This document shows, one piece after another, positions 1 through 64,000 of a stretch of 64,000 bases of DNA. This DNA is from Candidatus Auribacterota bacterium (GTDB lineage Bacteria; Auribacterota; JAFGBW01; JAFGJP01). The stretch lies in contig JAGLFH010000005.1 of assembly GCA_023144635.1 (NCBI GenBank), positions 1 through 64,000 of the forward strand. Reading direction: 5' to 3'. Position 1 is the first letter of the stretch. Every line of letters starts with the position of its first letter. A program made the translations under genes and the position numbers. The notes under the pieces are model-generated. The model had not been told where the DNA came from. It did not search any database and saw nothing but the letters and a program-made list of their open reading frames with translations.

Positions 1-71
1 TGAATATGAATTGTTTGAAATGGTTTTTTTCATTGAGACTATTATACTGAAAGAATTATATAAATTAAACT

Positions 72-96
72 ATATTTACACACTGTGTGTAAATAT
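72..96. promoter_or_regulatory. Perfect 11-bp inverted repeat, possible operator
   Basis: The arms ATATTTACACA and TGTGTAAATAT are exact reverse complements around a 3-base centre (CTG). The symmetry fits either a dimeric repressor site or a hairpin. No T-run follows, so it is not an obvious terminator. The gene it would serve lies outside the window or has been lost. Function is inferred from symmetry alone. Confidence 0.4.
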
Positions 97-126
97 TCTA
101 ATGAATAGCAATAATATGCAAGAAAT

Positions 127-195
127 GGGGTCAGGTCTCTAGTCGGATAGTTTTAAGCGTGCGGGAGGAAATAAAAGTGGTCAGGCCTCGAAATT
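127..195. repeat. Two GGTCAGG(T/C)CTC motifs, possible remnant of a mobile-element end
   Basis: GGGGTCAGGTCTCTAG at 127 and GTGGTCAGGCCTCG at 177 share a GGTCAGG-Y-CTC core about 50 bases apart. Motifs of this kind often flank REP-associated (Y1-type) transposase genes in uncultured bacteria; that is from memory. No transposase is visible here, so this would be a relic downstream of the toxin gene. Confidence 0.3.
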
Positions 196-228
196 AGAAA
201 TAACATAATATTTATTTAATATAATTTT

Positions 229-498
229 TTACTCAAATAGATCAGAATGGCTGCCAGTTCTTGTAAAAAAGATTTCTTTTTCTTCAATTTTATATATTAG
301 AAGCCAGTCCGGTTCTATATGACAATCTCTAAAATCTTTGTAATCACCTGTTAGTTTGTGATCTCTATATTTAGAAGGAAGTTTTTTTCTATCAATCAAA
401 AGATTCATAAGGCTTTGAATTTTAGACAGGTCTTTTTTTCTCTTTTGTTGTCTCTTAATGTCTTTTTTAAACTGTGCAGTATAGTAAGGAGTTAGCAT
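229..498 (-). CDS. Type II toxin, YafQ-like mRNA interferase (RelE/ParE superfamily)
   Basis: An 89-residue basic protein that should cleave mRNA at the ribosome when not bound by its antitoxin. The start LTPYYTAQFKKDIKRQ, the middle DCHIEPDWLLIYKI and the end RTGSHSDLF are the conserved blocks of the YafQ family, and length is normal. The candidate catalytic His/Asp/Phe near the C terminus are present, so the toxin looks intact. It starts 3 bases after the stop of the DinJ-like antitoxin and shares its promoter. A generic RelE-type toxin is the only alternative. Confidence 0.88.
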   Translation of the reverse strand: MLTPYYTAQFKKDIKRQQKRKKDLSKIQSLMNLLIDRKKLPSKYRDHKLTGDYKDFRDCHIEPDWLLIYKIEEKEIFFTRTGSHSDLFE

Positions 499-501
499 TG
501 T

Positions 502-762
502 TTAGATTCCTAATTTGTTGAATAACTCCTTGGCATTTTTTGCTTTATGAAGCTTACGTCTTTTGTTTACATCTTTCATTGCCTTAAGAGTGGTTTTATT
601 AGGAATTTTGACGTCAAATGGAAGTCCATGCAGAAGTTTAACTTGACGATAAAAAATATTAATAGCTTCTGTACAAGAGAGTCCTAATTCATGAAAAATA
701 TTTTCCACTTCATTTTTAAGCTTAGGTTCTGTCCTGGCTCTGATCATTGCTGATTTTGACAT
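502..762 (-). CDS. DinJ/RelB-family antitoxin
   Basis: An 86-residue protein starting SKSAMIRARTEPKLKNEVE, the ribbon-helix-helix DNA-binding N terminus of RelB/DinJ antitoxins. It continues with LGLSCTEAINIFYRQV and a basic tail that should wrap the toxin. It precedes the YafQ-like toxin, the usual order for this class. An AGGAGG ribosome site lies 5 bases before the ATG at 762. The RHH dimer probably binds the palindrome at 792-813 to repress its own operon. Confidence 0.88.
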   Translation of the reverse strand: MSKSAMIRARTEPKLKNEVENIFHELGLSCTEAINIFYRQVKLLHGLPFDVKIPNKTTLKAMKDVNKRRKLHKAKNAKELFNKLGI

Positions 763-785
763 ATTATCCTCCTTAAAATGTTTAT

Positions 786-820
786 ACTATATTGTACCCC
801 AAATGGGGTACAAATGTCAA
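786..820 (-). promoter_or_regulatory. Toxin-antitoxin promoter with overlapping palindromic operator
   Basis: On the minus strand a TTGACA -35 box (815-820) is followed after 18 bases by TACAAT. A perfect inverted repeat, TTGTACCCC-4-GGGGTACAA (792-813), occupies the spacer and -10. An antitoxin or antitoxin-toxin complex bound there would block RNA polymerase, the usual conditional-cooperativity arrangement. Sequence and position support this well; binding is inferred. Confidence 0.72.
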
Positions 821-848
821 TGCATTATATACTTTTTATTTTTTATCT

Positions 849-910
849 AGATCCCGCGGTTCCTCCCAGCAGGATGGCGGACAGGCAAGCCGCGGGATGA
901 CAACCTTTTA
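849..910. repeat. Palindromic intergenic repeat ending GGGATGACAACCTTTTA
   Basis: Outer arms ATCCCGCGG (851-859) and CCGCGGGAT (890-898) are exact complements. The following 17 bases, GGGATGACAACCTTTTA (894-910), recur identically at 55924-55940, and a shorter related copy lies at 32191-32225 in inverse orientation. This is a dispersed non-coding repeat. The 88-codon ORF drawn over it (792-1058) is judged not to be a gene. Confidence 0.65.
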
Positions 911-986
911 CGTTTTACAAATGGCAGAAACACAGGTCTGCCACTACATATATTTTTACATCTACCTTATCTTTCTTCTTTTACAC

Positions 987-1032
987 GGTACGGGTCATTC
1001 GACTACGCTCATGATTAAAACATGCCCGTACC
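987..1032. repeat. Long-loop inverted repeat (GGTACGGG...CCCGTACC)
   Basis: Eight-base perfect arms at 987-994 and 1025-1032 enclose TTCGACTACGCTCATGA, a phrase typical of small palindromic repeats scattered through uncultured bacterial genomes. It lies in the same gene-free stretch as three other palindromes. Confidence 0.45.
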
Positions 1033-1095
1033 CTATCGCAGATCCGCCAATCTTTTAGGAGGACACACGAATTACATTTCAATATTTTACATGGT

Positions 1096-1118
1096 TTCCT
1101 GCTTCCGCAGGAATGACG
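1096..1118. repeat. Short palindrome TTCCTGC-TTCC-GCAGGAA followed by TGAC
   Basis: A seven-base perfect stem with a 4-base loop, followed by TGACGTACGTTTTAC. Stem plus trailing ATGAC match the layout of the repeat at 851-898 and the one at 32203-32222, suggesting one family with diverged stems. Confidence 0.5.
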
Positions 1119-1243
1119 TACGTTTTACATATTTTATCTGTCCACTTTTATAAGTTCAGTTGATTGTTTTACAAGATTGATGTGCTGTAGATGCGAGGCT
1201 TGCAAGCGAGGATGACGCAGGTTCACTTTACTTCTTCAAGTAA

Positions 1244-1366
1244 CTGACAGTTGGAATATTTCTAGATCGAGGCGGATGTGAGGAAAACGACGCAGGCGTA
1301 TGTTTTTATACGTCGAGGAGTTGACCGAACAATTCAACAAAGATATTGAAATATTACAGCTGTCAG
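1244..1366. repeat. 123-base self-complementary element with nested hairpin
   Basis: Outer arms CTGACAGTTGGAATATTTC (1244-1262) and GAAATATTACAGCTGTCAG (1348-1366) pair over 19 positions with two mismatches. Inside, GCGTAT/ATACGT forms a nested hairpin around a T-rich loop, between GAGG-rich single-stranded segments. The right arm overlaps the stop codon of the minus-strand zinc-ribbon gene. It may be a folded 3' end, a small RNA or an immobile repeat. I recall similar AAAACGACGCAGGCGTA sequences in uncultured genomes but cannot name a family. Confidence 0.6.
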
Positions 1367-1893
1367 AGGGGCATGGAGTTGGCAATATCCTGCAAAACCG
1401 GAAACTGAGAGAACACCTTATATTCCATTAGTTTTAAAATAAGGCCGACATGTTTTATTTCTTTTTCAATTGATTCCTGTCCTATGAGAAATTCTTTTAC
1501 CTCATTTCCGAGTTCACCCCAGAGAGCAGATATTGTCTCATCACTTATTTCTTTATCTATGTATGAAATAACTTTTTCAAGTTCACCTCTATCAAACCAT
1601 ATTCCCTGACATATTGGGCATATGTCAAGAATGATACCTGATGTAGAATATTCGGTTTTATAGAGTCTTTTAGTACATTGGGGACATGTTTTTGTAGAAG
1701 GGGAGACTTTATGCTTTTTTGCATCTTTCCAGATGTCTATATCAAGCAATACTGAAAAAGGGGATTCTACTTCTTTGAATTCTTCGAATGTAAAAGAGTC
1801 AAACCACATACCACGGCAAGCATTACAAAAGCCTGTTTCAAAGTTATCCAGCTTACTTTTTAATAGATCGTTAGTGCATGTAGGGCATTTCAT
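1363..1893 (-). CDS. Double zinc-ribbon protein (zf-TFIIB type)
   Basis: A 176-residue soluble protein with two copies of the zf-TFIIB ribbon: CPTC...CNACRGMWFD at residues 3-33 and CPQC...CPICQGIWFDRGEL at about residues 70-105. Each has four cysteines and the conserved G-x-W-F-D end. The remaining 70 residues are helical with no recognised domain. Proteins of this type are common and mostly uncharacterised; metal binding is near certain, function unknown. It stands alone between the repeat at 1244-1366 and queE. Confidence 0.75.
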   Translation of the reverse strand: MKCPTCTNDLLKSKLDNFETGFCNACRGMWFDSFTFEEFKEVESPFSVLLDIDIWKDAKKHKVSPSTKTCPQCTKRLYKTEYSTSGIILDICPICQGIWFDRGELEKVISYIDKEISDETISALWGELGNEVKEFLIGQESIEKEIKHVGLILKLMEYKVFSQFPVLQDIANSMPL

Positions 1894-1946
1894 TTTATGC
1901 TCCCGTTGATATAGGTTTAAATTGTTATTAATACATTACGTGAAAA

Positions 1947-2648
1947 TCATTGAAACTTCAAGATTTTATGTGTCTGCGGAATAATGCGTGTTTCTATACC
2001 TTTTTGATGCGCAATATCATAGAGCTTTTCTGCTTCCAAAAAAGATATTTGAGGTTGTTCGTCTAGCATCTCTGGCTGCAAGATAAGAGATCTCTTTTTG
2101 CAATTTTTCAAGATTATATCGCACATTTGGGAGAACTCCTTTTTATCTATATTATTGTTCACAACACATTTTATAAAATAATCCATTTGAAATTCCTCAA
2201 GTTTTTTAAAAAACTCGGTATGCTTATCTGCAAGTGATCTTTGGTTTGTTACGGATGAAAACTTAAAATCAGCACTTACCATGTCTATATATGAATGGAT
2301 TTTTGGGATAGCGTCGCTAATTGTAGAGTTAGTTTCAAGATATATAAAAAATTTGTTTTCTTCAAATAAGTCTTTCAAAAAATTAAAAATAAAATCGCAA
2401 TATAAAAGAGGCTCGCCTCCTGTTAAGCTTATTTCTTTAAAATTATGTATCTTGTATTCGTTTAATACACTTAAAATAAGGTCATCTTTAAAAACTTTTT
2501 TTTTGTTACTTGAATTTATTGTATCGCAGAATCGACAATGTGGAATATTGCAATCACTAAAACGTATAAAAAATTGTTTTGTACCAAGATAAGGTCCTTC
2601 ACCTTGAAAGGAACAAAAATATTCAGAAATACTGGCAGAGCTATTCAT
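1947..2648 (-). CDS. queE: 7-carboxy-7-deazaguanine synthase QueE (radical SAM)
   Basis: Converts 6-carboxy-tetrahydropterin to 7-carboxy-7-deazaguanine on the way to preQ0 and queuosine. The N terminus SISEYFCSFQGEGPYLGTKQFFIRF is characteristic of QueE. The iron-sulfur cysteines are C33, C38 and C41 in DCNIPHCRFCDT; the first spacing is C-x4-C rather than the usual C-x3-C, which I re-read from the DNA. SLTGGEPLL is the SAM-contact GGE motif. At 233 residues the length is normal. It overlaps the preceding DUF366 gene by 4 bases (ATGA), so translation is probably coupled within the queC operon. Confidence 0.88.
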   Translation of the reverse strand: MNSSASISEYFCSFQGEGPYLGTKQFFIRFSDCNIPHCRFCDTINSSNKKKVFKDDLILSVLNEYKIHNFKEISLTGGEPLLYCDFIFNFLKDLFEENKFFIYLETNSTISDAIPKIHSYIDMVSADFKFSSVTNQRSLADKHTEFFKKLEEFQMDYFIKCVVNNNIDKKEFSQMCDIILKNCKKRSLILQPEMLDEQPQISFLEAEKLYDIAHQKGIETRIIPQTHKILKFQ

Positions 2649-3217
2649 ACATGCTTTACCTTTTTTGAAGAATAAAAAATATCATTCCATTCTATTTTAA
2701 ATTTTTCAAGAACTTTATCTCTAAAAAGATCAGGTAAAATATCTATTTCATCAAGAGATATTGTATTAATATCATCAGGAGTGCCAGATGATGTTATATT
2801 TACTGCTGTATGAATAAGACCGTATGTTTTGTCTGTGCTAGTTGTTGCGACTGAAATATTCAGTTTTTTACCATCTAAATAAAGATCATCACCAACTCGT
2901 TTAAGGTTTATTGAAAGAAGCTCAAAGATCACTTCTTTTATAATAGATATAAAAAGGCGCTGCGTAAAAATAATATGCGGAAATAGAAAACCTTTGATCT
3001 TTATAATAAAGTGGACCATATTGTCTGACCGTATAAGACAATTATTTTTTAGATCTTCGAGGTCTACCATGAACTCTTTTTTTACATCACAAGGGCCAAA
3101 GAAACATATAATGGAATTTGGATTTTCTGTTTGAAGGCTTGTCCAATTGGTTGATAGCTGGGAGCCGTCATAAAGGAAGTCTTTTTTTATAATTATGCTT
3201 TCTATGTTATCTTTCAT
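2645..3217 (-). CDS. DUF366 family protein, candidate preQ0-pathway partner
   Basis: A 190-residue soluble protein. IIIKKDFLYDGSQLSTNW near the start, FFGPCDV, and DGKKLNISVATTSTDKTYGLIHTAVNI match the uncharacterised DUF366 family known from archaea and some bacteria (by recall). It sits exactly between queC and queE with 4-base overlaps on both sides. No QueD or FolE is visible in the window. A role supplying or processing the pterin intermediate is an attractive guess. Conserved Cys43 and several His/Asp residues could form an active site, but no reaction is known. Confidence 0.7.
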   Translation of the reverse strand: MKDNIESIIIKKDFLYDGSQLSTNWTSLQTENPNSIICFFGPCDVKKEFMVDLEDLKNNCLIRSDNMVHFIIKIKGFLFPHIIFTQRLFISIIKEVIFELLSINLKRVGDDLYLDGKKLNISVATTSTDKTYGLIHTAVNITSSGTPDDINTISLDEIDILPDLFRDKVLEKFKIEWNDIFYSSKKVKHV

Positions 3218-3939
3218 TTTTTAAAACGGATGTATTTATGATTAAAAAGGTTATTGGCATCAAGTGCTCTTTTAAGCCTAAGACAGCTTTCACATACACC
3301 ACACATTATTTCTTTTCCAAAATAGCAGCTGTAAACAGTATCCAGAGGAAAATCGTTTTTTAATGCGTTCCTGACAATATCTTTTTTAGTCATTTTTATT
3401 GTTGGAGATATGACCTTTATCTTAATTGGTTTTAGTGAAGCCTTAAGAGTTTCATTTATCGAATCAAGAAATTTACAAGAATTATCAGGAAAAGTTAGGG
3501 CCTCTTCTGCATTAAAACCTGTTATCAAGTAGCGGCAATCATTTTCTGCACCGATAGCAGCAGCAGAGCTTATAAATATCATGTTACGGTTATATACCAT
3601 TACATCATTAGCAGTTTTCAAGGTGATGTTTTTTTTATTAAGATCTTTTTTATTTATCTTTGGTGTTTTTTTAATACAACCTGTTATAGCGCTTTTTGAT
3701 ATATTACGTATCCATGTAAGATCTATTATAAATAGTTTAATGCCAAGGCGCTTTGTAAGTTTTTTGCAAGACCTTAATTCTAATGAAAAAGCTTTTTGAC
3801 CGTAGTTAAAGAAAACAGCAGACTTGACTTTATGTTTTTTAAGCGCAAGATAAAGAGCAACCGTTGAATCAAGACCTCCTGAAATAACAGCAAGAGCGGT
3901 TTTATCCATATTAATCTTTTGCTTTGGAGCCGGTTTCAT
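3214..3939 (-). CDS. queC: 7-cyano-7-deazaguanine synthase QueC
   Basis: ATP-dependent conversion of 7-carboxy-7-deazaguanine to preQ0. The PP-loop AVISGGLDSTVAL at about residues 17-29 binds ATP. YNRNMIF is the family's nucleobase region, and the C-terminal CYFGKEIMCGVCESC supplies four zinc-binding cysteines. At 241 residues length is normal. A second possible start, Met11, lies just before the conserved region. It overlaps riboflavin synthase by one base (TAATG) and the DUF366 gene by 4, giving a tightly coupled ribE-queC-DUF366-queE operon. Confidence 0.92.
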   Translation of the reverse strand: MKPAPKQKINMDKTALAVISGGLDSTVALYLALKKHKVKSAVFFNYGQKAFSLELRSCKKLTKRLGIKLFIIDLTWIRNISKSAITGCIKKTPKINKKDLNKKNITLKTANDVMVYNRNMIFISSAAAIGAENDCRYLITGFNAEEALTFPDNSCKFLDSINETLKASLKPIKIKVISPTIKMTKKDIVRNALKNDFPLDTVYSCYFGKEIMCGVCESCLRLKRALDANNLFNHKYIRFKK

Positions 3940-4550
3940 TAAAATTTCTTGTTTTTGAGGATTAATTCAACTGAATGGTGTATTTGTCGGTTCATTATAT
4001 CTGTTTCAATGTTTACATAATGGCTTATTTTCCATGAACTCGCTATATTCGTATTTGATAAAGTAAGCGGTATTATATCAACTGTAAAAGTATTGCTTTG
4101 TACGCTTGAAACAGTAAGGCTTATTCCGTCAATAGCAACAGAACCTTTTAGGATTATGTAAGGCATCAATGTTTTTGGACAATTAAATTTATATTGGAAA
4201 GAATTACCTTTTTTAATTTTTTTTATTACTTTTCCTAAGCCATCAACATGTCCCTGAACGATGTGTCCTCCTATTCTGCTCCCAAGCTTTACAGCACGTT
4301 CAAGATTTACTTTTTCTTTTACTTTAAGCCGCTTGCATGTCGTATTTTTTATTGTCTCATTTTGAGCAAAAAAGGAAAGGTAAGATGTGTTTTCTTTTTC
4401 AAGAGAAAGGCATATCCCATTTATAGATATACTTTCACCTTTTTTCCAGTCCAAATCATTTTTAGGTTTTTCGATGCAGATATGGATGCCCTGTCCTTTT
4501 AAAGAAAGGGAAAGTATTTTTACGGTTGAATTGATAAGTCCTGTGAACAT
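3939..4550 (-). CDS. ribE: Riboflavin synthase alpha subunit
   Basis: Dismutates two 6,7-dimethyl-8-ribityllumazine molecules to riboflavin. The ATG at 4550 gives MFTGLINSTVKIL, the canonical start; the ORF track adds five residues from an ATG abutting the upstream stop. Two tandem lumazine-binding halves are visible: first GESISINGICLSL and VNLERAVKLGSRIGGHIVQGHVDG, then GSVAIDGISLTVSSV with a degenerate remainder. Length (203) fits. Other rib genes are absent from the window; it is fused transcriptionally to the queuosine operon, both pathways starting from GTP. Confidence 0.9.
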   Translation of the reverse strand: MFTGLINSTVKILSLSLKGQGIHICIEKPKNDLDWKKGESISINGICLSLEKENTSYLSFFAQNETIKNTTCKRLKVKEKVNLERAVKLGSRIGGHIVQGHVDGLGKVIKKIKKGNSFQYKFNCPKTLMPYIILKGSVAIDGISLTVSSVQSNTFTVDIIPLTLSNTNIASSWKISHYVNIETDIMNRQIHHSVELILKNKKF

Positions 4551-4565
4551 TTTATTCCCCGGCAT

Positions 4566-5498
4566 CTATTTGGCAGGTTTATCTTCTACGATCTTACTGA
4601 TAAATGCCCTCTGGCTTAAAAACATATGTTGGAATTTGGCAAATACAGTATAATATTTATCCACGGGAGCGTCTTTTATTTCCATGACATCTGCATTAAG
4701 ACCTATGTTTTCTTCAATAGTATTTCTTCCTATTCTTTTTTCTCTTATTATAACAAGCTTCAATGTTGTCGAGAGTGCAAATTCTTCATCAATTATCATT
4801 GATATTCCTTCAGTATCAACCGTTTTGCATACACATTCTTTATATCGAGAAGGCCTTTCTGATACTTTGTAAAAGACAGTAACACATGGAAGGCTTATGT
4901 TAGTAAAGAGCTTTTTTTCTTTCATCGGCTTATAATCGAAGTTTGGCATGCTTTCTTTCATATAGCGCTCTTTTATCTTTTTTCTTTTTTTCTTTTTTGA
5001 GAGGATTGAAGATAAAAAGAAGATAAAGATTATAACAACTATTACAAGCAGTATCTCTGCTGGATATGTCCTTAGTATATCAAATAAACGGTTTTCTTTA
5101 TCTCCCAGAACTTTATCTATATATGGGAATAATAGGCTGTTTAACTCAAAACGGGCATTGTTTATTTTGTCCATTAGGGGGATGACAGGAACTTCTTCTG
5201 ATTCTTCTTTAGAAGGTTTCTCATCTATTACTAAAGAATCAACATTATCTTCATCTGTTGCGAATTCTGTTTCACCTGTCTTTTCATGAGTTATAAGAAC
5301 TACGCGGTTTATATCAATTTCAATGAGTTCTGATATATTACTGGTCTCATTTTTTATCTCAATTATATATTTTGTCGGTGTTTTATCGATTATTTTACCG
5401 TACATGATCTTTCCATCGGAAAGCTGTATTACATCACTATAAATATGTACTTGAAACACTAAGAAATAAAGGAAAGAAAAGATAAGAATTTTTTTCAT
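4566..5498 (-). CDS. Membrane protein with C-terminal PilZ-like domain
   Basis: A 310-residue protein with a signal peptide (KKILIFSFLYFLVFQVHIYS). A small beta domain follows, beginning VIQLSDGKIMYGKIIDKTP, a pattern seen in secreted proteins. Then come an acidic linker, a transmembrane helix at about residues 147-164, a Lys/Arg stretch, and a cytoplasmic region of about 120 residues. In the latter, RPSRYKECV plus VDTEGISMII resembles PilZ (R-x3-R and D/N-x-S-x-x-G), but the motifs are degraded, so cyclic-di-GMP binding is uncertain. It is first in the ribE-queC-DUF366-queE run, with its TAG directly abutting the next ATG. Confidence 0.5.
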   Translation of the reverse strand: MKKILIFSFLYFLVFQVHIYSDVIQLSDGKIMYGKIIDKTPTKYIIEIKNETSNISELIEIDINRVVLITHEKTGETEFATDEDNVDSLVIDEKPSKEESEEVPVIPLMDKINNARFELNSLLFPYIDKVLGDKENRLFDILRTYPAEILLVIVVIIFIFFLSSILSKKKKRKKIKERYMKESMPNFDYKPMKEKKLFTNISLPCVTVFYKVSERPSRYKECVCKTVDTEGISMIIDEEFALSTTLKLVIIREKRIGRNTIEENIGLNADVMEIKDAPVDKYYTVFAKFQHMFLSQRAFISKIVEDKPAK

Positions 5499-5642
5499 AA
5501 AAATCTATACCATTTTGTGTATTTAAATATATAATAAATTACTAACTGCATATAATACAATTTAAATAGTATAATTCCAAATTAAATTTTTATTAGGTTT
5601 AAGCAAATGAAAAAGCCTGACAGAGAATCAAAGGAGTTGTTG

Positions 5643-6347
5643 ATGGAACAGAAAGAAGAACTTACAATAAGAGAGTTTGCAAAGCTTTATAAGATGAAGG
5701 AAATTAATGTAAAAAAGCTCATAGAAGAACATAAGATTCCAGCTAAGAAGGTCGGCAAACAATGGAAAATAGCAAAAAGTTACTTAAATTCATGGCTTGC
5801 TAAAAACATAAAATCAATGTCAAATGACAAATTAGAGAATATCGAAGTAGATGAAAAGAATAAAAGTATAAAGATAACACCTCTTTTAAACAAAGATAAT
5901 ATAATTTTCAAACCGAACAGTTATTCAAAAACACAGATCATAAGTGAACTGATAGGCCGTCTTGCTGATATAAAGAAACTCTCAACAGATAAGAAAGAAA
6001 AGCTTGTAAGTGCTGTTATTCAAAGAGAGCGCCTTTGTTCTACTGCTATTTCTGATGGTATTGCTATTCCGCATCCAAGAAATTCTATGCCGGATATTGT
6101 AGATGAAGCTTATATTGTACTAGCCATTTCTAAGATAGGTATTGATTTTGAAGCTGATGATGGTGAAAAATCAAAACTATTCTTTTTTCTCTGTGCACCC
6201 AGAAACGACATACATCTGAAGATCATGGCTAGGCTTAGCCGTATTTTAAGGGATCCGATGTTCCGTCATAAGTTGATTCAGGCAGAGGATGCTGAAACAG
6301 TAAAAACTCTTTTTAGCGATCAGGAAAAATGGATAGATAAAAAATAA
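5643..6347 (+). CDS. Helix-turn-helix / PTS EIIA (PtsN-type) fusion regulator
   Basis: An N-terminal excisionase/MerR-like DNA-binding domain (LTIREFAKLYKMKEINVKKLIEEHKIPAKKVGKQWKI) is joined by a charged linker to an EIIA domain of the fructose/nitrogen class. The phosphorylatable histidine lies in DGIAIPHPRN. EIIA phosphorylation by HPr or NPr could control DNA binding, coupling PTS state to transcription. The ATG at 5643 is preferred because AAGGAG lies 6 bases before it; the upstream ATG at 5607 has no such site. No other PTS gene is near. It is divergent from the PilZ-like membrane gene. Confidence 0.82.
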   Translation: MEQKEELTIREFAKLYKMKEINVKKLIEEHKIPAKKVGKQWKIAKSYLNSWLAKNIKSMSNDKLENIEVDEKNKSIKITPLLNKDNIIFKPNSYSKTQIISELIGRLADIKKLSTDKKEKLVSAVIQRERLCSTAISDGIAIPHPRNSMPDIVDEAYIVLAISKIGIDFEADDGEKSKLFFFLCAPRNDIHLKIMARLSRILRDPMFRHKLIQAEDAETVKTLFSDQEKWIDKK

Positions 6348-6359
6348 ATAAAAGTCAAT

Positions 6360-6697
6360 AGACCATAGATGGAAATAAAACCGTTTTAAGCTATAAGTTG
6401 TAAACAAAAACCCTTTTTTTTATTTTTCTTTCTTCGTGTTCTTCGTGGTGAGTCTCTTTTCTCTTTTTCTGTCCTTTGCTTTTCCGTCCATCGTCCTAGC
6501 GAACAAAAGTGAGCGATCGTCTGTCATCCATCTATTTATTTTAGTTTTGCGGTGAAATATGAATATTTGCTACCTTCGGAAGCTCCATGGACGCACAACG
6601 CATTTCGCTCAACGTTTTTGATTTTTCTTTGTATTAATTTTCTTCTAACCCTCTGTGTTCGTGCTGAAAGTCCGCCTCTGGAGGATGACCTCTGTGG
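6360..6697. repeat. Gene-free stretch made of CTTCGTG / CTCTGTG-type repeat debris
   Basis: No credible ORF. It contains CTTCGTGTTCTTCGTGGTGA (6431-6450) and, near the 3' end, CTCTGTGTTC (6651) and CCTCTGTGGCTAA (6689). The same phrases recur at 32076 (reverse) and 56041. Such imperfect tandem phrases are common non-coding debris in uncultured bacterial genomes. The last few bases overlap the stop of ksgA. Confidence 0.55.
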
Positions 6698-7531
6698 CTA
6701 ATCTTCTTTCTCAAGAAGTTTAAAGAGCTTATAAAACTTTTCCGGACTGATACTTTCAGCGCGTGCTTTATCCTGTATTTTTAGCTTGTCAAAAGATCTT
6801 ATTATAAGATCTACGGCATATCTTTTTTTCAGCATTTTAATAAGCATTTTTCTTCGCTGCGAGAAACTAAGCTTTAAAAACTGAAAATAATTTTCTTTTT
6901 CTTTTTGAGGAAAAATGTGAGCTCTTTTGATATATAGAAAAGCGGAAGTGACTTTAGGACTAGGGTGAAAGCAAGCAGGGGATAAAGAGAGAATTATTTT
7001 ACTTTTGTATTCAAGTTGAAGAAGTGGTGATAAAAGACCATATGTCTTTGATCCTTCTGATGCAGCGAGTCTCATTGCAACTTCTAGCTGCATCCCAAGA
7101 TATACTTCAGGAAAAAGGTGAGAATGCATGATTATCTTTAATATGATCTGTGAAGATATGTTGTATGGTATGTTAGCTACTATTTTATAGGGAGGGGAAG
7201 GAAGGTTGTTTTTTGTAAAAGGTGTTTTTAGTACATCTCCAAGGTGTATAGTAAAATTTTCATAACCGGAGAGGTGCTCTTTTAAATATGAAAAGAGCCT
7301 TGGATCTTTTTCTATAGCAGTAACGCGAGCTCCTTTCTTAAGAAACTCATATGTTAATGCACCTAGCCCTGGTCCAATCTCAAGAATATTGTCAACAGGT
7401 GAAACATTGCATTTTCTTATTATTTTATTAGTCAGGTTTTCATCTATAAGAAAATTCTGTCCATAAGATTTTGAAGGGCGTAGGTCTATATCATTAAGAG
7501 TATGTATTAAAGACTTTTTAGAATGTTTCAT
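6698..7531 (-). CDS. rsmA: 16S rRNA dimethyladenosine transferase KsgA/RsmA
   Basis: Dimethylates the two adjacent adenines of 16S helix 45 during 30S maturation. Visible motifs are SYGQNFLIDENLTNKI at the start, the SAM-binding LEIGPGLGALT, and the catalytic NIPYNIS. The C-terminal small domain includes CFHPSPKVTSAF and SFSQRRKML. At 277 residues the length is normal. It overlaps pdxA by 4 bases, giving a surA-like/pdxA/ksgA operon order also seen in Escherichia coli. Confidence 0.95.
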   Translation of the reverse strand: MKHSKKSLIHTLNDIDLRPSKSYGQNFLIDENLTNKIIRKCNVSPVDNILEIGPGLGALTYEFLKKGARVTAIEKDPRLFSYLKEHLSGYENFTIHLGDVLKTPFTKNNLPSPPYKIVANIPYNISSQIILKIIMHSHLFPEVYLGMQLEVAMRLAASEGSKTYGLLSPLLQLEYKSKIILSLSPACFHPSPKVTSAFLYIKRAHIFPQKEKENYFQFLKLSFSQRRKMLIKMLKKRYAVDLIIRSFDKLKIQDKARAESISPEKFYKLFKLLEKED

Positions 7532-8544
7532 AAAGATGATTTTGGTGATATTGATTTTAATGATAATTTTAATGCTTGGTGGAAGCTTTTTGGATCAGCT
7601 GTATTCTTCCATGCAATGTCATAGGCTGTACCGTGATCTGGAGATGTCCTTAAGGTTGGAAGACCAAAAGTCACATTTACTCCGGTTGAAAAAGCAAACA
7701 GTTTAAAAGCTATCAATCCCTGATCATGATACATAGAAACAACACATTTTGACGGATCAAAAAGAGCTTTTAAAAAAACTGTATCAGGCGGAAAAGGCCC
7801 TTTTACATTTATGCCAATTGAAACAGCTTTTTCTATGGCAGGTATAATATGCTTTATTTCCTCATTTCCAAAAGCACCAGCTTCTCCTGCATGAGGATTA
7901 AGGCCTGCGACAAGTATTACAGGTTTTGAAATACCCCATTTTTTTAAAGCTGAGTCAGCATGAATTATCTTTTGAAAAATAAGCTTTCTATTTATTTTTT
8001 TAATAGCTTGTTCTAGAGAGCAGTGTATGGTCGTAAGTATGACATTAAGCTTCTTATCATAAAACATCATGGAAGTATCAGGACTTTTGTATAAATGTGA
8101 AAGATAATCTGTGTGACCGTTATAGCGAAAGCCTCCCATATGTGCGGCTTCCTTATTAATTGGAGCAGTTACAAGTGCATGTGGAATATTTTTCTTTTTT
8201 AATCTTTTTGAAAATAAAACAGCTTCTTCAATCCATTTAACAGAAGCTTTCCCAAAGATCGCATTTGGTCTGCCAGCATCTTTAATTAAAAAATTCTGGG
8301 TAAGCTGGGATCCGGAAACTCTAATATGATTTTTGGCAAAATGATCTTGGATAAGTTTTTCTGATGGGAAATTTATACTTTTACAAGCTTTTTTTAAGGT
8401 TTTATGATCACCGAAAATTATGTATCTTTCAAGTTTTCGTGAATTTCGAAGAGTTTTTAGTATTATTTCTGGGCCTACACCAGCAGGATCACCCATTGTA
8501 ATGAGTATCAAGGGGAATTTAAAAGGAAGGTCATCAATCATCAA
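7528..8544 (-). CDS. pdxA: 4-hydroxythreonine-4-phosphate dehydrogenase PdxA
   Basis: NAD-dependent oxidation and decarboxylation step of DXP-dependent pyridoxal phosphate synthesis. ITMGDPAGVGPEI at the start, the metal-ligand histidines in NGHTDYLSHL, GLNPHAGEAGAFG and MYHDQGLIAFK, and the C-terminal TSPDHGTAYDIAW are all typical. Length 338 is normal. DXP is supplied by dxs at 26.3 kb. It overlaps the SurA-like gene by 11 bases and ksgA by 4. Confidence 0.95.
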   Translation of the reverse strand: MMIDDLPFKFPLILITMGDPAGVGPEIILKTLRNSRKLERYIIFGDHKTLKKACKSINFPSEKLIQDHFAKNHIRVSGSQLTQNFLIKDAGRPNAIFGKASVKWIEEAVLFSKRLKKKNIPHALVTAPINKEAAHMGGFRYNGHTDYLSHLYKSPDTSMMFYDKKLNVILTTIHCSLEQAIKKINRKLIFQKIIHADSALKKWGISKPVILVAGLNPHAGEAGAFGNEEIKHIIPAIEKAVSIGINVKGPFPPDTVFLKALFDPSKCVVSMYHDQGLIAFKLFAFSTGVNVTFGLPTLRTSPDHGTAYDIAWKNTADPKSFHQALKLSLKSISPKSSL

Positions 8545-9520
8545 TGATTTTTATATAAGCTTTATTTCTGAGCTCTTGTATCCAAGTTTGTCTTATTGCC
8601 GTTGCTTTTTCCTGAAAAAGGTTATTTTTTATCCTGTCCCATATTTGTGAAATAGGTATATATTCACTTTTTTTTCTGGCTTTAAGAAACAAAAGGTGGT
8701 AACCAACATCTGTTTCTACTACTTCACTTATTTCGCCAGCTCTTAAATCCGCAATAGCAGTATCAAGCTCTTTAAGAAGAGTCCCTCTTTTCAAAAAACC
8801 CATATCTCCGCCTTTGTCTTTATTGGGACCCTCTGAATATTTTCTCGCATATGACGTAAAATCATTCTCATCTTTTATTAAAGCTGAGAAATCATCGAGA
8901 AGCTTTTTCTGATCACTGTCTTTATCAATGTCTCCTGTCTTCTTTATCAAAATATGAAAAACATGGGATTCCTCTGCTTGTTTGTATTTTTCTTTATCTT
9001 TTTCATACTTTTCCTGAATCTCTTTTGGAGTTATAAGTATACGGCCTGCGACCTCTTTTTCTGTAAGTTTTTTGACTAGAAGCTGGTCTCTTATGCTATC
9101 TTCAAATTCTTCCATGGTCATGTGTTCCTGTTCTAGATTCTGAACAAAAACTTCTTTTGAAGGAAAATTCTTTATAATACCTCCAACATATTCTTTCACG
9201 CTTTTTTCAGAAATTTCGAGGTCTTCGATCTTTCTTGCTTCCTGAAGGATAAGCTCATTTTCAATAAGCTGATTCAGGACATCTTCTCTTGCCTCGCTTA
9301 TCTTTTCTTTAAGTTCCTCTCTTGTATAGACTTTTTGAAGCTTCATGTAGAGAGGATATAGCATGCGCATAAGGTCTGAATAAGTGATGATCTTATCATT
9401 TATTATAGCAATGACTTTATTAATAACTTCTGCATCTGAGCACTGTATCAATCTATCTGCAGATACGAATGATATAATGATAATTAATAAATAAATTAAA
9501 AACTTTTTTGAATTTTTCAT
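8534..9520 (-). CDS. SurA-like periplasmic peptidyl-prolyl isomerase / chaperone
   Basis: An outer-membrane protein folding factor. The ORF track starts at a TTG (9565); the ATG at 9520 is preferred because it places a signal peptide (KNSKKFLIYLLIIIISFVSA) at the N terminus. A SurA_N region follows (VINKVIAIINDKIITYSDL through VAGRILITPKEI), then one parvulin domain with SHVFHILIKK, YSEGPNKDKGGDMGFLKRGTL and VVETDVGYHLLFL. There is one parvulin domain rather than the two of E. coli SurA, common outside gammaproteobacteria. First gene of the pdxA-ksgA operon. Confidence 0.87.
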   Translation of the reverse strand: MKNSKKFLIYLLIIIISFVSADRLIQCSDAEVINKVIAIINDKIITYSDLMRMLYPLYMKLQKVYTREELKEKISEAREDVLNQLIENELILQEARKIEDLEISEKSVKEYVGGIIKNFPSKEVFVQNLEQEHMTMEEFEDSIRDQLLVKKLTEKEVAGRILITPKEIQEKYEKDKEKYKQAEESHVFHILIKKTGDIDKDSDQKKLLDDFSALIKDENDFTSYARKYSEGPNKDKGGDMGFLKRGTLLKELDTAIADLRAGEISEVVETDVGYHLLFLKARKKSEYIPISQIWDRIKNNLFQEKATAIRQTWIQELRNKAYIKIIDD

Positions 9521-9684
9521 TGTAATAGTCGTCCAATCATATATAAGCCCTTTGCAGGGAATCAAAAAATTATAACAAAAAAGAGTACATAAATTAAACT
9601 AATATTTTATAAAAAATAATTTTATACTTTAGACGCTTTAAAAGGTTAAGTATTCGACTAATAATTAATATAAAAGGAGTTACA

Positions 9685-10317
9685 ATGTTCTTGACATATC
9701 TTATGAAATGTAAAATAATCGAAAAAGGTTTCAGAGATAATAAAATTACCTTAAATATGAAAAAATTCTCTAATTATATTTTATTAGTTCTCTTTATATT
9801 CCTGATCTCAGGATGGTCATCAGGCATTCTCTATGCAAATGAAACTCCGAGAATAATAGTAAGCGATACAGGCGGGTCCCCCATAACAGCAACAGTATAT
9901 ACTACAGGTATTGGTAAGGCTCCTGATAATCACTATCTTACTGATAATCAAAAAAAGGAAATGGGGAGAAGAGCCGCTGTTGTAGATGGATACAGAAACC
10001 TGATCGCAACTTTTCAAGGAGCTGAACAATATATTGTAAAAGAGGGGATAAGTATTTTTTCTGTTGAAGGGTATCTGAAAGATGTTGAAATATTAGAGAC
10101 TCGTTATTTTATAGACGGGACAGTTGAAGTTGATATGATGGTTTTGGTAAAAGTTTATGATGATTCTATAGTGAAAGATAATAATATCATTGGGAAATTG
10201 ACAGGAAAAAGTTCACCTGCTTTAAAAGGAATCAGAATATTAGAAGTAGATGAAGCAGATGAAAAAATAAAGGATGGGGATATTATTATAAGTGAAATAA
10301 AAGCAGAGGATTATTAA
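9685..10317 (+). CDS. LPP20/FlgP-like envelope protein
   Basis: Residues about 85-165 (RRAAVVDGYRNLIATFQGAEQ ... VEILETRYFIDGTVEVDMMV) match the LPP20 fold found in Helicobacter LPP20 and Vibrio FlgP. AAGGAG lies 6 bases before the ATG at 9685, but a signal peptide begins only at Met25 (9757, KKFSNYILLVLFIFLISGW), so the mature start is uncertain. No clear lipobox cysteine is present. It leads a three-gene cluster with a FlgT-like and a CsgG-like gene, suggesting a shared periplasmic or outer-membrane structure. Confidence 0.65.
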   Translation: MFLTYLMKCKIIEKGFRDNKITLNMKKFSNYILLVLFIFLISGWSSGILYANETPRIIVSDTGGSPITATVYTTGIGKAPDNHYLTDNQKKEMGRRAAVVDGYRNLIATFQGAEQYIVKEGISIFSVEGYLKDVEILETRYFIDGTVEVDMMVLVKVYDDSIVKDNNIIGKLTGKSSPALKGIRILEVDEADEKIKDGDIIISEIKAEDY

Positions 10318-10361
10318 TATTTTAATCGTAACATTTAAACCAGTTTAAACGGAGAGCGCAT

Positions 10362-11573
10362 ATGAAAAAAATTATAATAGTAGCTTTATTGATATTCTCA
10401 TTTGTTTTTGCTACCAATGTACTAGCTGAAGAACGTGTTGTTTTGGCAACAGGTCTTTCGGCAGGTACTGATGAAAAAGCTAAGGATGAAGCTGTTTCAC
10501 GTGCACTTCGCGATGCAGTTGAAAAAGCTGTTGGTGTTATGGTAGAGGCAGATACGATGGTAAAGAACTATAAGCTTCTGGAAGATAAAATATACTCAAG
10601 GGTAAAAGGATATGTCAAAAGTTATGAAATAATATCCGAGAACAAAGGAGATAATGGTACATATGAAGTTAAAATAAGGGCTGTTGTTTCTGCAGACATT
10701 CTGGAAGATGATCTGGCAGGCATTCGGGTGATCAAGAGCTCTAAGGGGAATCCAAGAGTTCTGGTGCTTATAAATGAATATATAGACGGTGATGAATCTA
10801 CTATTGATAATGTAAGATCTACTATGGAAAAAGAGTTTTTAGGGAAGAGTTTTAAGCTAATAGACAAGACACAGTTAACTGCAATAAAGAACAGGGATGT
10901 AAGTGTAAGCTATGAAGATCCTGAAAAAGCAGCGGCGCTTGGAGCAAGACTTGGCGCAGAAGTGGTCATAACCGGTACAGCAAATGCAGAGTTCATGGAA
11001 AAAAGTAAACCTTATGGTGTCTCTGTTTTTGCTTACAGTGCCCAGGCAAATGTAAAGGCAGTAAAAACAGATACTGCTGAAGTTATGAGCGTTGTCTCTG
11101 CTGATTCTGTAAAAAGAGCAGGAGGAAGAAAAATATCAGCAAATGAAGCTCTCACAGAGTGTGGTAAGAGGGTAAGCGATAAACTTATAAAAGAAATAAT
11201 TGAAAAATGGCGTTCTGAAATTTATAACGATATGGAAATAGCTCTTTTTATATCAAATGCTGGCTCTGATGAAAGAACAGTAATATTGAAAGAACTCAAA
11301 GGTATTAGAGGGATAAAAGAAGTAAATGAAAAAAGCTATACAAACAATCTTATAGAGATTGATCTTACAATAGAAGGTGCTGCTGCAAAAGTAATAGATA
11401 AAAAAATAATGGAAAAGTTAAACTATTTGAAGCTTAAAAACAAAACACCTAACAGACTTGATTTTGAGGTTTCAAAGGTACCCGGTAAAGCAAGTAGAAC
11501 CAAAACAAATGATTCAGTTATAAAAGCTGTTCAGACAAGTGTAGTAAAGACTGAAGAAGCTGAAAGTCATTAA
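10362..11573 (+). CDS. FlgT-like secreted protein (FlgT N-terminal domain)
   Basis: A signal peptide (KKIIIVALLIFSFVFATNVLAEE) is followed by VVLATGLSAGTDEKAKDEAVSRALRDAVEKAVGVMVEA. This arrangement of alanine-rich helix, then VKGYVKSYEIISE and a beta-rich KIRAVVS is the flagellar T-ring FlgT N-terminal domain. The next part (NPRVLVLINEYIDGD ... LGAEVVITGTANA) resembles the TolB/CsgG-like middle domain. The C-terminal third is unassigned. It sits 44 bases after the LPP20-like gene with a GGAG ribosome site. No flagellar gene is in the window, so a non-flagellar role is possible. Confidence 0.6.
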   Translation: MKKIIIVALLIFSFVFATNVLAEERVVLATGLSAGTDEKAKDEAVSRALRDAVEKAVGVMVEADTMVKNYKLLEDKIYSRVKGYVKSYEIISENKGDNGTYEVKIRAVVSADILEDDLAGIRVIKSSKGNPRVLVLINEYIDGDESTIDNVRSTMEKEFLGKSFKLIDKTQLTAIKNRDVSVSYEDPEKAAALGARLGAEVVITGTANAEFMEKSKPYGVSVFAYSAQANVKAVKTDTAEVMSVVSADSVKRAGGRKISANEALTECGKRVSDKLIKEIIEKWRSEIYNDMEIALFISNAGSDERTVILKELKGIRGIKEVNEKSYTNNLIEIDLTIEGAAAKVIDKKIMEKLNYLKLKNKTPNRLDFEVSKVPGKASRTKTNDSVIKAVQTSVVKTEEAESH

Positions 11574-11612
11574 AAAACTGATGAACCTGAAACACAGGAG
11601 GATGAGTCAAAC

Positions 11613-12593
11613 GTGAAAAACAAAAACTTTTTTATATTAGCAATGATTTTGATTACAAGTATGCTGCTGACAGGTGAAGTCTTTGCAGAAGTGTTAAAAG
11701 GAAAGCTTGTTAGTGGTCCTGCCAGCGGGAAAGTATTAAAACCTACTTTACCTCAACCAAAGGGTCCTAAAAAAGTTGTTGCAGTGTCCGAGTTTGAAAA
11801 TAAGACAAATTGGAGAGGACAGTGGTCATTAGGAACAGGCATGTCTAATCAGCTTATAACAGCACTTATTAATACTAACCGTTTTATTGTTCTGGAGCGT
11901 GAAGATATAAAAGGTGTTATAGCTGAACAGGATTTTGCTAATAGCGGGAGAACGACAAAAGTGGGCGGAGCAAAAACGGGACAGATAAATAGAGCTCAGA
12001 TTCTTATTAGAGGCGCTATTACTGAATTTGAAACAGGAACAAAGAAAAATGCCGGTGGTTTAAGGATAAAGGGATTTACTCTTGGAGGAGCGAAATCACA
12101 AGCTCATGTAGCAGTTGATATAAGGATATATGATACAACAACGAGTCAGGTGCTTGATTCACAAACCTGTGTAGGTCTTGCAAAATCAGGTGGTATGACA
12201 ATAGGTTATACAGAATCTGATTGGGGAATAGGAACATCAAACTTTCAGAAAACTCCCCTTGGACAGGCAACCAGACAAGCTATTGAAAAAGCTGTTCGGT
12301 TTATTGCGATGAAAATGGAAAGTGTAAAATGGCAGGGAAAAATAATAAAAGTCAACAATAATGTGCTTTATATAAATCATGGAAAACAGTCCAATATACA
12401 AGCAGGAGATAAGTTTGAAGTATATAAGCCTGGTGAAGCACTTATTGATCCTGATACAGGTATGAATCTTGGAAGTGAAGAACAATTGATAGGGAAAATA
12501 GAAGTAACACAAGTGCTTGATAAATTTTCAAAAGCTACAAAAATATCAGGAACAGGTTTTGGCAGGGGTGATATTATAAGGTACGAATATTAA
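11613..12593 (+). CDS. CsgG/HfaB-family protein with FlgT C-like tail
   Basis: GTG start, 10 bases after AGGAGG. A signal peptide is followed by a CsgG fold: KKVVAVSEFENKTNWRGQW, LITALINTNRFIVLEREDI, AQILIRGAITEFE, and AVDIRIYDTTTSQVLDS. CsgG-type proteins form outer-membrane secretion pores or periplasmic assembly factors. The last 80 residues (VLYINHGKQSNIQAGDKFEVYKPGE) look like the FlgT C-terminal beta domain. No lipobox cysteine is seen. It is the third gene of the cluster and is followed by a clear terminator. Confidence 0.72.
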   Translation: MKNKNFFILAMILITSMLLTGEVFAEVLKGKLVSGPASGKVLKPTLPQPKGPKKVVAVSEFENKTNWRGQWSLGTGMSNQLITALINTNRFIVLEREDIKGVIAEQDFANSGRTTKVGGAKTGQINRAQILIRGAITEFETGTKKNAGGLRIKGFTLGGAKSQAHVAVDIRIYDTTTSQVLDSQTCVGLAKSGGMTIGYTESDWGIGTSNFQKTPLGQATRQAIEKAVRFIAMKMESVKWQGKIIKVNNNVLYINHGKQSNIQAGDKFEVYKPGEALIDPDTGMNLGSEEQLIGKIEVTQVLDKFSKATKISGTGFGRGDIIRYEY

Positions 12594-12618
12594 ATATAAA
12601 TGTTAAATTGTATAGACT

Positions 12619-12646
12619 AAAAGCGGAGAGCAATTCTCCGCTTTTT
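12619..12646 (+). terminator. Intrinsic terminator after the CsgG-like gene
   Basis: The stem AAAAGCGGAGA / TCTCCGCTTTT with a 5-base loop is followed by a T-run, 25 bases after the stop codon. The A-run before and T-run after the stem would work in both directions. It closes the LPP20/FlgT/CsgG cluster. Confidence 0.85.
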
Positions 12647-12649
12647 TAG

Positions 12650-13005
12650 TTATTAGTAAAAAACAGCAAAAGAGCCTAAAGTCGACGATTCATAGTCAGA
12701 AAAAAGCAAGTTTTGTTTTGCCGCGTTTTCGTCAAAGTCGGATCATGGGTATCTTGTCCATCTTGCTTTGGTTCCGGGTTTTTCCTCCTGTATTTTGCAT
12801 TAATTTGTGACTATTTTTTTCAACGATTAACAAAGATGCGATAAATCGCGTATCTACAATGTTTTCTCTGATCCTTTTTATCTGCGCAAATCCCCTGCTG
12901 TTTTGCTTCGCAAAACAAAGATGCGGGGACAATAGTCTGCGTCCTGTTAGTACTATTGTTGCACTAAGTGCTCCTTAACTTTTCCTTTTAAATTTTTAAT
13001 TGAAC
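12650..13005. repeat. Gene-free stretch with a nested palindrome
   Basis: No convincing ORF; the 66-codon minus-strand ORF has no family signature or ribosome site. At 12899-12917 TGTTTTGC-TTC-GCAAAACA forms a perfect 8-bp stem, with CCCC (12892) and GGGG (12924-12927) placed to extend it. The remainder is low-complexity debris like that at 6.4 kb. Confidence 0.4.
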
Positions 13006-13034
13006 TTGACTTTATATTGATTACAATGTTTAAT
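13006..13034 (+). promoter_or_regulatory. Sigma-70-type promoter for tRNA-Val
   Basis: TTGACT (13006-13011), a 17-base spacer and TTTAAT (13029-13034) would start transcription near 13041, ten bases before the tRNA. It may also read into thrS, which begins 32 bases after the tRNA. Confidence 0.6.
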
Positions 13035-13050
13035 ATTTTATTTAAATAAA

Positions 13051-13124
13051 GGGCGGTTAGCTCAGCTGGTTAGAGCGCTAGCTCGACACGCTAGAGGTCA
13101 CTGGTTCGACTCCAGTACCGCCCA
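13051..13124 (+). tRNA. tRNA-Val (anticodon GAC) with C33
   Basis: All four arms pair well: acceptor GGGCGGT/ACCGCCC, D-stem GCTC/GAGC, anticodon stem CTAGC/GCTAG, T-stem ACTGG/CCAGT with TTCGACT loop. The anticodon loop reads T-C-GAC-A-C, so the anticodon GAC (13085-13087) is preceded by C at position 33 (13084) where nearly all elongator tRNAs have U. CCA is not encoded. Thirty-two bases separate it from thrS, so co-transcription is likely. Confidence 0.93.
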
Positions 13125-13156
13125 TTTAAATTAACGGATTAATTGGAGTAAAGAAA

Positions 13157-14890
13157 TTGAAAGAAAGAGAAAAAAAAGAAAGACTTTCTACTCTCAGGCA
13201 CAGTGCATCTCATATAATGGCTGATGCTGTAAAAAGATTGTATAAAGATGTAAAGCTTGCGATAGGTCCTTCTATAGATAAAGGTTTTTATTATGATTTT
13301 GATCTTGAAGACAAAATAACTGAAAAAGATCTTCCGAGAATAGAAAAAGAAATGATGAAGATCGTTAAAGAAAAAAATGCTTTTGCGAAAAGTAGTATGC
13401 AAAAAAATGAAGCACTGAAGTTTTTTGGTGAAAAGAATGAGATATATAAAAATGAACTGATAGATGACCTTGATCTTGAGGAAATCTCTATATATAAAAG
13501 TGGAAACTTTGTTGATCTTTGTAAGGGCCCTCATGTGGAGGATACTTCCAAAGTGAAGTTTTTCAAACTGCTTTCAGTTGCAGGCGCTTACTGGAGAGGG
13601 GACGAAAAGAAAAAGATGCTTCAGCGGATTTATGGTACGGCGTTTGAAACTAAAGATGAACTTAAAACACATCTTTTTAACCTTCGGGAAGCTGAAAAAA
13701 GAGATCATCGGAAACTTGGTAAAGAACTTGACCTCTTTTCTATAAATGAAAAGTGGGGAAGCGGTCTTGTTTTGTGGCATCCCTTTGGTGCTTGCATAAG
13801 GAACATAATTGAAGAATTTTGGAAAAAAGAACACCTGAAAAGAGGGTATCAGCTTCTTTATACTCCTCATATTGCAAATTTAGATCTATGGAAGCAGTCA
13901 GGACACTGGGACTTTTATCGTGAGAACATGTATTCGCCAATGACAATAGATGATACTGAATATGTGATAAAACCGATGAATTGTCCGGGTCATATACTTA
14001 TTTACAAAAGTAAAGTACACAGCTACCGTGATCTTCCGCTTAGGTGGGGTGAACTGGGTACAGTTTATCGATACGAAAGAAGTGGAGTCCTCCATGGGAC
14101 TCTTCGCGTAAGAGGATTTACTCAGGATGATGCTCACATATTCTGTACTTCGGATCAGGTTCAGGATGAGGTAACTAGTGTACTTGATCTTGTTGACTTT
14201 ATGATGAAGACTTTCAACTTTAAGTACAAAATATATCTAAGTACTCGTCCGGAAAAATCTGTTGGCTCAGATGATATCTGGGCTAATGCTGAGAAAGCGT
14301 TGAGGCAAGCTGTTGAGCAAAGAGGTCTTGAGTATGAGATAGATGAAGGAGAAGGTGTCTTTTATGGTCCTAAAATCGATGTTTGTCTGATTGATGCTCT
14401 TGGACGAGGGTGGCAGGGGCCTACTATTCAGGTGGATTTCAATATTCCTGAAAGGTTTGATGTTAATTTTATTAATAAGGATGGCAATGAAGAACGTGTT
14501 GTCATGATCCATAGAACTGTTCTTGGAAGCATGGAAAGATTCTTGGGAGTGTTGATAGAGCATTTTGCTGGTTACTTCCCACTATGGCTTCAGCCGGTTC
14601 AAGTGGTTGTTATACCTGTATCACAGGACTTTAATGATTATGCACAACATGTTTATAATAAGCTTTTTAGTGAAGAAATTAGGGTTGAGTGTGATATTAG
14701 GAACGAATCATTATCAAAGAAAATACGCAATGCTGAGAAAAGAAAGATAAAATATATGCTTGTTGTAGGAGAAAAGGAAAAAGAAGAGGACAGGGTATCT
14801 GTTCGGGTTCACAAGGTCGGAGATACCGGTCAATTTGATCTAAAGACCTTTATTTGTAATATAAAAGAAGAAATAATAAAAAAAGATTGA
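13157..14890 (+). CDS. thrS: Threonyl-tRNA synthetase lacking the N-terminal TGS domain
   Basis: Charges tRNA-Thr. It begins directly with the editing domain (LRHSASHIMADAVKRLY, the HxxxH motif, and later DLCKGPH), so the roughly 60-residue TGS domain of typical 640-residue bacterial enzymes is absent. Class II motif 2 (YRYERSGVLHGTLRVRGF), motif 3 (GSMERFLGVLIEHF) and zinc ligands (MNCPGH, YRDLP region, MIHRTV) are present, followed by the anticodon domain VVVIPVSQDF. TTG start at 13157 with GGAG 8 bases before. No in-frame TGS could fit between the tRNA and this start. Confidence 0.93.
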   Translation: MKEREKKERLSTLRHSASHIMADAVKRLYKDVKLAIGPSIDKGFYYDFDLEDKITEKDLPRIEKEMMKIVKEKNAFAKSSMQKNEALKFFGEKNEIYKNELIDDLDLEEISIYKSGNFVDLCKGPHVEDTSKVKFFKLLSVAGAYWRGDEKKKMLQRIYGTAFETKDELKTHLFNLREAEKRDHRKLGKELDLFSINEKWGSGLVLWHPFGACIRNIIEEFWKKEHLKRGYQLLYTPHIANLDLWKQSGHWDFYRENMYSPMTIDDTEYVIKPMNCPGHILIYKSKVHSYRDLPLRWGELGTVYRYERSGVLHGTLRVRGFTQDDAHIFCTSDQVQDEVTSVLDLVDFMMKTFNFKYKIYLSTRPEKSVGSDDIWANAEKALRQAVEQRGLEYEIDEGEGVFYGPKIDVCLIDALGRGWQGPTIQVDFNIPERFDVNFINKDGNEERVVMIHRTVLGSMERFLGVLIEHFAGYFPLWLQPVQVVVIPVSQDFNDYAQHVYNKLFSEEIRVECDIRNESLSKKIRNAEKRKIKYMLVVGEKEKEEDRVSVRVHKVGDTGQFDLKTFICNIKEEIIKKD

Positions 14891-14918
14891 TTGACAAAAC
14901 TATTTTTATTAATATAAT
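14891..14918 (+). promoter_or_regulatory. Near-consensus promoter of infC-rpmI-rplT
   Basis: TTGACA (14891-14896), a 16-base spacer and TATAAT (14913-14918), both hexamers matching the sigma-70 consensus exactly. The -35 box begins at the base after the thrS stop. The expected start near 14925 leaves a 60-base leader. Confidence 0.8.
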
Positions 14919-14932
14919 CTGACAAAATTGTT

Positions 14933-14954
14933 TAGTGTTTCACATAAAACACTA
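14933..14954 (+). promoter_or_regulatory. infC leader: Leader hairpin upstream of infC
   Basis: TAGTGTTT and AAACACTA form a perfect 8-bp stem with loop CACATA inside the infC leader, 15 bases before the Shine-Dalgarno. No T-run follows, so it is not a terminator by itself. L20 or IF3-dependent control of this operon is known in other bacteria; a role here is inference. Confidence 0.4.
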
Positions 14955-14983
14955 CAATAATAATATTTCAGGAGGTGATAGGT

Positions 14984-15517
14984 ATTTCAAAGAATGATAG
15001 ATCAAATAGAACAAGGATAAATGAAAACATAAGATGCAGTAATCTAAGGCTTATTGATGAAAACAGTACACAGCTTGGAGTAAAAAATATAAGAGAAGCC
15101 TTGGATCTTGCCAAAGAAAGAGGTCTTGACCTTGTAGAGATTGCAGCACAGGCTGACCCGCCAGTTTGCCGGATTATGGATTATGGTAAATACAGGTATG
15201 AGCAGTCAAAAAAAGAAAAACTGGCAAAGAAAAAACAGCATTTTATTAAAGTTAAAGAAATAAAAATGACTCCCAGAATCGATATACATGATTTTGAAAT
15301 AAAAGCTAGAAAGGCTCTAGAGTTTTTAGAGGAAGGAAACAAGGTAAAAGTCACTATCAGGTTTAGAGGCAGGGAGATGCTTCATAAAGAATTTGGAAAA
15401 CAGGTTATAGATAACCTTATTAAAGCGGTAGAAGAACATGGGGCTCTCGAGAGCGGCGCAAAAATGGCAGGAAGACAAATGTCAGCAGTTATAAGCCCTA
15501 AGAGCACGCCGAAATAG
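14984..15517 (+). CDS. infC: Translation initiation factor IF-3, AUU start
   Basis: Checks start-codon and initiator-tRNA choice on the 30S subunit. The ORF track uses GTG 14975, but that codon lies inside the Shine-Dalgarno AGGAGGTGAT (14970-14979). An in-frame ATT at 14984, 8 bases after AGGAGG, gives (M)SKNDRSNRTRINENIR. AUU is the classic infC start, which lets IF3 repress its own synthesis. N-domain INENIRCSNLRLIDEN and DLVEIAAQADPPVCRIMDYGKYRYE, and C-domain KEIKMTPRIDIHDFEIKARKA, are typical. Followed by rpmI and rplT. Confidence 0.93.
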   Translation: MSKNDRSNRTRINENIRCSNLRLIDENSTQLGVKNIREALDLAKERGLDLVEIAAQADPPVCRIMDYGKYRYEQSKKEKLAKKKQHFIKVKEIKMTPRIDIHDFEIKARKALEFLEEGNKVKVTIRFRGREMLHKEFGKQVIDNLIKAVEEHGALESGAKMAGRQMSAVISPKSTPK

Positions 15518-15532
15518 AAAGGAACAGATACA

Positions 15533-15727
15533 ATGCCAAAGATGAAAACATGTAAAAGTGCTGCTAAGCGTTTTAAAAAAACAGCCAAGGGTAAAGTAAA
15601 GAGAAATCAGGCTTTTACAAGCCATTTATTATCAGGAAAGAGTCAAAAGAGAAAAAGGAACTTACGTAAAAGGACACTGGTAAGTGCTTCGGATATGAAA
15701 AGAATTGCAACTCTTTTGCCATATTAA
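15533..15727 (+). CDS. rpmI: Large ribosomal subunit protein bL35
   Basis: A 64-residue basic protein, [23 protein letters not shown]...[16 protein letters not shown], typical in sequence and size. AAAGGAAC precedes its ATG. It lies 15 bases after infC and 15 before rplT in the standard order. Confidence 0.96.
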
Positions 15728-15742
15728 AATTTGGAGGAAATA

Positions 15743-16096
15743 ATGGGTCGCGTAACAGTATCAGTACAAACAAGAGCAAGAAGAAAAAAAGTTTTAAAAC
15801 TGGCAAAAGGTTTTACCGGAGGCAGAAAAACTCTTTTTAAGAACGCTAAAGAAACACTTCAGCGTGCAATGGTTTTTAATTACCGGGACAGAAAAGTAAA
15901 AAAAAGAAATATGCGTGGGTTATGGATAACAAGAATATCCATCGCTTCAAAAGAAAATGGTTTGAATTATTCTCAGTTAATGAATGGCCTTTTAAAATCA
16001 GACATCAGATTAAATAGAAAGATTCTGGCCGATTTAGCCGTTAAAGATAAAGAAACATTTAAAAAACTGATAGAAGCAGCAAAAGAAAGCGCATAG
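15743..16096 (+). CDS. rplT: Large ribosomal subunit protein bL20
   Basis: A 117-residue rRNA-binding protein with GRVTVSVQTRARRKKVLKLAKG and FKNAKETLQRAMVFNYRDRK. The start is ATG 15743, six bases after GGAGG; the ORF track begins at an upstream TTG inside the gap. L20 often represses its own operon by binding the leader mRNA. Confidence 0.96.
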   Translation: MGRVTVSVQTRARRKKVLKLAKGFTGGRKTLFKNAKETLQRAMVFNYRDRKVKKRNMRGLWITRISIASKENGLNYSQLMNGLLKSDIRLNRKILADLAVKDKETFKKLIEAAKESA

Positions 16097-16121
16097 AATA
16101 ATTCTTTTTATTCTTTTTTTT
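16095..16121 (+). terminator. AT-rich hairpin with T-run after rplT
   Basis: AGAATAA / TTATTCT with loop TTCTTT, followed by seven T. The left arm includes the last two bases of the rplT stop codon. The stem has low G+C, so it may be a weak terminator or partial read-through into pheS. Confidence 0.45.
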
Positions 16122-16172
16122 CTGTCTCCTGTATGATGCCCAAAAAGGAGCAATAATAACAGGAGTTTAATT

Positions 16173-17195
16173 GTGTCTGATCTTCAAGAAAGAATAGAAA
16201 ATATAGAAAAAGAGTTTTTAGAAAGAATATCCTCTTGTGAAAATTCCAGTGATTTAGAAAATATCAGGATTCATTATCTTTCCAGAAATGGCATATTGAA
16301 TAGTGAGATCCTTAAGAATCTATCACAGCTTTCAAAAGATGATCGCCCTGTGATAGGCGGTCTTGCAAATAAGCTGAAAAAAAAGTTGGAATTACTTCTA
16401 AAAGAAAAAAAAGATGCTTTTTCTTCTGAAATAGGTAGCTCAAAAGTAGATTTGGATCTTACTCTTCCTGGAAGAAGATCTTTTATCGGAAAGCTGCACC
16501 CCCTTACTTTAACTATGAACCGTATCAAAGAAATATTCGTTGATATGGGGTTTTCAATAGCAGAAGGGCCTGATATAGAAACAGAGTATTATAACTTTGA
16601 TTCCCTTAACTTTCCACAAAACCACCCGGCAAAAGATATGCATGATACTTTTTATCTTGAGGATGGTAAGCTTTTAAGAACACATACTTCTCCGGTTCAG
16701 ATACGCTTGATGGAAAAGAAAAAACCTCCGCTTAGATATATAATGCCAGGTAAAGTATATAGATGTGATTCTGATGTTTCACATTCTTTGATGTTCAATC
16801 AAGTAGAAGGACTAGTGATAGGAGAAAACGTTAATTTTTCGCATCTTAAATATGTACTTCATGAGTTTGCAAGAGCAATATTCCATAAAGATGCTGAAGT
16901 AAGGTTTAGGCCAAGTTATTTTCCTTTTACAGAACCCAGTGCAGAAGTTGATATTACATGTGTTATTTGTAAAGGGAAAGGATGCAGGGTATGTAAAAAT
17001 ACAGGATGGATAGAAATACTTGGTGCAGGTATGGTCGATCCGAATGTCTTTAAATCTGTTGGAATAGATCCTGAAAAATATACTGGATATGCTTTTGGTA
17101 TGGGAGTTGAAAGAATTGCTATGCTTGTCTACAGTATAGATGATATTAGATTATTTTTTGAAAATAACCTGGAGTTTACAAAGCAGTTTTCATAA
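16173..17195 (+). CDS. pheS: Phenylalanyl-tRNA synthetase alpha subunit
   Basis: Catalytic subunit of the alpha2-beta2 enzyme. GTG start with AGGAG 7 bases before. N-terminal coiled coil, then motif 1 region HPLTLTMNRIKEIFVDMGFSIAEGPDIE, NFPQNHPAKDMHDTFYL, LLRTHTSPVQIR (motif 2), and GFGMGVERIAML-like AFGMGVERIAMLVY (motif 3). At 340 residues the length is normal. A zinc-like CVICKGKGCRVC lies before the end, typical of many PheS proteins. Confidence 0.95.
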   Translation: MSDLQERIENIEKEFLERISSCENSSDLENIRIHYLSRNGILNSEILKNLSQLSKDDRPVIGGLANKLKKKLELLLKEKKDAFSSEIGSSKVDLDLTLPGRRSFIGKLHPLTLTMNRIKEIFVDMGFSIAEGPDIETEYYNFDSLNFPQNHPAKDMHDTFYLEDGKLLRTHTSPVQIRLMEKKKPPLRYIMPGKVYRCDSDVSHSLMFNQVEGLVIGENVNFSHLKYVLHEFARAIFHKDAEVRFRPSYFPFTEPSAEVDITCVICKGKGCRVCKNTGWIEILGAGMVDPNVFKSVGIDPEKYTGYAFGMGVERIAMLVYSIDDIRLFFENNLEFTKQFS

Positions 17196-17208
17196 GAGGT
17201 CGTGTTTT

Positions 17209-19620
17209 ATGCGTTTGAGTTTAAAATGGTTACAGGAATTTTTTAAAGAACCTGTTGATGCTGAGGGGGTTGCCCGTGATCTTACTATGCTTGGTATAGA
17301 AGTGGAGAATATAATAAATATTTCTCCGATCATGGATAATATTGTTACTGCAAGAATAGATGAAATTTCAAGACATCCAAATGCCGATAAATTAAGTTTA
17401 TGCAAGGTTTTTGATGGACAAGATGTCTTTGATATAGTATGCGGTGCCAAAAATATTAGTGAAAAAGATATTGTGCCGCTTGCCAAGATAGGTGCGCAGC
17501 TGCCAAACGGAATTAAAATCAAAAAAACAAAAATAAGAGGAGAAACATCTATTGGTATGCTTTGTTCAGAAGTCGAACTTGCACTTGGTTCAGACAAAAG
17601 CGGAATATTTATCCTTGCCAAAGACGCAGAAATAGGAAAACCTCTTAAAGATATACTTGATCTTAATGACACTGTTTTAGAAATATCTGTAACTCCTAAT
17701 AGGGGGGATTGTCTTTCAGTTAAAGGTCTTGTCCGTGAATTATATACTCTAAAAGGAATACCTTTCAATACTGCAAAATTCCTTAGAGGTATTTCTATCC
17801 CTTTTACTGCAAAACTTGATGATGAATATAAAATTAATATTGAGGATAAAGATCTTTGTTCTAATTATGGCTATAGTATCGTTAAGGGTATATCAATAGG
17901 TCCTTCACCATTTAATATAAGATACCGGCTTAACAATTGCGGGATTAGGCCTATTAATAATATAGTTGATATTACAAATTATGTAATGCTTGAACTTGGA
18001 CATCCAATGCATGCTTTTGATCTGGATAAATTAAGAGGCAAAAATATTATTGTAAGAAAGAGCAAAAAAGGAGAGAAGTTGCGTTCTCTTGATGGTAATG
18101 AACATATATTGCATGATGAACATTTGTTAATTGCTGATGATTCAGGTGCAATCGCCATAGCAGGAGTTATGGGTGGAGAGAATACGCAAGTAACAGATGA
18201 TACTAAAAATATTTTATTTGAGTGTGCTTCTTTTGATCCTGCATCAGTTAGAAAAACATCAAAAGCACTTAATCTTTCTTCTGAATCTTCTTACCGGTTT
18301 GAAAGAGGTATAGACTATTCAGATATTGCTGAATCTAGCATAAAAGCCTGTGAACTTTTGTTTGAATCATCTTCAAATAAAAATGCAACATTTTCATCTA
18401 TAATGGAAGAAAAGGGTAATGTAGAAAAACAAAAAAATATTGTTTTGAGGCCGGTAAGATGTGAAAGGCTTTTGGGTATAAAAATAACTGATGAAAAAAT
18501 AAATGATATTTTAAACGGTCTTGGTTTTTTACCGAAAAATGACAATAAAGGAAATTTTTTATGTACTGTTCCTCCCTTTAGGACTATGGATGTTGAAAGG
18601 GAAATAGACATAATCGAAGAATTAGCAAGAGTTTATGGATATGAAAATATAAATGAAAAAGAAGAAATAAGTAATTTGGCTTACAAAAATCCGCTAAAAG
18701 CAGAGTCCATAAGAAGTCAGATAATGGATGTGATGACTTTTCAAGGTTTTGATGAAGTCATCAGCTACTGTTTTGTTTCAAAAAAGGAATCTGAGCTATT
18801 TACTGAAAAAATGGATGAAGTCCTTAAGTTAAAGAATCCCTTAAGTGAAGATCTCGGCTATATGAGAACCAGTCTTATTCCATCTATATGTAAAATAGTG
18901 GCTACAAATGTCCACTATGGTTCTCAAAATATAAAGATTTTTGAAATAGGTAAAACATATCATGCACGAAATAATGATATGCATTTAGAAAAGACATTTC
19001 TTGTCTTTGCTATTACAGGCATCCTTGAAAGTCATAATCCATTTGCAGATAATAGACCTTATGATTTTTATGATCTTAAAGGAGTTGTTGAGTGTTTAAG
19101 GGACGATCTAGGGCTTGCTATTGAGTTTTCTGAATCAACTAAAGCCGCTTACTTAGATGAACAATGTCTTCAAATAAAGCTTGGTGAGGAAGTTATTGGT
19201 CTTTTATCCAAGATAAATAATAAGATCCTTAGTGACCATTATGATATTGATAGGGATGTTTTCTATTGCCAGATAAATATAGATAACATCCCTGTTTTCA
19301 ATACATTTGATAATAAATGCAAACCATTGAAGCGATTTCCTTCAGTTATCAATGACATTTCATTTCTTGTTAAGAATAAAATCGAACATAAAGATATTGA
19401 GAGATCAATAAAGCTGCTTAATATAAAAGAACTTGAAAATATTGAGATATATGATATTTTTGAAGGGAAAAGCATACCCAAAGGTAAGAAAAGCATGGCT
19501 TACCGTTTGCGCTTTCGTTCTGGGAAAAGGACACTTAAAGGAGAAGAAGTAAGATTGAAAGTAGAAAAAATAATCTCAAGGCTTAAGAAAGATTTTGAGA
19601 TTGAACTTAGAACATTATAA
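17209..19620 (+). CDS. pheT: Phenylalanyl-tRNA synthetase beta subunit
   Basis: An 804-residue partner of PheS. ATG 17209 gives the usual RLSLKWLQEFF start; the ORF track adds 23 residues that run back into pheS. Order: tRNA-binding OB domain (VTARIDEISRHPNADKLSLCKV), B3/B4 editing region (SVTPNRGDCLSVKGLVREL), B5 and catalytic-like core (LARVYGYENI, NPLSEDLGYMRTSL), and C-terminal anticodon-binding FDX-ACB domain (KRFPSVINDISFLV). Thirteen bases after pheS; clearly co-translated. Confidence 0.95.
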   Translation: MRLSLKWLQEFFKEPVDAEGVARDLTMLGIEVENIINISPIMDNIVTARIDEISRHPNADKLSLCKVFDGQDVFDIVCGAKNISEKDIVPLAKIGAQLPNGIKIKKTKIRGETSIGMLCSEVELALGSDKSGIFILAKDAEIGKPLKDILDLNDTVLEISVTPNRGDCLSVKGLVRELYTLKGIPFNTAKFLRGISIPFTAKLDDEYKINIEDKDLCSNYGYSIVKGISIGPSPFNIRYRLNNCGIRPINNIVDITNYVMLELGHPMHAFDLDKLRGKNIIVRKSKKGEKLRSLDGNEHILHDEHLLIADDSGAIAIAGVMGGENTQVTDDTKNILFECASFDPASVRKTSKALNLSSESSYRFERGIDYSDIAESSIKACELLFESSSNKNATFSSIMEEKGNVEKQKNIVLRPVRCERLLGIKITDEKINDILNGLGFLPKNDNKGNFLCTVPPFRTMDVEREIDIIEELARVYGYENINEKEEISNLAYKNPLKAESIRSQIMDVMTFQGFDEVISYCFVSKKESELFTEKMDEVLKLKNPLSEDLGYMRTSLIPSICKIVATNVHYGSQNIKIFEIGKTYHARNNDMHLEKTFLVFAITGILESHNPFADNRPYDFYDLKGVVECLRDDLGLAIEFSESTKAAYLDEQCLQIKLGEEVIGLLSKINNKILSDHYDIDRDVFYCQINIDNIPVFNTFDNKCKPLKRFPSVINDISFLVKNKIEHKDIERSIKLLNIKELENIEIYDIFEGKSIPKGKKSMAYRLRFRSGKRTLKGEEVRLKVEKIISRLKKDFEIELRTL

Positions 19621-19650
19621 GGATGTTTGACATAGAAGAGTTGGTAAAAG

Positions 19651-19932
19651 ATGAAAAAAGGCACAATAAAGGTCAATATTTTCGGTCAGGAGTATCCAAT
19701 AGTTGGTGATGAGGATGAGTCATACATAAATGAATTGGCTCAGGCTGTTGATGGTGAGATGAAAAAAAACTCTGATGCGGCTCCTATGCTGCCAGCAAGC
19801 AGAATAGCAGTCCTGACTTGTCTTAATATCATGGACAGGTATATGAAATATAAGAAAAAACAGCAAAAAGAACTCCAGGAAATAATGGTCCGCTGCGATG
19901 CCCTTCTCGACAAGATCAATAAGGGGAAATGA
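19651..19932 (+). CDS. zapA: Cell division protein ZapA
   Basis: Cytoplasmic FtsZ-ring stabiliser. TIKVNIFGQEYPIVGDEDESYINELAQAVDGEM is the N-terminal globular domain, followed by SRIAVLTCLNIMDRYMKYKKKQQKELQEI as the coiled-coil helix. At 93 residues the length is typical. Its place upstream of 6S RNA and 5-FCL is conserved in many bacteria. Confidence 0.9.
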   Translation: MKKGTIKVNIFGQEYPIVGDEDESYINELAQAVDGEMKKNSDAAPMLPASRIAVLTCLNIMDRYMKYKKKQQKELQEIMVRCDALLDKINKGK

Positions 19933-19988
19933 TAAAAAAACATTGATTTTCAAGTATTAAAATGATATAATTAATATATATAAAATAC

Positions 19989-20017
19989 TTGATATTTGAA
20001 AATTGATTTTGTTAATA
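19989..20017 (+). promoter_or_regulatory. Promoter of 6S RNA
   Basis: TTGATA (19989-19994), a 17-base spacer and TTAATA (20012-20017) precede the 6S RNA 5' end by 5-7 bases. The left part overlaps an inverted repeat (TCAAGTATT ... AATACTTGA) that begins just after zapA. Confidence 0.5.
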
Positions 20018-20019
20018 AT

Positions 20020-20200
20020 CCCTGCTTTGTTCGTCAGAGCTCAATTACATCTTTGAACCAACATATTTTTAATGGGAGCTAATAGACCACCCGGGATGAG
20101 AACCATCTTAAGTACGGTTCCATGAACGGATTGGTGAAGCACCCACCTGTAGTTACCGGGTTCAAGAGATATTGATTCAACGGCAAAAGCAGGGTTTTTT
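20020..20200 (+). ncRNA. ssrS: 6S RNA
   Basis: A roughly 180-base RNA that mimics an open promoter and binds the sigma-70 holoenzyme. The ends pair (CCCTGCTTTG near 20020 with CAAAAGCAGGG ending at 20194), followed by a T-run serving as terminator. Internal hallmarks are CTTTGAACC, GGTGAAGCACCC, CCTGTAGTTACCGGGTTCAAG and ACGGCAAAAGC. It sits between zapA and the rarA/5-FCL pair, the classic synteny. The exact 5' base is estimated. Confidence 0.9.
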
Positions 20201-20228
20201 TATTTTATGATATTTTAGGATATATTTT

Positions 20229-21542
20229 ATGGATGATATTTCACTTTTTTCAGAAATTGATAACAAGAAAAGCTCTTTGTCAAGACCTTTGGCTTATCGG
20301 ATGCGGCCATGCTCTTTTGATGATTTTATAGGGCAGGAAAACATACTGGGTAAGGATAAACTGCTTCGTCGGATGATCTTAAACGATTGTCTGCAATCAG
20401 TTATACTATGGGGGCCTCCGGGAAGCGGAAAAAATTCTCTGGCATCTTTAATGGCTTTTCTTACAAAGAGAGAATTTGTATCAATAAATGCAGTAGAATC
20501 AAATACAAATGCTTTAAGAAAAACAGCACAAAATGCACGTTATAATCTTAATCATTTAAACAAACGAACTCTGCTTTTTATTGATGAGATTCACAGGTTT
20601 AATAAAGCACAGCAAGATCTTCTCCTTCCTTATGTCGAAGAGGGTGATCTTACACTTATAGGTGCAACCACCCATAATCCTGTTTTTTCTCTTATTACAG
20701 CCTTAAGGTCAAGATCTCATATATTTGAGCTCAAACCGTTAAGAAAAAGCGATATAAGGATTATATTGATAAATGCATTACAATCTATAAATAAAGACAA
20801 AAAAGATAAAGTAACTGTTAGTGATGATGTTATTGATAGAATTGCAGATAGATGCGGTGGAGATGCACGTATTGCGCTTAATACGTTAGAGTTGTCTTTA
20901 CAAACTTATCATAAGACTGCTCCCATAACTGTTGATGTTATAGATGAATGTTTGCCTCATGCTGTTGTAAAATATGATAAAGATGAGTCAGAACATTATG
21001 ATACTATTTCGATTTTTATTAAAAGTATGAGAGGATCGGACCCTGATGCTGCTGTTTTTTGGCTGGGGAAAATGCTTGCCTCTGGAGAAGATCCTTTATT
21101 TATTGCCCGCAGAATTGCAATATTTGCATCAGAAGATATTGGAATGGCTGATCCTCAAGCATTATTGATAGCAGATAGCTCAATGAGGCTTGTAGCTGAA
21201 ATTGGGATGCCGGAAGCAAGAATAATTCTGTCTCATGCTGTTATTTATATGTCAACAGCACTTAAGAGTAATGCTTCCTTTTCAGCGATCAATGCTGTTT
21301 TAAGCGATATTGAATCAAATGGTGTCGAAGATATCCCTGATTTTATAAGAAAAACGCCAAATAAAAATAATGAGAAATATTTATATTCTCATAATTATAA
21401 AGAAGGTATAACAGGACAGGATTACAGATCCGAGAAGAAGTTATATTATAACCCTAAAGATACCGGTTATGAATCTGTTATACGTAAAAGAATAGGACTA
21501 TGGAAAAAAATAAAAGCAAGAAACAGTTCAGACAGGATATAA
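20229..21542 (+). CDS. rarA: Replication-associated AAA+ ATPase RarA/MgsA
   Basis: A clamp-loader-like AAA+ protein acting at stalled replication forks. SRPLAYRMRPCSFDDFIGQENIL is the family N terminus. Walker B (LLFIDEIHRFNKAQQD), sensor 1 (IGATTHNP) and arginine finger (ALRSRSH) are present, and the C-terminal MgsA domain (DAAVFWLGKMLASGEDPLFIARRI...SEDIGMADPQAL) is full length. Oddity: Walker A reads WGPPGSGKNS, with Asn69 where Thr/Ser normally coordinates magnesium (AAT at 20433-20435). Overlaps the 5-FCL gene by 43 bases. Confidence 0.93.
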   Translation: MDDISLFSEIDNKKSSLSRPLAYRMRPCSFDDFIGQENILGKDKLLRRMILNDCLQSVILWGPPGSGKNSLASLMAFLTKREFVSINAVESNTNALRKTAQNARYNLNHLNKRTLLFIDEIHRFNKAQQDLLLPYVEEGDLTLIGATTHNPVFSLITALRSRSHIFELKPLRKSDIRIILINALQSINKDKKDKVTVSDDVIDRIADRCGGDARIALNTLELSLQTYHKTAPITVDVIDECLPHAVVKYDKDESEHYDTISIFIKSMRGSDPDAAVFWLGKMLASGEDPLFIARRIAIFASEDIGMADPQALLIADSSMRLVAEIGMPEARIILSHAVIYMSTALKSNASFSAINAVLSDIESNGVEDIPDFIRKTPNKNNEKYLYSHNYKEGITGQDYRSEKKLYYNPKDTGYESVIRKRIGLWKKIKARNSSDRI

Positions 21543-22078
21543 AGAATAAATTATTTTGTCTGGATAACAAGGAGGTGGTAGAGACTGGTAGTATCATAAT
21601 GAAAAAAATATTGGATCTGAAAAGATTTCAAAAGGCTAAAAAGGTTTTTACTTATATTGCGACAAAAGGTGAACCCAATACTCTTTTCTTATTGAAAGAA
21701 ATTTTAAACAAAAAAGAAGTATATGTTCCAAGATGTCTTGATAACGACAATATTACTGCAATAAGAATAAGAAGTTTTAAAGACCTTAGCAAAGGGAAAT
21801 ACGGTATTGCGGAACCAAAGCCGGATTTAACTGAGCTTTTTCATTGTGATAGTGAATCAATAATTCTTGTACCCGGAATAGTTTTTGACGAAAAAGGCCA
21901 CAGAATAGGACGGGGAAAAGGATGTTATGACAGGTATCTTGCGAGACAAAAAAAGAAATGCCCTGTTTGGGGAATATGTTTTGATTTTCAAATTTTAAAA
22001 TTGATTCCGTTTGATAGCTGGGATATAAAAATGACAGGTTTAATAACGGAAAAAAGGACTTTGTTGGAGATTGTTTAA
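21500..22078 (+). CDS. 5-formyltetrahydrofolate cyclo-ligase
   Basis: ATP-dependent conversion of 5-formyl-THF to methenyl-THF. VFTYIATKGEPNT, KYGIAEPKPD, and ILVPGIVFDEKGHRIGRGKGCYDRYL are the family's substrate and ATP sites, the last with Cys where Tyr is usual (GKGYYDR). At 192 residues the length is normal. The start lies 43 bases inside rarA with no strong ribosome site, so translation is likely coupled. The neighbourhood zapA-6S-5-FCL is conserved, as with ygfA of E. coli. Confidence 0.9.
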   Translation: MEKNKSKKQFRQDIKNKLFCLDNKEVVETGSIIMKKILDLKRFQKAKKVFTYIATKGEPNTLFLLKEILNKKEVYVPRCLDNDNITAIRIRSFKDLSKGKYGIAEPKPDLTELFHCDSESIILVPGIVFDEKGHRIGRGKGCYDRYLARQKKKCPVWGICFDFQILKLIPFDSWDIKMTGLITEKRTLLEIV

Positions 22079-22118
22079 CATATATTGACATATATTTATA
22101 TAGATAAGGAGGTTTAGA

Positions 22119-23690
22119 ATGTTAGATATGATAAAGGAACACATTACAATTGTATTTTTTTTAGTATCTTTTATAAGTGTTGTTCTCGGATATATTTTAA
22201 ATAAAATATTCTATGAATCAAAAATAGGTAAGGCAAAAAAAAGATCCGAAGCTATTTTAGAAGAAGCAAAAAAAGAATCACAGACAACAATAAAAGAGGG
22301 AAGATTAGAAGCAAGGGACTACATACATCAGGCACGGACAGATTTTGAGAAGGATACAAAAGAAAGACGTCATGAGCTTTATACCCTTGAAAAAAGAGTA
22401 ATTCAAAAAGAAGAGAACCTTGATAGGAAAGCAACTAATTATGAAAGAAAAGAGATGGAAATCATTAAAAAAGAAGAAAGTGTTGCTTTAAAGGAAAAGG
22501 AGTTGGTGGAAAAGAAAAAGGAAGCTGAAATGATAATTGTGGAGGAAAAAAACAATCTTCACAGAATATCCGGCCTCAACAAGGAAGAAGCAAAAAAAGA
22601 ACTTCTTCATATGATCGAATCTGATGTGAAAATGGAGGCTGCAGCTATTATTAACAGAGCAGAGCAGGATGCAAAGGATACATCTGAGAAAAAGGCGAGA
22701 AATATAATAAGCCTTGCTATACAAAGATGTGCGGTTGATCATATCAGTGATTCTGTCGTATCTTCTGTCCAGCTTCCAACTGATGAGATGAAGGGCCGTA
22801 TTATAGGACGTGAGGGAAGAAATATACGGGCTCTTGAAGCGGCTACAGGTATAAATATTATAATTGATGATACTCCTGAAGCTGTAATGGTTTCGGGGTT
22901 TGATAATGTTAGAAAAGAAATAGCAAAAATGGCACTTGAAAAACTTATTCTTGACGGTCGTATTCATCCTGCAAGAATTGAAGAAGTTGTTGAAAAATGC
23001 AGGAAAGAAATGAACCAGATAATTAAAGAGTATGGAGAACAGGCTGTTTTCGATGCAGGGATACATCCTGTCCATCCTGAAATAGTAAAACTGCTTGGAA
23101 GGCTTCATTTTAGGACAAGCTATGGGCAGAACGTTCTGCAGCACTCAATGGAAGCATGTTATATTATGGGAGTAATGGCTGCAGAGCTTGGTATTGATGA
23201 GAAAATGGCTAAAAGAGCCGGACTATTACATGATATAGGTAAAGCGGTAGATCATGAAATAGAAGGACCTCATGGTGTTATAGGTGCAGACCTTGCAAAA
23301 AAATATAAGGAGACTCCGGAAATCGTCCATGCAATACGGGCTCATCACGAAGACGAAGAGCCTAAGACAGTGCAAGCTGTACTTCTTATTGCAGCAGATG
23401 CTATGTCAGGTGCACGTCCGGGAGCACGCAGTGAAACACTGAACATGTACATAAAAAGACTGGAAGGCTTGGAAACGATATCAAGATCGTTCAAGGGAGT
23501 TGAGCAAGCATATGCAATGCAGGCAGGAAGAGAAATCAGAGTAATTGTTCAGCCTGAAAAAGTCGATGATAATGAATCTGTACAGCTTTCAAGAAATATT
23601 TCTAAGCGTATTGAGTCAGAAATGGATTATCCCGGACAGATAAAGGTAACTGTAGTTAGGGAGACAAGAGCTGTTGAATATGCAAAATGA
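22119..23690 (+). CDS. rny: Ribonuclease Y
   Basis: Membrane-bound endoribonuclease starting mRNA decay. One N-terminal transmembrane helix ([22 protein letters not shown]), a long Lys/Glu-rich coiled coil to about residue 200, a KH domain ([35 protein letters not shown]) and an HD domain ([22 protein letters not shown]). At 523 residues the length is normal. A strong AGGAGG ribosome site precedes ATG. Overlaps ymdB by 17 bases; the rny-ymdB pair is conserved. Confidence 0.96.
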
Positions 23691-24513
23691 TATTTGTTTT
23701 AAATATGAAGACAGCTTGAAGGTTTTTGCGGCAGGAGACGTAGTAGGAAAACCTGGGCGACGTATTTTATCAGAGGTCATCCCTTCTCTAAAAAAGAAGG
23801 GATTTGATCTGATAATTGTAAATGGAGAAAATGCAGCCGGAGGATCCGGTATCACTCCGCAGATTGCCGACAAGATCTTTACTTATGGCGCAGATGTAAT
23901 AACAACAGGAGATCACTTTTTTAAAAATCAGAAGATTCTGGAAGACATTGATCGCTTTGAGTATTTATTAAGACCTCTTAACTTTCCTGAAGGGATACAG
24001 GGTAAAGGCTTTTGTGTTTACGGAAAAGATAATACACCTATTGCCGTTATTAATCTTTTGGGAAGGACATTTATAAATATAGGTAACTGTCCCTTTGAAG
24101 CAGTTAACAAGGTACTTGAGAAACTTCCTAAAGATATTAAATGCATAATAGTTGATTTTCATGCAGAAGCGACTTCAGAAAAAGTAGCTATGGGATGGTT
24201 TTTGGATGGCAGGATCAGTTTTTTATTTGGGACGCATACACATATACCTACTGCAGATGAAAAGATCCTGCCTAATGGTACAGGTTATATTACAGATATA
24301 GGAATGACAGGACCACTTAAATCTGTTTTAGGAAGAGAAATAAAACCTGTAATAAAACGCTTTACTAAACAGATTCCTGTTCGTTTCAAAATTGCACAGG
24401 AAGATCTGGCTTTACAGGGAATAATAGCTGAAATAGACAAAAAATCAGGGAAAACAGTTTCTATACAAAGAGTAAGTATCCCGTGTAATGATATGAGTTT
24501 TGAAGATGAATGA
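23674..24513 (+). CDS. ymdB: YmdB-family metallophosphoesterase
   Basis: A TIGR00282-type dinuclear metal phosphodiesterase; Bacillus YmdB cleaves 2',3'-cyclic nucleotides and affects biofilm. [44 protein letters not shown] and [28 protein letters not shown] are diagnostic. The third metal motif, usually GNH, reads TTGDHFFKN here, an Asn-to-Asp change at a metal ligand that may be a family variant. The first 15 residues run over the rny end; a later start is possible. Confidence 0.9.
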
Positions 24514-25714
24514 TGATAAAAAAATATTTAAGGTAATAGAATTAACCCGGCTTATAAAGGCTTCACTTGAAAGCCAATTCTATGACGTTTGGATTGAGGG
24601 AGAAATATCTAATCTCAAAAGGCCGAAATCTGGTCACATGTATTTGACCTTAAAGGACGAGTTTTCACAAATCCAAGCTGTCAGGTTTAGATCAAATAAT
24701 GATCCTTTGTGTGAAAAGCTTAAAGATGGAGATAAAGTAAAAGTTTTTGGCAGTGTAGGTGTATATGAACGATCAGGCCAATATCAGATCTATATAAAAA
24801 AGGTGGAGAAAGTAGGGATAGGTGATCTACAAAAAAGGTTTGAAGAGTTAAAAGAAAAGTTGAAAAAAGAAGGATTGTTTGAGAATAAATATAAAAAAGC
24901 TATTCCTGTTCTGCCAAGGACGATAGGTATTATAACAAGCCCTACAGGTGCTGCTATAAAAGATATGCTTAATGTTCTTGACCGGAGATTTTCAAATGTT
25001 CACGTGATACTTTTTCCTGTTAAAGTACAAGGAGTGGGGGCAGCTGCCGAAATAGCATCGGCGCTGGATGCCTTAAACCGTATGAAAGAAGCAGATGTGA
25101 TAATAATTGGTAGAGGAGGAGGAAGTCTTGAAGATCTTTGGGCTTTTAATGAAGAGATCGTAGCCCGTGCCGTTTTCCGGTCTGTGATACCTGTTATTTC
25201 TGCAGTGGGACATGAAATAGACTATACTATATCTGATTTTACTTCTGATTTGAGGGCAGAAACACCAACTGCCGCAGCTGAACTTGTTTTAAAAAGAAAA
25301 CAGGATTTATTTGATATAATTAATCGCAACAAGGAAAAGCTTATACAGTCTTTAACGTTTAAAGTCTCAGGATTTAGAGCCAGGGTTGAACGTTGCAGGG
25401 ACCACTATGCTTTAAAGACCCCCGAACACATGATATCACAGTTCAGGCAGAATGTGGATGATATGGAATGGAAAATTAAAAGTATTATTGAACGGATAGT
25501 ATCAAGATGTAAAAATAACATAATTAAGGAAAAAGAAAAACTTAAAACACTTAGTCCGCTTAATATTTTAAAGAGAGGATATTCTATAACTCAGGATTTT
25601 AATACAAAAAATATAATTAAGGATGTAAAATTACTCAAAAAGAACATGTTGCTGGCAACCAAAATATATAATGGAGTAGTTGTCTCAACAGTAGAAGAAG
25701 TTGAAAGGATTTAA
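24506..25714 (+). CDS. xseA: Exodeoxyribonuclease VII large subunit
   Basis: Catalytic subunit of the bidirectional single-strand exonuclease. The ATG at 24506 overlaps the ymdB stop by 8 bases; the ORF track's TTG at 24500 adds two residues. An N-terminal OB fold (VWIEGEISNLKRPKSGHMYLTLKDE) precedes the catalytic domain: GIITSPTGAAIKDMLNVLDRR, GRGGGSLEDLWAFNEE, SAVGHEIDYTISDF and RAETPTAAAELV. A coiled-coil C-terminal part ends PLNILKRGYSI. Normal length. Confidence 0.95.
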   Translation: MNDDKKIFKVIELTRLIKASLESQFYDVWIEGEISNLKRPKSGHMYLTLKDEFSQIQAVRFRSNNDPLCEKLKDGDKVKVFGSVGVYERSGQYQIYIKKVEKVGIGDLQKRFEELKEKLKKEGLFENKYKKAIPVLPRTIGIITSPTGAAIKDMLNVLDRRFSNVHVILFPVKVQGVGAAAEIASALDALNRMKEADVIIIGRGGGSLEDLWAFNEEIVARAVFRSVIPVISAVGHEIDYTISDFTSDLRAETPTAAAELVLKRKQDLFDIINRNKEKLIQSLTFKVSGFRARVERCRDHYALKTPEHMISQFRQNVDDMEWKIKSIIERIVSRCKNNIIKEKEKLKTLSPLNILKRGYSITQDFNTKNIIKDVKLLKKNMLLATKIYNGVVVSTVEEVERI

Positions 25715-25731
25715 TAGTCGAGGATATTATT

Positions 25732-26073
25732 ATGAAAAAAGAAGTTAAATTTGAGGATGCTCTAAAAGAACTGGAAGTTATTGTAGAAGATTTGGAAACA
25801 GGTGATGTTACTTTAGAAAAATCTATAAATAAATTTGAAAAAGGGATGCAACTTGTTAAATTCTGCAGCGGAAAGCTTGAAGAGGTAGAAAAGAAAATAG
25901 AAATAATCGTGCAGGAAAAAAAAGGTTCTTTTCATAAAGAACCTTTTGGAGATAAAGCCCCTAAGGATATTCCTTTTTCTAAAAGAGAAAAGAAAGTAAA
26001 AGAACCTGTCAAAGAGCTTAATGAAGAATCTGATGAAATTGATGATGAAGTTGATGATGAATTTTTGTTTTAA
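25732..26073 (+). CDS. xseB: Exodeoxyribonuclease VII small subunit with acidic tail
   Basis: Residues 1-70 (KFEDALKELEVIVEDLETGDVTLEKSINKFEKGMQLVKFCSGKLEEVEKKIE) are canonical XseB, which coats the large subunit. The remaining 40 or so residues are an added charged tail ending EIDDEVDDEFLF; the family usually stops near 80. Seventeen bases after xseA. A perfect terminator follows. Confidence 0.92.
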   Translation: MKKEVKFEDALKELEVIVEDLETGDVTLEKSINKFEKGMQLVKFCSGKLEEVEKKIEIIVQEKKGSFHKEPFGDKAPKDIPFSKREKKVKEPVKELNEESDEIDDEVDDEFLF

Positions 26074-26091
26074 CTGCTGGATCATTTAATT

Positions 26092-26128
26092 CGGATATTT
26101 CATTAAGATAAATGAAATATCCGCTTTT
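26092..26128 (+). terminator. Terminator after xseB
   Basis: Thirteen-base perfect stem CGGATATTTCATT / AATGAAATATCCG with loop AAGATA, followed by CTTTTTC, 18 bases after the xseB stop. It probably ends the rny-ymdB-xseA-xseB unit. Confidence 0.8.
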
Positions 26129-26258
26129 TCTAAAAGAGATGGTATTATATTTTTTTCAGAAAAAGACATGACGTTTTGTTACGAAAAAAATGTATTAAAA
26201 CGAACGTGATAAACCACGTTTGTGGCTGCACTGCAGTCACATCACGGCACAACGTGTT

Positions 26259-26286
26259 AATATTTCACAGAATTTTGTGAAATATT
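26259..26286 (+). promoter_or_regulatory. Hairpin just upstream of dxs
   Basis: AATATTTCACA / TGTGAAATATT form an 11-bp perfect stem with loop GAATTT, ending 6 bases before the dxs ribosome site region. No T-run follows. It may be an operator or leader structure for dxs. The preceding 80 bases contain further imperfect palindromes (GTGGCTGCA...TGCAGTCAC). Confidence 0.4.
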
Positions 26287-26305
26287 CAGGTAAAGGACAA
26301 GAATC

Positions 26306-28180
26306 TTGAAGAAATTATTAAAAAACATAGAGAATCCTGAAGATTTAAAAAAACTTGAAGTTTCTGAACTTCCTAGACTTTGTGAAGAAATACGCAAAAG
26401 AGTTATAGATGTCGTTTCTAAAACAGGCGGACATCTTGCCTCGTCGTTAGGTGTTGTAGAGTTGACTGTAGCTTTACATTATGTTTTCAATTCACCTGAA
26501 GATAAAATTGTATGGGATGTCGGTCATCAAAGTTATGTCCATAAAATACTGACAGGTAGGAATAAAGAATTGGAATCTTTAAGAAAATTCGGTGGGCTTA
26601 GCGGATTTCTTAAAAGGGAAGAAAGTCCTCATGACTGTTTTGGTGCCGGTCATGCAAGTACTTCTCTTTCTGCTGCCCTTGGTTTTGCTGCAGCACGCGA
26701 CAGAGATAAAAAGGATAGTCATGTCATTGCTGTTATAGGAGATGCCTCTCTTACCGGAGGAATGGCATTGGAAGCTTTAAACAATGCTTCACAGGTAACA
26801 AAAAAACTTATAGTAATACTTAATGATAATAAGATGTCCATATCAAAGAATGTGGGTGCAATATCCGAATATCTTAACAAAATAATAACATCACCTACTT
26901 ATAATAAGTACAAGTTTGAAGTTGAGGATCTTATCAAAAAGATACCTACTATTGGAGAAAATGTGTTTAAGGCCGTTAGAAAATTAGAGGAAAGTATTAA
27001 AAATATAATTGTGCCGGGAGTTATTTTTGAAGAATTTGGATTCAATTATTATGGCCCAAGCAATGGTCAGGATGTTATCACTCTTGTAAGGACTCTTGAA
27101 AATTTAAAAAAGATAGACAGACAGCCACTTCTTTTTCATGTTCTAACAAAAAAAGGAAAAGGATATAAATTTGCTGAAGAACAGCCTGAAGGTTATCACG
27201 GAATTAAACCGTTTAATGTTTCATGCGGATTAAGCTCTAACATGTGTAATGGAAAAACATATTCAGAAGTATTTGGACAGACGTTAATAGAGCTTGCTGA
27301 AAAGGATGATAAGATTGTTGCTATAACGGCAGCAATGGAAACAGGTACGGGTTTGAAAAAGTTTCATGAAAAATATCCGAACCGTTTTTTTGATTGTGGT
27401 ATTGCTGAAGAACATGGGGTTACTTTTGCTGCAGGTATGGCTGCCGGAGGATATAAGCCGGTCATGGCAATATATTCTACTTTTCTGCAGCGAGGGTATG
27501 ACCAGATAATACACGATGTCGCTCTTCAAGAATTACCTGTCATTTTTTGTATAGATCGTGCAGGTATAGTCGGTGATGACGGTCAAACACATCAGGGAAC
27601 ATTCGATATTTCATTCTTAAGGCATATACCTAATATGATATTATGCCAGCCTGCTGATGCTTCATCCTTAAAGCAGATGTTAGAACTGGGGCTTTCTTTA
27701 AATAAACCTTTTGCTGTTCGGTACCCGAGAGGATATGTACCTAAAAAATCTGCTTTACCTAAAGCGGCAGTAAAGTTGGGTAAATCTGTTGTTGTAAGCA
27801 AAGGCAGTGATGGTGTTATTCTTGCCCTTGGAGAAGAAGTGCTTACAGCTTTAAGTGCTGCTAAAAAGCTGCATAAAGAAACTGGAAAATCTTTAACTGT
27901 TGTTGATGTCAGGTTTATTAAACCACTTGATAAGAATATGCTTTTACAGTTATTTAATGATAATAAAAAAATAGTCACACTGGAAAACAATGTAATAGCA
28001 GGCGGATTTGCAAGTGCTTTACTTGAATTTTGTGCTCTCAATGAAATAAGGGATGTAGATATTTTTCCTATTGGGTTGCCGGATCAGTTTATAGAGCATG
28101 GGACAATATCCGAGCTTAAAAACAAATACGGCCTTGATGAAGAAAAAGTTTTAAAAAGACTAAAAGATATATTCTCTTGA
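26306..28180 (+). CDS. dxs: 1-deoxy-D-xylulose-5-phosphate synthase
   Basis: Condenses pyruvate and glyceraldehyde-3-phosphate to DXP for isoprenoids, thiamine and (via PdxA) pyridoxal phosphate. TTG start with AAGGA 9 bases before. Thiamine diphosphate site GDASLTGGMALEALNNA...LNDNKMSIS, second domain FFDCGIAEEHGVTFAAGMAAGG and DRAGIVGDDGQTHQGTFD, and a C-terminal transketolase domain. Length 624 is normal. Confidence 0.95.
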   Translation: MKKLLKNIENPEDLKKLEVSELPRLCEEIRKRVIDVVSKTGGHLASSLGVVELTVALHYVFNSPEDKIVWDVGHQSYVHKILTGRNKELESLRKFGGLSGFLKREESPHDCFGAGHASTSLSAALGFAAARDRDKKDSHVIAVIGDASLTGGMALEALNNASQVTKKLIVILNDNKMSISKNVGAISEYLNKIITSPTYNKYKFEVEDLIKKIPTIGENVFKAVRKLEESIKNIIVPGVIFEEFGFNYYGPSNGQDVITLVRTLENLKKIDRQPLLFHVLTKKGKGYKFAEEQPEGYHGIKPFNVSCGLSSNMCNGKTYSEVFGQTLIELAEKDDKIVAITAAMETGTGLKKFHEKYPNRFFDCGIAEEHGVTFAAGMAAGGYKPVMAIYSTFLQRGYDQIIHDVALQELPVIFCIDRAGIVGDDGQTHQGTFDISFLRHIPNMILCQPADASSLKQMLELGLSLNKPFAVRYPRGYVPKKSALPKAAVKLGKSVVVSKGSDGVILALGEEVLTALSAAKKLHKETGKSLTVVDVRFIKPLDKNMLLQLFNDNKKIVTLENNVIAGGFASALLEFCALNEIRDVDIFPIGLPDQFIEHGTISELKNKYGLDEEKVLKRLKDIFS

Positions 28181-28205
28181 TCATGCCTGAACAAACTTAA
28201 ATTTT

Positions 28206-29144
28206 ATGAAGAATGTACTAATAACAGGAATAGAGGGATTTGTAGGCAGCCACCTTGCTTTAACGCTTTTGGGGAAAATAAAAGATATTTCCATTACCGG
28301 TACTTATTTACTTGAACCTGATAGGGAAAAGCTTAAAAACGTCAACTTCATTAAAGTAGATATAAAATCAAAAGAGGAAATAAGTGAACTGTTCCGTAAA
28401 GAAAAATCGTTTGATGCTATATTTCATCTGGCCGGATTAGCAAATGTAGGTTATTCATGGAAACACCCTGAAGAAGTTATGGAAGTAAACATACTTGGTA
28501 CACTTCATTTTCTAGAAGAAATACGTAAAACAAAAGAAAAAGCTAAGTTCCTGTTTGTTTCATCATCTGATATATATAATGAAAAATCGAGCAGTATTTT
28601 AGATGAATCTGCCAGTTTGAACCCGGAAAGTCCTTATGCAATAAGCAAACTAGCAGCAGAAAATCTTGTTACAACATATGGAAAGGCCTATGATATTCCG
28701 GTATACATTGCACGTCCTGTTCCTCATACAGGTCCCGGACAAAGTACAAGTTTTGCAGTAATGGATTTTTGTTCTCAGGCAGTGAAACTTAAAAAAGATG
28801 GTTTATCTTCCCCTGCAATAAATGTAGGGAACATTGATGTAGCAAAAGATTATTGTGATGTAAGGGATGTCGTAGATGCTTATATAAAAATAATGGAATG
28901 TTCAAAAGCAGGAGAAATATATAATATATCAACTGGAGTTAAAATAACACTTCGTGAAATAGTAGAAAAGATCAAGCGGGTATTATCTTTTAATTTTGAG
29001 CTCAAGCAAGATCCTTCAAGATTGAGACCACATGATCCAGATATAGTTGTGCTTGAGAATTTAAAGCTAAAAGCACTTGGCTGGAAACCAAGATATTCTA
29101 TAGAGGATACCATAAAAGATATTATTGATGATATTGATGTTTAA
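28206..29144 (+). CDS. NAD-dependent epimerase/dehydratase, GDP-4-keto-6-deoxymannose reductase-like
   Basis: An extended short-chain dehydrogenase: Rossmann LITGIEGFVGSHLA, HLAGLANVGYSW, catalytic SSSDIY and YAISK, and RPVPHTGPGQSTSF, the phrase typical of RMD/GDP-mannose dehydratase relatives. It would produce a deoxysugar nucleotide for surface glycans. Substrate (GDP- or dTDP-sugar) cannot be decided by eye. Next come a flippase-like protein and rml genes. Confidence 0.75.
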   Translation: MKNVLITGIEGFVGSHLALTLLGKIKDISITGTYLLEPDREKLKNVNFIKVDIKSKEEISELFRKEKSFDAIFHLAGLANVGYSWKHPEEVMEVNILGTLHFLEEIRKTKEKAKFLFVSSSDIYNEKSSSILDESASLNPESPYAISKLAAENLVTTYGKAYDIPVYIARPVPHTGPGQSTSFAVMDFCSQAVKLKKDGLSSPAINVGNIDVAKDYCDVRDVVDAYIKIMECSKAGEIYNISTGVKITLREIVEKIKRVLSFNFELKQDPSRLRPHDPDIVVLENLKLKALGWKPRYSIEDTIKDIIDDIDV

Positions 29145-29152
29145 CAGGAAAA

Positions 29153-30175
29153 ATGAAAAAATTAAATAAAAATATAAAACTGGTCACACGTATTTTATTC
29201 AGTATCTTTATTATAGGATTTATTCTGTACGGAATGAGAGGTGATCTTAGTAAAGTAAAAGTGAATGTCCTTTCTACAAGATGGCAATATTTTTCTTTAG
29301 CTGTTTTTCTTTATATTATTGTTTCAATACTTGGCTCTTATAGACTTCATGTCCTTCTTATGGCTCATAATATAAAAGTACGTTTTACAAATATTGTTAA
29401 AAATATTTATTTAGGATATCTGTTTAATCTTTTTCTTTTAGGATCAACCGGGGGTGACGCAATAAGGTCATATTATATTGCCAGAGAGACACACAAAAAA
29501 ACAGAGATAATAACTCTTGTCTTTTTTGACCGAATTATTGGTCTTACTACTATGATGTGCATTGCTCTTGTTTCACTTATGTTCAATCTTGATAATCCGC
29601 AATTAAGAAGTCTTGCTATTACCGTTATTATCTTGTTTGTAGGTGCTGTTCTATTTTTTGTACTAATACTTAACAAGAATATTGCTATGAAAATTCCTGC
29701 TGCAAAATATCTGGCACAAAAGTTGTTTTTTAAAAACACAATTACAAAAATATATGAGACTATGAATTTTATGAAGAATCATAAAAGGAAAATAGCTGTA
29801 GCGTTCTTTCTTGCATTGGTGGTGCAAAGCATTGCTATCTTTACGACTTATTTGGTAGCTTTTTCAATGGCAAACATAAGTTGTGTTCCTTTGCGCCATT
29901 TTTTTCTTCTCATGCCTGTTGTGTATATTGGAAGTGCTCTTCCTGTCTCAATAGGTGGGTGGGGTGTTTATGAAATGGGATTTGTATTTTGTTTTGGCTT
30001 AATCGGTTATGCAGAAGAGGTCTCTCTTTCAATAGGTCTTATGAGTCATTTTCTTTTGGTCCTGCTGGGTGCTATCGGTGCTGTTATTTATATAATGCCT
30101 GGTACACGGCATATAGCTGCACAGGCTATTGCTGAAGGAATTGAAGGTATTGATGAGAAAGATGATCTTGATTAA
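29153..30175 (+). CDS. Flippase-like / LPG-synthase TM-domain membrane protein (UPF0104)
   Basis: A 340-residue integral membrane protein with about eight helices. GSTGGDAIRSYYIARE, FFDRIIGLTTM and SIGGWGVYEMGF are the signature blocks of the AglD/MprF-transmembrane family. Such proteins are proposed to move lipid-linked or aminoacyl lipids, but their biochemistry is rarely known. Eight bases after the epimerase gene. Ends in an acidic tail. Confidence 0.82.
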   Translation: MKKLNKNIKLVTRILFSIFIIGFILYGMRGDLSKVKVNVLSTRWQYFSLAVFLYIIVSILGSYRLHVLLMAHNIKVRFTNIVKNIYLGYLFNLFLLGSTGGDAIRSYYIARETHKKTEIITLVFFDRIIGLTTMMCIALVSLMFNLDNPQLRSLAITVIILFVGAVLFFVLILNKNIAMKIPAAKYLAQKLFFKNTITKIYETMNFMKNHKRKIAVAFFLALVVQSIAIFTTYLVAFSMANISCVPLRHFFLLMPVVYIGSALPVSIGGWGVYEMGFVFCFGLIGYAEEVSLSIGLMSHFLLVLLGAIGAVIYIMPGTRHIAAQAIAEGIEGIDEKDDLD

Positions 30176-30268
30176 CTGTTTTTTTTAATATTTTTAGTTA
30201 TATTTTTAATAGGGTTTTAATATACTTATTACATTTAAAAACATAATTAAAAGAAAAAGGAGTAAAAG

Positions 30269-31012
30269 ATGAAAGGAATCATTTTGGCCGGTGGACTTGG
30301 TTCACGTCTCAAACCGTTGACATGTATAACAAATAAGCATCTTCTCCCAATTTATAATAAACCTATGATCTATTATCCTATTGAAAAGCTGGTACAGGCT
30401 GGAATCAAAGATATACTTATAGTTAGCGGAGGAACATTTGCAGGAGATTTCCTGATGCTTCTTGGAAATGGAAAGGAATTCGGCCTTAAACATATAAACT
30501 ATACATATCAGGAAGGTCAAGGCGGTATTGCCGAGGCTCTTGGACTTGCAGAACATTTTTCTGAAGGAGAAAAGGTTGCCGTGATCCTTGGAGATAATAT
30601 TATAGAAAATGATATAACTCCTTATGTAAATAAATTCAAGAAACAAGATAAAGGTGCAAAAATATTTCTTAAAAAAGTAGAACATCCAGGGCGTTTTGGT
30701 GTGCCTAGATTTAAAGATAAAAAAATAGTATCAATAGATGAAAAACCAAACAATCCAAAATCACAGTATGCTGTCACAGGTCTGTATATGTATGATCCTG
30801 AAGTTTTTAATATAGTGAAAACATTGAAGCCGAGTGCAAGAGGTGAGTTGGAAATAACTGATGTAAATAACCGTTATATAAAAGACGGAACAATGTCCTA
30901 TGAAATATTAAAGGGCTTCTGGTCAGATGCAGGAACTTTTGAATCCCTTTATAAATCGAATGAATTAATTAGAAAAAAATTAATAAAAGAGAAGAAACTA
31001 AAAATTAAATGA
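30269..31012 (+). CDS. rfbA: Glucose-1-phosphate thymidylyltransferase-like nucleotidyltransferase
   Basis: Makes dTDP-glucose from glucose-1-phosphate. KGIILAGGLGSRLKPLTCITNKHLLPIYNKPMIYYP is the RmlA N terminus; GDNIIENDI and FWSDAGTFESLYKSNELI complete the active site. At 247 residues it is shorter than E. coli RmlA (about 290), the short form found in archaea and many bacteria. AAAGGAG precedes the ATG. Directly followed by rfbB. Confidence 0.87.
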   Translation: MKGIILAGGLGSRLKPLTCITNKHLLPIYNKPMIYYPIEKLVQAGIKDILIVSGGTFAGDFLMLLGNGKEFGLKHINYTYQEGQGGIAEALGLAEHFSEGEKVAVILGDNIIENDITPYVNKFKKQDKGAKIFLKKVEHPGRFGVPRFKDKKIVSIDEKPNNPKSQYAVTGLYMYDPEVFNIVKTLKPSARGELEITDVNNRYIKDGTMSYEILKGFWSDAGTFESLYKSNELIRKKLIKEKKLKIK

Positions 31013-31024
31013 AAGGATAGATGT

Positions 31025-32044
31025 GTGAAGAATTATCTTGTCACCGGTGGTCTTGGTTTTATTGGTTCAAATTTTGTAAGATATATTCTTACCGAAGATG
31101 AAACAGTAAAAGTTATAAATCTTGATAAAATGACATACGCTGGCAATCCTGAAAACCTTAAAGATATAGAGCATAATGAGAATTACAGTTTTGTAAAAGG
31201 CGATATTTGCGATAGAGATCTAGTTGAGAAAATATTTTCTGATCAAAAGATAGATGTTGTAATAAATTTTGCTGCTGAATCTCATGTCGACCGCTCAATA
31301 GAAGATGCAGCAGGTTTTATCAAAACAGATATTGAAGGTGTATGGAATCTATTGGAAAAATCTAAAAAATACGGTGTTGAGAGGTTTATTCAGATATCTA
31401 CTGATGAAGTCTATGGAACAATAGCTAAAGGTTCGTCAGATGAGTCATATCCGCTTCTTCCATCCAATCCTTATTCTGCTTCCAAAGCAGGGGGAGACCG
31501 TCTTGCTTACTCATATTTTGTAACTCACAAAATTCCTGTTATTGTTACACGGGCTTCAAATAATTACGGCTGCTATCAATATCCTGAAAAAATGATACCT
31601 CTTTTTATAACTAATGCTTTAGAAGGGCAAAAGCTTCCTGTATATGGTGATGGAAAACAGATGAGGGATTGGCTAAATGTAATTGATCACTGTGATGCCA
31701 TAAGATTTATCATTGAAAATGGGGTGCCTGGGGAAACTTATAATATTGCTGGTAATTGTGAAAAGATGAATATTGATGTGACAGAAAAGATACTTGAAAT
31801 TCTTGGCCTCGAAAAAGATTTGATGAGCTTTATTGAAGACAGGCCCGGACATGACAGAAGGTATTCATTAAATGCAGATAAACTGTCATTGCTTGGTTGG
31901 AAGCCTAAAAAACAGTTTCATTCTGCATTAGAAGAAACTGTATTATGGTACAAAAACAACGAAAACTGGTGGAAAAGACTGAAAGATGAGGAGTTTAAAG
32001 AGTATTATAAAAAGAATTACGGCTATAGAATGGATATAAAATAA
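31025..32044 (+). CDS. rfbB: dTDP-glucose 4,6-dehydratase
   Basis: Converts dTDP-glucose to dTDP-4-keto-6-deoxyglucose. GTG start, AAAGGA before. LVTGGLGFIGSNFVRYI, NFAAESHVDRSIED, catalytic STDEVYG, and YSASKAGGDRLAYSY with RASNNYGCYQYPEKMIP are diagnostic. Length 339 is normal. Later dTDP-rhamnose genes (rfbC, rfbD) are not in the window, so the product may be another deoxysugar. Confidence 0.93.
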   Translation: MKNYLVTGGLGFIGSNFVRYILTEDETVKVINLDKMTYAGNPENLKDIEHNENYSFVKGDICDRDLVEKIFSDQKIDVVINFAAESHVDRSIEDAAGFIKTDIEGVWNLLEKSKKYGVERFIQISTDEVYGTIAKGSSDESYPLLPSNPYSASKAGGDRLAYSYFVTHKIPVIVTRASNNYGCYQYPEKMIPLFITNALEGQKLPVYGDGKQMRDWLNVIDHCDAIRFIIENGVPGETYNIAGNCEKMNIDVTEKILEILGLEKDLMSFIEDRPGHDRRYSLNADKLSLLGWKPKKQFHSALEETVLWYKNNENWWKRLKDEEFKEYYKKNYGYRMDIK

Positions 32045-32340
32045 ATGAGCGCTAAAGCGCAGATGATTATAATTTAGCCACAGAGATCACGGAGAAAAGC
32101 AAGACGTGTGTCCAAAAATAGGTGGTGCAATAGTCGTAAACCATGTAGGATTTAGTTCATGAACCACGTGGGCATGATGGAATAAAAACACAAGATGTTG
32201 TCATCCCTGTGAAAACAGGGATCTAGGTAAAAGTAAACTTGAGTCTTATTTTAGTTGTTAATTGTTGTTTTGGATGTTTTTTTAATTTGCTTTTTGTATA
32301 ATATAGTGCCATAAGGCACACCATAACTTTAGGCATTTTA
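32045..32340. repeat. Gene-free stretch with dispersed repeats
   Basis: Contains TTAGCCACAGAGATCACGGAG (reverse of the CTCTGTG phrase at 6.6 and 56.0 kb). The palindrome ATCCCTGT-GAAA-ACAGGGAT at 32203-32222 is flanked by CAAGATGTTGTC and CTAG. The latter in reverse reads CTAGATCCCTGT...GGGATGACAAC, the family of the repeat at 849-910. No ORF is credible here. Confidence 0.55.
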
Positions 32341-32390
32341 AGTACTTTAAACTTTAGTCACTTTTTTATTATTTTAAGGAGTTTGATATT

Positions 32391-32576
32391 ATGGTTGATA
32401 AAAAACTAATTGATATTCTTGCATGCCCAGCATGCAAAGGAGATGTCTTTGAAGATAAAGGTTCTATTGAATGCAAAGAATGTGGAAGGCAATATCCTGT
32501 AGTAGATGATATTCCTGTTATGCTTGTCGATGAAGCTAAAATGCCGGAGAATAAAAAGAATGAAGAAAATGAATAA
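32391..32576 (+). CDS. Trm112/YcaR-family zinc-ribbon protein
   Basis: A 61-residue protein: DKKLIDILACPACKGDVFED then CKECGRQYPVVDDIPVML. The four cysteines and the VVDDIPVML end define the Trm112-like family, small partners or activators of methyltransferases in eukaryotes and archaea, of unclear role in bacteria. AAGGAG precedes the ATG by 10 bases. Overlaps the HIT gene start. Confidence 0.85.
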   Translation: MVDKKLIDILACPACKGDVFEDKGSIECKECGRQYPVVDDIPVMLVDEAKMPENKKNEENE

Positions 32577-33051
32577 TATTTGGGCTCCATGGCGGATCAA
32601 ATATATTGAGACAATGGTTAATGAAGACTTGCAAGAAAAAGGATGCATCTTTTGTGGAAAACAAGATAAAGAAGATCATCAGGATTTTGTTTTAAAAAGA
32701 GGGCAGCATTCTTTTGTTATTCTAAATATCTACCCGTATAATAACGGGCATCTCCTTTTTGCCCCGTATGATCATATTGCAGATATATCTGATTTTAATA
32801 AGGAACAGATATTAGAAATATTTTCTTTTATTAATCTTTTTAAAAAACGAATGTCTGATAGGATGAATTGTGATGGATTTAATGTTGGCGTTAATATTGG
32901 AAAGACAGCTGGTGCTGGTGTAGAAGACCATGTTCATTTTCATCTCGTACCCAGATGGAACGGTGATACAAATTTTATGCCGGTAATAACTGATACTAAA
33001 GTTATTCCGCAGGCATTAGAACAAGTGTGGGAGCTTTTAGAAAAAGAATAA
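32560..33051 (+). CDS. HIT-family nucleotide hydrolase/phosphorylase
   Basis: KKMNNIWAPWRIKYIETM is the usual start of AP4A-phosphorylase-like HIT proteins; the ORF track adds 18 residues running through the preceding gene. A CIFCGK zinc motif, NIYPYNNGHLLFAPYDHI and the histidine triad DHVHFHLVPRW are present. It should hydrolyse or phosphorolyse dinucleoside polyphosphates. Start is either 32560 or 32569; both are in the Trm112-like gene end (4-17 base overlap). Confidence 0.88.
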   Translation: MKKMNNIWAPWRIKYIETMVNEDLQEKGCIFCGKQDKEDHQDFVLKRGQHSFVILNIYPYNNGHLLFAPYDHIADISDFNKEQILEIFSFINLFKKRMSDRMNCDGFNVGVNIGKTAGAGVEDHVHFHLVPRWNGDTNFMPVITDTKVIPQALEQVWELLEKE

Positions 33052-33089
33052 GATCTATCAAAATTATTTAATTTTTAACGGAGACGAGA

Positions 33090-33512
33090 ATGTCTGTAGA
33101 AACTCGAGAGATAAATTTTAGAACAAAGGGAAATTCGGATATTGTTGACATAACTGACAAGATCGCAACGGAACTGGAGACTTGCAAAATAAGAAATGGT
33201 GTCGTTACTATGTTTGTTCCCGGTTCTACTGCAGCGCTTAGTACTATAGAGTATGAGCGTGGAGTTGTAAGTGATCTTAATGGGGCTCTTGAAAGACTTA
33301 TCCCTAGTGGGATCTCTTATAAACATAATCTTGCATGGGATGATGGCAACGGGCATTCTCATGTGCGGGCAAGCCTGATAGGGCCGTCTTTAAGTGTACC
33401 AATTGTAAAAGGAAATATGACTCTTGGGACATGGCAGCAAATTGTATTTATCGATTTTGATAATCGTTCCAGAAATCGTATTGTTATAATACAGGTAGTT
33501 GGAGAAGAATAG
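33090..33512 (+). CDS. YjbQ/UPF0047 family protein
   Basis: A 140-residue protein with TEINFRT-like start (VETREINFRTKGN), GVVTMFVPGSTAAL, NGHSHVRASLIGPSLSVPIVKGNMTLGTWQQIVFIDFD, diagnostic of UPF0047/YjbQ. Members have weak thiamine-phosphate synthase activity; true role uncertain. AACGGAG lies before ATG. Five bases before the lytic transglycosylase. Confidence 0.9.
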   Translation: MSVETREINFRTKGNSDIVDITDKIATELETCKIRNGVVTMFVPGSTAALSTIEYERGVVSDLNGALERLIPSGISYKHNLAWDDGNGHSHVRASLIGPSLSVPIVKGNMTLGTWQQIVFIDFDNRSRNRIVIIQVVGEE

Positions 33513-33517
33513 AATAC

Positions 33518-34129
33518 GTGAAAGAAAATTCTGAGCCTACAAAAGAAAAAAGATCTTTTTTAAAGAAAAAATATATTTTGTGGGGAATAGTTGTTTTTTT
33601 TATTTTAATTCTATTTTCAGCTTATGTTTTCCATAAAATAGCTTCCAATCTTTTTTTTCCAGAAGAATATAGGGCAATTGTAAAAAAATATTCTGCCGAA
33701 TACGAAATAGATCCTTTACTTGTCAGTGCTGTTATATATACGGAAAGTCATTATGACCCTTCTGTTGTTTCACCAAAAGGTGCAATAGGGCTTATGCAAA
33801 TACTTCCTTCTACAGCAGGAGGAATCAGGAAAAAAGAAAAATTACACCCTGTAACAAAAGAAGAATTGAAAGATCCTGAATTAAATATTAAGACAGGGTG
33901 CAGATATTTACATTATCTTTTAAACAAATATGATAGTGATATTTCAACAGCTCTAGCTGCTTATAATGCAGGATTTGCAAATGTGACAAGATGGAAAAAT
34001 CAAAGCAATGAGTTAGAATTTGATAAAGTTCTTGCCTCTCAAGGTTTTAAAGAAACAAAGGACTATGTCTACAATGTACGTAAAGTACATGATCTTTTAA
34101 TTAAATTGAACTTGATTATGCCGCTTTAA
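33518..34129 (+). CDS. Membrane-anchored lytic transglycosylase (SLT domain)
   Basis: Cleaves peptidoglycan glycan strands with 1,6-anhydro products. A GTG start is followed by a transmembrane segment (LWGIVVFFILILFSAYVFH) and the SLT domain: YEIDPLLVSAVIYTESHYDP with catalytic Glu, SPKGAIGLMQILPST, and AAYNAGFANVTRW. Length 203 fits short MltE/Slt-like enzymes. Position before PilZ/PilT may link it to pilus or envelope assembly. Confidence 0.9.
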   Translation: MKENSEPTKEKRSFLKKKYILWGIVVFFILILFSAYVFHKIASNLFFPEEYRAIVKKYSAEYEIDPLLVSAVIYTESHYDPSVVSPKGAIGLMQILPSTAGGIRKKEKLHPVTKEELKDPELNIKTGCRYLHYLLNKYDSDISTALAAYNAGFANVTRWKNQSNELEFDKVLASQGFKETKDYVYNVRKVHDLLIKLNLIMPL

Positions 34130-34191
34130 TTTTGTATTTTAAATACATGTTCTACAATATTTAATGTGATATTCAAAGGAGTTGATGAAGA

Positions 34192-34701
34192 ATGAAAAAG
34201 GGACTTTCCTTATTTTTTATATTTTCGTTTGTATTTTTAAGCTTGTTTATTTATTCATATGAATGTCTTGCAGAAGATGAGATCGTAATTAAAAGTGTAA
34301 AGAGGCTTCCAAAAAAGAGATATGTTTTGAATGAGCATGAAGAGCTTATTGGAAAACGTTATAATACAAGATTTTACAGTGATGAAGATGATCTGGAGAC
34401 TATTCTATTTGCTGTAAGTATAAAAAACGAACAGCTTCTGCCTTTTGCTCTTCGTCTTTTTTATAAAAGTTCTGAACAAAAAGAGATTAGTACGAAAGTA
34501 ATAATTGTTGAATCTCCGGAAAAAAACAAATCATATCTAAAATTAAAAATAAACAGCGATGAAATAACAGATGTTGGATATCCTGATGTTTGGTGGATTG
34601 AAGTAACTGATATTGATGGCGAAAAGATTTATGATGAACAAGGTGTAAAAGATTTTAAGATAGTTAAAGAAAGGTTGCTTCTTTTGAATAAAAAGAAGTG
34701 A
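34192..34701 (+). CDS. Secreted protein of unknown function
   Basis: A signal peptide (KKGLSLFFIFSFVFLSLFIYSYECLAEDE) is followed by about 140 mainly beta residues: KRYVLNEHEELIGKRYNTRFYSDEDD and YPDVWWIEVTDIDGEKIYDEQGVKDF. The sequence looks like a small periplasmic beta-sandwich but matches no family I know. It sits between the transglycosylase and PilZ/PilT, AAAGGAG upstream. Confidence 0.55.
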   Translation: MKKGLSLFFIFSFVFLSLFIYSYECLAEDEIVIKSVKRLPKKRYVLNEHEELIGKRYNTRFYSDEDDLETILFAVSIKNEQLLPFALRLFYKSSEQKEISTKVIIVESPEKNKSYLKLKINSDEITDVGYPDVWWIEVTDIDGEKIYDEQGVKDFKIVKERLLLLNKKK

Positions 34702-34731
34702 TCATATTGAATATATAATTTTAGGAACGAT

Positions 34732-35079
34732 ATGGGAATGATAGAAAAAAGAAAAACTGCAAGGATCTATAAAAAGATCAAAATAGAAGTAAAAAAGGAT
34801 GCAAAGATCCGTAATCTGGGTTCAATAGACCTTAGCTCAATGGGGATAAGGTTCCGGACTAATAAGAAGGTTCCTCTTTTTGATCAGTTGGATTTTTCAA
34901 TGGATCTATCTACAGATGAAAAAAAGAAAAATGAGCTTTCTTTCAGGGCAACTGTAATTCGCTGTGAAAAATGCAAGAATGCAAAAGGATATCAGGTTAC
35001 ACTCTTTTTTCATGATCTAAAAAAGAGTGAAATAAAGAAAATAGAACAATACATTGAAAAACTGAGGATAAAAAAATGA
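34732..35079 (+). CDS. PilZ-domain protein
   Basis: A 115-residue cytoplasmic protein that is almost entirely a PilZ domain. Both cyclic-di-GMP motifs are present: RKTAR (R-x3-R) near the start and DLSSMGIRF (D/N-x-S-x-x-G) at about residues 34-42. The rest is the PilZ beta barrel with a C-terminal helix IKKIEQYIEKLR. It overlaps pilT by 4 bases (ATGA), so equal amounts are likely made and a direct effect on the pilus motor is plausible. Confidence 0.85.
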   Translation: MGMIEKRKTARIYKKIKIEVKKDAKIRNLGSIDLSSMGIRFRTNKKVPLFDQLDFSMDLSTDEKKKNELSFRATVIRCEKCKNAKGYQVTLFFHDLKKSEIKKIEQYIEKLRIKK

Positions 35080-36167
35080 ATATAGATGAAATTTTAAAAG
35101 CTATGGTTGAAAAGAACGCCTCAGATATACATTTTAAAGTAGGGAATACTCCTATAATGCGCATAAATAAAGATCTTGTTAACTGGGGTGATAAAAAACT
35201 TAATTCAGAAGAAACAGAAGCAATAGCAAGAAATATAATGACTTCCGGCCAGTGGCAGACCTTTGAGTATAACAAAGAAATAGATTTTGCATATACTTTG
35301 GCGGGTGTAGGCCGGTTCAGGACAAATGTTTTTATACAAAGAGGTTCTATTGGTCTTGTTATGCGTTCTGTTAAAACAACGATACTTAATTTTGAACAGC
35401 TTGGTCTTCCTACTATCCTTAAGGAAGTAAGTCTGGTAGAAAGGGGTATAATAATACTTTCCGGTGCTACTGGAAGCGGAAAGTCTACAACTCTGGCTGC
35501 TATGATAGATCATATAAACAGGACACGCCGCAGGCATATTATCACGATAGAAGACCCTATAGAATTTTTACATCAAGATTTAAGCAGCATTGTAAACCAG
35601 CGTGAAGTAGGTATAGACACTATGACTTTTCAGACAGCTCTTAAGCATGTTTTAAGGCAGGATCCAGATGTTATGCTTATTGGAGAAATGAGAGATCAGC
35701 AGAGCTTTACTGCGTCTTTGAGCGCTTCAGAAACAGGTCATGTTGTTTTAACAACTGTGCATGCTGATTCTTCGGTACAATCCATAGAAAGGATTTTAGA
35801 CTTTTTCTCAAGTCCTGAGCAAAGAGAACAGGCTAGGCTTCAGCTTTCAACTAATATTGCCGCTATAATATGCCAGAGGCTAATACCAAATATTGATAAA
35901 CAGGGTCTTGTTCCTGCTGTTGAAATTTTACGGGGAACTCCCATAGTTAAAAAATTCATTCGAGAAAATAAATTTGATAAGATCTACAAAGCTATTGAAA
36001 CAGGTAAAGAGGACGGGATGCAGACTTTTAATCAGAGTATTCTGAAACTGATACAGGAAAATAAGATCTCTGAAGAAGATGGTCTTTCAAAAGCATCTAA
36101 TCCTGAAGCCCTGCGCATGAATTTGAAAGGTATCTTCCTTGACGATTCAAAGGGAATTCTTCGTTGA
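35076..36167 (+). CDS. pilT: Twitching-motility ATPase PilT/PilU type
   Basis: Hexameric ATPase that retracts type IV pili. NIDEILKAMVEKNASDIHFKVGNTPIMR is the N-terminal PAS-like domain. Walker A SGATGSGKSTTLAAM, IEDPIEFLH, Asp and Walker B boxes RQDPDVMLIGEMRD, and TGHVVLTTVHADSSVQSIERI follow. Length 363 is normal. Preceded by PilZ; no pilA, pilB or pilQ in the window. PilT versus PilU cannot be decided. Confidence 0.92.
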   Translation: MNIDEILKAMVEKNASDIHFKVGNTPIMRINKDLVNWGDKKLNSEETEAIARNIMTSGQWQTFEYNKEIDFAYTLAGVGRFRTNVFIQRGSIGLVMRSVKTTILNFEQLGLPTILKEVSLVERGIIILSGATGSGKSTTLAAMIDHINRTRRRHIITIEDPIEFLHQDLSSIVNQREVGIDTMTFQTALKHVLRQDPDVMLIGEMRDQQSFTASLSASETGHVVLTTVHADSSVQSIERILDFFSSPEQREQARLQLSTNIAAIICQRLIPNIDKQGLVPAVEILRGTPIVKKFIRENKFDKIYKAIETGKEDGMQTFNQSILKLIQENKISEEDGLSKASNPEALRMNLKGIFLDDSKGILR

Positions 36168-37558
36168 GAGACGCTTTCTTTAGAAACAAAAAAAATAATC
36201 CTTTTCAAGAGATATGTCTTAATAACTTTTCACACGGAGGACTACCTGTTGGTTCTCTCTATCCAAACAGCTATTATTGTGGTATGAGTAATCTTGGCTT
36301 TCAGAGCATCTGCCGCCTTATAGGTGAGATGAAAAGCATTACACTGGAGAGATATTTTTTAGAGAGTGAGAAAAATAAAAGACTACTTTCATATGAAAAT
36401 GGAATAGACCTTGGACGGTTGAAGATTTTTTTAGCATCAGTTAGCTTTGAAGAAGATGTCTTATTAATGCTAGGTATGCTTAAACGTGCAGGCATTGAAA
36501 GAGATAGAAGAAAGAGAGTATTTCCTATAATAATAGCAGGTGGAGCATTTGTGACCATTGCTCCCCAAGTTTTTAAAAATATTGCCGATGTTATTTATAC
36601 TGGATATCTTGGTAGCCATCAGAAAAAGAAATTTTCAAATATATTACAAAAAGATTTCCAAGAAAAAAGCACATTATTAAAAGAATTTTCTAAAATAAAG
36701 GGAGCGTATGTTCCTGATTATAATACTGTAAATACAATAAATTATCCTGAAAGTGCAGAGTTTGAAGAAAGTGTTTACATTGCAGAAGAAACCCAATTTA
36801 GCAATATGTTACTTTTAGAGATTGGAAGGGGCTGCCCTTTTTCCTGCTGTTTTTGTTCTTTAGGTCATATTTACAAGAAAGTTTTATGGAGAGACGAAGA
36901 GGAAATAATAAAAATATGTAGAAAGGCGCATAGAACATCGAAAGAGAGACTTAATAATATAGGTCTTATTGCTCCTGTTCCTAATTTTCATCCACAGATA
37001 AAATCAATATTAAAGACCTTGTCATCCATTGGCTTTAAAGTATCTCTTTCTTCTCTTCGTGTAGGCAATACTGATAAGGAATTTTTTGAGATATTTAAAA
37101 AATGCGGTCAAAGGACTTTTACAATTGCTCCGGAAGTGCCGGGAGAAGACGAAAGAGAAGCAATAGGGAAAAGATTAAAGACAGAGCATATCTATGAGTG
37201 CCTTACGAATGCCTTTTCTGCAGGATTTAGAGAAGTGAAAATGTATTTTCTAATTGGTATAAAGGGTATGGATAATAAAAATGATGTTTTGGAACTGAAA
37301 AGATTTTTAAATGCCATCCCTGTTCATATGAAAATCAAATTATCATTTAATCCTTTTGTTCCTAAACCCGGAACTCCATTTGAAATGAAGGAAATGATGA
37401 ATAAAACAAAGCTTAAAAAGCTTATGAACTTAATAAAAAAAGAGATATCATCTTTTAAAACCGTGAGCATGAAATTCGGAAGCTTGAAAAGTTTTGAGCT
37501 ACAGTATAAAATTGCACATGCAGATGAAAATACAATATTTAACCTGCATTTTTCATGA
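36164..37558 (+). CDS. Radical SAM protein with B12-binding-like N-terminal region
   Basis: A 464-residue protein. The TTG start overlaps the pilT stop by 4. The N-terminal 170 residues (GSLYPNSYYCGMSNLGFQSICRLI ... IIIAGGAFVTIAPQVFKNIADVIYTGY) resemble the B12-binding fold seen before radical SAM domains. The cluster motif is GRGCPFSCCFCSLGHIYK (C-x3-C-x2-C), followed by APEVPGEDER and YFLIGIKGM. It resembles TIGR03960/YgiQ-type anonymous radical SAM proteins; substrate unknown. No classical DxHxxG cobalamin motif is visible. Confidence 0.75.
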   Translation: MRDAFFRNKKNNPFQEICLNNFSHGGLPVGSLYPNSYYCGMSNLGFQSICRLIGEMKSITLERYFLESEKNKRLLSYENGIDLGRLKIFLASVSFEEDVLLMLGMLKRAGIERDRRKRVFPIIIAGGAFVTIAPQVFKNIADVIYTGYLGSHQKKKFSNILQKDFQEKSTLLKEFSKIKGAYVPDYNTVNTINYPESAEFEESVYIAEETQFSNMLLLEIGRGCPFSCCFCSLGHIYKKVLWRDEEEIIKICRKAHRTSKERLNNIGLIAPVPNFHPQIKSILKTLSSIGFKVSLSSLRVGNTDKEFFEIFKKCGQRTFTIAPEVPGEDEREAIGKRLKTEHIYECLTNAFSAGFREVKMYFLIGIKGMDNKNDVLELKRFLNAIPVHMKIKLSFNPFVPKPGTPFEMKEMMNKTKLKKLMNLIKKEISSFKTVSMKFGSLKSFELQYKIAHADENTIFNLHFS

Positions 37559-37627
37559 AATATACAGGTTAGTAGCCATAAAGATGTTATTTGATATAAC
37601 TATTAATTTTAGGATGTATTAGGAAAT

Positions 37628-38317
37628 ATGACAGATATAACGGAAAAATATAAAAGTGTTGTAAGAAATATTACAGACACATTGAAGTCAAAAAATAGAT
37701 CATCTGATGAATGTACATTGATACTTGCAAGCAAATATGCTTCGATTGAAAAGATGCAGGCCCTGATAGATATAGGACACCGTCATTTTGGAGAGAACAA
37801 ATTGCAGGATGCAGAAAAGAAAAAAGCTTATTTTTCAAATAGGTATAGTGATCTTGTATGGCACATGATAGGTAATATCCAGTCAAATAAAAGCAGAAAA
37901 GCAATTCAAACTTTTGATCAAATTCAAACAGTTGACAGAATAAAGATACTTGAGAGGTTGGAAAATGCGGCTGTTGAAATGAATAAATGCATTCCAATAA
38001 TGCTACAGGTGAATCTGGAAGGTGAAAAGACTAAATCCGGAGTTTTGCCGAATGATGTTTATCACCTTTTTGAAAGATCCGTTAAATGTCAAAATCTGAA
38101 GATAGAAGGCCTTATGACCATTCCTCCGTATTTTGATGATCCTGAAGAAGGAAGACCTATTTTTATAAAGATGAAAGAATTGCAGTTAGAGCTTAACAAA
38201 AGTTACGGAAAAGATATTATAAGACATCTTTCTATGGGAATGAGCGATGATTACGTAGTTGCTATTGAAGAGGGTGCTACATTTGTGAGAATAGGAAGTG
38301 CTATTTTTGAAGACTAA
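37628..38317 (+). CDS. PLP homeostasis protein, YggS/PROSC family
   Basis: A cytoplasmic single-domain PLP-binding TIM barrel that buffers pyridoxal phosphate. LILASKYASIEKMQALIDIGHRHFGENKLQDAEKK contains the PLP lysine (ASK). WHMIGNIQSNKSRKAI, LEGLMTIPP and LSMGMSDDYVVAIEEGATFVRIGSAIF complete the signature. Length 229 is normal. Confidence 0.92.
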   Translation: MTDITEKYKSVVRNITDTLKSKNRSSDECTLILASKYASIEKMQALIDIGHRHFGENKLQDAEKKKAYFSNRYSDLVWHMIGNIQSNKSRKAIQTFDQIQTVDRIKILERLENAAVEMNKCIPIMLQVNLEGEKTKSGVLPNDVYHLFERSVKCQNLKIEGLMTIPPYFDDPEEGRPIFIKMKELQLELNKSYGKDIIRHLSMGMSDDYVVAIEEGATFVRIGSAIFED

Positions 38318-38398
38318 GAAAACAATTTTTATTAGTTAAGTTTTTAAAAAAATATTTTATATTAAAAAATAATATAATAAAAATAATATAATAAGAAT

Positions 38399-39988
38399 AT
38401 GATAAAAAAATACGATAAAAATATTGCCCGTATTACAGGTTCTTTTATTATCTCCGGTTTTCATTCAAAAAAAGCTGATAAAAAGTTTGAAGAATTTGTC
38501 TGCCGATATAATTTTTTGGGAATCATTTTCTTTTACAGAAATATAGAAAGTTTTTCACAAGTTAGGACCCTTTGTGAAAAGGCACAGAGGATATCTTTAA
38601 AAAATATAGGTATGCCTCTCATTATATGTGTTGATCAGGAAGGCGGATACGTAGGAAGGTTTAGAAAACGTGAGATATTGTACCCGTCTCCGATGGCTCT
38701 TAATGCATCCAACTCAAAAAAATATTTACATTCAGCAGGCTATTTCCCGAATTTGTTTTTGAGATGGATGGGATTTAATACAAACTTGGGTCCGGTACTT
38801 GATGTATATACAAATCCATTAAATCCTTCCTTGGGGCCGAGATCGTTTGCAGGTGATCCCGCATCTGTAGTTAAATCAAGCAGGGAGTGGATAAAAGGGG
38901 CAAAAAAAACAGGTATGCTGCTGACCGCAAAACATTTTCCGGGAAAGGGCAGGTCGAAAAAGGATTCTCATCTGGATCTTCCTAAGGTAAAAGCGATTAA
39001 AAAAAATATTTTAAACTATGATCTTATACCTTTTAAAGATGCGGTAAAAAATGGAATAGATATGGTGATGACAAGTCATGCCTGGTACACGTGTTTTGAA
39101 AAAAGAAAAAAGCCAGCGACTCTTTCAAAAAAAATAAACACAGATCTGCTACGTAAAATAATGAAATTTAAAGGGTTGCTTTTAACTGATGACATTGAGA
39201 TGCAAGCAATAGGAAAAAATTATAGTGTAGGAGAAGCTGCTGTAAAAGCTATAAAAAGCGGCGCAGATGCAGTCCTTGTATGCAAGAGTAAGAAAAATAT
39301 ACATAATGTCTTTGATGCTATTTATAAATCTATTGTGAATGGAGAAATCTGTTTAGATCTCATCGAAAAAAGTATGAAGCGGAAAAATATCATTAGAAAC
39401 AGGATCCTCAGGATGATGAAAAAGACTATTGATGATGATCTGTTTAAAAGAGAAAGAAAAAGATCTATAGATATCCAGAAAAAAGAGAGCCACAAGGTTA
39501 TTACTGTGATTAAAGGGAGAAATAATATACCTTTTAAGAAAGAAGAAAAAATATTAGCTGTGATACCGTTTAAGCATCCAAGAATACTTGTAGAGGACAG
39601 AAAAAACGAATTGATAGATTTTAAAAAGCTTCTTGAAAAAAAAGGATATAATAAAAGGATCAGATTTATTTTATATAAAAGTATTGGTCAGCTGAAACGT
39701 AAGATCGAAAAATCAGATAAGAATAATCTTATTTTATTGCTTACTAATGATCTTTTTAATGACAAGCTTCAAAAGGATGCTTTTGATTACATTTCATTAA
39801 AATTTAATAAAGTAACGGGTGTTATTGTAAAAAACCCGGTAGATAAGAGATATCTTTTGAAAAAATGTGCTGTGTTGATAGCTACCTATTGTTTTACTTA
39901 CGATGTGCAGTCAGCGCTTGTAGATGTTTTGTTCGAAAAAAACGGAAAAGGTAAAATTTCAAAAGTATTAAAAAAAACGAAACAATAA
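38399..39988 (+). CDS. Glycoside hydrolase family 3 beta-N-acetylhexosaminidase-like
   Basis: A NagZ-type enzyme for peptidoglycan recycling. ICVDQEGGYVGRFR, GFNTNLGPVLDV, AKHFPGKGRSKKDSH (catalytic His/Asp loop) and LLTDDIEMQAI with the Asp nucleophile are present. It is 529 residues, against about 340 for NagZ; residues 350-529 form an added C-terminal domain of unclear role like that of longer GH3 N-acetylhexosaminidases. No signal peptide, so cytoplasmic. Little ribosome site is visible. Confidence 0.85.
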   Translation: MIKKYDKNIARITGSFIISGFHSKKADKKFEEFVCRYNFLGIIFFYRNIESFSQVRTLCEKAQRISLKNIGMPLIICVDQEGGYVGRFRKREILYPSPMALNASNSKKYLHSAGYFPNLFLRWMGFNTNLGPVLDVYTNPLNPSLGPRSFAGDPASVVKSSREWIKGAKKTGMLLTAKHFPGKGRSKKDSHLDLPKVKAIKKNILNYDLIPFKDAVKNGIDMVMTSHAWYTCFEKRKKPATLSKKINTDLLRKIMKFKGLLLTDDIEMQAIGKNYSVGEAAVKAIKSGADAVLVCKSKKNIHNVFDAIYKSIVNGEICLDLIEKSMKRKNIIRNRILRMMKKTIDDDLFKRERKRSIDIQKKESHKVITVIKGRNNIPFKKEEKILAVIPFKHPRILVEDRKNELIDFKKLLEKKGYNKRIRFILYKSIGQLKRKIEKSDKNNLILLLTNDLFNDKLQKDAFDYISLKFNKVTGVIVKNPVDKRYLLKKCAVLIATYCFTYDVQSALVDVLFEKNGKGKISKVLKKTKQ

Positions 39989-39991
39989 TAA

Positions 39992-42709
39992 ATGATTATG
40001 AGTAAAAAAATAAAATTGCAATCTAAGCTTATCAGGCTTTTGCTTCTTATGGGGATCCTTCCTCTGGTGATCTTTATATTTTTTTCTTTTAATGAAGCAG
40101 AAAAGATAATTATAGAAAAAACTGGGCTTTCACTACAAAAAATTGCTACTGAAAAGGCTGCAAGGATAGACATAGTTATAGAAGATAAAATAAGAATAGT
40201 GGAAAACATTGTTAATGATGCTTTGTTTAGCAGCAGGTTTTTTGGTAATGACTTAAATTCAAAATCTAAAGATTCAGGAGCAATTGATGAGGAAACTGCC
40301 AAAGATATTGAGATTATCATTAAGCTGAATAAGGAAATAAAACACATCACCATAATAGACCTTAATAATAATATTATATATCAGGATATTAAGGATGAAT
40401 TGTTTAAAAATGAAAACAGAAAGTTATGTAACGGTATAATAAAGGATTCGAAAGAATACAGGACCTTTTTATGCAATTTTAAATACAAACCTTCAAAGTT
40501 GATAATGACTGCAAATATAGTTGTTCCTATAAAAGAAAATCAAGGGATTGTTAAAGGGTTTGCTATTTTTAATGTAAGCCTTAGGGAAATAATATATCTT
40601 ACAAGTTTTTTGAAAATAGATGATCCCTTTATCACAATTTTTCGGGATGACGGTTTTGTCGTATTAGATACGGGCAATATTTTTTATCCGTTAATCCTCT
40701 CACGAGAGATGTTGCTGGAATCTACTTTAAATAAATTTGGGTGGAGGAAAGGACTTGCGCGTCAAAAAAAAGATAATTATATTATTGGATATGCTCATCT
40801 TGAAACAATGAACAAACTACTTTTATCAAATGAAAACTATTATGTTTTGCTTTCTTTAGACGAAAAAGATGCTCTCCTTCCTGTTCTTCAGAACTATTTA
40901 CAGTTCTTTTTGATCATTGCTTTGATCATTATTCTGATACTTTTTGCAGCTCTTTATGATGTAAATAAAATAATACGACCTATAAGAGACCTTAAAGAAG
41001 GTGCGAAAATGATAGGAAAAGGATTCCTTGATCACAGACTTTCTATTCATACTGGAGATGAAATCGAGGAACTGGCAAATGCTTTTAATGAAATGGGACA
41101 GCGATTGATGGTTTCAAAGGATAAAATGGAAGATCAGACACATGAACTAAAGCGTCTAAATGACATAAAATCCAATTTTTTATCTTTAATATCCCATGAA
41201 CTGAGAACACCTCTAATGATAATTCAGGAATCTGTTTCTCAGGTGCTTGACGGAATAAAAGGTTCAATAAATGAGTCCCAAAGAGAATACCTATACATGA
41301 CCAAAAGAAATATTTTGAGACTTAATAAGATAATTGCAGATCTTTTGAACATATCACGTATAGAAGCAGGGAAGATAGTAATAAGGAGAAAAAAAATAGA
41401 TATTGCACGTACCCTTCGCGATGAAATAGATATGTATAGATTCAGGGCGGAAAAAAGAAGTATTAAGTTTCTTTCATCTATACCTAATGATGCTTTAACT
41501 CTTTATTGTGATGAAGAGAAAATAAAAATTATCATTGATAATCTTATCAGTAACGCAATTAAATTTACACCTAAAGAAGGAACTATTCGACTTGATGTGA
41601 TAGATAATGTAAATGAAATAGAGATAATTGTAAGTGATACAGGAAAGGGGATCCCTATAGAATTTCAGCAGAAGATGTTTGATAAGTTTGAACGACTCAA
41701 TAATATTCCGCTTGCAGGATCAGGAAGCACGGGATTGGGGCTTGCTATAGCAAAAGAGTTTGTATTGTTACATAAAGGAAAGATCTGGGCTAAAAGTGAA
41801 GAGAATAAAGGGAGCTCTTTTCATGTGATTTTTAATAAGTATACTGCAAGTAAATATTTCAAGGAGTATTTTAATGAGAAAATAAGAGAAGCAGAAGGAA
41901 GGCAGATCGAGCTTTCTGTTATTGTGCTGAGAGTAAACGAGTATAAAAAGGTCTATGTTGATCCTGCTAAAAAAAGAAAGCTTTTTTCACATCTTGTAAA
42001 TATTTCATTTAATAACATTTTTGATTATGAAGAGATTATTCCTCTTAAAAATATGGATGAGATATATGCTTTTCTTTTTACAGATACAAATGGAGCAGAA
42101 ATTATTGTTGAACAGCTAAACAGGATAGTAAATGATTATCTTGAAAGTAAAAACATGAAGAATAACTTTCTTGTTAACATCCTTTCTGTTTCTTATCCAG
42201 AAGACGGACGTGATCTAAAATCACTGCTAAGCACAGCGGGAAAGTTATTTACATATCTTGAGCCATTAAGAAGAAAGTCTAAAAGACTTGGAGAAATGCT
42301 GTTAGAAAAAGGCCTTGTAGATGAAAAAGCCCTTAAAAAAGCACTTGGCTATCAGGATCGAACAGGTCATTTAATAGGAAAGATCTTAATTGATTCAAAA
42401 ATAGTGAAAATCGACGATGTGGCTAAGCTTTTGAATGAGCAGCTCAGGATTCCTTTAATAAAAAGAGAAGATGATGTAAAAATAGAAAAAAAACTGTTTG
42501 AAAAAATACCAAAAGAATTTATTATAAAATATAAGGCAATTCCAGTTAAATTAGATGAGGGAATATGTCAACTGGCTATGGTGAATCCTTTTGATGTTCA
42601 GGCTATAAAGCTTATTTACCATTTGACAGATTGTAAGAAGGTATTGAGTCAGCTTATTATGGAACAGGATTTTGAGTATTTCATGAAGAAATATGAGTTA
42701 ATAGTGTAG
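39992..42709 (+). CDS. Sensor histidine kinase with degenerate GGDEF-like and C-terminal MshEN domains
   Basis: A 905-residue protein. TM1 (LLLLMGILPLVIFIFFSF), an extracytoplasmic Cache-like sensor of about 270 residues, TM2 (FLIIALIIILILFAALYD), HAMP, HisKA with phospho-His near 403 (SLISHELRTPLM), and HATPase (NLISNAIKFT, SDTGKGIP, GSTGLGLAI). Residues about 635-760 fit a GGDEF fold whose signature is degraded to NMDEI (residue 687). From 764 comes KRLGEMLLEKGLVDEKALKK, matching the MshEN motif RLGxxL-x3-GL that binds cyclic-di-GMP in GspE-type ATPases, then the rest of that domain (IPKEFIIKYKAIPV, CQLAMVNPFD). Output partner is probably the next gene. Confidence 0.85.
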   Translation: MIMSKKIKLQSKLIRLLLLMGILPLVIFIFFSFNEAEKIIIEKTGLSLQKIATEKAARIDIVIEDKIRIVENIVNDALFSSRFFGNDLNSKSKDSGAIDEETAKDIEIIIKLNKEIKHITIIDLNNNIIYQDIKDELFKNENRKLCNGIIKDSKEYRTFLCNFKYKPSKLIMTANIVVPIKENQGIVKGFAIFNVSLREIIYLTSFLKIDDPFITIFRDDGFVVLDTGNIFYPLILSREMLLESTLNKFGWRKGLARQKKDNYIIGYAHLETMNKLLLSNENYYVLLSLDEKDALLPVLQNYLQFFLIIALIIILILFAALYDVNKIIRPIRDLKEGAKMIGKGFLDHRLSIHTGDEIEELANAFNEMGQRLMVSKDKMEDQTHELKRLNDIKSNFLSLISHELRTPLMIIQESVSQVLDGIKGSINESQREYLYMTKRNILRLNKIIADLLNISRIEAGKIVIRRKKIDIARTLRDEIDMYRFRAEKRSIKFLSSIPNDALTLYCDEEKIKIIIDNLISNAIKFTPKEGTIRLDVIDNVNEIEIIVSDTGKGIPIEFQQKMFDKFERLNNIPLAGSGSTGLGLAIAKEFVLLHKGKIWAKSEENKGSSFHVIFNKYTASKYFKEYFNEKIREAEGRQIELSVIVLRVNEYKKVYVDPAKKRKLFSHLVNISFNNIFDYEEIIPLKNMDEIYAFLFTDTNGAEIIVEQLNRIVNDYLESKNMKNNFLVNILSVSYPEDGRDLKSLLSTAGKLFTYLEPLRRKSKRLGEMLLEKGLVDEKALKKALGYQDRTGHLIGKILIDSKIVKIDDVAKLLNEQLRIPLIKREDDVKIEKKLFEKIPKEFIIKYKAIPVKLDEGICQLAMVNPFDVQAIKLIYHLTDCKKVLSQLIMEQDFEYFMKKYELIV

Positions 42710-42732
42710 ACATTTAACCTAAGAGAAAAAAT

Positions 42733-43113
42733 ATGGATAGAAAAAAGAAAATACTTATTGTAGAAGATAATGAAAAAGATCTTCAGATTGTTGTGGAGCA
42801 TTTAAGTGATGAAAATTATGAGATTATAACAGAAAGAAACGGTGAAGATGCTCTTGATTACATGGAAATGGAAAAACCGGACCTTATCATACTGGATCTT
42901 ATATTGCCGGAGATAGATGGTTTTCAAATATGCCAAAAAGTTAATAAAGCTAGAAGTAATTGGAATCCAAAAGTCATTATAATAACAGCTCTGACGCCAG
43001 TTCTTGATAAATTCAAGAGCGATTGGCTTGAAAAAACACAGGCTAATGCTCTTTTGACTAAACCTGTGTCAAAAGAAGAGCTTTTGAGCAGGATCAAAAG
43101 CCTACTTGATTAA
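42733..43113 (+). CDS. Single-domain response regulator
   Basis: A 126-residue CheY-like receiver: ILIVEDNEKDLQ acidic pair, phosphoacceptor Asp in LIILDLILPEIDG (about residue 55), VIIITALT with Thr switch and LTKPVSKEEL with the conserved Lys. No output domain. It lies 23 bases after the MshEN kinase and 81 before the PAS kinase, so it may be their shared phospho-relay partner. Confidence 0.92.
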   Translation: MDRKKKILIVEDNEKDLQIVVEHLSDENYEIITERNGEDALDYMEMEKPDLIILDLILPEIDGFQICQKVNKARSNWNPKVIIITALTPVLDKFKSDWLEKTQANALLTKPVSKEELLSRIKSLLD

Positions 43114-43194
43114 TTGCTTTTACATGAGCAGTAAAGTAAGAGCAATCGATAAAAAATCTCCCCGGTTTATTAATAAAATGATCAGGAAAAATAA

Positions 43195-44331
43195 ATGGAT
43201 AATAAAGTAGAAGAATTAAAAAAACATATAAAGATCTTGTCTGAAAGCAGGAACTTATATCAAACTATCATGAATTCACTTCAGGATGGTATATTGGTAA
43301 TTAACAAGAATCAGGAGATCCTTTTTTATAATAGCTCATTTATTAAACACCTGAATATAAAGAGCAAAAGTGCATCTATGACAATAAAGGATTTGTATAA
43401 TCATCTAATGTTTAAAAATATTTTGATGGAAACTAAAGAAATGGATTTTGTTCATTATGTAAGAGATGTAGAAATATTTTCACCACAAAAGAAATATTTA
43501 AGTGTGCAGGCTATTTGTCTAGATGGAAAAGATTCTGAAAAATCAGTAATATATATTGTTCATGACACTACAGTAACAAAGCATAAGCAGGAAGAAGCTT
43601 TTAATAAGGAAAAGATAGGCGCTGTACTTACTCTTGGTGCTGGAATAGCTCATGAACTAGGAAATCCACTTAATTCGTTAAGTATACATCTTCAAATAAT
43701 AAAAAAGTCCTTAAAAGGAAATAAAAAAAGTGAAGTAAAACTGTCAAATTTAAAAAAGCAATTGGATATTATAGAGGATGAGACAAAAAGAATGGATCAT
43801 GTAATATCCAGCTTTTTAAAGGCAATACGCCCGGAGAAAGTGCTTTATAAAGAAATAGATATAATACGGACAGTCAAAAATGCAGTTGATAGCGTTGTAA
43901 AAGTTGCTGAAAAGCATGGTGTAAATATTCTTTTTAATACGGAAATAGAGAAAAAGTACTTATTCGCAGATGCACAGAAAATACATCAAGCTTTAATCAA
44001 TATTATTCTAAATGCAATAGAAGCTATAAAAAGTAAGGGGAACATAACAATCTCATGTGATGAGCAAGCAGGATTCATTATTATCAGAATAACTGACGAT
44101 GGTCCTGGAATAGATGAGGAAAAAATATCCCAGATATTTGATCCTTTTTTTACAACTAAAGATACAGGTGTAGGTCTTGGTCTTGTTATTTCTTATCGTA
44201 TTATCAGGGAGCATGATGGTGAAATATCAGTAAAAAGTTCTCCTGGTAAAGGAGCAACATTCCAAATAAAACTTCCTCTTCGTGAATACAAAATGAAATT
44301 CCTTGAATCTAAGGTAAATAAAAGAAACTGA
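43195..44331 (+). CDS. Cytoplasmic PAS-domain histidine kinase (NtrB-like)
   Basis: A 378-residue protein without membrane helices. An N-terminal short helix, PAS domain (YQTIMNSLQDGILVINKNQEILFYNSSF), HisKA with LGAGIAHELGNPLNSLSIHL, and HATPase (INIILNAIEAIKSKGNI, ITDDGPGIDEE, TTKDTGVGLGLVIS). AGGA precedes the ATG. It follows the response regulator, completing a two-kinase/one-regulator group. Confidence 0.9.
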   Translation: MDNKVEELKKHIKILSESRNLYQTIMNSLQDGILVINKNQEILFYNSSFIKHLNIKSKSASMTIKDLYNHLMFKNILMETKEMDFVHYVRDVEIFSPQKKYLSVQAICLDGKDSEKSVIYIVHDTTVTKHKQEEAFNKEKIGAVLTLGAGIAHELGNPLNSLSIHLQIIKKSLKGNKKSEVKLSNLKKQLDIIEDETKRMDHVISSFLKAIRPEKVLYKEIDIIRTVKNAVDSVVKVAEKHGVNILFNTEIEKKYLFADAQKIHQALINIILNAIEAIKSKGNITISCDEQAGFIIIRITDDGPGIDEEKISQIFDPFFTTKDTGVGLGLVISYRIIREHDGEISVKSSPGKGATFQIKLPLREYKMKFLESKVNKRN

Positions 44332-44571
44332 CCTCTTATTTATATATTAATTATTTATTTTTTTCCTGATCCAAAAGCACTCTGAAATTCTTATCAATTA
44401 TAATTTAAGTCTTGAATATACATAACTGAACATGCGTGATATAAATAACTTAAGAAAAAGTATATTAAGTTAGAAGTAAAAAACTTGTTAAAGCTTTAAA
44501 ACTTAAAATATTTTTGCTATTCTTTACTCCAAAAGTTCTAAATCATATAGTTATTGGGTAGTAAATAAATT
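44332..44571. other. AT-rich intergenic gap
   Basis: 240 bases, very AT-rich, with no ORF, RNA or strong palindrome that I can support. It presumably holds the promoter of the TPR/TolQR operon but no clear hexamer pair stands out. Confidence 0.3.
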
Positions 44572-47085
44572 ATGAAAAAGTTAAAAATTATAATCAATAG
44601 ATTTTCTTTTAGTTCAGAGGTAATGATTTTTATTATCTTTTTAGCCTTTTTATTGTCTTGTTCAAGCTTAGCCTTTTCTGATGATTTTGATCTGGGGATT
44701 AAAGCCTATAAAGATAGAATATATGTAATATCATTAAAGTATTTCAATAAGTTTTTGGAAGAGACACAATCACGTGATATTGAAAAAAAGATACTTTCTC
44801 AATTTTATATTGCAAAAATACACATGATGGGAGGAAATATCCGAGAAGCAACTCAGATAATAGATATTATTGTTAAGAAAAAAAAGGTTCTTGTTAAGAA
44901 CGGACTTTATGATGCTGTTTTAATAATGAAAGCTCAGTCTATAGCATTTTTCTCTGGTATAGATGATTCGTTTGCCTATATTGGAAAAAAAAGGTTAAAA
45001 GCAAAGAATAAAGAATCCTGGGATATTAAACTTGGAATAATAAAGTTTCTGGCAAACTTAAAAGGTGAAGAGGTCATTGACGAAGCCCTTCTTAAATACC
45101 AGGGTAAGTTTGAGGAGAAGACAGAGGCATTGCTTTATCTAATGAAAGTAGAGCAGCTTTTAAGAAATAAAAAGGGGCATGTTGCATTAAGTCTGTTAAG
45201 TGAAAAAATAGAAAAAGAATTTGAAGTTATAAAAAAAATACCTTCACTTTATTCGTTTTACATTTTTTTAAATGCTGACGCTTTTTATCAGACAGGAGAA
45301 TATGGTAAAGCAGTTGAATTTTATAAGCAGGGACTTGCTTTTGAAGATGATCCTTATATTGATAAAGGGACATTGATTTATAAAATGGGAGTTTCTTTGT
45401 GGAAAAAGAAAGATCTTAATAATAGTTTGAAGTATCTTAATGAATATCTTCAAGAACATGATAACCAAAAAGATTATGCATCAGCTTTAAATATAGTTTC
45501 GCAAATATATATTGAACTCAAAGATTATGAAAAAGCACAAGATTTGCTAAGCGCTTATATTGACCCAGAATTAAAAGATAAAGATTATTATCGTGCTCTT
45601 TACTGGTTAGCAGAAGCTCATTATGGTCAAAATCAATTTAAAGAAGCTATTGATATTTTTGAAAATATGATGGAATCAAATGATGAAGAGACTAGTGTTA
45701 TTGCTTTATACGGGAAATCATGGAGCTTTTACATGCTTCACGAGTATGAAAATGCAAAAAATGGTTTTGAAGAGCTGCTTAATAAAGATCAATCAGCAAA
45801 AATGGAATTAAGTACCCGTCTTGTTCTTGCAAATATTTATTATTTTTTAACTGATTATGAAGCATGCAATAAAGCTCTTCTGGAATTACTGAAAAAAGAG
45901 AGTAATAAAGGAAATGATAAAATTCTTTACCGCTTGGGAGTAAGCTATCTAACATTAAGAAAATATGAGCTGGCAATAGGATCTTTTAATAAAATAATAG
46001 ATAAAAAAGATTCTACGATCCTTCGTGAGAAAGCTATTTATCAGATATCAAAAGCATATTTTTATCAGAGGGAGTTTGAACAAAGCATTAATTACAGTAA
46101 AAAGCTTATAGCTGAATATCCAAAGAGTAATATGCTTTTGAGCGCTTATCTTGATGTGGGACATTCATATTATAATATGTTCCGTTACAAGGAAGCTCTT
46201 GATACTTATCAATATGTGATAGAGAATGCAAAAAATACATATTATAAGACAAAAGCAACTTATTTTATTGGCTGGTGTTATTATCTTATGGGTAAAGAAT
46301 CAGAATCTGTTCTAGTCTTTCAATCGTTTTTAAAAGATTTTCCACAATCAAGTTTAAGTCCTGATATACAGTTTTGGCTTGGTGAACATTATTATAATAA
46401 GAAGCGTTATCAGGAATCTTTGAAATCATATAAAGAGCTTTTTGAACGTTATCCTGATTGCTCGCTTGTTGATGATGCCCTTTTTTGGGGATCAAAGGCT
46501 TCTTTAGAACTTGGTGATGAGGAAGCATCGTTATTTTTATTGGAAAAACTTATTAAAGAATATATTAAAAGTGACCTTATCCCAGATGCTTTTATTGAAA
46601 AAGCATCGATCCTTTTTGCTCAGAAAAAGTACGACTTTGCTTTGTCAAATTTAGAAACAGTAATAAAAAAATATCCTAATAGTTATCTTATTCATGATGC
46701 TCTTATAAAAAAGGGAATTATTTTAAATGAAACAGGAAAGTACCAGTATAGCCTGAAGGTATATGAAGATGTATTTATTAGGATGAGCCAAGAAAAACGC
46801 TCGATAGATCCGGAATGGATATGGCAATCAGCTGAGTTATATCACAAAACAGGTATGGACGAACAGGCTGTTGAAAAATTAATGACGCTTATATATGGCA
46901 ATTATGATAATGAGATATTTAAAAAATCTATTCTACTGGCAAAGGATATATTTGTTACTCAGAAAAGGTATGAAGATGCGATCATTTTACTGAATAAGCT
47001 TTTAAAAGAAGGTAAAAGAATAAATAAAATATTAATTAGAAGAGATATACGAAAATTGAGTTCAAAGATAAAAGAAAGGAAATAA
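44572..47085 (+). CDS. Secreted multi-TPR protein
   Basis: An 837-residue protein with a hydrophobic N-terminal export segment (MIFIIFLAFLLSCSSLAFSDD). A solenoid of roughly 17-19 tetratricopeptide repeats follows, e.g. YKDRIYVISLKYFNKFLEE, YWLAEAHYGQNQFKEAIDIF, FWLGEHYYNKKRYQESLKSY and YEDAIILLNKLLKEG. It should act as a periplasmic or outer-membrane-facing scaffold. C in SCSS (residue about 31) could be lipidated. It lies 5 bases before a TolQ/ExbB gene, so it may be the envelope partner of that proton-driven complex. Confidence 0.8.
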   Translation: MKKLKIIINRFSFSSEVMIFIIFLAFLLSCSSLAFSDDFDLGIKAYKDRIYVISLKYFNKFLEETQSRDIEKKILSQFYIAKIHMMGGNIREATQIIDIIVKKKKVLVKNGLYDAVLIMKAQSIAFFSGIDDSFAYIGKKRLKAKNKESWDIKLGIIKFLANLKGEEVIDEALLKYQGKFEEKTEALLYLMKVEQLLRNKKGHVALSLLSEKIEKEFEVIKKIPSLYSFYIFLNADAFYQTGEYGKAVEFYKQGLAFEDDPYIDKGTLIYKMGVSLWKKKDLNNSLKYLNEYLQEHDNQKDYASALNIVSQIYIELKDYEKAQDLLSAYIDPELKDKDYYRALYWLAEAHYGQNQFKEAIDIFENMMESNDEETSVIALYGKSWSFYMLHEYENAKNGFEELLNKDQSAKMELSTRLVLANIYYFLTDYEACNKALLELLKKESNKGNDKILYRLGVSYLTLRKYELAIGSFNKIIDKKDSTILREKAIYQISKAYFYQREFEQSINYSKKLIAEYPKSNMLLSAYLDVGHSYYNMFRYKEALDTYQYVIENAKNTYYKTKATYFIGWCYYLMGKESESVLVFQSFLKDFPQSSLSPDIQFWLGEHYYNKKRYQESLKSYKELFERYPDCSLVDDALFWGSKASLELGDEEASLFLLEKLIKEYIKSDLIPDAFIEKASILFAQKKYDFALSNLETVIKKYPNSYLIHDALIKKGIILNETGKYQYSLKVYEDVFIRMSQEKRSIDPEWIWQSAELYHKTGMDEQAVEKLMTLIYGNYDNEIFKKSILLAKDIFVTQKRYEDAIILLNKLLKEGKRINKILIRRDIRKLSSKIKERK

Positions 47086-47090
47086 AGATT

Positions 47091-47720
47091 ATGGTGCTAT
47101 TCAATATATTAGAAAAGGGCGGACCTATGATGTATTTGATCCTTGGGTGCTCTATTTTTGCAATAACAGTTTTTTTTGAAAGGCTTGCTCATTACCACAG
47201 ATCGCAGATCGATACGGATAAATTCCTTTCAGGCTTAAGAAATATTTTAAAGAAGCGCAATATGGTAGAAGCAGTAACTATTTGTTCAGAAACCCCAGGT
47301 CCTGTTGCAGCCGTACTTAAATCCGGAATATTAAAGCACGGGAAAAATAGAGAGATAATAAAGGAAGCAATTGAAGATTCAGCTACTCATGAGATTCCAC
47401 GTATGGAAAAGAATCTTGTTATTCTTGCTACGATCGCTCATATTACACCGCTTTTGGGGCTTCTTGGGACGGTTCTTGGTATGATCAAAGCTTTTATGGT
47501 CATTCATCAAAAAGCAGGCCTTGTAAACCCTGCTGATCTTGCTCAGGGAATATGGGAAGCCCTTATTACTACAGCATTCGGGCTTTCAATAGCAATTCCT
47601 ACATATATGGCATATAACTATCTGGTAAGCAGAGTGAGTACTTTTACATCAGATATGGAAAGAGCTTCGAGTGAGATCGTAAATATTCTAGATGAACAGG
47701 AAGATGAATATGAGATTTAA
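47091..47720 (+). CDS. TolQ/ExbB-family proton channel protein
   Basis: A 209-residue inner-membrane protein with three helices. ILEKGGPMMYLILGCSIFAITVFFERL is the TM1 start; LATIAHITPLLGLLGTVLGMIKAF and GIWEALITTAFGLSIAIPTYMAYNYL are TM2 and TM3 with the conserved Thr, Gly and Pro of the channel. It works with the next gene to convert proton flow into force. No separate TolQ/ExbB paralogue is in the window, so Tol versus Exb type is undecided. Confidence 0.92.
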   Translation: MVLFNILEKGGPMMYLILGCSIFAITVFFERLAHYHRSQIDTDKFLSGLRNILKKRNMVEAVTICSETPGPVAAVLKSGILKHGKNREIIKEAIEDSATHEIPRMEKNLVILATIAHITPLLGLLGTVLGMIKAFMVIHQKAGLVNPADLAQGIWEALITTAFGLSIAIPTYMAYNYLVSRVSTFTSDMERASSEIVNILDEQEDEYEI

Positions 47721-48129
47721 GAGAAGACTGAAAATTGAAGAGGGGCGTCTTGACCTTACACCACTTATTGATGTGGTCTTTCTATTGCTTATATTTTTTA
47801 TGCTATCATCTTCATTTATATTTCAGCCAGGTATCAGGGTGAAACTGCCGGAATCTAGTATTTCAGAAACAAAAAAAGAAAAAAGTTATGAGGTTATACT
47901 TACTCAGGAAAATCTTATGTTTTTCAATGGAGAAAGGATCTCAGTTGAAGGTCTTAAGCGAAAAATGAAGATAATAGGAAAAACAGCACCTGAAGCTGTA
48001 CTTATAATAAGAGCTGATGAAAGTGCCCGCCACAAATATGTTGTAAGGGTTATGAGCATTGCAAAGATGAATGGTATTAAAAAATTAGCAATAGCTACGA
48101 CTCCTGTAGAAGGAAGCAATGAAGAATAA
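47710..48129 (+). CDS. TolR/ExbD-family biopolymer transport protein
   Basis: A 139-residue protein. RLDLTPLIDVVFLLLIFFMLSSSF carries the essential membrane aspartate, and the C-terminal periplasmic domain ends VVRVMSIAKMNGIKKLAIAT. ATG 47710 is preferred since AGGAAG lies 6 bases before; earlier in-frame ATGs at 47692 and 47704 lack good spacing. Overlaps the channel gene by 11 bases and the next by 11. Confidence 0.92.
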   Translation: MRFKRRLKIEEGRLDLTPLIDVVFLLLIFFMLSSSFIFQPGIRVKLPESSISETKKEKSYEVILTQENLMFFNGERISVEGLKRKMKIIGKTAPEAVLIIRADESARHKYVVRVMSIAKMNGIKKLAIATTPVEGSNEE

Positions 48130-48823
48130 AATTTTCCTGATATCTTTTATTATAGCTGTAGTTCTACATCTGCTTTTTTTTCATGTATTACGTATAGAAA
48201 GTCCGGGAGTGATAGCAATTACTGAGAGTGAAGTTTATCTGATAGATGATTTTTCTGCTGCCGAAGATACACCTGTATTAAAAGTAACAGAAAAAAGTTC
48301 TAAAGTAGCACCTTTTTTTTCGCTTCCTGGAGTTTATCAGAAGATATATTCAAGTGATATGAAGCATTCAATAAGTACTTTGCGTGAAGAAACAGATATA
48401 AGCGGATATGATCCGTTTAAGCAGGATAAAAAGATAATTTCACATTCAATGGATTTTTCACCGGTTATTAATAGAGTCTCTTCAAAAGTACATACTATAA
48501 TTACAAGTGGTGAAAAGGAATTATTGGAATCTCTTACAAATAAGGGAGGGGGCAGCATCAGCATAAGGCTTTCAAAGAGCCTTTTGAAGTTCTTTAATGA
48601 GGATATTATTAACAATGAGCTTAAGGATAACTATCTTGAACCCGGATCTAAAATGAATATACAGGTTATCTTTTTTAATAAAAATTCGTTTTCTGTCATG
48701 CTTGATAAGGAAAAAGGAATACCATCAAAAGAACTTTTTATTGTCTTTAACAAAGCATTACTGAGAAAGCGCTTTATACCAAAAAAGGTTACTGGAAACA
48801 TTTATGTTTGGAGAGAAAGATGA
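48119..48823 (+). CDS. TonB/TolA-like periplasmic protein
   Basis: A 234-residue protein with one N-terminal transmembrane helix (FLISFIIAVVLHLLFFHVL), including the Ser-His pair that interacts with ExbB/TolQ in TonB-like proteins as VVLHLLFFH. The rest is periplasmic, ending in a basic beta domain (FIVFNKALLRKRFIPKKVTGNIYVW). The Pro-rich linker of TonB is missing. It is placed as the third gene after TolQ/TolR, where TonB or TolA usually lies. The match is by topology and context; overall sequence is unfamiliar. Confidence 0.5.
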   Translation: MKNKIFLISFIIAVVLHLLFFHVLRIESPGVIAITESEVYLIDDFSAAEDTPVLKVTEKSSKVAPFFSLPGVYQKIYSSDMKHSISTLREETDISGYDPFKQDKKIISHSMDFSPVINRVSSKVHTIITSGEKELLESLTNKGGGSISIRLSKSLLKFFNEDIINNELKDNYLEPGSKMNIQVIFFNKNSFSVMLDKEKGIPSKELFIVFNKALLRKRFIPKKVTGNIYVWRER

Positions 48824-49047
48824 TATCTGTTGGTGTTACTACATTTTTTTTTATAATAGTTGCTTTGCCTGTTATTGTTATATTTTTTAGCTGGCTTTAT
48901 GTTGAATATACTCATAAGACAAAACAGACTAAACCAGAGAGTCAAATAATCACACGCTGTGAAATATGTCAGTTTCCATTTCTGCATGATAAGGATGATG
49001 AAATATCGAAATGTCCCCGTTGCGGAAGTTACCTTGAATTTAAATAA
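48820..49047 (+). CDS. Small membrane-anchored zinc-ribbon protein
   Basis: A 75-residue protein. ATG 48820 overlaps the preceding stop by 4 bases (ATGA) with GGAGAG before it; the ORF track's TTG at 48808 is less likely. One transmembrane helix (FFFIIVALPVIVIFFSWLYVEY) is followed by two CxxC pairs, CEICQFPF and CPRCGSYLEF. Such tail ribbons are found in many uncharacterised membrane proteins. Co-expressed with the TolQR genes. Confidence 0.7.
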   Translation: MISVGVTTFFFIIVALPVIVIFFSWLYVEYTHKTKQTKPESQIITRCEICQFPFLHDKDDEISKCPRCGSYLEFK

Positions 49048-49094
49048 TCCTATTTGAAATATATTTATTTCATTTTAATTTTTACAAATAACAA

Positions 49095-49123
49095 TTGACT
49101 TTTTTTCGAAATTTCATTAAAAA
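49095..49123 (+). promoter_or_regulatory. Possible promoter for the guaB3-like gene
   Basis: TTGACT (49095-49100), a 17-base spacer and TAAAAA (49118-49123) in the 184-base gap before the gene. The -10 is a poor match, and other AT-rich hexamers nearby could serve. No riboswitch fold is evident. Confidence 0.3.
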
Positions 49124-49231
49124 TATACCTTTATTTATACTTATTTATAGAATTTAACACATATGTAAAGTATTACATTTAATAATGCCTGTTACCTGTT
49201 TGTGTATGGGCGTTTATGAAAGGAGTTCAAT

Positions 49232-50392
49232 ATGGGTATGTGGATAGGAAACAATCGTAAAGCTAGGCGGTGTTATGGCTTTGATGAGATCGCTCTGGTT
49301 CCGGGTGCTATAACAATTAATCCTGCAGAAGTTGATACAACATGGGAATTGGCAGGAAGAAAGATCAAGGTACCTATTTTAGCAGCAGCAATGGATGGAG
49401 TTGTAGACACAAACTTTGCTATAGAAATGGGACGTTTAGGTGGACTTGCTGTACTTAATCTTGATGGTATTCAGACACGTTACGATAATCCTGATGAAGT
49501 GTTAAAAAATATCTCAAAAATAAATCCTGAAGAAGCTACAAAGCTTGTACAGAGCATGTATCTACAGCCAATAAAAGAAGAGCTGATAGGTAAAAGAGTT
49601 GAAGAAATAAAAAAAGCAGGGGTTCCTGCAATAGTATCATGTATACCTCAAAATGCAGAAAAATTCGGAAAAATAGCACAGGATGCTGGAGCTGATTTTT
49701 TTGTAGTCCAATCTACTGTTACAACTGTAAAGCATATATCAAGCGAATACAAAAGCCTTGATTTTGTAAATCTTTGCAAAAATTTAAAAATACCTGTAAT
49801 CGTAGGAAACTGTGTCACATATAAGATAACACTTGAAATGATGCAGACCGGTGTTGCTGGTGTCTTAATAGGCGTTGGTCCAGGTGCGGCATGTACTACA
49901 AGAGGAGTACTCGGGATTGGAGTGCCTCAGGTTACAGCAACTTGTGATGCAGCTGCAGCTAGGGATTATTATTACAAAACAACTGGCAGGTATGTTCCGA
50001 TAATAACAGATGGAGGTATGAGTACCGGAGGAGAAATATGCAAGGCTTTTGCAAGCGGTGCTGATGCTGTTATGGTGGGTTCTGCTTTTGCCCGTGCTGA
50101 GGAAGCTCCAGGGCGTGGTTATCATTGGGGTATGGCGACTCCTCATGCCAATCTTCCGAGAGGTACCAGAATATATGTAGGTACTACAGGAACAGTAGAG
50201 CAGATCCTTTTTGGCCCGGCAAATATGGATGATGGTTCTCAAAATCTTGTAGGAGCTTTACAAACTTCCATGGGAAATCTAGGCGCAAAAAATATTAAAG
50301 AAATGCAGCTTACAGAGATAATCATTGCTCCTTCTATTCAGACAGAAGGAAAAGTTTTCCAGAAAGCTCAGAGAGTTGGAATGGGAAAATAA
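49232..50392 (+). CDS. guaB3: GuaB3-type IMP dehydrogenase-related protein
   Basis: A 386-residue TIM-barrel protein without the CBS domains of GuaB. WIGNNRKARRCYGFDEIALVPG is typical of the GuaB3 group known from actinobacteria and cyanobacteria. The catalytic Cys lies in GVGPGAACTTRGVLGIGVPQ, and GGMSTGGEICKAFASGADAVMVGSAFARAEEAPG is the phosphate and flap region. It may oxidise IMP to XMP, feeding guaA directly downstream. A classical GuaB is not in the window. Excellent GGAG ribosome site. Confidence 0.88.
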   Translation: MGMWIGNNRKARRCYGFDEIALVPGAITINPAEVDTTWELAGRKIKVPILAAAMDGVVDTNFAIEMGRLGGLAVLNLDGIQTRYDNPDEVLKNISKINPEEATKLVQSMYLQPIKEELIGKRVEEIKKAGVPAIVSCIPQNAEKFGKIAQDAGADFFVVQSTVTTVKHISSEYKSLDFVNLCKNLKIPVIVGNCVTYKITLEMMQTGVAGVLIGVGPGAACTTRGVLGIGVPQVTATCDAAAARDYYYKTTGRYVPIITDGGMSTGGEICKAFASGADAVMVGSAFARAEEAPGRGYHWGMATPHANLPRGTRIYVGTTGTVEQILFGPANMDDGSQNLVGALQTSMGNLGAKNIKEMQLTEIIIAPSIQTEGKVFQKAQRVGMGK

Positions 50393-50466
50393 TATTTCTG
50401 TATAAGTGCTGAAGTACATTTTAAAAATGTATAAAATAATAAAACATCTATTTCCAGGAAAAGATT

Positions 50467-52008
50467 ATGACACAAAAAATTCTTATACTTGATTTTGGAT
50501 CACAATACAACCAGTTAATTGCACGCCGTGTAAGGGAAAAAAACGTTTTTAGTGTAATAAAACCATGTAATGTTTCTTTTAATAAAATAAAAAAACTTGA
50601 CCCCAGTGGTATTATCCTTTCAGGAGGACCTTCCAGCGTTCATGAAAAAGGTGCTCCAAAATGTGATAAAAGAGTTTTTGAAATGAATATTCCGATATTG
50701 GGTATATGTTACGGAATGCAGTTAATCGCTAATCATTTTAAAGGAAAAGTTGAGCCTACAAAAAAAAGAGAATATGGTTTTACTCCTTTTACTGCTACTT
50801 CAAAATCTCTTTTATTTGCAGATCTTTTAGATAAAACCTTTACTACTTGGATGAGTCATGGTGACAAAATAATAAAAATGCCGAAGGGCTTTATTTGCAG
50901 CGGGCATACCGAAAACACCAAAGTAGCATCTTTTGAAAATAAAAAGCTGAAAATATATGGAACGCAATTTCATCCTGAAGTAACACATACTCATAACGGT
51001 GATATTATAATTGAAAATTTTATTACAAAAGTATGTTCTTTAAAACCTGATTGGACTATGGAGAATTTTGTTGAGAAAAAGATTCATGATATTCGAAAAG
51101 AAGTAGGCAGCGGACATATAATATGCGGTCTGAGTGGTGGTGTGGATTCTTCGGTTACTGCTGCTATTCTTCATAAAGCCGTAGGTAAACAGCTGCACTG
51201 TATTTTTGTTGATAATGGACTCTTAAGAAAAGCTGAAAAGGAAAAAGTAAGGCGTGAATTTGAACAGCATCTAGGAATAGATCTAAAAGTCATAAATGCA
51301 GGGTCCCGCTTTCTTTTGAAGCTAAAAGGTGTAACAGATCCTGAAAGAAAGAGAAAAATAATAGGAAGAGAATTTATAAAAATATTTGAAGAGGCATCGA
51401 AAAAATATAAAAATGCTTCTTTTCTTGCGCAAGGTACACTTTATCCGGATATAATTGAATCTGTTTCAGCAAAAGGAGGGCCAACAGCAAAAATAAAAAG
51501 TCATCACAATGTTGGAGGTCTTCCCAAGAACATGAAGCTTAAACTTATTGAGCCTTTGAAGGAACTTTTTAAAGATGAGGTAAGAGTTGTTGGAAGAAGC
51601 TTAGGTCTTCCTGAAGATTTAGTAGGGAGACATCCTTTTCCCGGGCCCGGGCTTGCTGTACGTATGATTGGAGATATTACAAAAAAGAAACTAGATGTCC
51701 TGAGAGAGGCTGACTGGATAATAATAGATGAGATAAAGCTTTCCAAGTGGTATAAAAAAGTCTGGCAGGCATTTGCTGTATTTTTGCCTGTTAAGACAGT
51801 GGGAGTTATGGGAGATGAAAGGACATATGAAAATGTAATAGCTGTGCGTATTGTCAACAGCACAGATGGTATGACTGCAGATTGGGCAAAGATCCCATAT
51901 GAGATACTTGGAAAAATGTCAAACAGAATAATAAATGAAGTCTCTGGTATAAACCGTGTTGTCTATGATATTTCTTCTAAACCTCCCGGAACTATCGAGT
52001 GGGAATAA
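50467..52008 (+). CDS. guaA: GMP synthase (glutamine-hydrolysing)
   Basis: Aminates XMP to GMP. The class I amidotransferase domain has the nucleophile in [10 protein letters not shown] and the His/Glu pair in [11 protein letters not shown]. The ATP pyrophosphatase loop is [13 protein letters not shown], followed by the dimerisation domain ending [16 protein letters not shown]. Length 513 is normal. It lies 74 bases after guaB3 and likely shares its transcript. Confidence 0.96.
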
Positions 52009-52323
52009 ATAAGAAATTCCAAGTAACAAACATCCCCCGTGAAAATTAAAGATTTTCCGGGACTAAGTCCTAGAAATTTCTAGGAAACAAACAAATAATA
52101 ATTATAAATTTAAAGATTACTAAATATTAAACTAAAAAAATCATTTAAACTTTTACTTATCTATATTCACTTCTGAGTCTGCATGAAGTGGAAAGAGTGT
52201 ATCTATCGATTACTGAAGATTGATAAGACAATAGCGAAATGCTACAGTTATTGAATTGTTAATTTGAACTTATCTTGTAGTTTATTTAGAATTTGGATTT
52301 TTAAATTTGTTACGGAGTAAATT
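52009..52323. other. guaA-dnaE gap with two hairpins
   Basis: 315 bases without an ORF. CCCG(T)GAAAAT / ATTTTCCGGG at 52035-52061 forms a 10-bp stem with one bulged T, and CCTAGAAATTTCTAGG at 52069-52084 is a perfect 16-base palindrome. Neither is followed by a T-run, so termination is uncertain. The remaining 230 bases are AT-rich and may hold the dnaE promoter. Confidence 0.4.
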
Positions 52324-55300
52324 ATGTATCATACGGATTTTGTCCACCTTCATCAACATACTGAATACAGCCTTCTTGACGGTGCATGTAAATTAAATGA
52401 CCTACTTGATAGGGCTATAGAATATAAAATGCCTGCTCTTGCTATTACTGATCATGGCACAATGCATGGAGTGATAGATTTTTATCAGAAAGCAAAATCA
52501 AAAGGTATAAAACCTATTATCGGGTGTGAGGCTTACATTGCTCCCGGGTCAAGAAAAAATAAAAAGACACATGGAGTTAGAGATGCCGCTTTTCATATTG
52601 TTCTTCTTGTGAAGGATGAAAATGGATACAAGAATCTTATGAAATTAATGAGTATGGCGCAGATAGAAGGTTTTTATTATAAACCCAGAATAGATAAGGA
52701 TATTTTATCTAAACATTCCGAAGGACTCATAGGAATGTCAGCTTGTTTAAAAGGAGAGATCCCGTATCTTTTATCCCATGAGATGCATGAAGAAGCCGAG
52801 CAGGCTATTAAGCAATACGTAGATATTTTTGGGAAAGAGGATTTCTATCTTGAATTGATGGACCACGGTATAAAAGAGCAGAAGATAGTAAATAAAGAGC
52901 TTTTAAGATTAGGAAAAAAATTCAATCTTCAAACCGTTGCTACAAATGATTCTCATTATCTTGATAAAGCTGATGCTTTTGCTCATGAAGTACTCTTGTG
53001 TATACAGACCGGTACCACAATAGACGATCCAAATCATATGCGTTTTTCAAATAATGAGTTTTACTTTAAGTCTCCTGAAGAAATGAAAAATATATTTAAA
53101 TCAGTTCCTGATGCGCTGAAAAACACGATTGCAATACAGGAAAAATGCAATCTAGAACTTGATTTTTCGAAATTCCATCTACCAAAGTTCAACCCGCCTG
53201 ACAATAAAAAACCAGTCGAATATTTAGAAGAACTTTGCAGGCAGTCTTTAAGTAAAAAATATAATGAAAAGAGCAAAGAAGTTGATGAACGCCTTAAGCA
53301 TGAGCTCGGGATTATAAAGCAGATGGGATTTAGCAGTTATTTTCTTATGGTAAGAGATATTGTTCACTTTGCAAAAGAAAATGGTATTTTTGTTGGTCCT
53401 GGTAGAGGCTCTGCTGCCGGAAGCCTCGTTTCATATGTTTTGGGAATAACTAATATAGATCCTCTTAAATATAATCTGCTTTTTGAAAGATTTTTAAATC
53501 CTGACCGTATAAGCATGCCGGATATAGATGTTGATTTTGCTGATAACAGACGTTCTGAAGTTATCAATTATATATCAGAAAAATACGGTAAAGAAAATGT
53601 CTCACAGATAATAACGTTTGGAACTTTGAGTGCAAAAGCTGTTATTCGTGATGTTGCTAGAGTGCTTGGATTTAGTTATCAAAGAGCAGATACTATAGCA
53701 AAGATGATCCCAACAGAACTTAATATGACGCTTTTAAAAGCATTAGAGACGGAAGATAGCTTAAAGACTCTTTATAATGATGACAAGGATGTGAAAAGAC
53801 TTTTTGATATTGCTTTTAGGTTAGAAGGTATTCCCCGAAATGCTTCTACACATGCTGCAGGAGTGATAATCTCAAATGAAAAGATCTGGGAATATGTTCC
53901 GGTTTGCCGTGGCCAGAATAGTGAAATGGTAACCCAATATTCAATGAAGCCGCTGGAAAAACTAGGTCTTCTAAAAATGGATATACTTGGTCTTAAAACA
54001 CTCACAGTAATTCAAGAGACATTGAGTACAATAAAAAAGACAAAAAATGAGGATATTGACCTCGACAAGATTGATATTAGTGATAAAAAAACATATGAGC
54101 TTTTAAATAAAGCTAACACTATAGGAGTATTCCAGCTGGAAAGTTCAGGTATGCGCGAGCTTTGCAGGAGGATCGGTCTTTCGCAGATAGAAGAGATCAT
54201 TGCTATGATAGCGCTTTACAGGCCTGGACCGATGAATATGCTTGATGATTATGTTCAACGAAAGCATGGTAAGATTAATGTGACATATTATCATAATTCT
54301 TTGAAACCTATCCTTGAGAATACTTATGGCATCATGCTTTATCAGGAGCAAGTTATGCAGACAGCGAGTGTTTTGGCAGGATTTTCTCTAGCCCAAGCTG
54401 ATACGCTTAGAAGGATCATGGGCAAGAAGATAACAGAAAAAATGAGAGAGCAGGAAGAAATATTCATAACAGGTGCTGTTAAGAAAAAAATAAAAAGGAA
54501 TGTTGCTGAAAAAGTGTTTGAAGCAATGGCTTATTTTGCAGGGTACGGATTTAATAAATCGCACAGTGCTGCTTATGCCGTGATTGCTTTTCAAACAGCA
54601 TTTTTGAAAGCAAATTATCCAGTGGAATTCATGGCATCTTTACTTTCATCAGAGCTTAGGAATACCGACAAGATCACACGTTACATAGATGAAAGTAAAA
54701 ATATGGGCATCAATGTTCTTCCTCCGGATGTTAATGAAAGTTTCAATAATTTTACCGTTGTTAATGACAATATCCGTTTTGGTCTTGCTGCTATAAAAAA
54801 TGTTGGTGAAACAGCAGTAAGATCGATCATTAAGGCCAGGAAAGAAGAAGGTAAATTTAAATCGATACTTGATTTTTTTAAGCGCATAGACCCTCGTGTT
54901 GTAAACAAAAAGGTAGTAGAAAGCCTTATAAAATGCGGAGCTTTTCATTCTCTTAATGAGAACAGATCTGAAATATTCTTTAACCTGGATGCTCTTTTAA
55001 GTTATGTAACTGCATCTCATCGTGATCGTCAGAAAGGTCAGGAATCATTATTTTCTCTTATGGATGAGCAAAAAAACGAGGCTGATATCTTTGATTTTAA
55101 ATCATGTCCTGAATGGTCAAAAAACGAACGTCTGAAATATGAAAAAGAACTGCTTGGTTTTTATGTAACAGGTCATCCTCTTTCACGCTATGAAAAGCTT
55201 CTAAGAAGGTGCAGTGCAGATGATGCAGGATCCTTAAGCGATAAAAAAGACGGAGATGAAATAAAAATAGGTGGAATAGTTGCTTCGATAAAAATAGCTA

Positions 55301-55791
55301 CAACACGTTCTAAGGGCGAGAAAATGGCTATTATAAGATTTGAAAACCTCCAGAATAATATAGAGGTAATAGCATTTCCTTCAGCTTATAAAAAATATCA
55401 GGAGCTTTTACATGAAGGGGCGCTTCTTTTCATTTTCGGCAGAATAAGTATGCGCGATGATACTCCCAAAATAAGTGCTCAGAGCGTATATTTGCTGGAA
55501 ACTATGTTAACGGATATTAAGGCGGCATTTTATATTAATGTGAATAATCCGGATAGAGCTATGCTAAACAACATTGATAATATAATTAAAGAACACAAAG
55601 GCAATTCTCCAGTTTATCTTGATATGACATTTCCTGATAGTGCAAGAGTACTTCTGAAAGCAGGAGATGTAAAAACAGTGCAAGCAGAAGAAAAGACTAT
55701 TAATGCCTTTGAAAATCTTCTTGGTGAAGATACTGTCTGGCTAAAGCTTGTAAATGGTAATAACGGAAACGGAAGAAAAAAGTCTTATTAG
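52324..55791 (+). CDS. dnaE: DNA polymerase III alpha subunit
   Basis: Replicative polymerase. An N-terminal PHP domain (DFVHLHQHTEYSLLDGACKLNDLLDRAIEYK) is followed by the polymerase core with FVGPGRGSAAGSLVSYVLGIT and the catalytic aspartates in PDIDVDFADNRRSEV. Then helix-hairpin-helix (ILDFFKRIDPRVVNKK) and an OB fold (EIKIGGIVASIKIATTRSKGEKMA). At 1155 residues it is a normal DnaE1. GGAG precedes ATG. No error-prone DnaE2 features. Confidence 0.96.
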   Translation: MYHTDFVHLHQHTEYSLLDGACKLNDLLDRAIEYKMPALAITDHGTMHGVIDFYQKAKSKGIKPIIGCEAYIAPGSRKNKKTHGVRDAAFHIVLLVKDENGYKNLMKLMSMAQIEGFYYKPRIDKDILSKHSEGLIGMSACLKGEIPYLLSHEMHEEAEQAIKQYVDIFGKEDFYLELMDHGIKEQKIVNKELLRLGKKFNLQTVATNDSHYLDKADAFAHEVLLCIQTGTTIDDPNHMRFSNNEFYFKSPEEMKNIFKSVPDALKNTIAIQEKCNLELDFSKFHLPKFNPPDNKKPVEYLEELCRQSLSKKYNEKSKEVDERLKHELGIIKQMGFSSYFLMVRDIVHFAKENGIFVGPGRGSAAGSLVSYVLGITNIDPLKYNLLFERFLNPDRISMPDIDVDFADNRRSEVINYISEKYGKENVSQIITFGTLSAKAVIRDVARVLGFSYQRADTIAKMIPTELNMTLLKALETEDSLKTLYNDDKDVKRLFDIAFRLEGIPRNASTHAAGVIISNEKIWEYVPVCRGQNSEMVTQYSMKPLEKLGLLKMDILGLKTLTVIQETLSTIKKTKNEDIDLDKIDISDKKTYELLNKANTIGVFQLESSGMRELCRRIGLSQIEEIIAMIALYRPGPMNMLDDYVQRKHGKINVTYYHNSLKPILENTYGIMLYQEQVMQTASVLAGFSLAQADTLRRIMGKKITEKMREQEEIFITGAVKKKIKRNVAEKVFEAMAYFAGYGFNKSHSAAYAVIAFQTAFLKANYPVEFMASLLSSELRNTDKITRYIDESKNMGINVLPPDVNESFNNFTVVNDNIRFGLAAIKNVGETAVRSIIKARKEEGKFKSILDFFKRIDPRVVNKKVVESLIKCGAFHSLNENRSEIFFNLDALLSYVTASHRDRQKGQESLFSLMDEQKNEADIFDFKSCPEWSKNERLKYEKELLGFYVTGHPLSRYEKLLRRCSADDAGSLSDKKDGDEIKIGGIVASIKIATTRSKGEKMAIIRFENLQNNIEVIAFPSAYKKYQELLHEGALLFIFGRISMRDDTPKISAQSVYLLETMLTDIKAAFYINVNNPDRAMLNNIDNIIKEHKGNSPVYLDMTFPDSARVLLKAGDVKTVQAEEKTINAFENLLGEDTVWLKLVNGNNGNGRKKSY

Positions 55792-56115
55792 ACTTAAGGG
55801 AGAAACGAAAAATATTTTCTTCTTTTTATACGGGCGCAGTCAAGCGGCGCCCCTACACACGTTTTATTCTCACTGTTTTATATGGATCTCTGTTGGAGTT
55901 TATCCCGTAGCTAATATGGGACAGGGATGACAACCTTTTAGTATTTAGTTTTCAGTTGTTAGTAATTAGTAAAACAAAAAAAACTAAATCCATTTTACTT
56001 TTTATCTCTTTCCTTATCGAAGATAAGGAAACTGACTATTCTCTCTGTGTCCTCTGTGGCAAATTTATTATTATTTGTTTCCGAAGGAAACTCCTTAACT
56101 TTTAATTTTTCACTT
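55792..56115. repeat. Repeat-filled gap between converging dnaE and DUF1573 genes
   Basis: Holds GGGCGC-AGTCAAGC-GGCGCCC (palindrome, 55832-55852), then a diverged copy of the GGGATGACAACCTTTTA repeat (55924-55940; 17 bases identical to 894-910), then CTCTGTGTCCTCTGTGGCAAA (56043-56063). No ORF. Both neighbours end here, so transcription converges on this mosaic. Confidence 0.6.
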
Positions 56116-56523
56116 TTATTTTTTAATTTCTATTTCTTTTTCTTCAAGTGAGATATTTCCTGTAATCTCAAAATTGTATGTTTTTTTCTTTGAATCTTTG
56201 AAATATAGAATGATCTTTTTACTGAAAGTCCCTTTGCTGACAAGATTAAGATCTATTCGAAAAATTACTTCATGTATATCACCTGATTCAAGAAATACTT
56301 CTGTGCTGTTTTGAATAGTTATGCTTTTGCATGTGCTATCAATGTTTTCAAGGTATATATTTTGTTTTTCGTTATTTCTTATCAAGAACTTATATTCTAA
56401 TACTTCTGTACAGTCTTTAATAATTCCAAGATCAATAGAGGGTGGCTTTATTTCTAGGCCGTATATCAATGAACATGGAGCAAATATTAATAGCAAAAAC
56501 AAAAGAAAGAACATTTTATTCAT
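56116..56523 (-). CDS. Secreted DUF1573-type beta-sandwich protein
   Basis: A 135-residue protein with signal peptide (MFFLLFLLLIFAPCSLIYG) and one Ig-like domain: IDLGIIKDCTEVLEYKFLIRNNEKQNIYLENIDSTCKSITI ... GTFSKKIILYFKDSKKKTYNFEITGNIS. This matches the DUF1573 pattern (N-x-G-type repeats, here with a single Cys in DSTCKS instead of SCGC). The GAGGAG ribosome site fits ATG 56523. It is 36 bases after the recombinase gene on the same strand. Confidence 0.65.
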   Translation of the reverse strand: MNKMFFLLFLLLIFAPCSLIYGLEIKPPSIDLGIIKDCTEVLEYKFLIRNNEKQNIYLENIDSTCKSITIQNSTEVFLESGDIHEVIFRIDLNLVSKGTFSKKIILYFKDSKKKTYNFEITGNISLEEKEIEIKK

Positions 56524-56559
56524 TTAATTCTCCTCTTAAATATTCTAATAATTTAAGAA

Positions 56560-57450
56560 TTATCCACCTAAAGGATGGAATTTCTTATGTATCTTTTTTA
56601 GATGGCTTCTATCAATGTGCGTATATATTTGTGTAGTGGAAATATCAGCATGTCCGAGCAGTTCCTGGACTATTCTTAGATCTGCCCCATAGGTCAAAAG
56701 ATGCGTTGCAAATGAATGCCGGAGAGTATGAGGATAAACATCTTTTGTTATGCCGGCTTTCAAAGCATAGTGCTTTATTATTTTCCATATACTTTGCCTG
56801 CTTAGCCTTTTTTTGAATTTTGATAAAAAAAGAATTTCTGCCTTTTTTGCATTATTATCCCTTTCTTTATTTATATAATTATTAATAGATAAAATTGCTT
56901 TTTTACCCATAGGTATAATTCTTTCTTTACCTCCTTTACCTATGCATTTCAAAAATCCGGAAGATAGGTTTATATTACATATTGTAAGTGATGAAAGCTC
57001 ACTTACACGAAGTCCGGATGCATAGAGAAGTTCAATGATCGAGGTATTTCTCCAGTAATTAGGTTTTATTTTGTCTACGGAGTCGATCATATTTGCAATC
57101 TCCTGAGGACTTAATATATTTGGAAGAGTACTCCATATTTTAGGGCTATCAATAAATTCAGAAGGATCTTCTACTATAAACCCTTCATTGAATAAAAATT
57201 TCATAAAACCTTTAATTGATACTATTGCTCTTGCAATAGTACTGTAATTTTCTTTTTTTTCAGATCGGGCAATAGTGAAATCTACAATATGCTTTCTATT
57301 TATCATGTTATAATCAGATACTCTTTTCTTTTTAAGAAAAGAAAGAAATTTTAAAAGATCGCTGGAATATGCCTGAATAGTATTATTTGAGAGACCTTTT
57401 TCAATTTTAAGGAATTCAATATATGAATCGAAATGGTGAGAAGTGTTCAT
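56560..57450 (-). CDS. Tyrosine recombinase, XerC/XerD type
   Basis: A 296-residue chromosome-dimer resolution type recombinase. The N-terminal SAM-like domain (FDSYIEFLKIEKGLSNNTIQAYSSDLLKFLSFL) is followed by the catalytic residues Arg (ASGLRVSELSSL), Lys (GKGGKERIIP), His-x-x-Arg (PHTLRHSFATHLL), His (LGHADISTTQ) and Tyr (IYTHID). It is complete. Overlaps the CheB-like gene by 4 bases, an odd partner. It could also be an integrase; no attachment site or island edge is visible. Confidence 0.88.
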   Translation of the reverse strand: MNTSHHFDSYIEFLKIEKGLSNNTIQAYSSDLLKFLSFLKKKRVSDYNMINRKHIVDFTIARSEKKENYSTIARAIVSIKGFMKFLFNEGFIVEDPSEFIDSPKIWSTLPNILSPQEIANMIDSVDKIKPNYWRNTSIIELLYASGLRVSELSSLTICNINLSSGFLKCIGKGGKERIIPMGKKAILSINNYINKERDNNAKKAEILFLSKFKKRLSRQSIWKIIKHYALKAGITKDVYPHTLRHSFATHLLTYGADLRIVQELLGHADISTTQIYTHIDRSHLKKIHKKFHPLGG

Positions 57451-58478
57451 TTTTCTTTTATCAGCTGAACGCAGACATCAGCTATTTTATAATATGGAAG
57501 TATATAGTCAACACATCCTGATTCAATAGCGCTTTTAGGCATTCCGAAAATCATGGACGTCTCCTCATTTTGAGCTATAACTGTGCCACCAGCTTTTTTA
57601 ACAGCCATTATACCTTCAGTACCATCATGCCCTATACCTGTAAGTATTGCAGCAACAATACGTTTTCCAAAAATTTTTATAGCAGAGAACATAGTTATGT
57701 CTATTGCAGGTCTTACGCTCCATAACTTGGCTCTTTGGTTAAGATGTAAAGCGTTATCATTACCGTTTTTTACTACTTCAAGATGATAGTCTCCTTTAGC
57801 GACATAAATATGATTATCATATAAAATATCTCCTTCTTCTGCTTCTTTCATGCTTTTGGAGGTATTTGTAGAAAGCGTCTGAACTAGTGTACGTGAAAAA
57901 AGAAATGGTATATGCTGGACTATTATAATTGCCGCGGGAACTTCATCCAGCATCTGCAAAAGAATATTTTTTAAAATCCTGGGACCTCCAGCAGAAGAAC
58001 CTATTATTACCAGCTTTTCCGCTTTTTTCAATCCAGGAGTTTCTAAAACAACCTGTTTTTCTTCTTTAGGTACCTTGGATTCGATGTTTTTTATCTGGTA
58101 GTTTATTTTTTCAGCAAGAATTTCGCTTGTATCATGTTCTCCAAGTTTAAAAAATGAAAAAAGAACTCCAAGTTTGACCTTTTTTATAAGTTCATTTATT
58201 CCTATTTCATCCTTGAACTTAGTAGAATAAACAAGAAGTTTTACTGGAGAATTATTTAAAAGAGGATGCAGTTTTAAAAGAAATTCATAAGAGATCATAT
58301 CTGTTTTGATTATAAGTATGTCCGGAAGGAATTCTTTCAGCATACGTATAAGCTTTAGCTCGCTGTGGGCATGTCCTATTATTATAAAATTTTTTGTGGT
58401 TTTTGTTATCCCCTGAATGATCTCAGTGTTATGATAACTGTCTTCTAAAAAAATTAAAGTTTGTAGATTTTTTTTCAT
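57447..58478 (-). CDS. CheB-like methylesterase with degenerate receiver
   Basis: A 343-residue protein. The C-terminal two thirds is a CheB methylesterase: LVIIGSSAGGPRIL (Ser), IIIVQHIPFLFS (His), LTGIGHDGTEGIMAVKKAGG (Asp). The N-terminal 120 residues have the receiver fold, but at the phosphoacceptor position reads ILIIKTDMI (Lys instead of Asp), so phosphorylation is unlikely. CheR, CheA and MCP genes are absent. It follows the CheY-like gene by 12 bases. Confidence 0.85.
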   Translation of the reverse strand: MKKNLQTLIFLEDSYHNTEIIQGITKTTKNFIIIGHAHSELKLIRMLKEFLPDILIIKTDMISYEFLLKLHPLLNNSPVKLLVYSTKFKDEIGINELIKKVKLGVLFSFFKLGEHDTSEILAEKINYQIKNIESKVPKEEKQVVLETPGLKKAEKLVIIGSSAGGPRILKNILLQMLDEVPAAIIIVQHIPFLFSRTLVQTLSTNTSKSMKEAEEGDILYDNHIYVAKGDYHLEVVKNGNDNALHLNQRAKLWSVRPAIDITMFSAIKIFGKRIVAAILTGIGHDGTEGIMAVKKAGGTVIAQNEETSMIFGMPKSAIESGCVDYILPYYKIADVCVQLIKEK

Positions 58479-58490
58479 TATAAATTTAAC

Positions 58491-58889
58491 TCAAGATTTA
58501 TCAGTATCCAGCTTTTCTTTAATAAGTTCATTTGTTCTTTTAACAAGGTATTTTAGATCGAATGGTTTTGCTATAAAATCGTTTGCTCCAAGCATTCGGC
58601 AATTTTCAATGTTTTCATCAGAGGCATATCCCGATATGACAATAATAGGAATGATAGGATCTATTTGCCTAATTGCCTTAATTGCTTCGAATCCGTCCAT
58701 TTCAGGCATATGAAGATCCATGAGTACAAGATCAAAGTGTGAGTTCATAAGTGCTTGAAATCCGTCATATCCGGTATTAGTCAGGGTGATCTTAGCTTTT
58801 TCATTGTTGAATACTTCACTAAGAAGATCACGTACATGTTTATCGTCATCGATTATGAGAATAGAACTATCAGTTATGCAGCTTTTCAT
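58491..58889 (-). CDS. Single-domain response regulator (CheY-like)
   Basis: A 132-residue receiver with ILIIDDDKHVRDLL, phosphoacceptor Asp in LVLMDLHMPEMDGFEAI, and FIAKPFDLKYL with the conserved Lys. It starts the minus-strand operon with the CheB-like, recombinase and DUF1573 genes. A partner kinase is not adjacent. Confidence 0.9.
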   Translation of the reverse strand: MKSCITDSSILIIDDDKHVRDLLSEVFNNEKAKITLTNTGYDGFQALMNSHFDLVLMDLHMPEMDGFEAIKAIRQIDPIIPIIVISGYASDENIENCRMLGANDFIAKPFDLKYLVKRTNELIKEKLDTDKS

Positions 58890-59014
58890 ATGAATGGCTC
58901 CGCATTGTTTATGTTTTGACAGGTATCATGTTTTTGTGTTTTTATAATTATTTTAGTATCATTGCGGAAATTAAGCAATCTCAATATTTTCTAAAATTCA
59001 GGAGGTAACGTTTT

Positions 59015-59101
59015 ATGCGCTATTTTAATAGTTGCTATATTCGGGCAAAGGTAAAAAACAGCGTTTTATCATGTAATATATATTTTTTATTATTGAAATA
59101 G
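59015..59101 (+). CDS. Possible 28-residue small ORF
   Basis: ATG at 59015 lies 9 bases after AGGAGG (59000-59005), giving MRYFNSCYIRAKVKNSVLSC then a hydrophobic end and TAG. It is below the ORF-track limit. The strong ribosome site in an otherwise empty gap is the only support; no homologue is known to me. It ends 49 bases before the next gene. Confidence 0.3.
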   Translation: MRYFNSCYIRAKVKNSVLSCNIYFLLLK

Positions 59102-59150
59102 GAAAATATAATATAGAATAAGAAAAAACACTATTTAAAGGAGGGTTTGT

Positions 59151-59354
59151 ATGTGGAGAAAAACAGGATTATATTTAATTATTGCAATATTTGCATTTAT
59201 AATTGGAACAGCTTTTAACATGGACCTATTTGCAGAAAAAAAAGATGATGATAAAAAATATGAAATGATTTTAAAGAAACTTTATAAGCTTGAAAAGAAT
59301 CAAGAAGAACAAATAAAAATGTTGAAAAGAATCAATACCAAGATCCAATTTTAA
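59151..59354 (+). CDS. Small membrane-anchored coiled-coil protein
   Basis: A 67-residue protein with an N-terminal membrane/signal helix (TGLYLIIAIFAFIIGTAFNM) followed by a charged helix KYEMILKKLYKLEKNQEEQIKMLKRINTK with heptad-like spacing. AAAGGAGGG before ATG is the best ribosome site in the area. Unknown family. It precedes the CvpA-like gene by 23 bases. Confidence 0.6.
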   Translation: MWRKTGLYLIIAIFAFIIGTAFNMDLFAEKKDDDKKYEMILKKLYKLEKNQEEQIKMLKRINTKIQF

Positions 59355-59377
59355 AGTTTTATTGAAGGTGCTAAAAA

Positions 59378-60367
59378 GTGTATTTTGACGGAATATTACT
59401 AGGCTTTATATTATTATATGTCCTGATAGGCCTTATGAGATATGCGCTTAGAAGTTTTTTAAGTTTTATTTTTTTTATTATATATCTTTTAGCTATAGTT
59501 TTTTTTCCGGAATCATTACAACAATATCAGAATCATTATGTTTCTCTTTTGGATTTTTTAAAATCCGTTTTTGCTGTTTCTATGATTTATCTGGCAGGAT
59601 ATTTTCTTCTAGCGCTTACTGGATCACTTATATCTTCCTTATTCTATAAATCAAAAAAAGATAAGATGAGCCGCTCATCTAAACTACTAAGCAGGTTAAT
59701 AAGTGTTTTCTTTTCTTTTTTGCATGGTACAACTGTTTCTCTTGTACTCGTTCTTATGATGATCTTAGGGCTTCAATATTATGGTGTTGAAAGTAAACTA
59801 TCTGACCACTGGATTAAAAACTCATATGCATTGAAATACGGCATAAAACTGGTTGATTATATCCCAAAAGAATATTCGCAAAAATTTAAGAGGGTAAATA
59901 CTATTTTAGCTTCTTTAATAAACAGTGATGTCAATAAAAAGATAGTTGAGTGTTCTTCATTTAAGCGGCTTAAAAGCACAGATGCATTTCAAGAGATGAT
60001 TGAAAAAATATCAGAAAAGCAGGAAAACGGAGTTTCTCCAGATGATATGACTTCTTTTATTTCTGAAGATATATTTAAAAGATTTTTTGAAGACGAAGAA
60101 GTCTATAAAATAATATCTTCAGATAATTTTTTTGAGGAATTGGATGATCTTCTTTCAAAAAGAAAAGTTTATTTTAAGAAAATGGAAAAGAAAAAGTCTG
60201 ATTTTAAGCCAGATTCAATATTACATCTTAAAAATGGAAATAAAGTTGATTGTAAAATTGTGTATCAGAATGATTTTGTCGTAGATGTGATAGTTTTATA
60301 TGGAGATGATGAAATACCTACTAAATTTTATAAAAAAGAGATAAAAAAAATAACAGATATGAGGTGA
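59378..60367 (+). CDS. CvpA-like membrane protein with cytoplasmic extension
   Basis: GTG start with GAAGG upstream. The first 150 residues hold four transmembrane helices arranged as in CvpA/colicin V production proteins (ILLGFILLYVLIGLMRYALRSFLSFIFF ... LHGTTVSLVLVLMMILGL). The remaining 180 residues are soluble, ending with SILHLKNGNKVDCKIVYQ, a small beta motif reminiscent of the one in the 4566-5498 protein (SDGKIMYGKI). Function unknown. Confidence 0.6.
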   Translation: MYFDGILLGFILLYVLIGLMRYALRSFLSFIFFIIYLLAIVFFPESLQQYQNHYVSLLDFLKSVFAVSMIYLAGYFLLALTGSLISSLFYKSKKDKMSRSSKLLSRLISVFFSFLHGTTVSLVLVLMMILGLQYYGVESKLSDHWIKNSYALKYGIKLVDYIPKEYSQKFKRVNTILASLINSDVNKKIVECSSFKRLKSTDAFQEMIEKISEKQENGVSPDDMTSFISEDIFKRFFEDEEVYKIISSDNFFEELDDLLSKRKVYFKKMEKKKSDFKPDSILHLKNGNKVDCKIVYQNDFVVDVIVLYGDDEIPTKFYKKEIKKITDMR

Positions 60368-60374
60368 CATCTTT

Positions 60375-60644
60375 TTGACTCAAAATAAAGATAATACAGA
60401 TGCTTATAAATCTCCTTGGTATTTAAAGAAAGGTTTTATCTTTGTAAACCTTTTTTTTGTTTTAGGTCCTTTAGCTTTTCCTTTATTGTGGAAGAGTAGA
60501 GAATTCACCAAAAAAGAAAAATATATCTATACTCTTATAGTTGTAACTTTAACAGTCCTTGTTATAGCTGCAGGCAGTTATATTACAGTTACACTATATA
60601 AACACTATCAGTATCTTAATGATGTAATGAATGAGCTTTACTAA
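60375..60644 (+). CDS. Small membrane protein with two helices
   Basis: An 89-residue protein, TTG start 7 bases after the CvpA-like stop. SPWYLKKGFIFVNLFFVLGPLAFPLLWKSREFTKKEKYIYTLIVVTLTVLVIAAGSYI shows two membrane helices with a basic loop. Family unknown. Translational coupling with the CvpA-like gene is likely. Confidence 0.6.
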   Translation: MTQNKDNTDAYKSPWYLKKGFIFVNLFFVLGPLAFPLLWKSREFTKKEKYIYTLIVVTLTVLVIAAGSYITVTLYKHYQYLNDVMNELY

Positions 60645-60912
60645 AAAGAAGTTATTTGCTTCTCTCTTTGTTGGACTCAAAGAGCATGTAATACTCGGCC
60701 AGATAAGACCTCCACCTTTTGGGACACTTACCTCGCTTTAGGAGGACAGCATTGATTCTTTTAAAATTTTCTATATTTTTTATGTTCATTGTATTCACCA
60801 CTAATAAAATCGGAAAAATTAATGTTTTTATTTAGATAAAAATACAAAAAGCATTAAATATACCATAGGTCATAAATATCGAAATTAATTAAAGAATGAT
60901 AGAAGCTGCTAA
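60645..60912. other. Intergenic stretch without supported genes
   Basis: About 270 AT-rich bases. GGACTCAAAGAGCATG and TTTAGGAGGACA (60734-60745) are notable; TTTTAGGAGGACA also occurs at 1055. No ORF or clear terminator. Confidence 0.3.
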
Positions 60913-61279
60913 TGTGTAGCAGTTTGCGTTAATTATTTAACAATTAGCTTTCGCTTTTGGCTTGGGCAGGAGGCAAAAAATTCCTATCTGACTCTTTTGA
61001 TTGTAAAAAGATTAGGGCCTAAACCATTGAAAGCACTGGTTCTTGTTAGCAAGATCATATATGGTAAAAAGGTTGTTTTTTGATATCCTGCCCGATATCG
61101 TTTTGCTACATGGAGGAAAAGATGTGACACCTTATCCGGTTGATCAAACATATATAAAAACCATCGATGTTCTTAAAAGAGCAGTAAAGAAAATAAAACC
61201 TGACGATGCGAAAGATCAAGAGCTCTTAATCGGCTTCATAAGCTTATGCCGAATAAAAAAAGATCTAAATTATTTTTAA
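60913..61279 (+). pseudogene. Frameshifted gene remnant of unknown family
   Basis: Two open frames join exactly at a six-T run (61076-61081). The first reads ...GQEAKNSYLTLLIVKRLGPKPLKA...KIIYGKKVVF then stops (TGA 61081); removing one T continues it in the next frame as DILPDIVLLHGGKDVTPYPVDQTYIKT...SLCRIKKDLNYF. The combined ~120 residues look like ordinary protein sequence, but there is no start codon after the upstream stop at 60910. I do not recognise the family. It overlaps the nadB ORF extension, not the true nadB start. Confidence 0.5.
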
Positions 61280-61344
61280 ATGCCTTTTGCTTTTTTACCT
61301 ATATTATTTTAAAATGTAACATTTATTTTGATTACACTAAAATT

Positions 61345-62979
61345 ATGAAAAATATTGAAACTGACATATTGGTAATCGGAAGCGGGCTTTCCGGACTTTT
61401 CTTTTCTTTGCAATGCGCAAAAAAGGGTGTGAATGTCGTTGTTGTCACAAAGTGCCTCGTAAATGAAACGGCAACAGCGCTGGCGCAAGGGGGGGTTGCT
61501 GCAGCAAGAAGGAAACCGGATTCCGTTAAATCGCACATAGAAGATACTCTAAGAACAGGTAAAGGGCTAAGCAATAAAAAAGTAGTGGAACATATTATCA
61601 AGCGTTCTTCTCAATCAATAAGTGAACTGGAAGAAATTGGTGTAAACTTTGATAAAATGAAAAATGGTGCTCTTGAACTTGGGCGTGAAGGAAGCCACTC
61701 TTATAGACGAATAGTGCATGTTCAGGATAAAACCGGTGAGGCCATAGAGAATGCTCTTATCAAAAAAATAAACGAAAACCCTAATATTAAAATTATTGAA
61801 AATGGCTTTTGTATTGATGTTGATACCAGCAATAAAAGTGGAAAGAAAGAAATTTGCGGAGCTTATTTTTATAAACAAAAAGAACCTAAAAAGAAAAAGA
61901 TAAAACTAAAACATACTATAACTGTTAAGGATGAAAATATATTTTACTGTTCTGCAGCTTGTGTTGCTATTGCGACTGGAGGCTTAAGTGCTTTATATCA
62001 ATATACAGTTAATCCTGATATTTCAAAAGGTGATGGAATAGCTATTGCATATAGAGCAGGGTGTGTTTTAAGAGATCTTGAATTTCTCCAGTTTCACCCA
62101 ACAGCTCTTTATAAAGGAAAAAGCCCTTTCTTTTTAATTTCAGAAGCTGTAAGAGGTGAAGGTGCTTATATCGTTACAGAGAAGAAAATACCTGTAATGC
62201 GTGGTTTTAAAAGAAGAGACCTTGAAGCAAGAGATGTTGTATCCAGACGTATATTTGAATTAATGAAATATGAAAATATTTATATTGATTTTACACGCAA
62301 GGAAAAAAACTGGATCAAAAAACGTTTTTCAGGGATATTTGAAGAATGTAGTCTTTGGGGAATAGACATAAGCAAAGAATTAATACCGATAATTCCTGCA
62401 GCTCATTATACTTGCGGCGGAATAAAGACAAACACATGTGGTGAAACAAATATTTCCGGCCTTTTTGCTATTGGCGAGGTATCATCAACAGGTCTTCACG
62501 GTGCGAACAGATTAGCTTCGAATTCACTTCTTGAAGGTGTTGTTATAAGCCGGAATGCGGCCAGAAAAGCGTTAAAGTTTTTATCACTTAGAAAGAATAG
62601 GATAAAAAGTAAAATAAAAAAGAAGTTTTCTGTCTATTCTCTGGATTACAAAAAAAGTGTTTTTAAAAAAATAGAAAAAAGAATAAAGGAAATAATGTGG
62701 AAAAAGGTTGGAATCGTCCGTACTTTCGAGGCCTTACAGGATGGTCTTCAGGAAATAAATAGCCTTGAAAAAGTACTGGATGGCTATACAAAAAGTGGAT
62801 TCAACATAGATGTATGGAATCTTTCAAACAGTATTTTAGTGTCAAAATTGATAATAAGGTCTGCTCTTTCAAGAAAAGAAAGCAGGGGGTGTCATTATAT
62901 GGAAGATTTTCCTTCAAAATCAGAGATTGCCCGCCACACGACTATTCAGAAGATAAATAATAAATTATCATTTGTCTAA
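61345..62979 (+). CDS. nadB: L-aspartate oxidase
   Basis: FAD enzyme turning aspartate into iminoaspartate, first step of bacterial NAD synthesis. ATG 61345 gives MKNIETDILVIGSGLSGL, the dinucleotide-binding motif; the ORF track adds 33 residues from the upstream gap. TATALAQGGVAAA, DLEFLQFHPTALY, SEAVRGEGAYIV, DVVSRRIFELM and PAAHYTCGGIKTNTCGETNISGLFAIGEVSSTGLHGANRLASNSLLEGVV are diagnostic. About 544 residues, normal. nadA and nadC are not in the window. Confidence 0.94.
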   Translation: MKNIETDILVIGSGLSGLFFSLQCAKKGVNVVVVTKCLVNETATALAQGGVAAARRKPDSVKSHIEDTLRTGKGLSNKKVVEHIIKRSSQSISELEEIGVNFDKMKNGALELGREGSHSYRRIVHVQDKTGEAIENALIKKINENPNIKIIENGFCIDVDTSNKSGKKEICGAYFYKQKEPKKKKIKLKHTITVKDENIFYCSAACVAIATGGLSALYQYTVNPDISKGDGIAIAYRAGCVLRDLEFLQFHPTALYKGKSPFFLISEAVRGEGAYIVTEKKIPVMRGFKRRDLEARDVVSRRIFELMKYENIYIDFTRKEKNWIKKRFSGIFEECSLWGIDISKELIPIIPAAHYTCGGIKTNTCGETNISGLFAIGEVSSTGLHGANRLASNSLLEGVVISRNAARKALKFLSLRKNRIKSKIKKKFSVYSLDYKKSVFKKIEKRIKEIMWKKVGIVRTFEALQDGLQEINSLEKVLDGYTKSGFNIDVWNLSNSILVSKLIIRSALSRKESRGCHYMEDFPSKSEIARHTTIQKINNKLSFV

Positions 62980-63006
62980 CAATGATTCCTCTTTTATAAT
63001 GATTAT

Positions 63007-64000
63007 ATGAAAATAAGAGGAAAACTAATACTTGCCGCTGCTACTTCAATTCTTTTTATGCTTTTTATCTTTTATACTTACTTATTCGTTTTCGTAAGTC
63101 AGGCAACATATCAAAAAAAGCAGAGTATAGCTGATCTTAGCAGTACGTATTTAAAGGTAATGAAGCAGCTTGGAAGATCTTTTGATAATCTTACTGCGGA
63201 TGGTGTGGTTGATTCAAAAATAAAGAGGACTCTTGATATATTATTTCCAAAAGGCTGGGCTGTTATAAATAAAGATAACATTATAATTGTTGAAAAAAAT
63301 ATAAATGCATTAAAGCTTTTAGAAAATATAAAAACCGTTTTTAAAAGAAAAGAAATTTCTTATGATGCTGATTCGCTTACAGGTAAGGGAAAGGTGATCA
63401 TAGTTTTAGATGAAGAATCAGGTATTTCTTTTATGGGGATTTTACCTTTTTCACTTTTAGGTGCAGAGGATTTTAAGGGACTTTTCAGAGGGCTTACAGC
63501 TATATTTTTAATAGGGGCGGCAGGAGTAGGCTTTATAATTTATATAACTGCATCAAAATTTGTTATAAGGCCTATGGAGCGTATTTCAGATGCAGCATAT
63601 AGGATATCTTGCGGAGATTACGAGCATGAGATAAATGTAAAAGAGACTTTTGATGAAGGACAAAGACTGGCTGAATCTGTAAATGATATGATGGTTCAGC
63701 TAAAAGAGTATCATGATGAGATGCAGGGGAAAATAAACAAAGTATATGAAGATAACCTCAGACAGAAAAAGAATCTTATTTTAGCTCAAAGGCTTGCTGC
63801 AACAGGTAAACTTGCTGCAGGAATTGCACACGAGATAAATAATCCTCTTGGAGGTATGCTTAATGCCGTCAAGGTCCTTAGAGAAGAGTCAACAGGAGAA
63901 AAGAAGAAGACACAGGATTACATTGAGCTTGTAGAAGACGGGCTTACAAGAATAAGAGCAACAGTAAGAAAAATACTTTTATTCCAGCAGAGTGATAAAT
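63007..64000 (+). CDS. Sensor histidine kinase, N-terminal part (runs off window)
   Basis: Absent from the ORF track because no stop lies in the window. ATG 63007 gives KIRGKLILAAATSILFMLFIF (TM1), an extracytoplasmic domain of about 130 residues, TM2 (LTAIFLIGAAGVGFIIYITAS), a HAMP domain (FVIRPMERISDAAYRISCGDYEHEI), a coiled coil and HisKA with GKLAAGIAHEINNPLGGML. The catalytic ATPase domain would follow past 64000. No regulator is adjacent in view. Confidence 0.88.
   Translation, partial: MKIRGKLILAAATSILFMLFIFYTYLFVFVSQATYQKKQSIADLSSTYLKVMKQLGRSFDNLTADGVVDSKIKRTLDILFPKGWAVINKDNIIIVEKNINALKLLENIKTVFKRKEISYDADSLTGKGKVIIVLDEESGISFMGILPFSLLGAEDFKGLFRGLTAIFLIGAAGVGFIIYITASKFVIRPMERISDAAYRISCGDYEHEINVKETFDEGQRLAESVNDMMVQLKEYHDEMQGKINKVYEDNLRQKKNLILAQRLAATGKLAAGIAHEINNPLGGMLNAVKVLREESTGEKKKTQDYIELVEDGLTRIRATVRKILLFQQSDK

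Follow-up and report, generated by a model that had tools for sequence, protein, structure and literature searches.

Why would proteins related to the outer-membrane rings of flagellar motors be encoded in an operon that has no flagellar gene near it? This question is raised by three genes on a stretch of 64,000 nucleotides (hereafter the window) from a Candidatus Auribacterota bacterium (assembly GCA_023144635.1, contig JAGLFH010000005.1, positions 1 to 64,000). A sequence-only reading of the window had described them as a cluster of LPP20, FlgT-N and CsgG-FlgT-C proteins and had proposed, as no flagellar gene was seen, an outer-membrane complex with another job. As judged from sequence and structure searches, the cluster is best read as encoding a widespread non-flagellar outer-membrane ring complex built from the basal-disk, H-ring and CsgG fold families.

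Organization of the locus

The three open reading frames, here called A, B and C, lie on the forward strand (Table 1) and are separated by 44 bp (A-B) and 39 bp (B-C). Each is preceded by a Shine-Dalgarno-like stretch and a terminator-like hairpin follows the last one, hence the genes at 9685-12593 are one operon. All three products open with a signal-peptide-like segment and none of them has a lipobox, as read from the sequences; a possible alternative start of A at 9757 would yield a protein of 186 aa with the signal peptide at once. Upstream, surA-, pdxA- and ksgA-like genes are oriented divergently from the operon, while a tRNA gene and then thrS-infC-rplT-pheST-like genes, recognised from their translations, lie downstream. 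Although many relatives have a sigma-54-like site in front of the cluster, none was found upstream of the window operon. Elsewhere in the window, a 6S RNA (77 bits) is located at 20016-20199 between pheT-like and AAA ATPase-like genes, and the gene at 39992-42709 encodes a histidine kinase that unusually combines HAMP with an MshEN domain at its C-terminus.

Table 1. Features of the A-B-C operon, in window coordinates.
Feature	Position	Strand	Basis
Gene A, secreted LPP20/FlgP-family protein, 210 aa	9685..10317	+	Profile match to FlgP structures; length count of the insert
Gene B, 403 aa, type-I signal peptide, three domains	10362..11573	+	Pfam, LipL46 model, structure model, profile search
B, SHS2 (LPP20/FlgP/FlgT-N) domain, residues 24-110	10431..10691	+	Secondary structure of the model; C. 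jejuni FlgP 3.7e-5
B, stretch with FlgP-type hairpin insert	10512..10607	+	Length count; role of the insert from PMC12222027
B, TolB_N/CsgG/LpoB-like domain (FlgT middle-domain-like), residues 131-288	10752..11225	+	Pfam, model, Foldseek
B, beta-alpha-beta-beta-alpha-beta-beta domain, residues 290-370, where FlgT has its C domain	11229..11471	+	Model
Gene C, 326 aa, type-I signal peptide, no lipobox, CsgG + FlgT-C	11613..12593	+	Pfam, model, Foldseek, profiles
C, CsgG domain, residues 52-242, both membrane-hairpin-forming regions kept	11766..12338	+	Pfam, profile
C, FlgT_C domain, residues 250-309, also resembling the TsaP C-terminal domain	12360..12539	+	Pfam, profile
Intrinsic terminator-like hairpin closing the operon, 12-pair stem then T run	12619..12645	+	Sequence

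Domain composition and fold relationships

The CsgG domain of protein C scores 139.9 bits in Pfam (9.4e-41; cut-off 20.8), whereas its FlgT_C domain (1.7e-5, 25.6 bits) stays slightly under the cut-off of 27 and is matched in 20 of 23 relatives. In B, the FlgT_N match (5e-4, 20.9 bits) likewise lies under its cut-off of 28.8, which is passed by B relatives from Nitrospirota (8e-10) and from a KSB1-like genome (8e-7). A has no credible Pfam match, but its family profile matches the FlgP structures of C. jejuni (1.6e-11) and Vibrio (1.5e-7), which places it in the LPP20/FlgP family, and it aligns to the repeats of a further protein, X, found in relatives (see below), with an hhalign probability of 98%; the X repeats themselves exceed the Pfam LPP20 cut-off. 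The B profile matches C. jejuni FlgP as well (3.7e-5), and that of C matches CsgG at 7.5e-14, spanning both hairpin regions. In these sequence comparisons, the FlgP and FlgT labels are therefore sub-threshold on single sequences and hold with family profiles. B also matches the NCBIfam model of the Leptospira protein LipL46 at 2.8e-13 over residues 34-352, its score of 49 bits lying far under the 400 bits required for this family. A search of PHROGs returned families of unknown function only.

AlphaFold2 models of B and C, calculated as single chains from thin alignments (pLDDT 76-78; B 78), lead to the same relatives. With Foldseek, FlgT of the Vibrio LPHT ring comes out first for the C model (E 2.7e-16, TM 0.60), and FlgT 3w1e also ranks ahead of CsgG (8e-10). 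The top match of B is FlgT too (2.6e-11), domain by domain only (TM 0.31), and the C. jejuni FlgP structure matches its first domain. Since profile and structure searches agree, the earlier assignments, A as FlgP-like, B as FlgT-N plus a middle-like part and C as CsgG plus FlgT-C, were right, and the kinship of the cluster is with FlgP/FlgT, i.e. basal disk and H-ring, and with CsgG. The earlier picture of H/T-ring proteins that had been split and rearranged presupposes a direction of evolution.

Compared to the Vibrio H-ring protein FlgT (PDB 3w1e; LPHT ring 8z5n), the SHS2 N-terminal, the TolB_N/CsgG-like middle and the FlgT-C domain are all present over B and C, and both are exported without a lipobox as FlgT is. 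However, the three domains are distributed over two chains, B (N-terminal and middle-like) and C (CsgG/middle-like and C-terminal), and no single chain carries all of them; B ends with another domain, C is nearer to CsgG by sequence, and the proteins occur in organisms without flagella. With respect to the Campylobacter FlgP/FlgQ basal disk, the LPP20/FlgP fold family includes A, X and the N-terminal domain of B, and FlgQ consists of multiple FlgP repeats (PMC12222027), as X does. The differences are that the proteins described here are not linked to the presence of a flagellum, that X can contain as many as three repeats and that few members look like lipoproteins.

The FlgP-type beta-hairpin insert, which in FlgP and FlgT has been linked to the formation of rings (PMC12222027), sets A apart from B and X. 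We measured the stretch that holds it as the residues between the helix arginine and the conserved glycine after the hairpin. The stretch comprises exactly 32 residues in all 44 B proteins compared, in the X repeats caught by the search pattern, and likewise in the FlgP proteins of C. jejuni and Vibrio, both of which form rings. In A it is shorter, with 24 residues in the window protein and 20-26 in nearly all members. Hence, B and X have the fold with a ring-forming insert and would be expected to form rings, whereas A, whose insert is shortened, probably does not form them by the same means.

A conserved module in several phyla

In Auribacterota relatives the gene order is A, X, B, C, with C sometimes doubled, and the X proteins contain FlgP-like repeats, usually three of them. 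X is missing from the window operon. A lone LPP20 protein on another contig of the same genome (L105 826-1923, G000:C11), adjoining a ychF-like gene, has an insert of the full 32 residues and could replace it. This protein, with a sub-cut-off score, is the only further LPP20 protein found in the genome and also the sole other match to the B profile there (E 5e-5). Several Auribacterota relatives have a sigma-54 activator-cluster gene divergent from the module (identified by Pfam in one of them), several have FecR-LPP20, DUF3307 and CHASE2-cyclase genes downstream, and sigma-54-type promoter-like sites precede the cluster in many relatives.

The cluster described from the window is confirmed, and it is conserved far outside the phylum, so that a chance arrangement can be dismissed. 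In other phyla, 15 genomes have B immediately upstream of C. The Nitrospirota order is A, X, LPP20, B, FecR-LPP20, C, a FecR-LPP20 gene thus standing between B and C, and the order in KSB1-like genomes is an LPP20 gene, TPR-SLH, B, C, FecR. The tree of B follows phylum and family lines; the sequences from Nitrospirota, Edwardsbacteria and Omnitrophota each fall on one side of a branch, those of the Omnitrophota among the Auribacterota, and judged from this tree the inheritance of B looks mainly vertical. Among plasmid records, one distant B only was found, in Deinococcus, where it forms a long branch.

Distribution in relation to flagella

The absence of flagellar genes holds for the window but not for the genome, which encodes FlhA (contig G000:C74) and, on contig C48, FlgH inside a flg operon that reads flgF-flgG-flgA-flgH-flgI-flgJ-flgN-flgK from its translations. 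The window itself is not wholly free of motility-related genes, as a CheB methylesterase gene (chemotaxis) lies at 57447-58478. A flagellar cluster elsewhere with a second full set of FlgP/FlgT proteins had been named as the observation that would speak against the proposal, and only its first half was found: no FlgP, FlgT or FlgO relative was recognised in the stretch of the flg operon that was read, and profile searches of the genome's contigs found no second full FlgP/FlgT set.

We used 44 Candidatus Auribacterota genomes as phylum sample and FlhA as marker of the flagellum. FlhA was detected in seven and FlgH in six of them, whereas full-length B is encoded in 19, of which 13 are without FlhA; nine of these 13 are at least 90% complete. 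In other phyla, FlhA is missing from 17 of the 19 genomes that carry B, and B therefore does not occur in step with the flagellum. Nevertheless, B is found in 6/7 FlhA-positive and 13/37 FlhA-negative Auribacterota genomes (Fisher p 0.03 with kinship not taken into account, and p 0.12 when the comparison is restricted to genomes at least 90% complete), and this mild enrichment in flagellated Auribacterota counts somewhat against a non-flagellar reading. The proposal of another job is thus supported by the comparison of genomes, many of which retain the set but have no FlhA, and not by the absence of flagellar genes from the window, on which it had been founded.

Possible functions of the complex

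The explanation that we favor, with about an even chance of being correct, is that the A-B-C operon encodes a non-flagellar, outer-membrane-associated periplasmic ring complex from basal-disk (FlgP), H-ring (FlgT) and CsgG folds. The gene order, the homologies and the export signals are directly established, as are the conservation in several phyla and the occurrence in many FlhA-less genomes; the architecture would be as follows. At the outer membrane, C may form a ring like those of CsgG and FlgT, and since C retains both CsgG hairpin regions, this ring is possibly a pore. B would pack into concentric rings via the FlgP-type hairpin insert, together with X or a different full-insert LPP20 protein where one is present, and A with its short insert may cap or space these rings. 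The whole might be a scaffold, either bracing the outer membrane where an export channel passes through or tying this membrane to the wall; this is the most likely of the roles but a guess from the neighbours in relatives (FecR-LPP20 proteins, TPR-SLH protein). In the window organism, the complex would exist alongside the flagellum and not as part of it. Against this explanation stand the thin single-chain models, the match of B to FlgT by single domains, the missing X, the short insert of A and the C proteins that are mostly without a lipobox.

Alternatively, C could be a pore of the CsgG type through which an extracellular fibre or polymer is secreted, A and B acting as its gate or adaptor proteins in the periplasm; we regard this as rather unlikely. 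The resemblance of C to FlgT would be compatible with such a channel, and likewise with a secretin collar of the TsaP kind. CsgG, the curli channel, is an outer-membrane lipoprotein that forms a nonameric pore, and C, in an export context, contains a whole CsgG domain above the Pfam cut-off, including both hairpin regions. However, the curli partner CsgF is missing from the window genome and from 43 of the 44 Auribacterota genomes, and the sole one found adjoins a different CsgG-like gene (G016:C120:7856-8847, a curli-type pair). Moreover, no conserved substrate gene adjoins the cluster, C has an extra FlgT-C domain and an overall fold nearer to FlgT than to CsgG, and a lipobox-like motif is present in just 10 of 112 relatives of C.

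A third explanation, that A, B and C are the flagellum's own outer-membrane ring (H-ring/basal disk) encoded apart from the flagellar operons, with non-flagellated kin keeping a relic or reusing it, is in our view unlikely. It would fit with the flagellar genes of the window genome, the FlgP/FlgT folds of the three proteins, the occurrence of B in nearly all FlhA-positive Auribacterota and the lack of another FlgP/FlgT set in the contigs searched. The many B-carrying genomes without FlhA, inside and outside the phylum, argue against it, as does C, which is still more widespread. Furthermore, B and C are conserved over the whole protein, unlike a relic, and no flagellar gene was recognised beside the cluster at loci with identified neighbours.

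An arrangement like that of TsaP, with the complex placed around a type IV pilus or a type II secretin, is even less probable. The C-terminal domain of C matches TsaP-type LysM proteins in profile searches (4.6e-11 and 1.1e-9), a PilT-like T2SSE ATPase gene, possibly for a type IV pilus retraction motor, lies at window 35076-36167, and secretins are encoded in 43 of the 44 Auribacterota genomes. But this near-universal occurrence includes genomes without C, which is thus not needed for secretins; only the C-terminal domain of C resembles TsaP, whose LysM domain is missing from C according to Pfam, so that a LysM and FlgT-C-like combination is not found, and no pilus gene was recognised beside the cluster in relatives. 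Finally, a function as LpoB-like outer-membrane activators of peptidoglycan synthases, to which weak LpoB matches in B and C would point, is hardly credible, as the LpoB, TolB_N, FlgT_M and CsgG matches overlap one region where CsgG scores far higher, and no linkage to cell-wall genes was seen.

Evolutionary implications

The folds were already known, while their non-flagellar combination and its spread appear to be undescribed: a literature search (LPP20 with CsgG or FlgT, TsaP with FlgT; few subscription journals covered) found no description of such a cluster. The origin of the varied outer-membrane disks and rings of flagellar motors is unsettled, the basal disk being considered comparatively ancient and its protein family broad (PMC12222027). 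Conserved, built on the same folds with a ring-forming insert of identical length, and found in several phyla without flagella, the operon is a concrete candidate for their source. Tentatively, the non-flagellar ring complex favored above, in its A-X-B-C form, might be a widespread machine that predates the basal disk and H-ring or parallels them, and FlgP and FlgT were possibly recruited from it. If so, flagellum-less bacteria would harbour an extant relative of a flagellar add-on. The operon also offers a setting for tests of a non-flagellar role. Besides the C family, a protein with a CsgG-like part and a length of about 1030-1060 aa is encoded elsewhere in the window genome (L034 6519-9614, G000:C67), and similarly long ones occur in the genomes G017, G020, G021 and G009.
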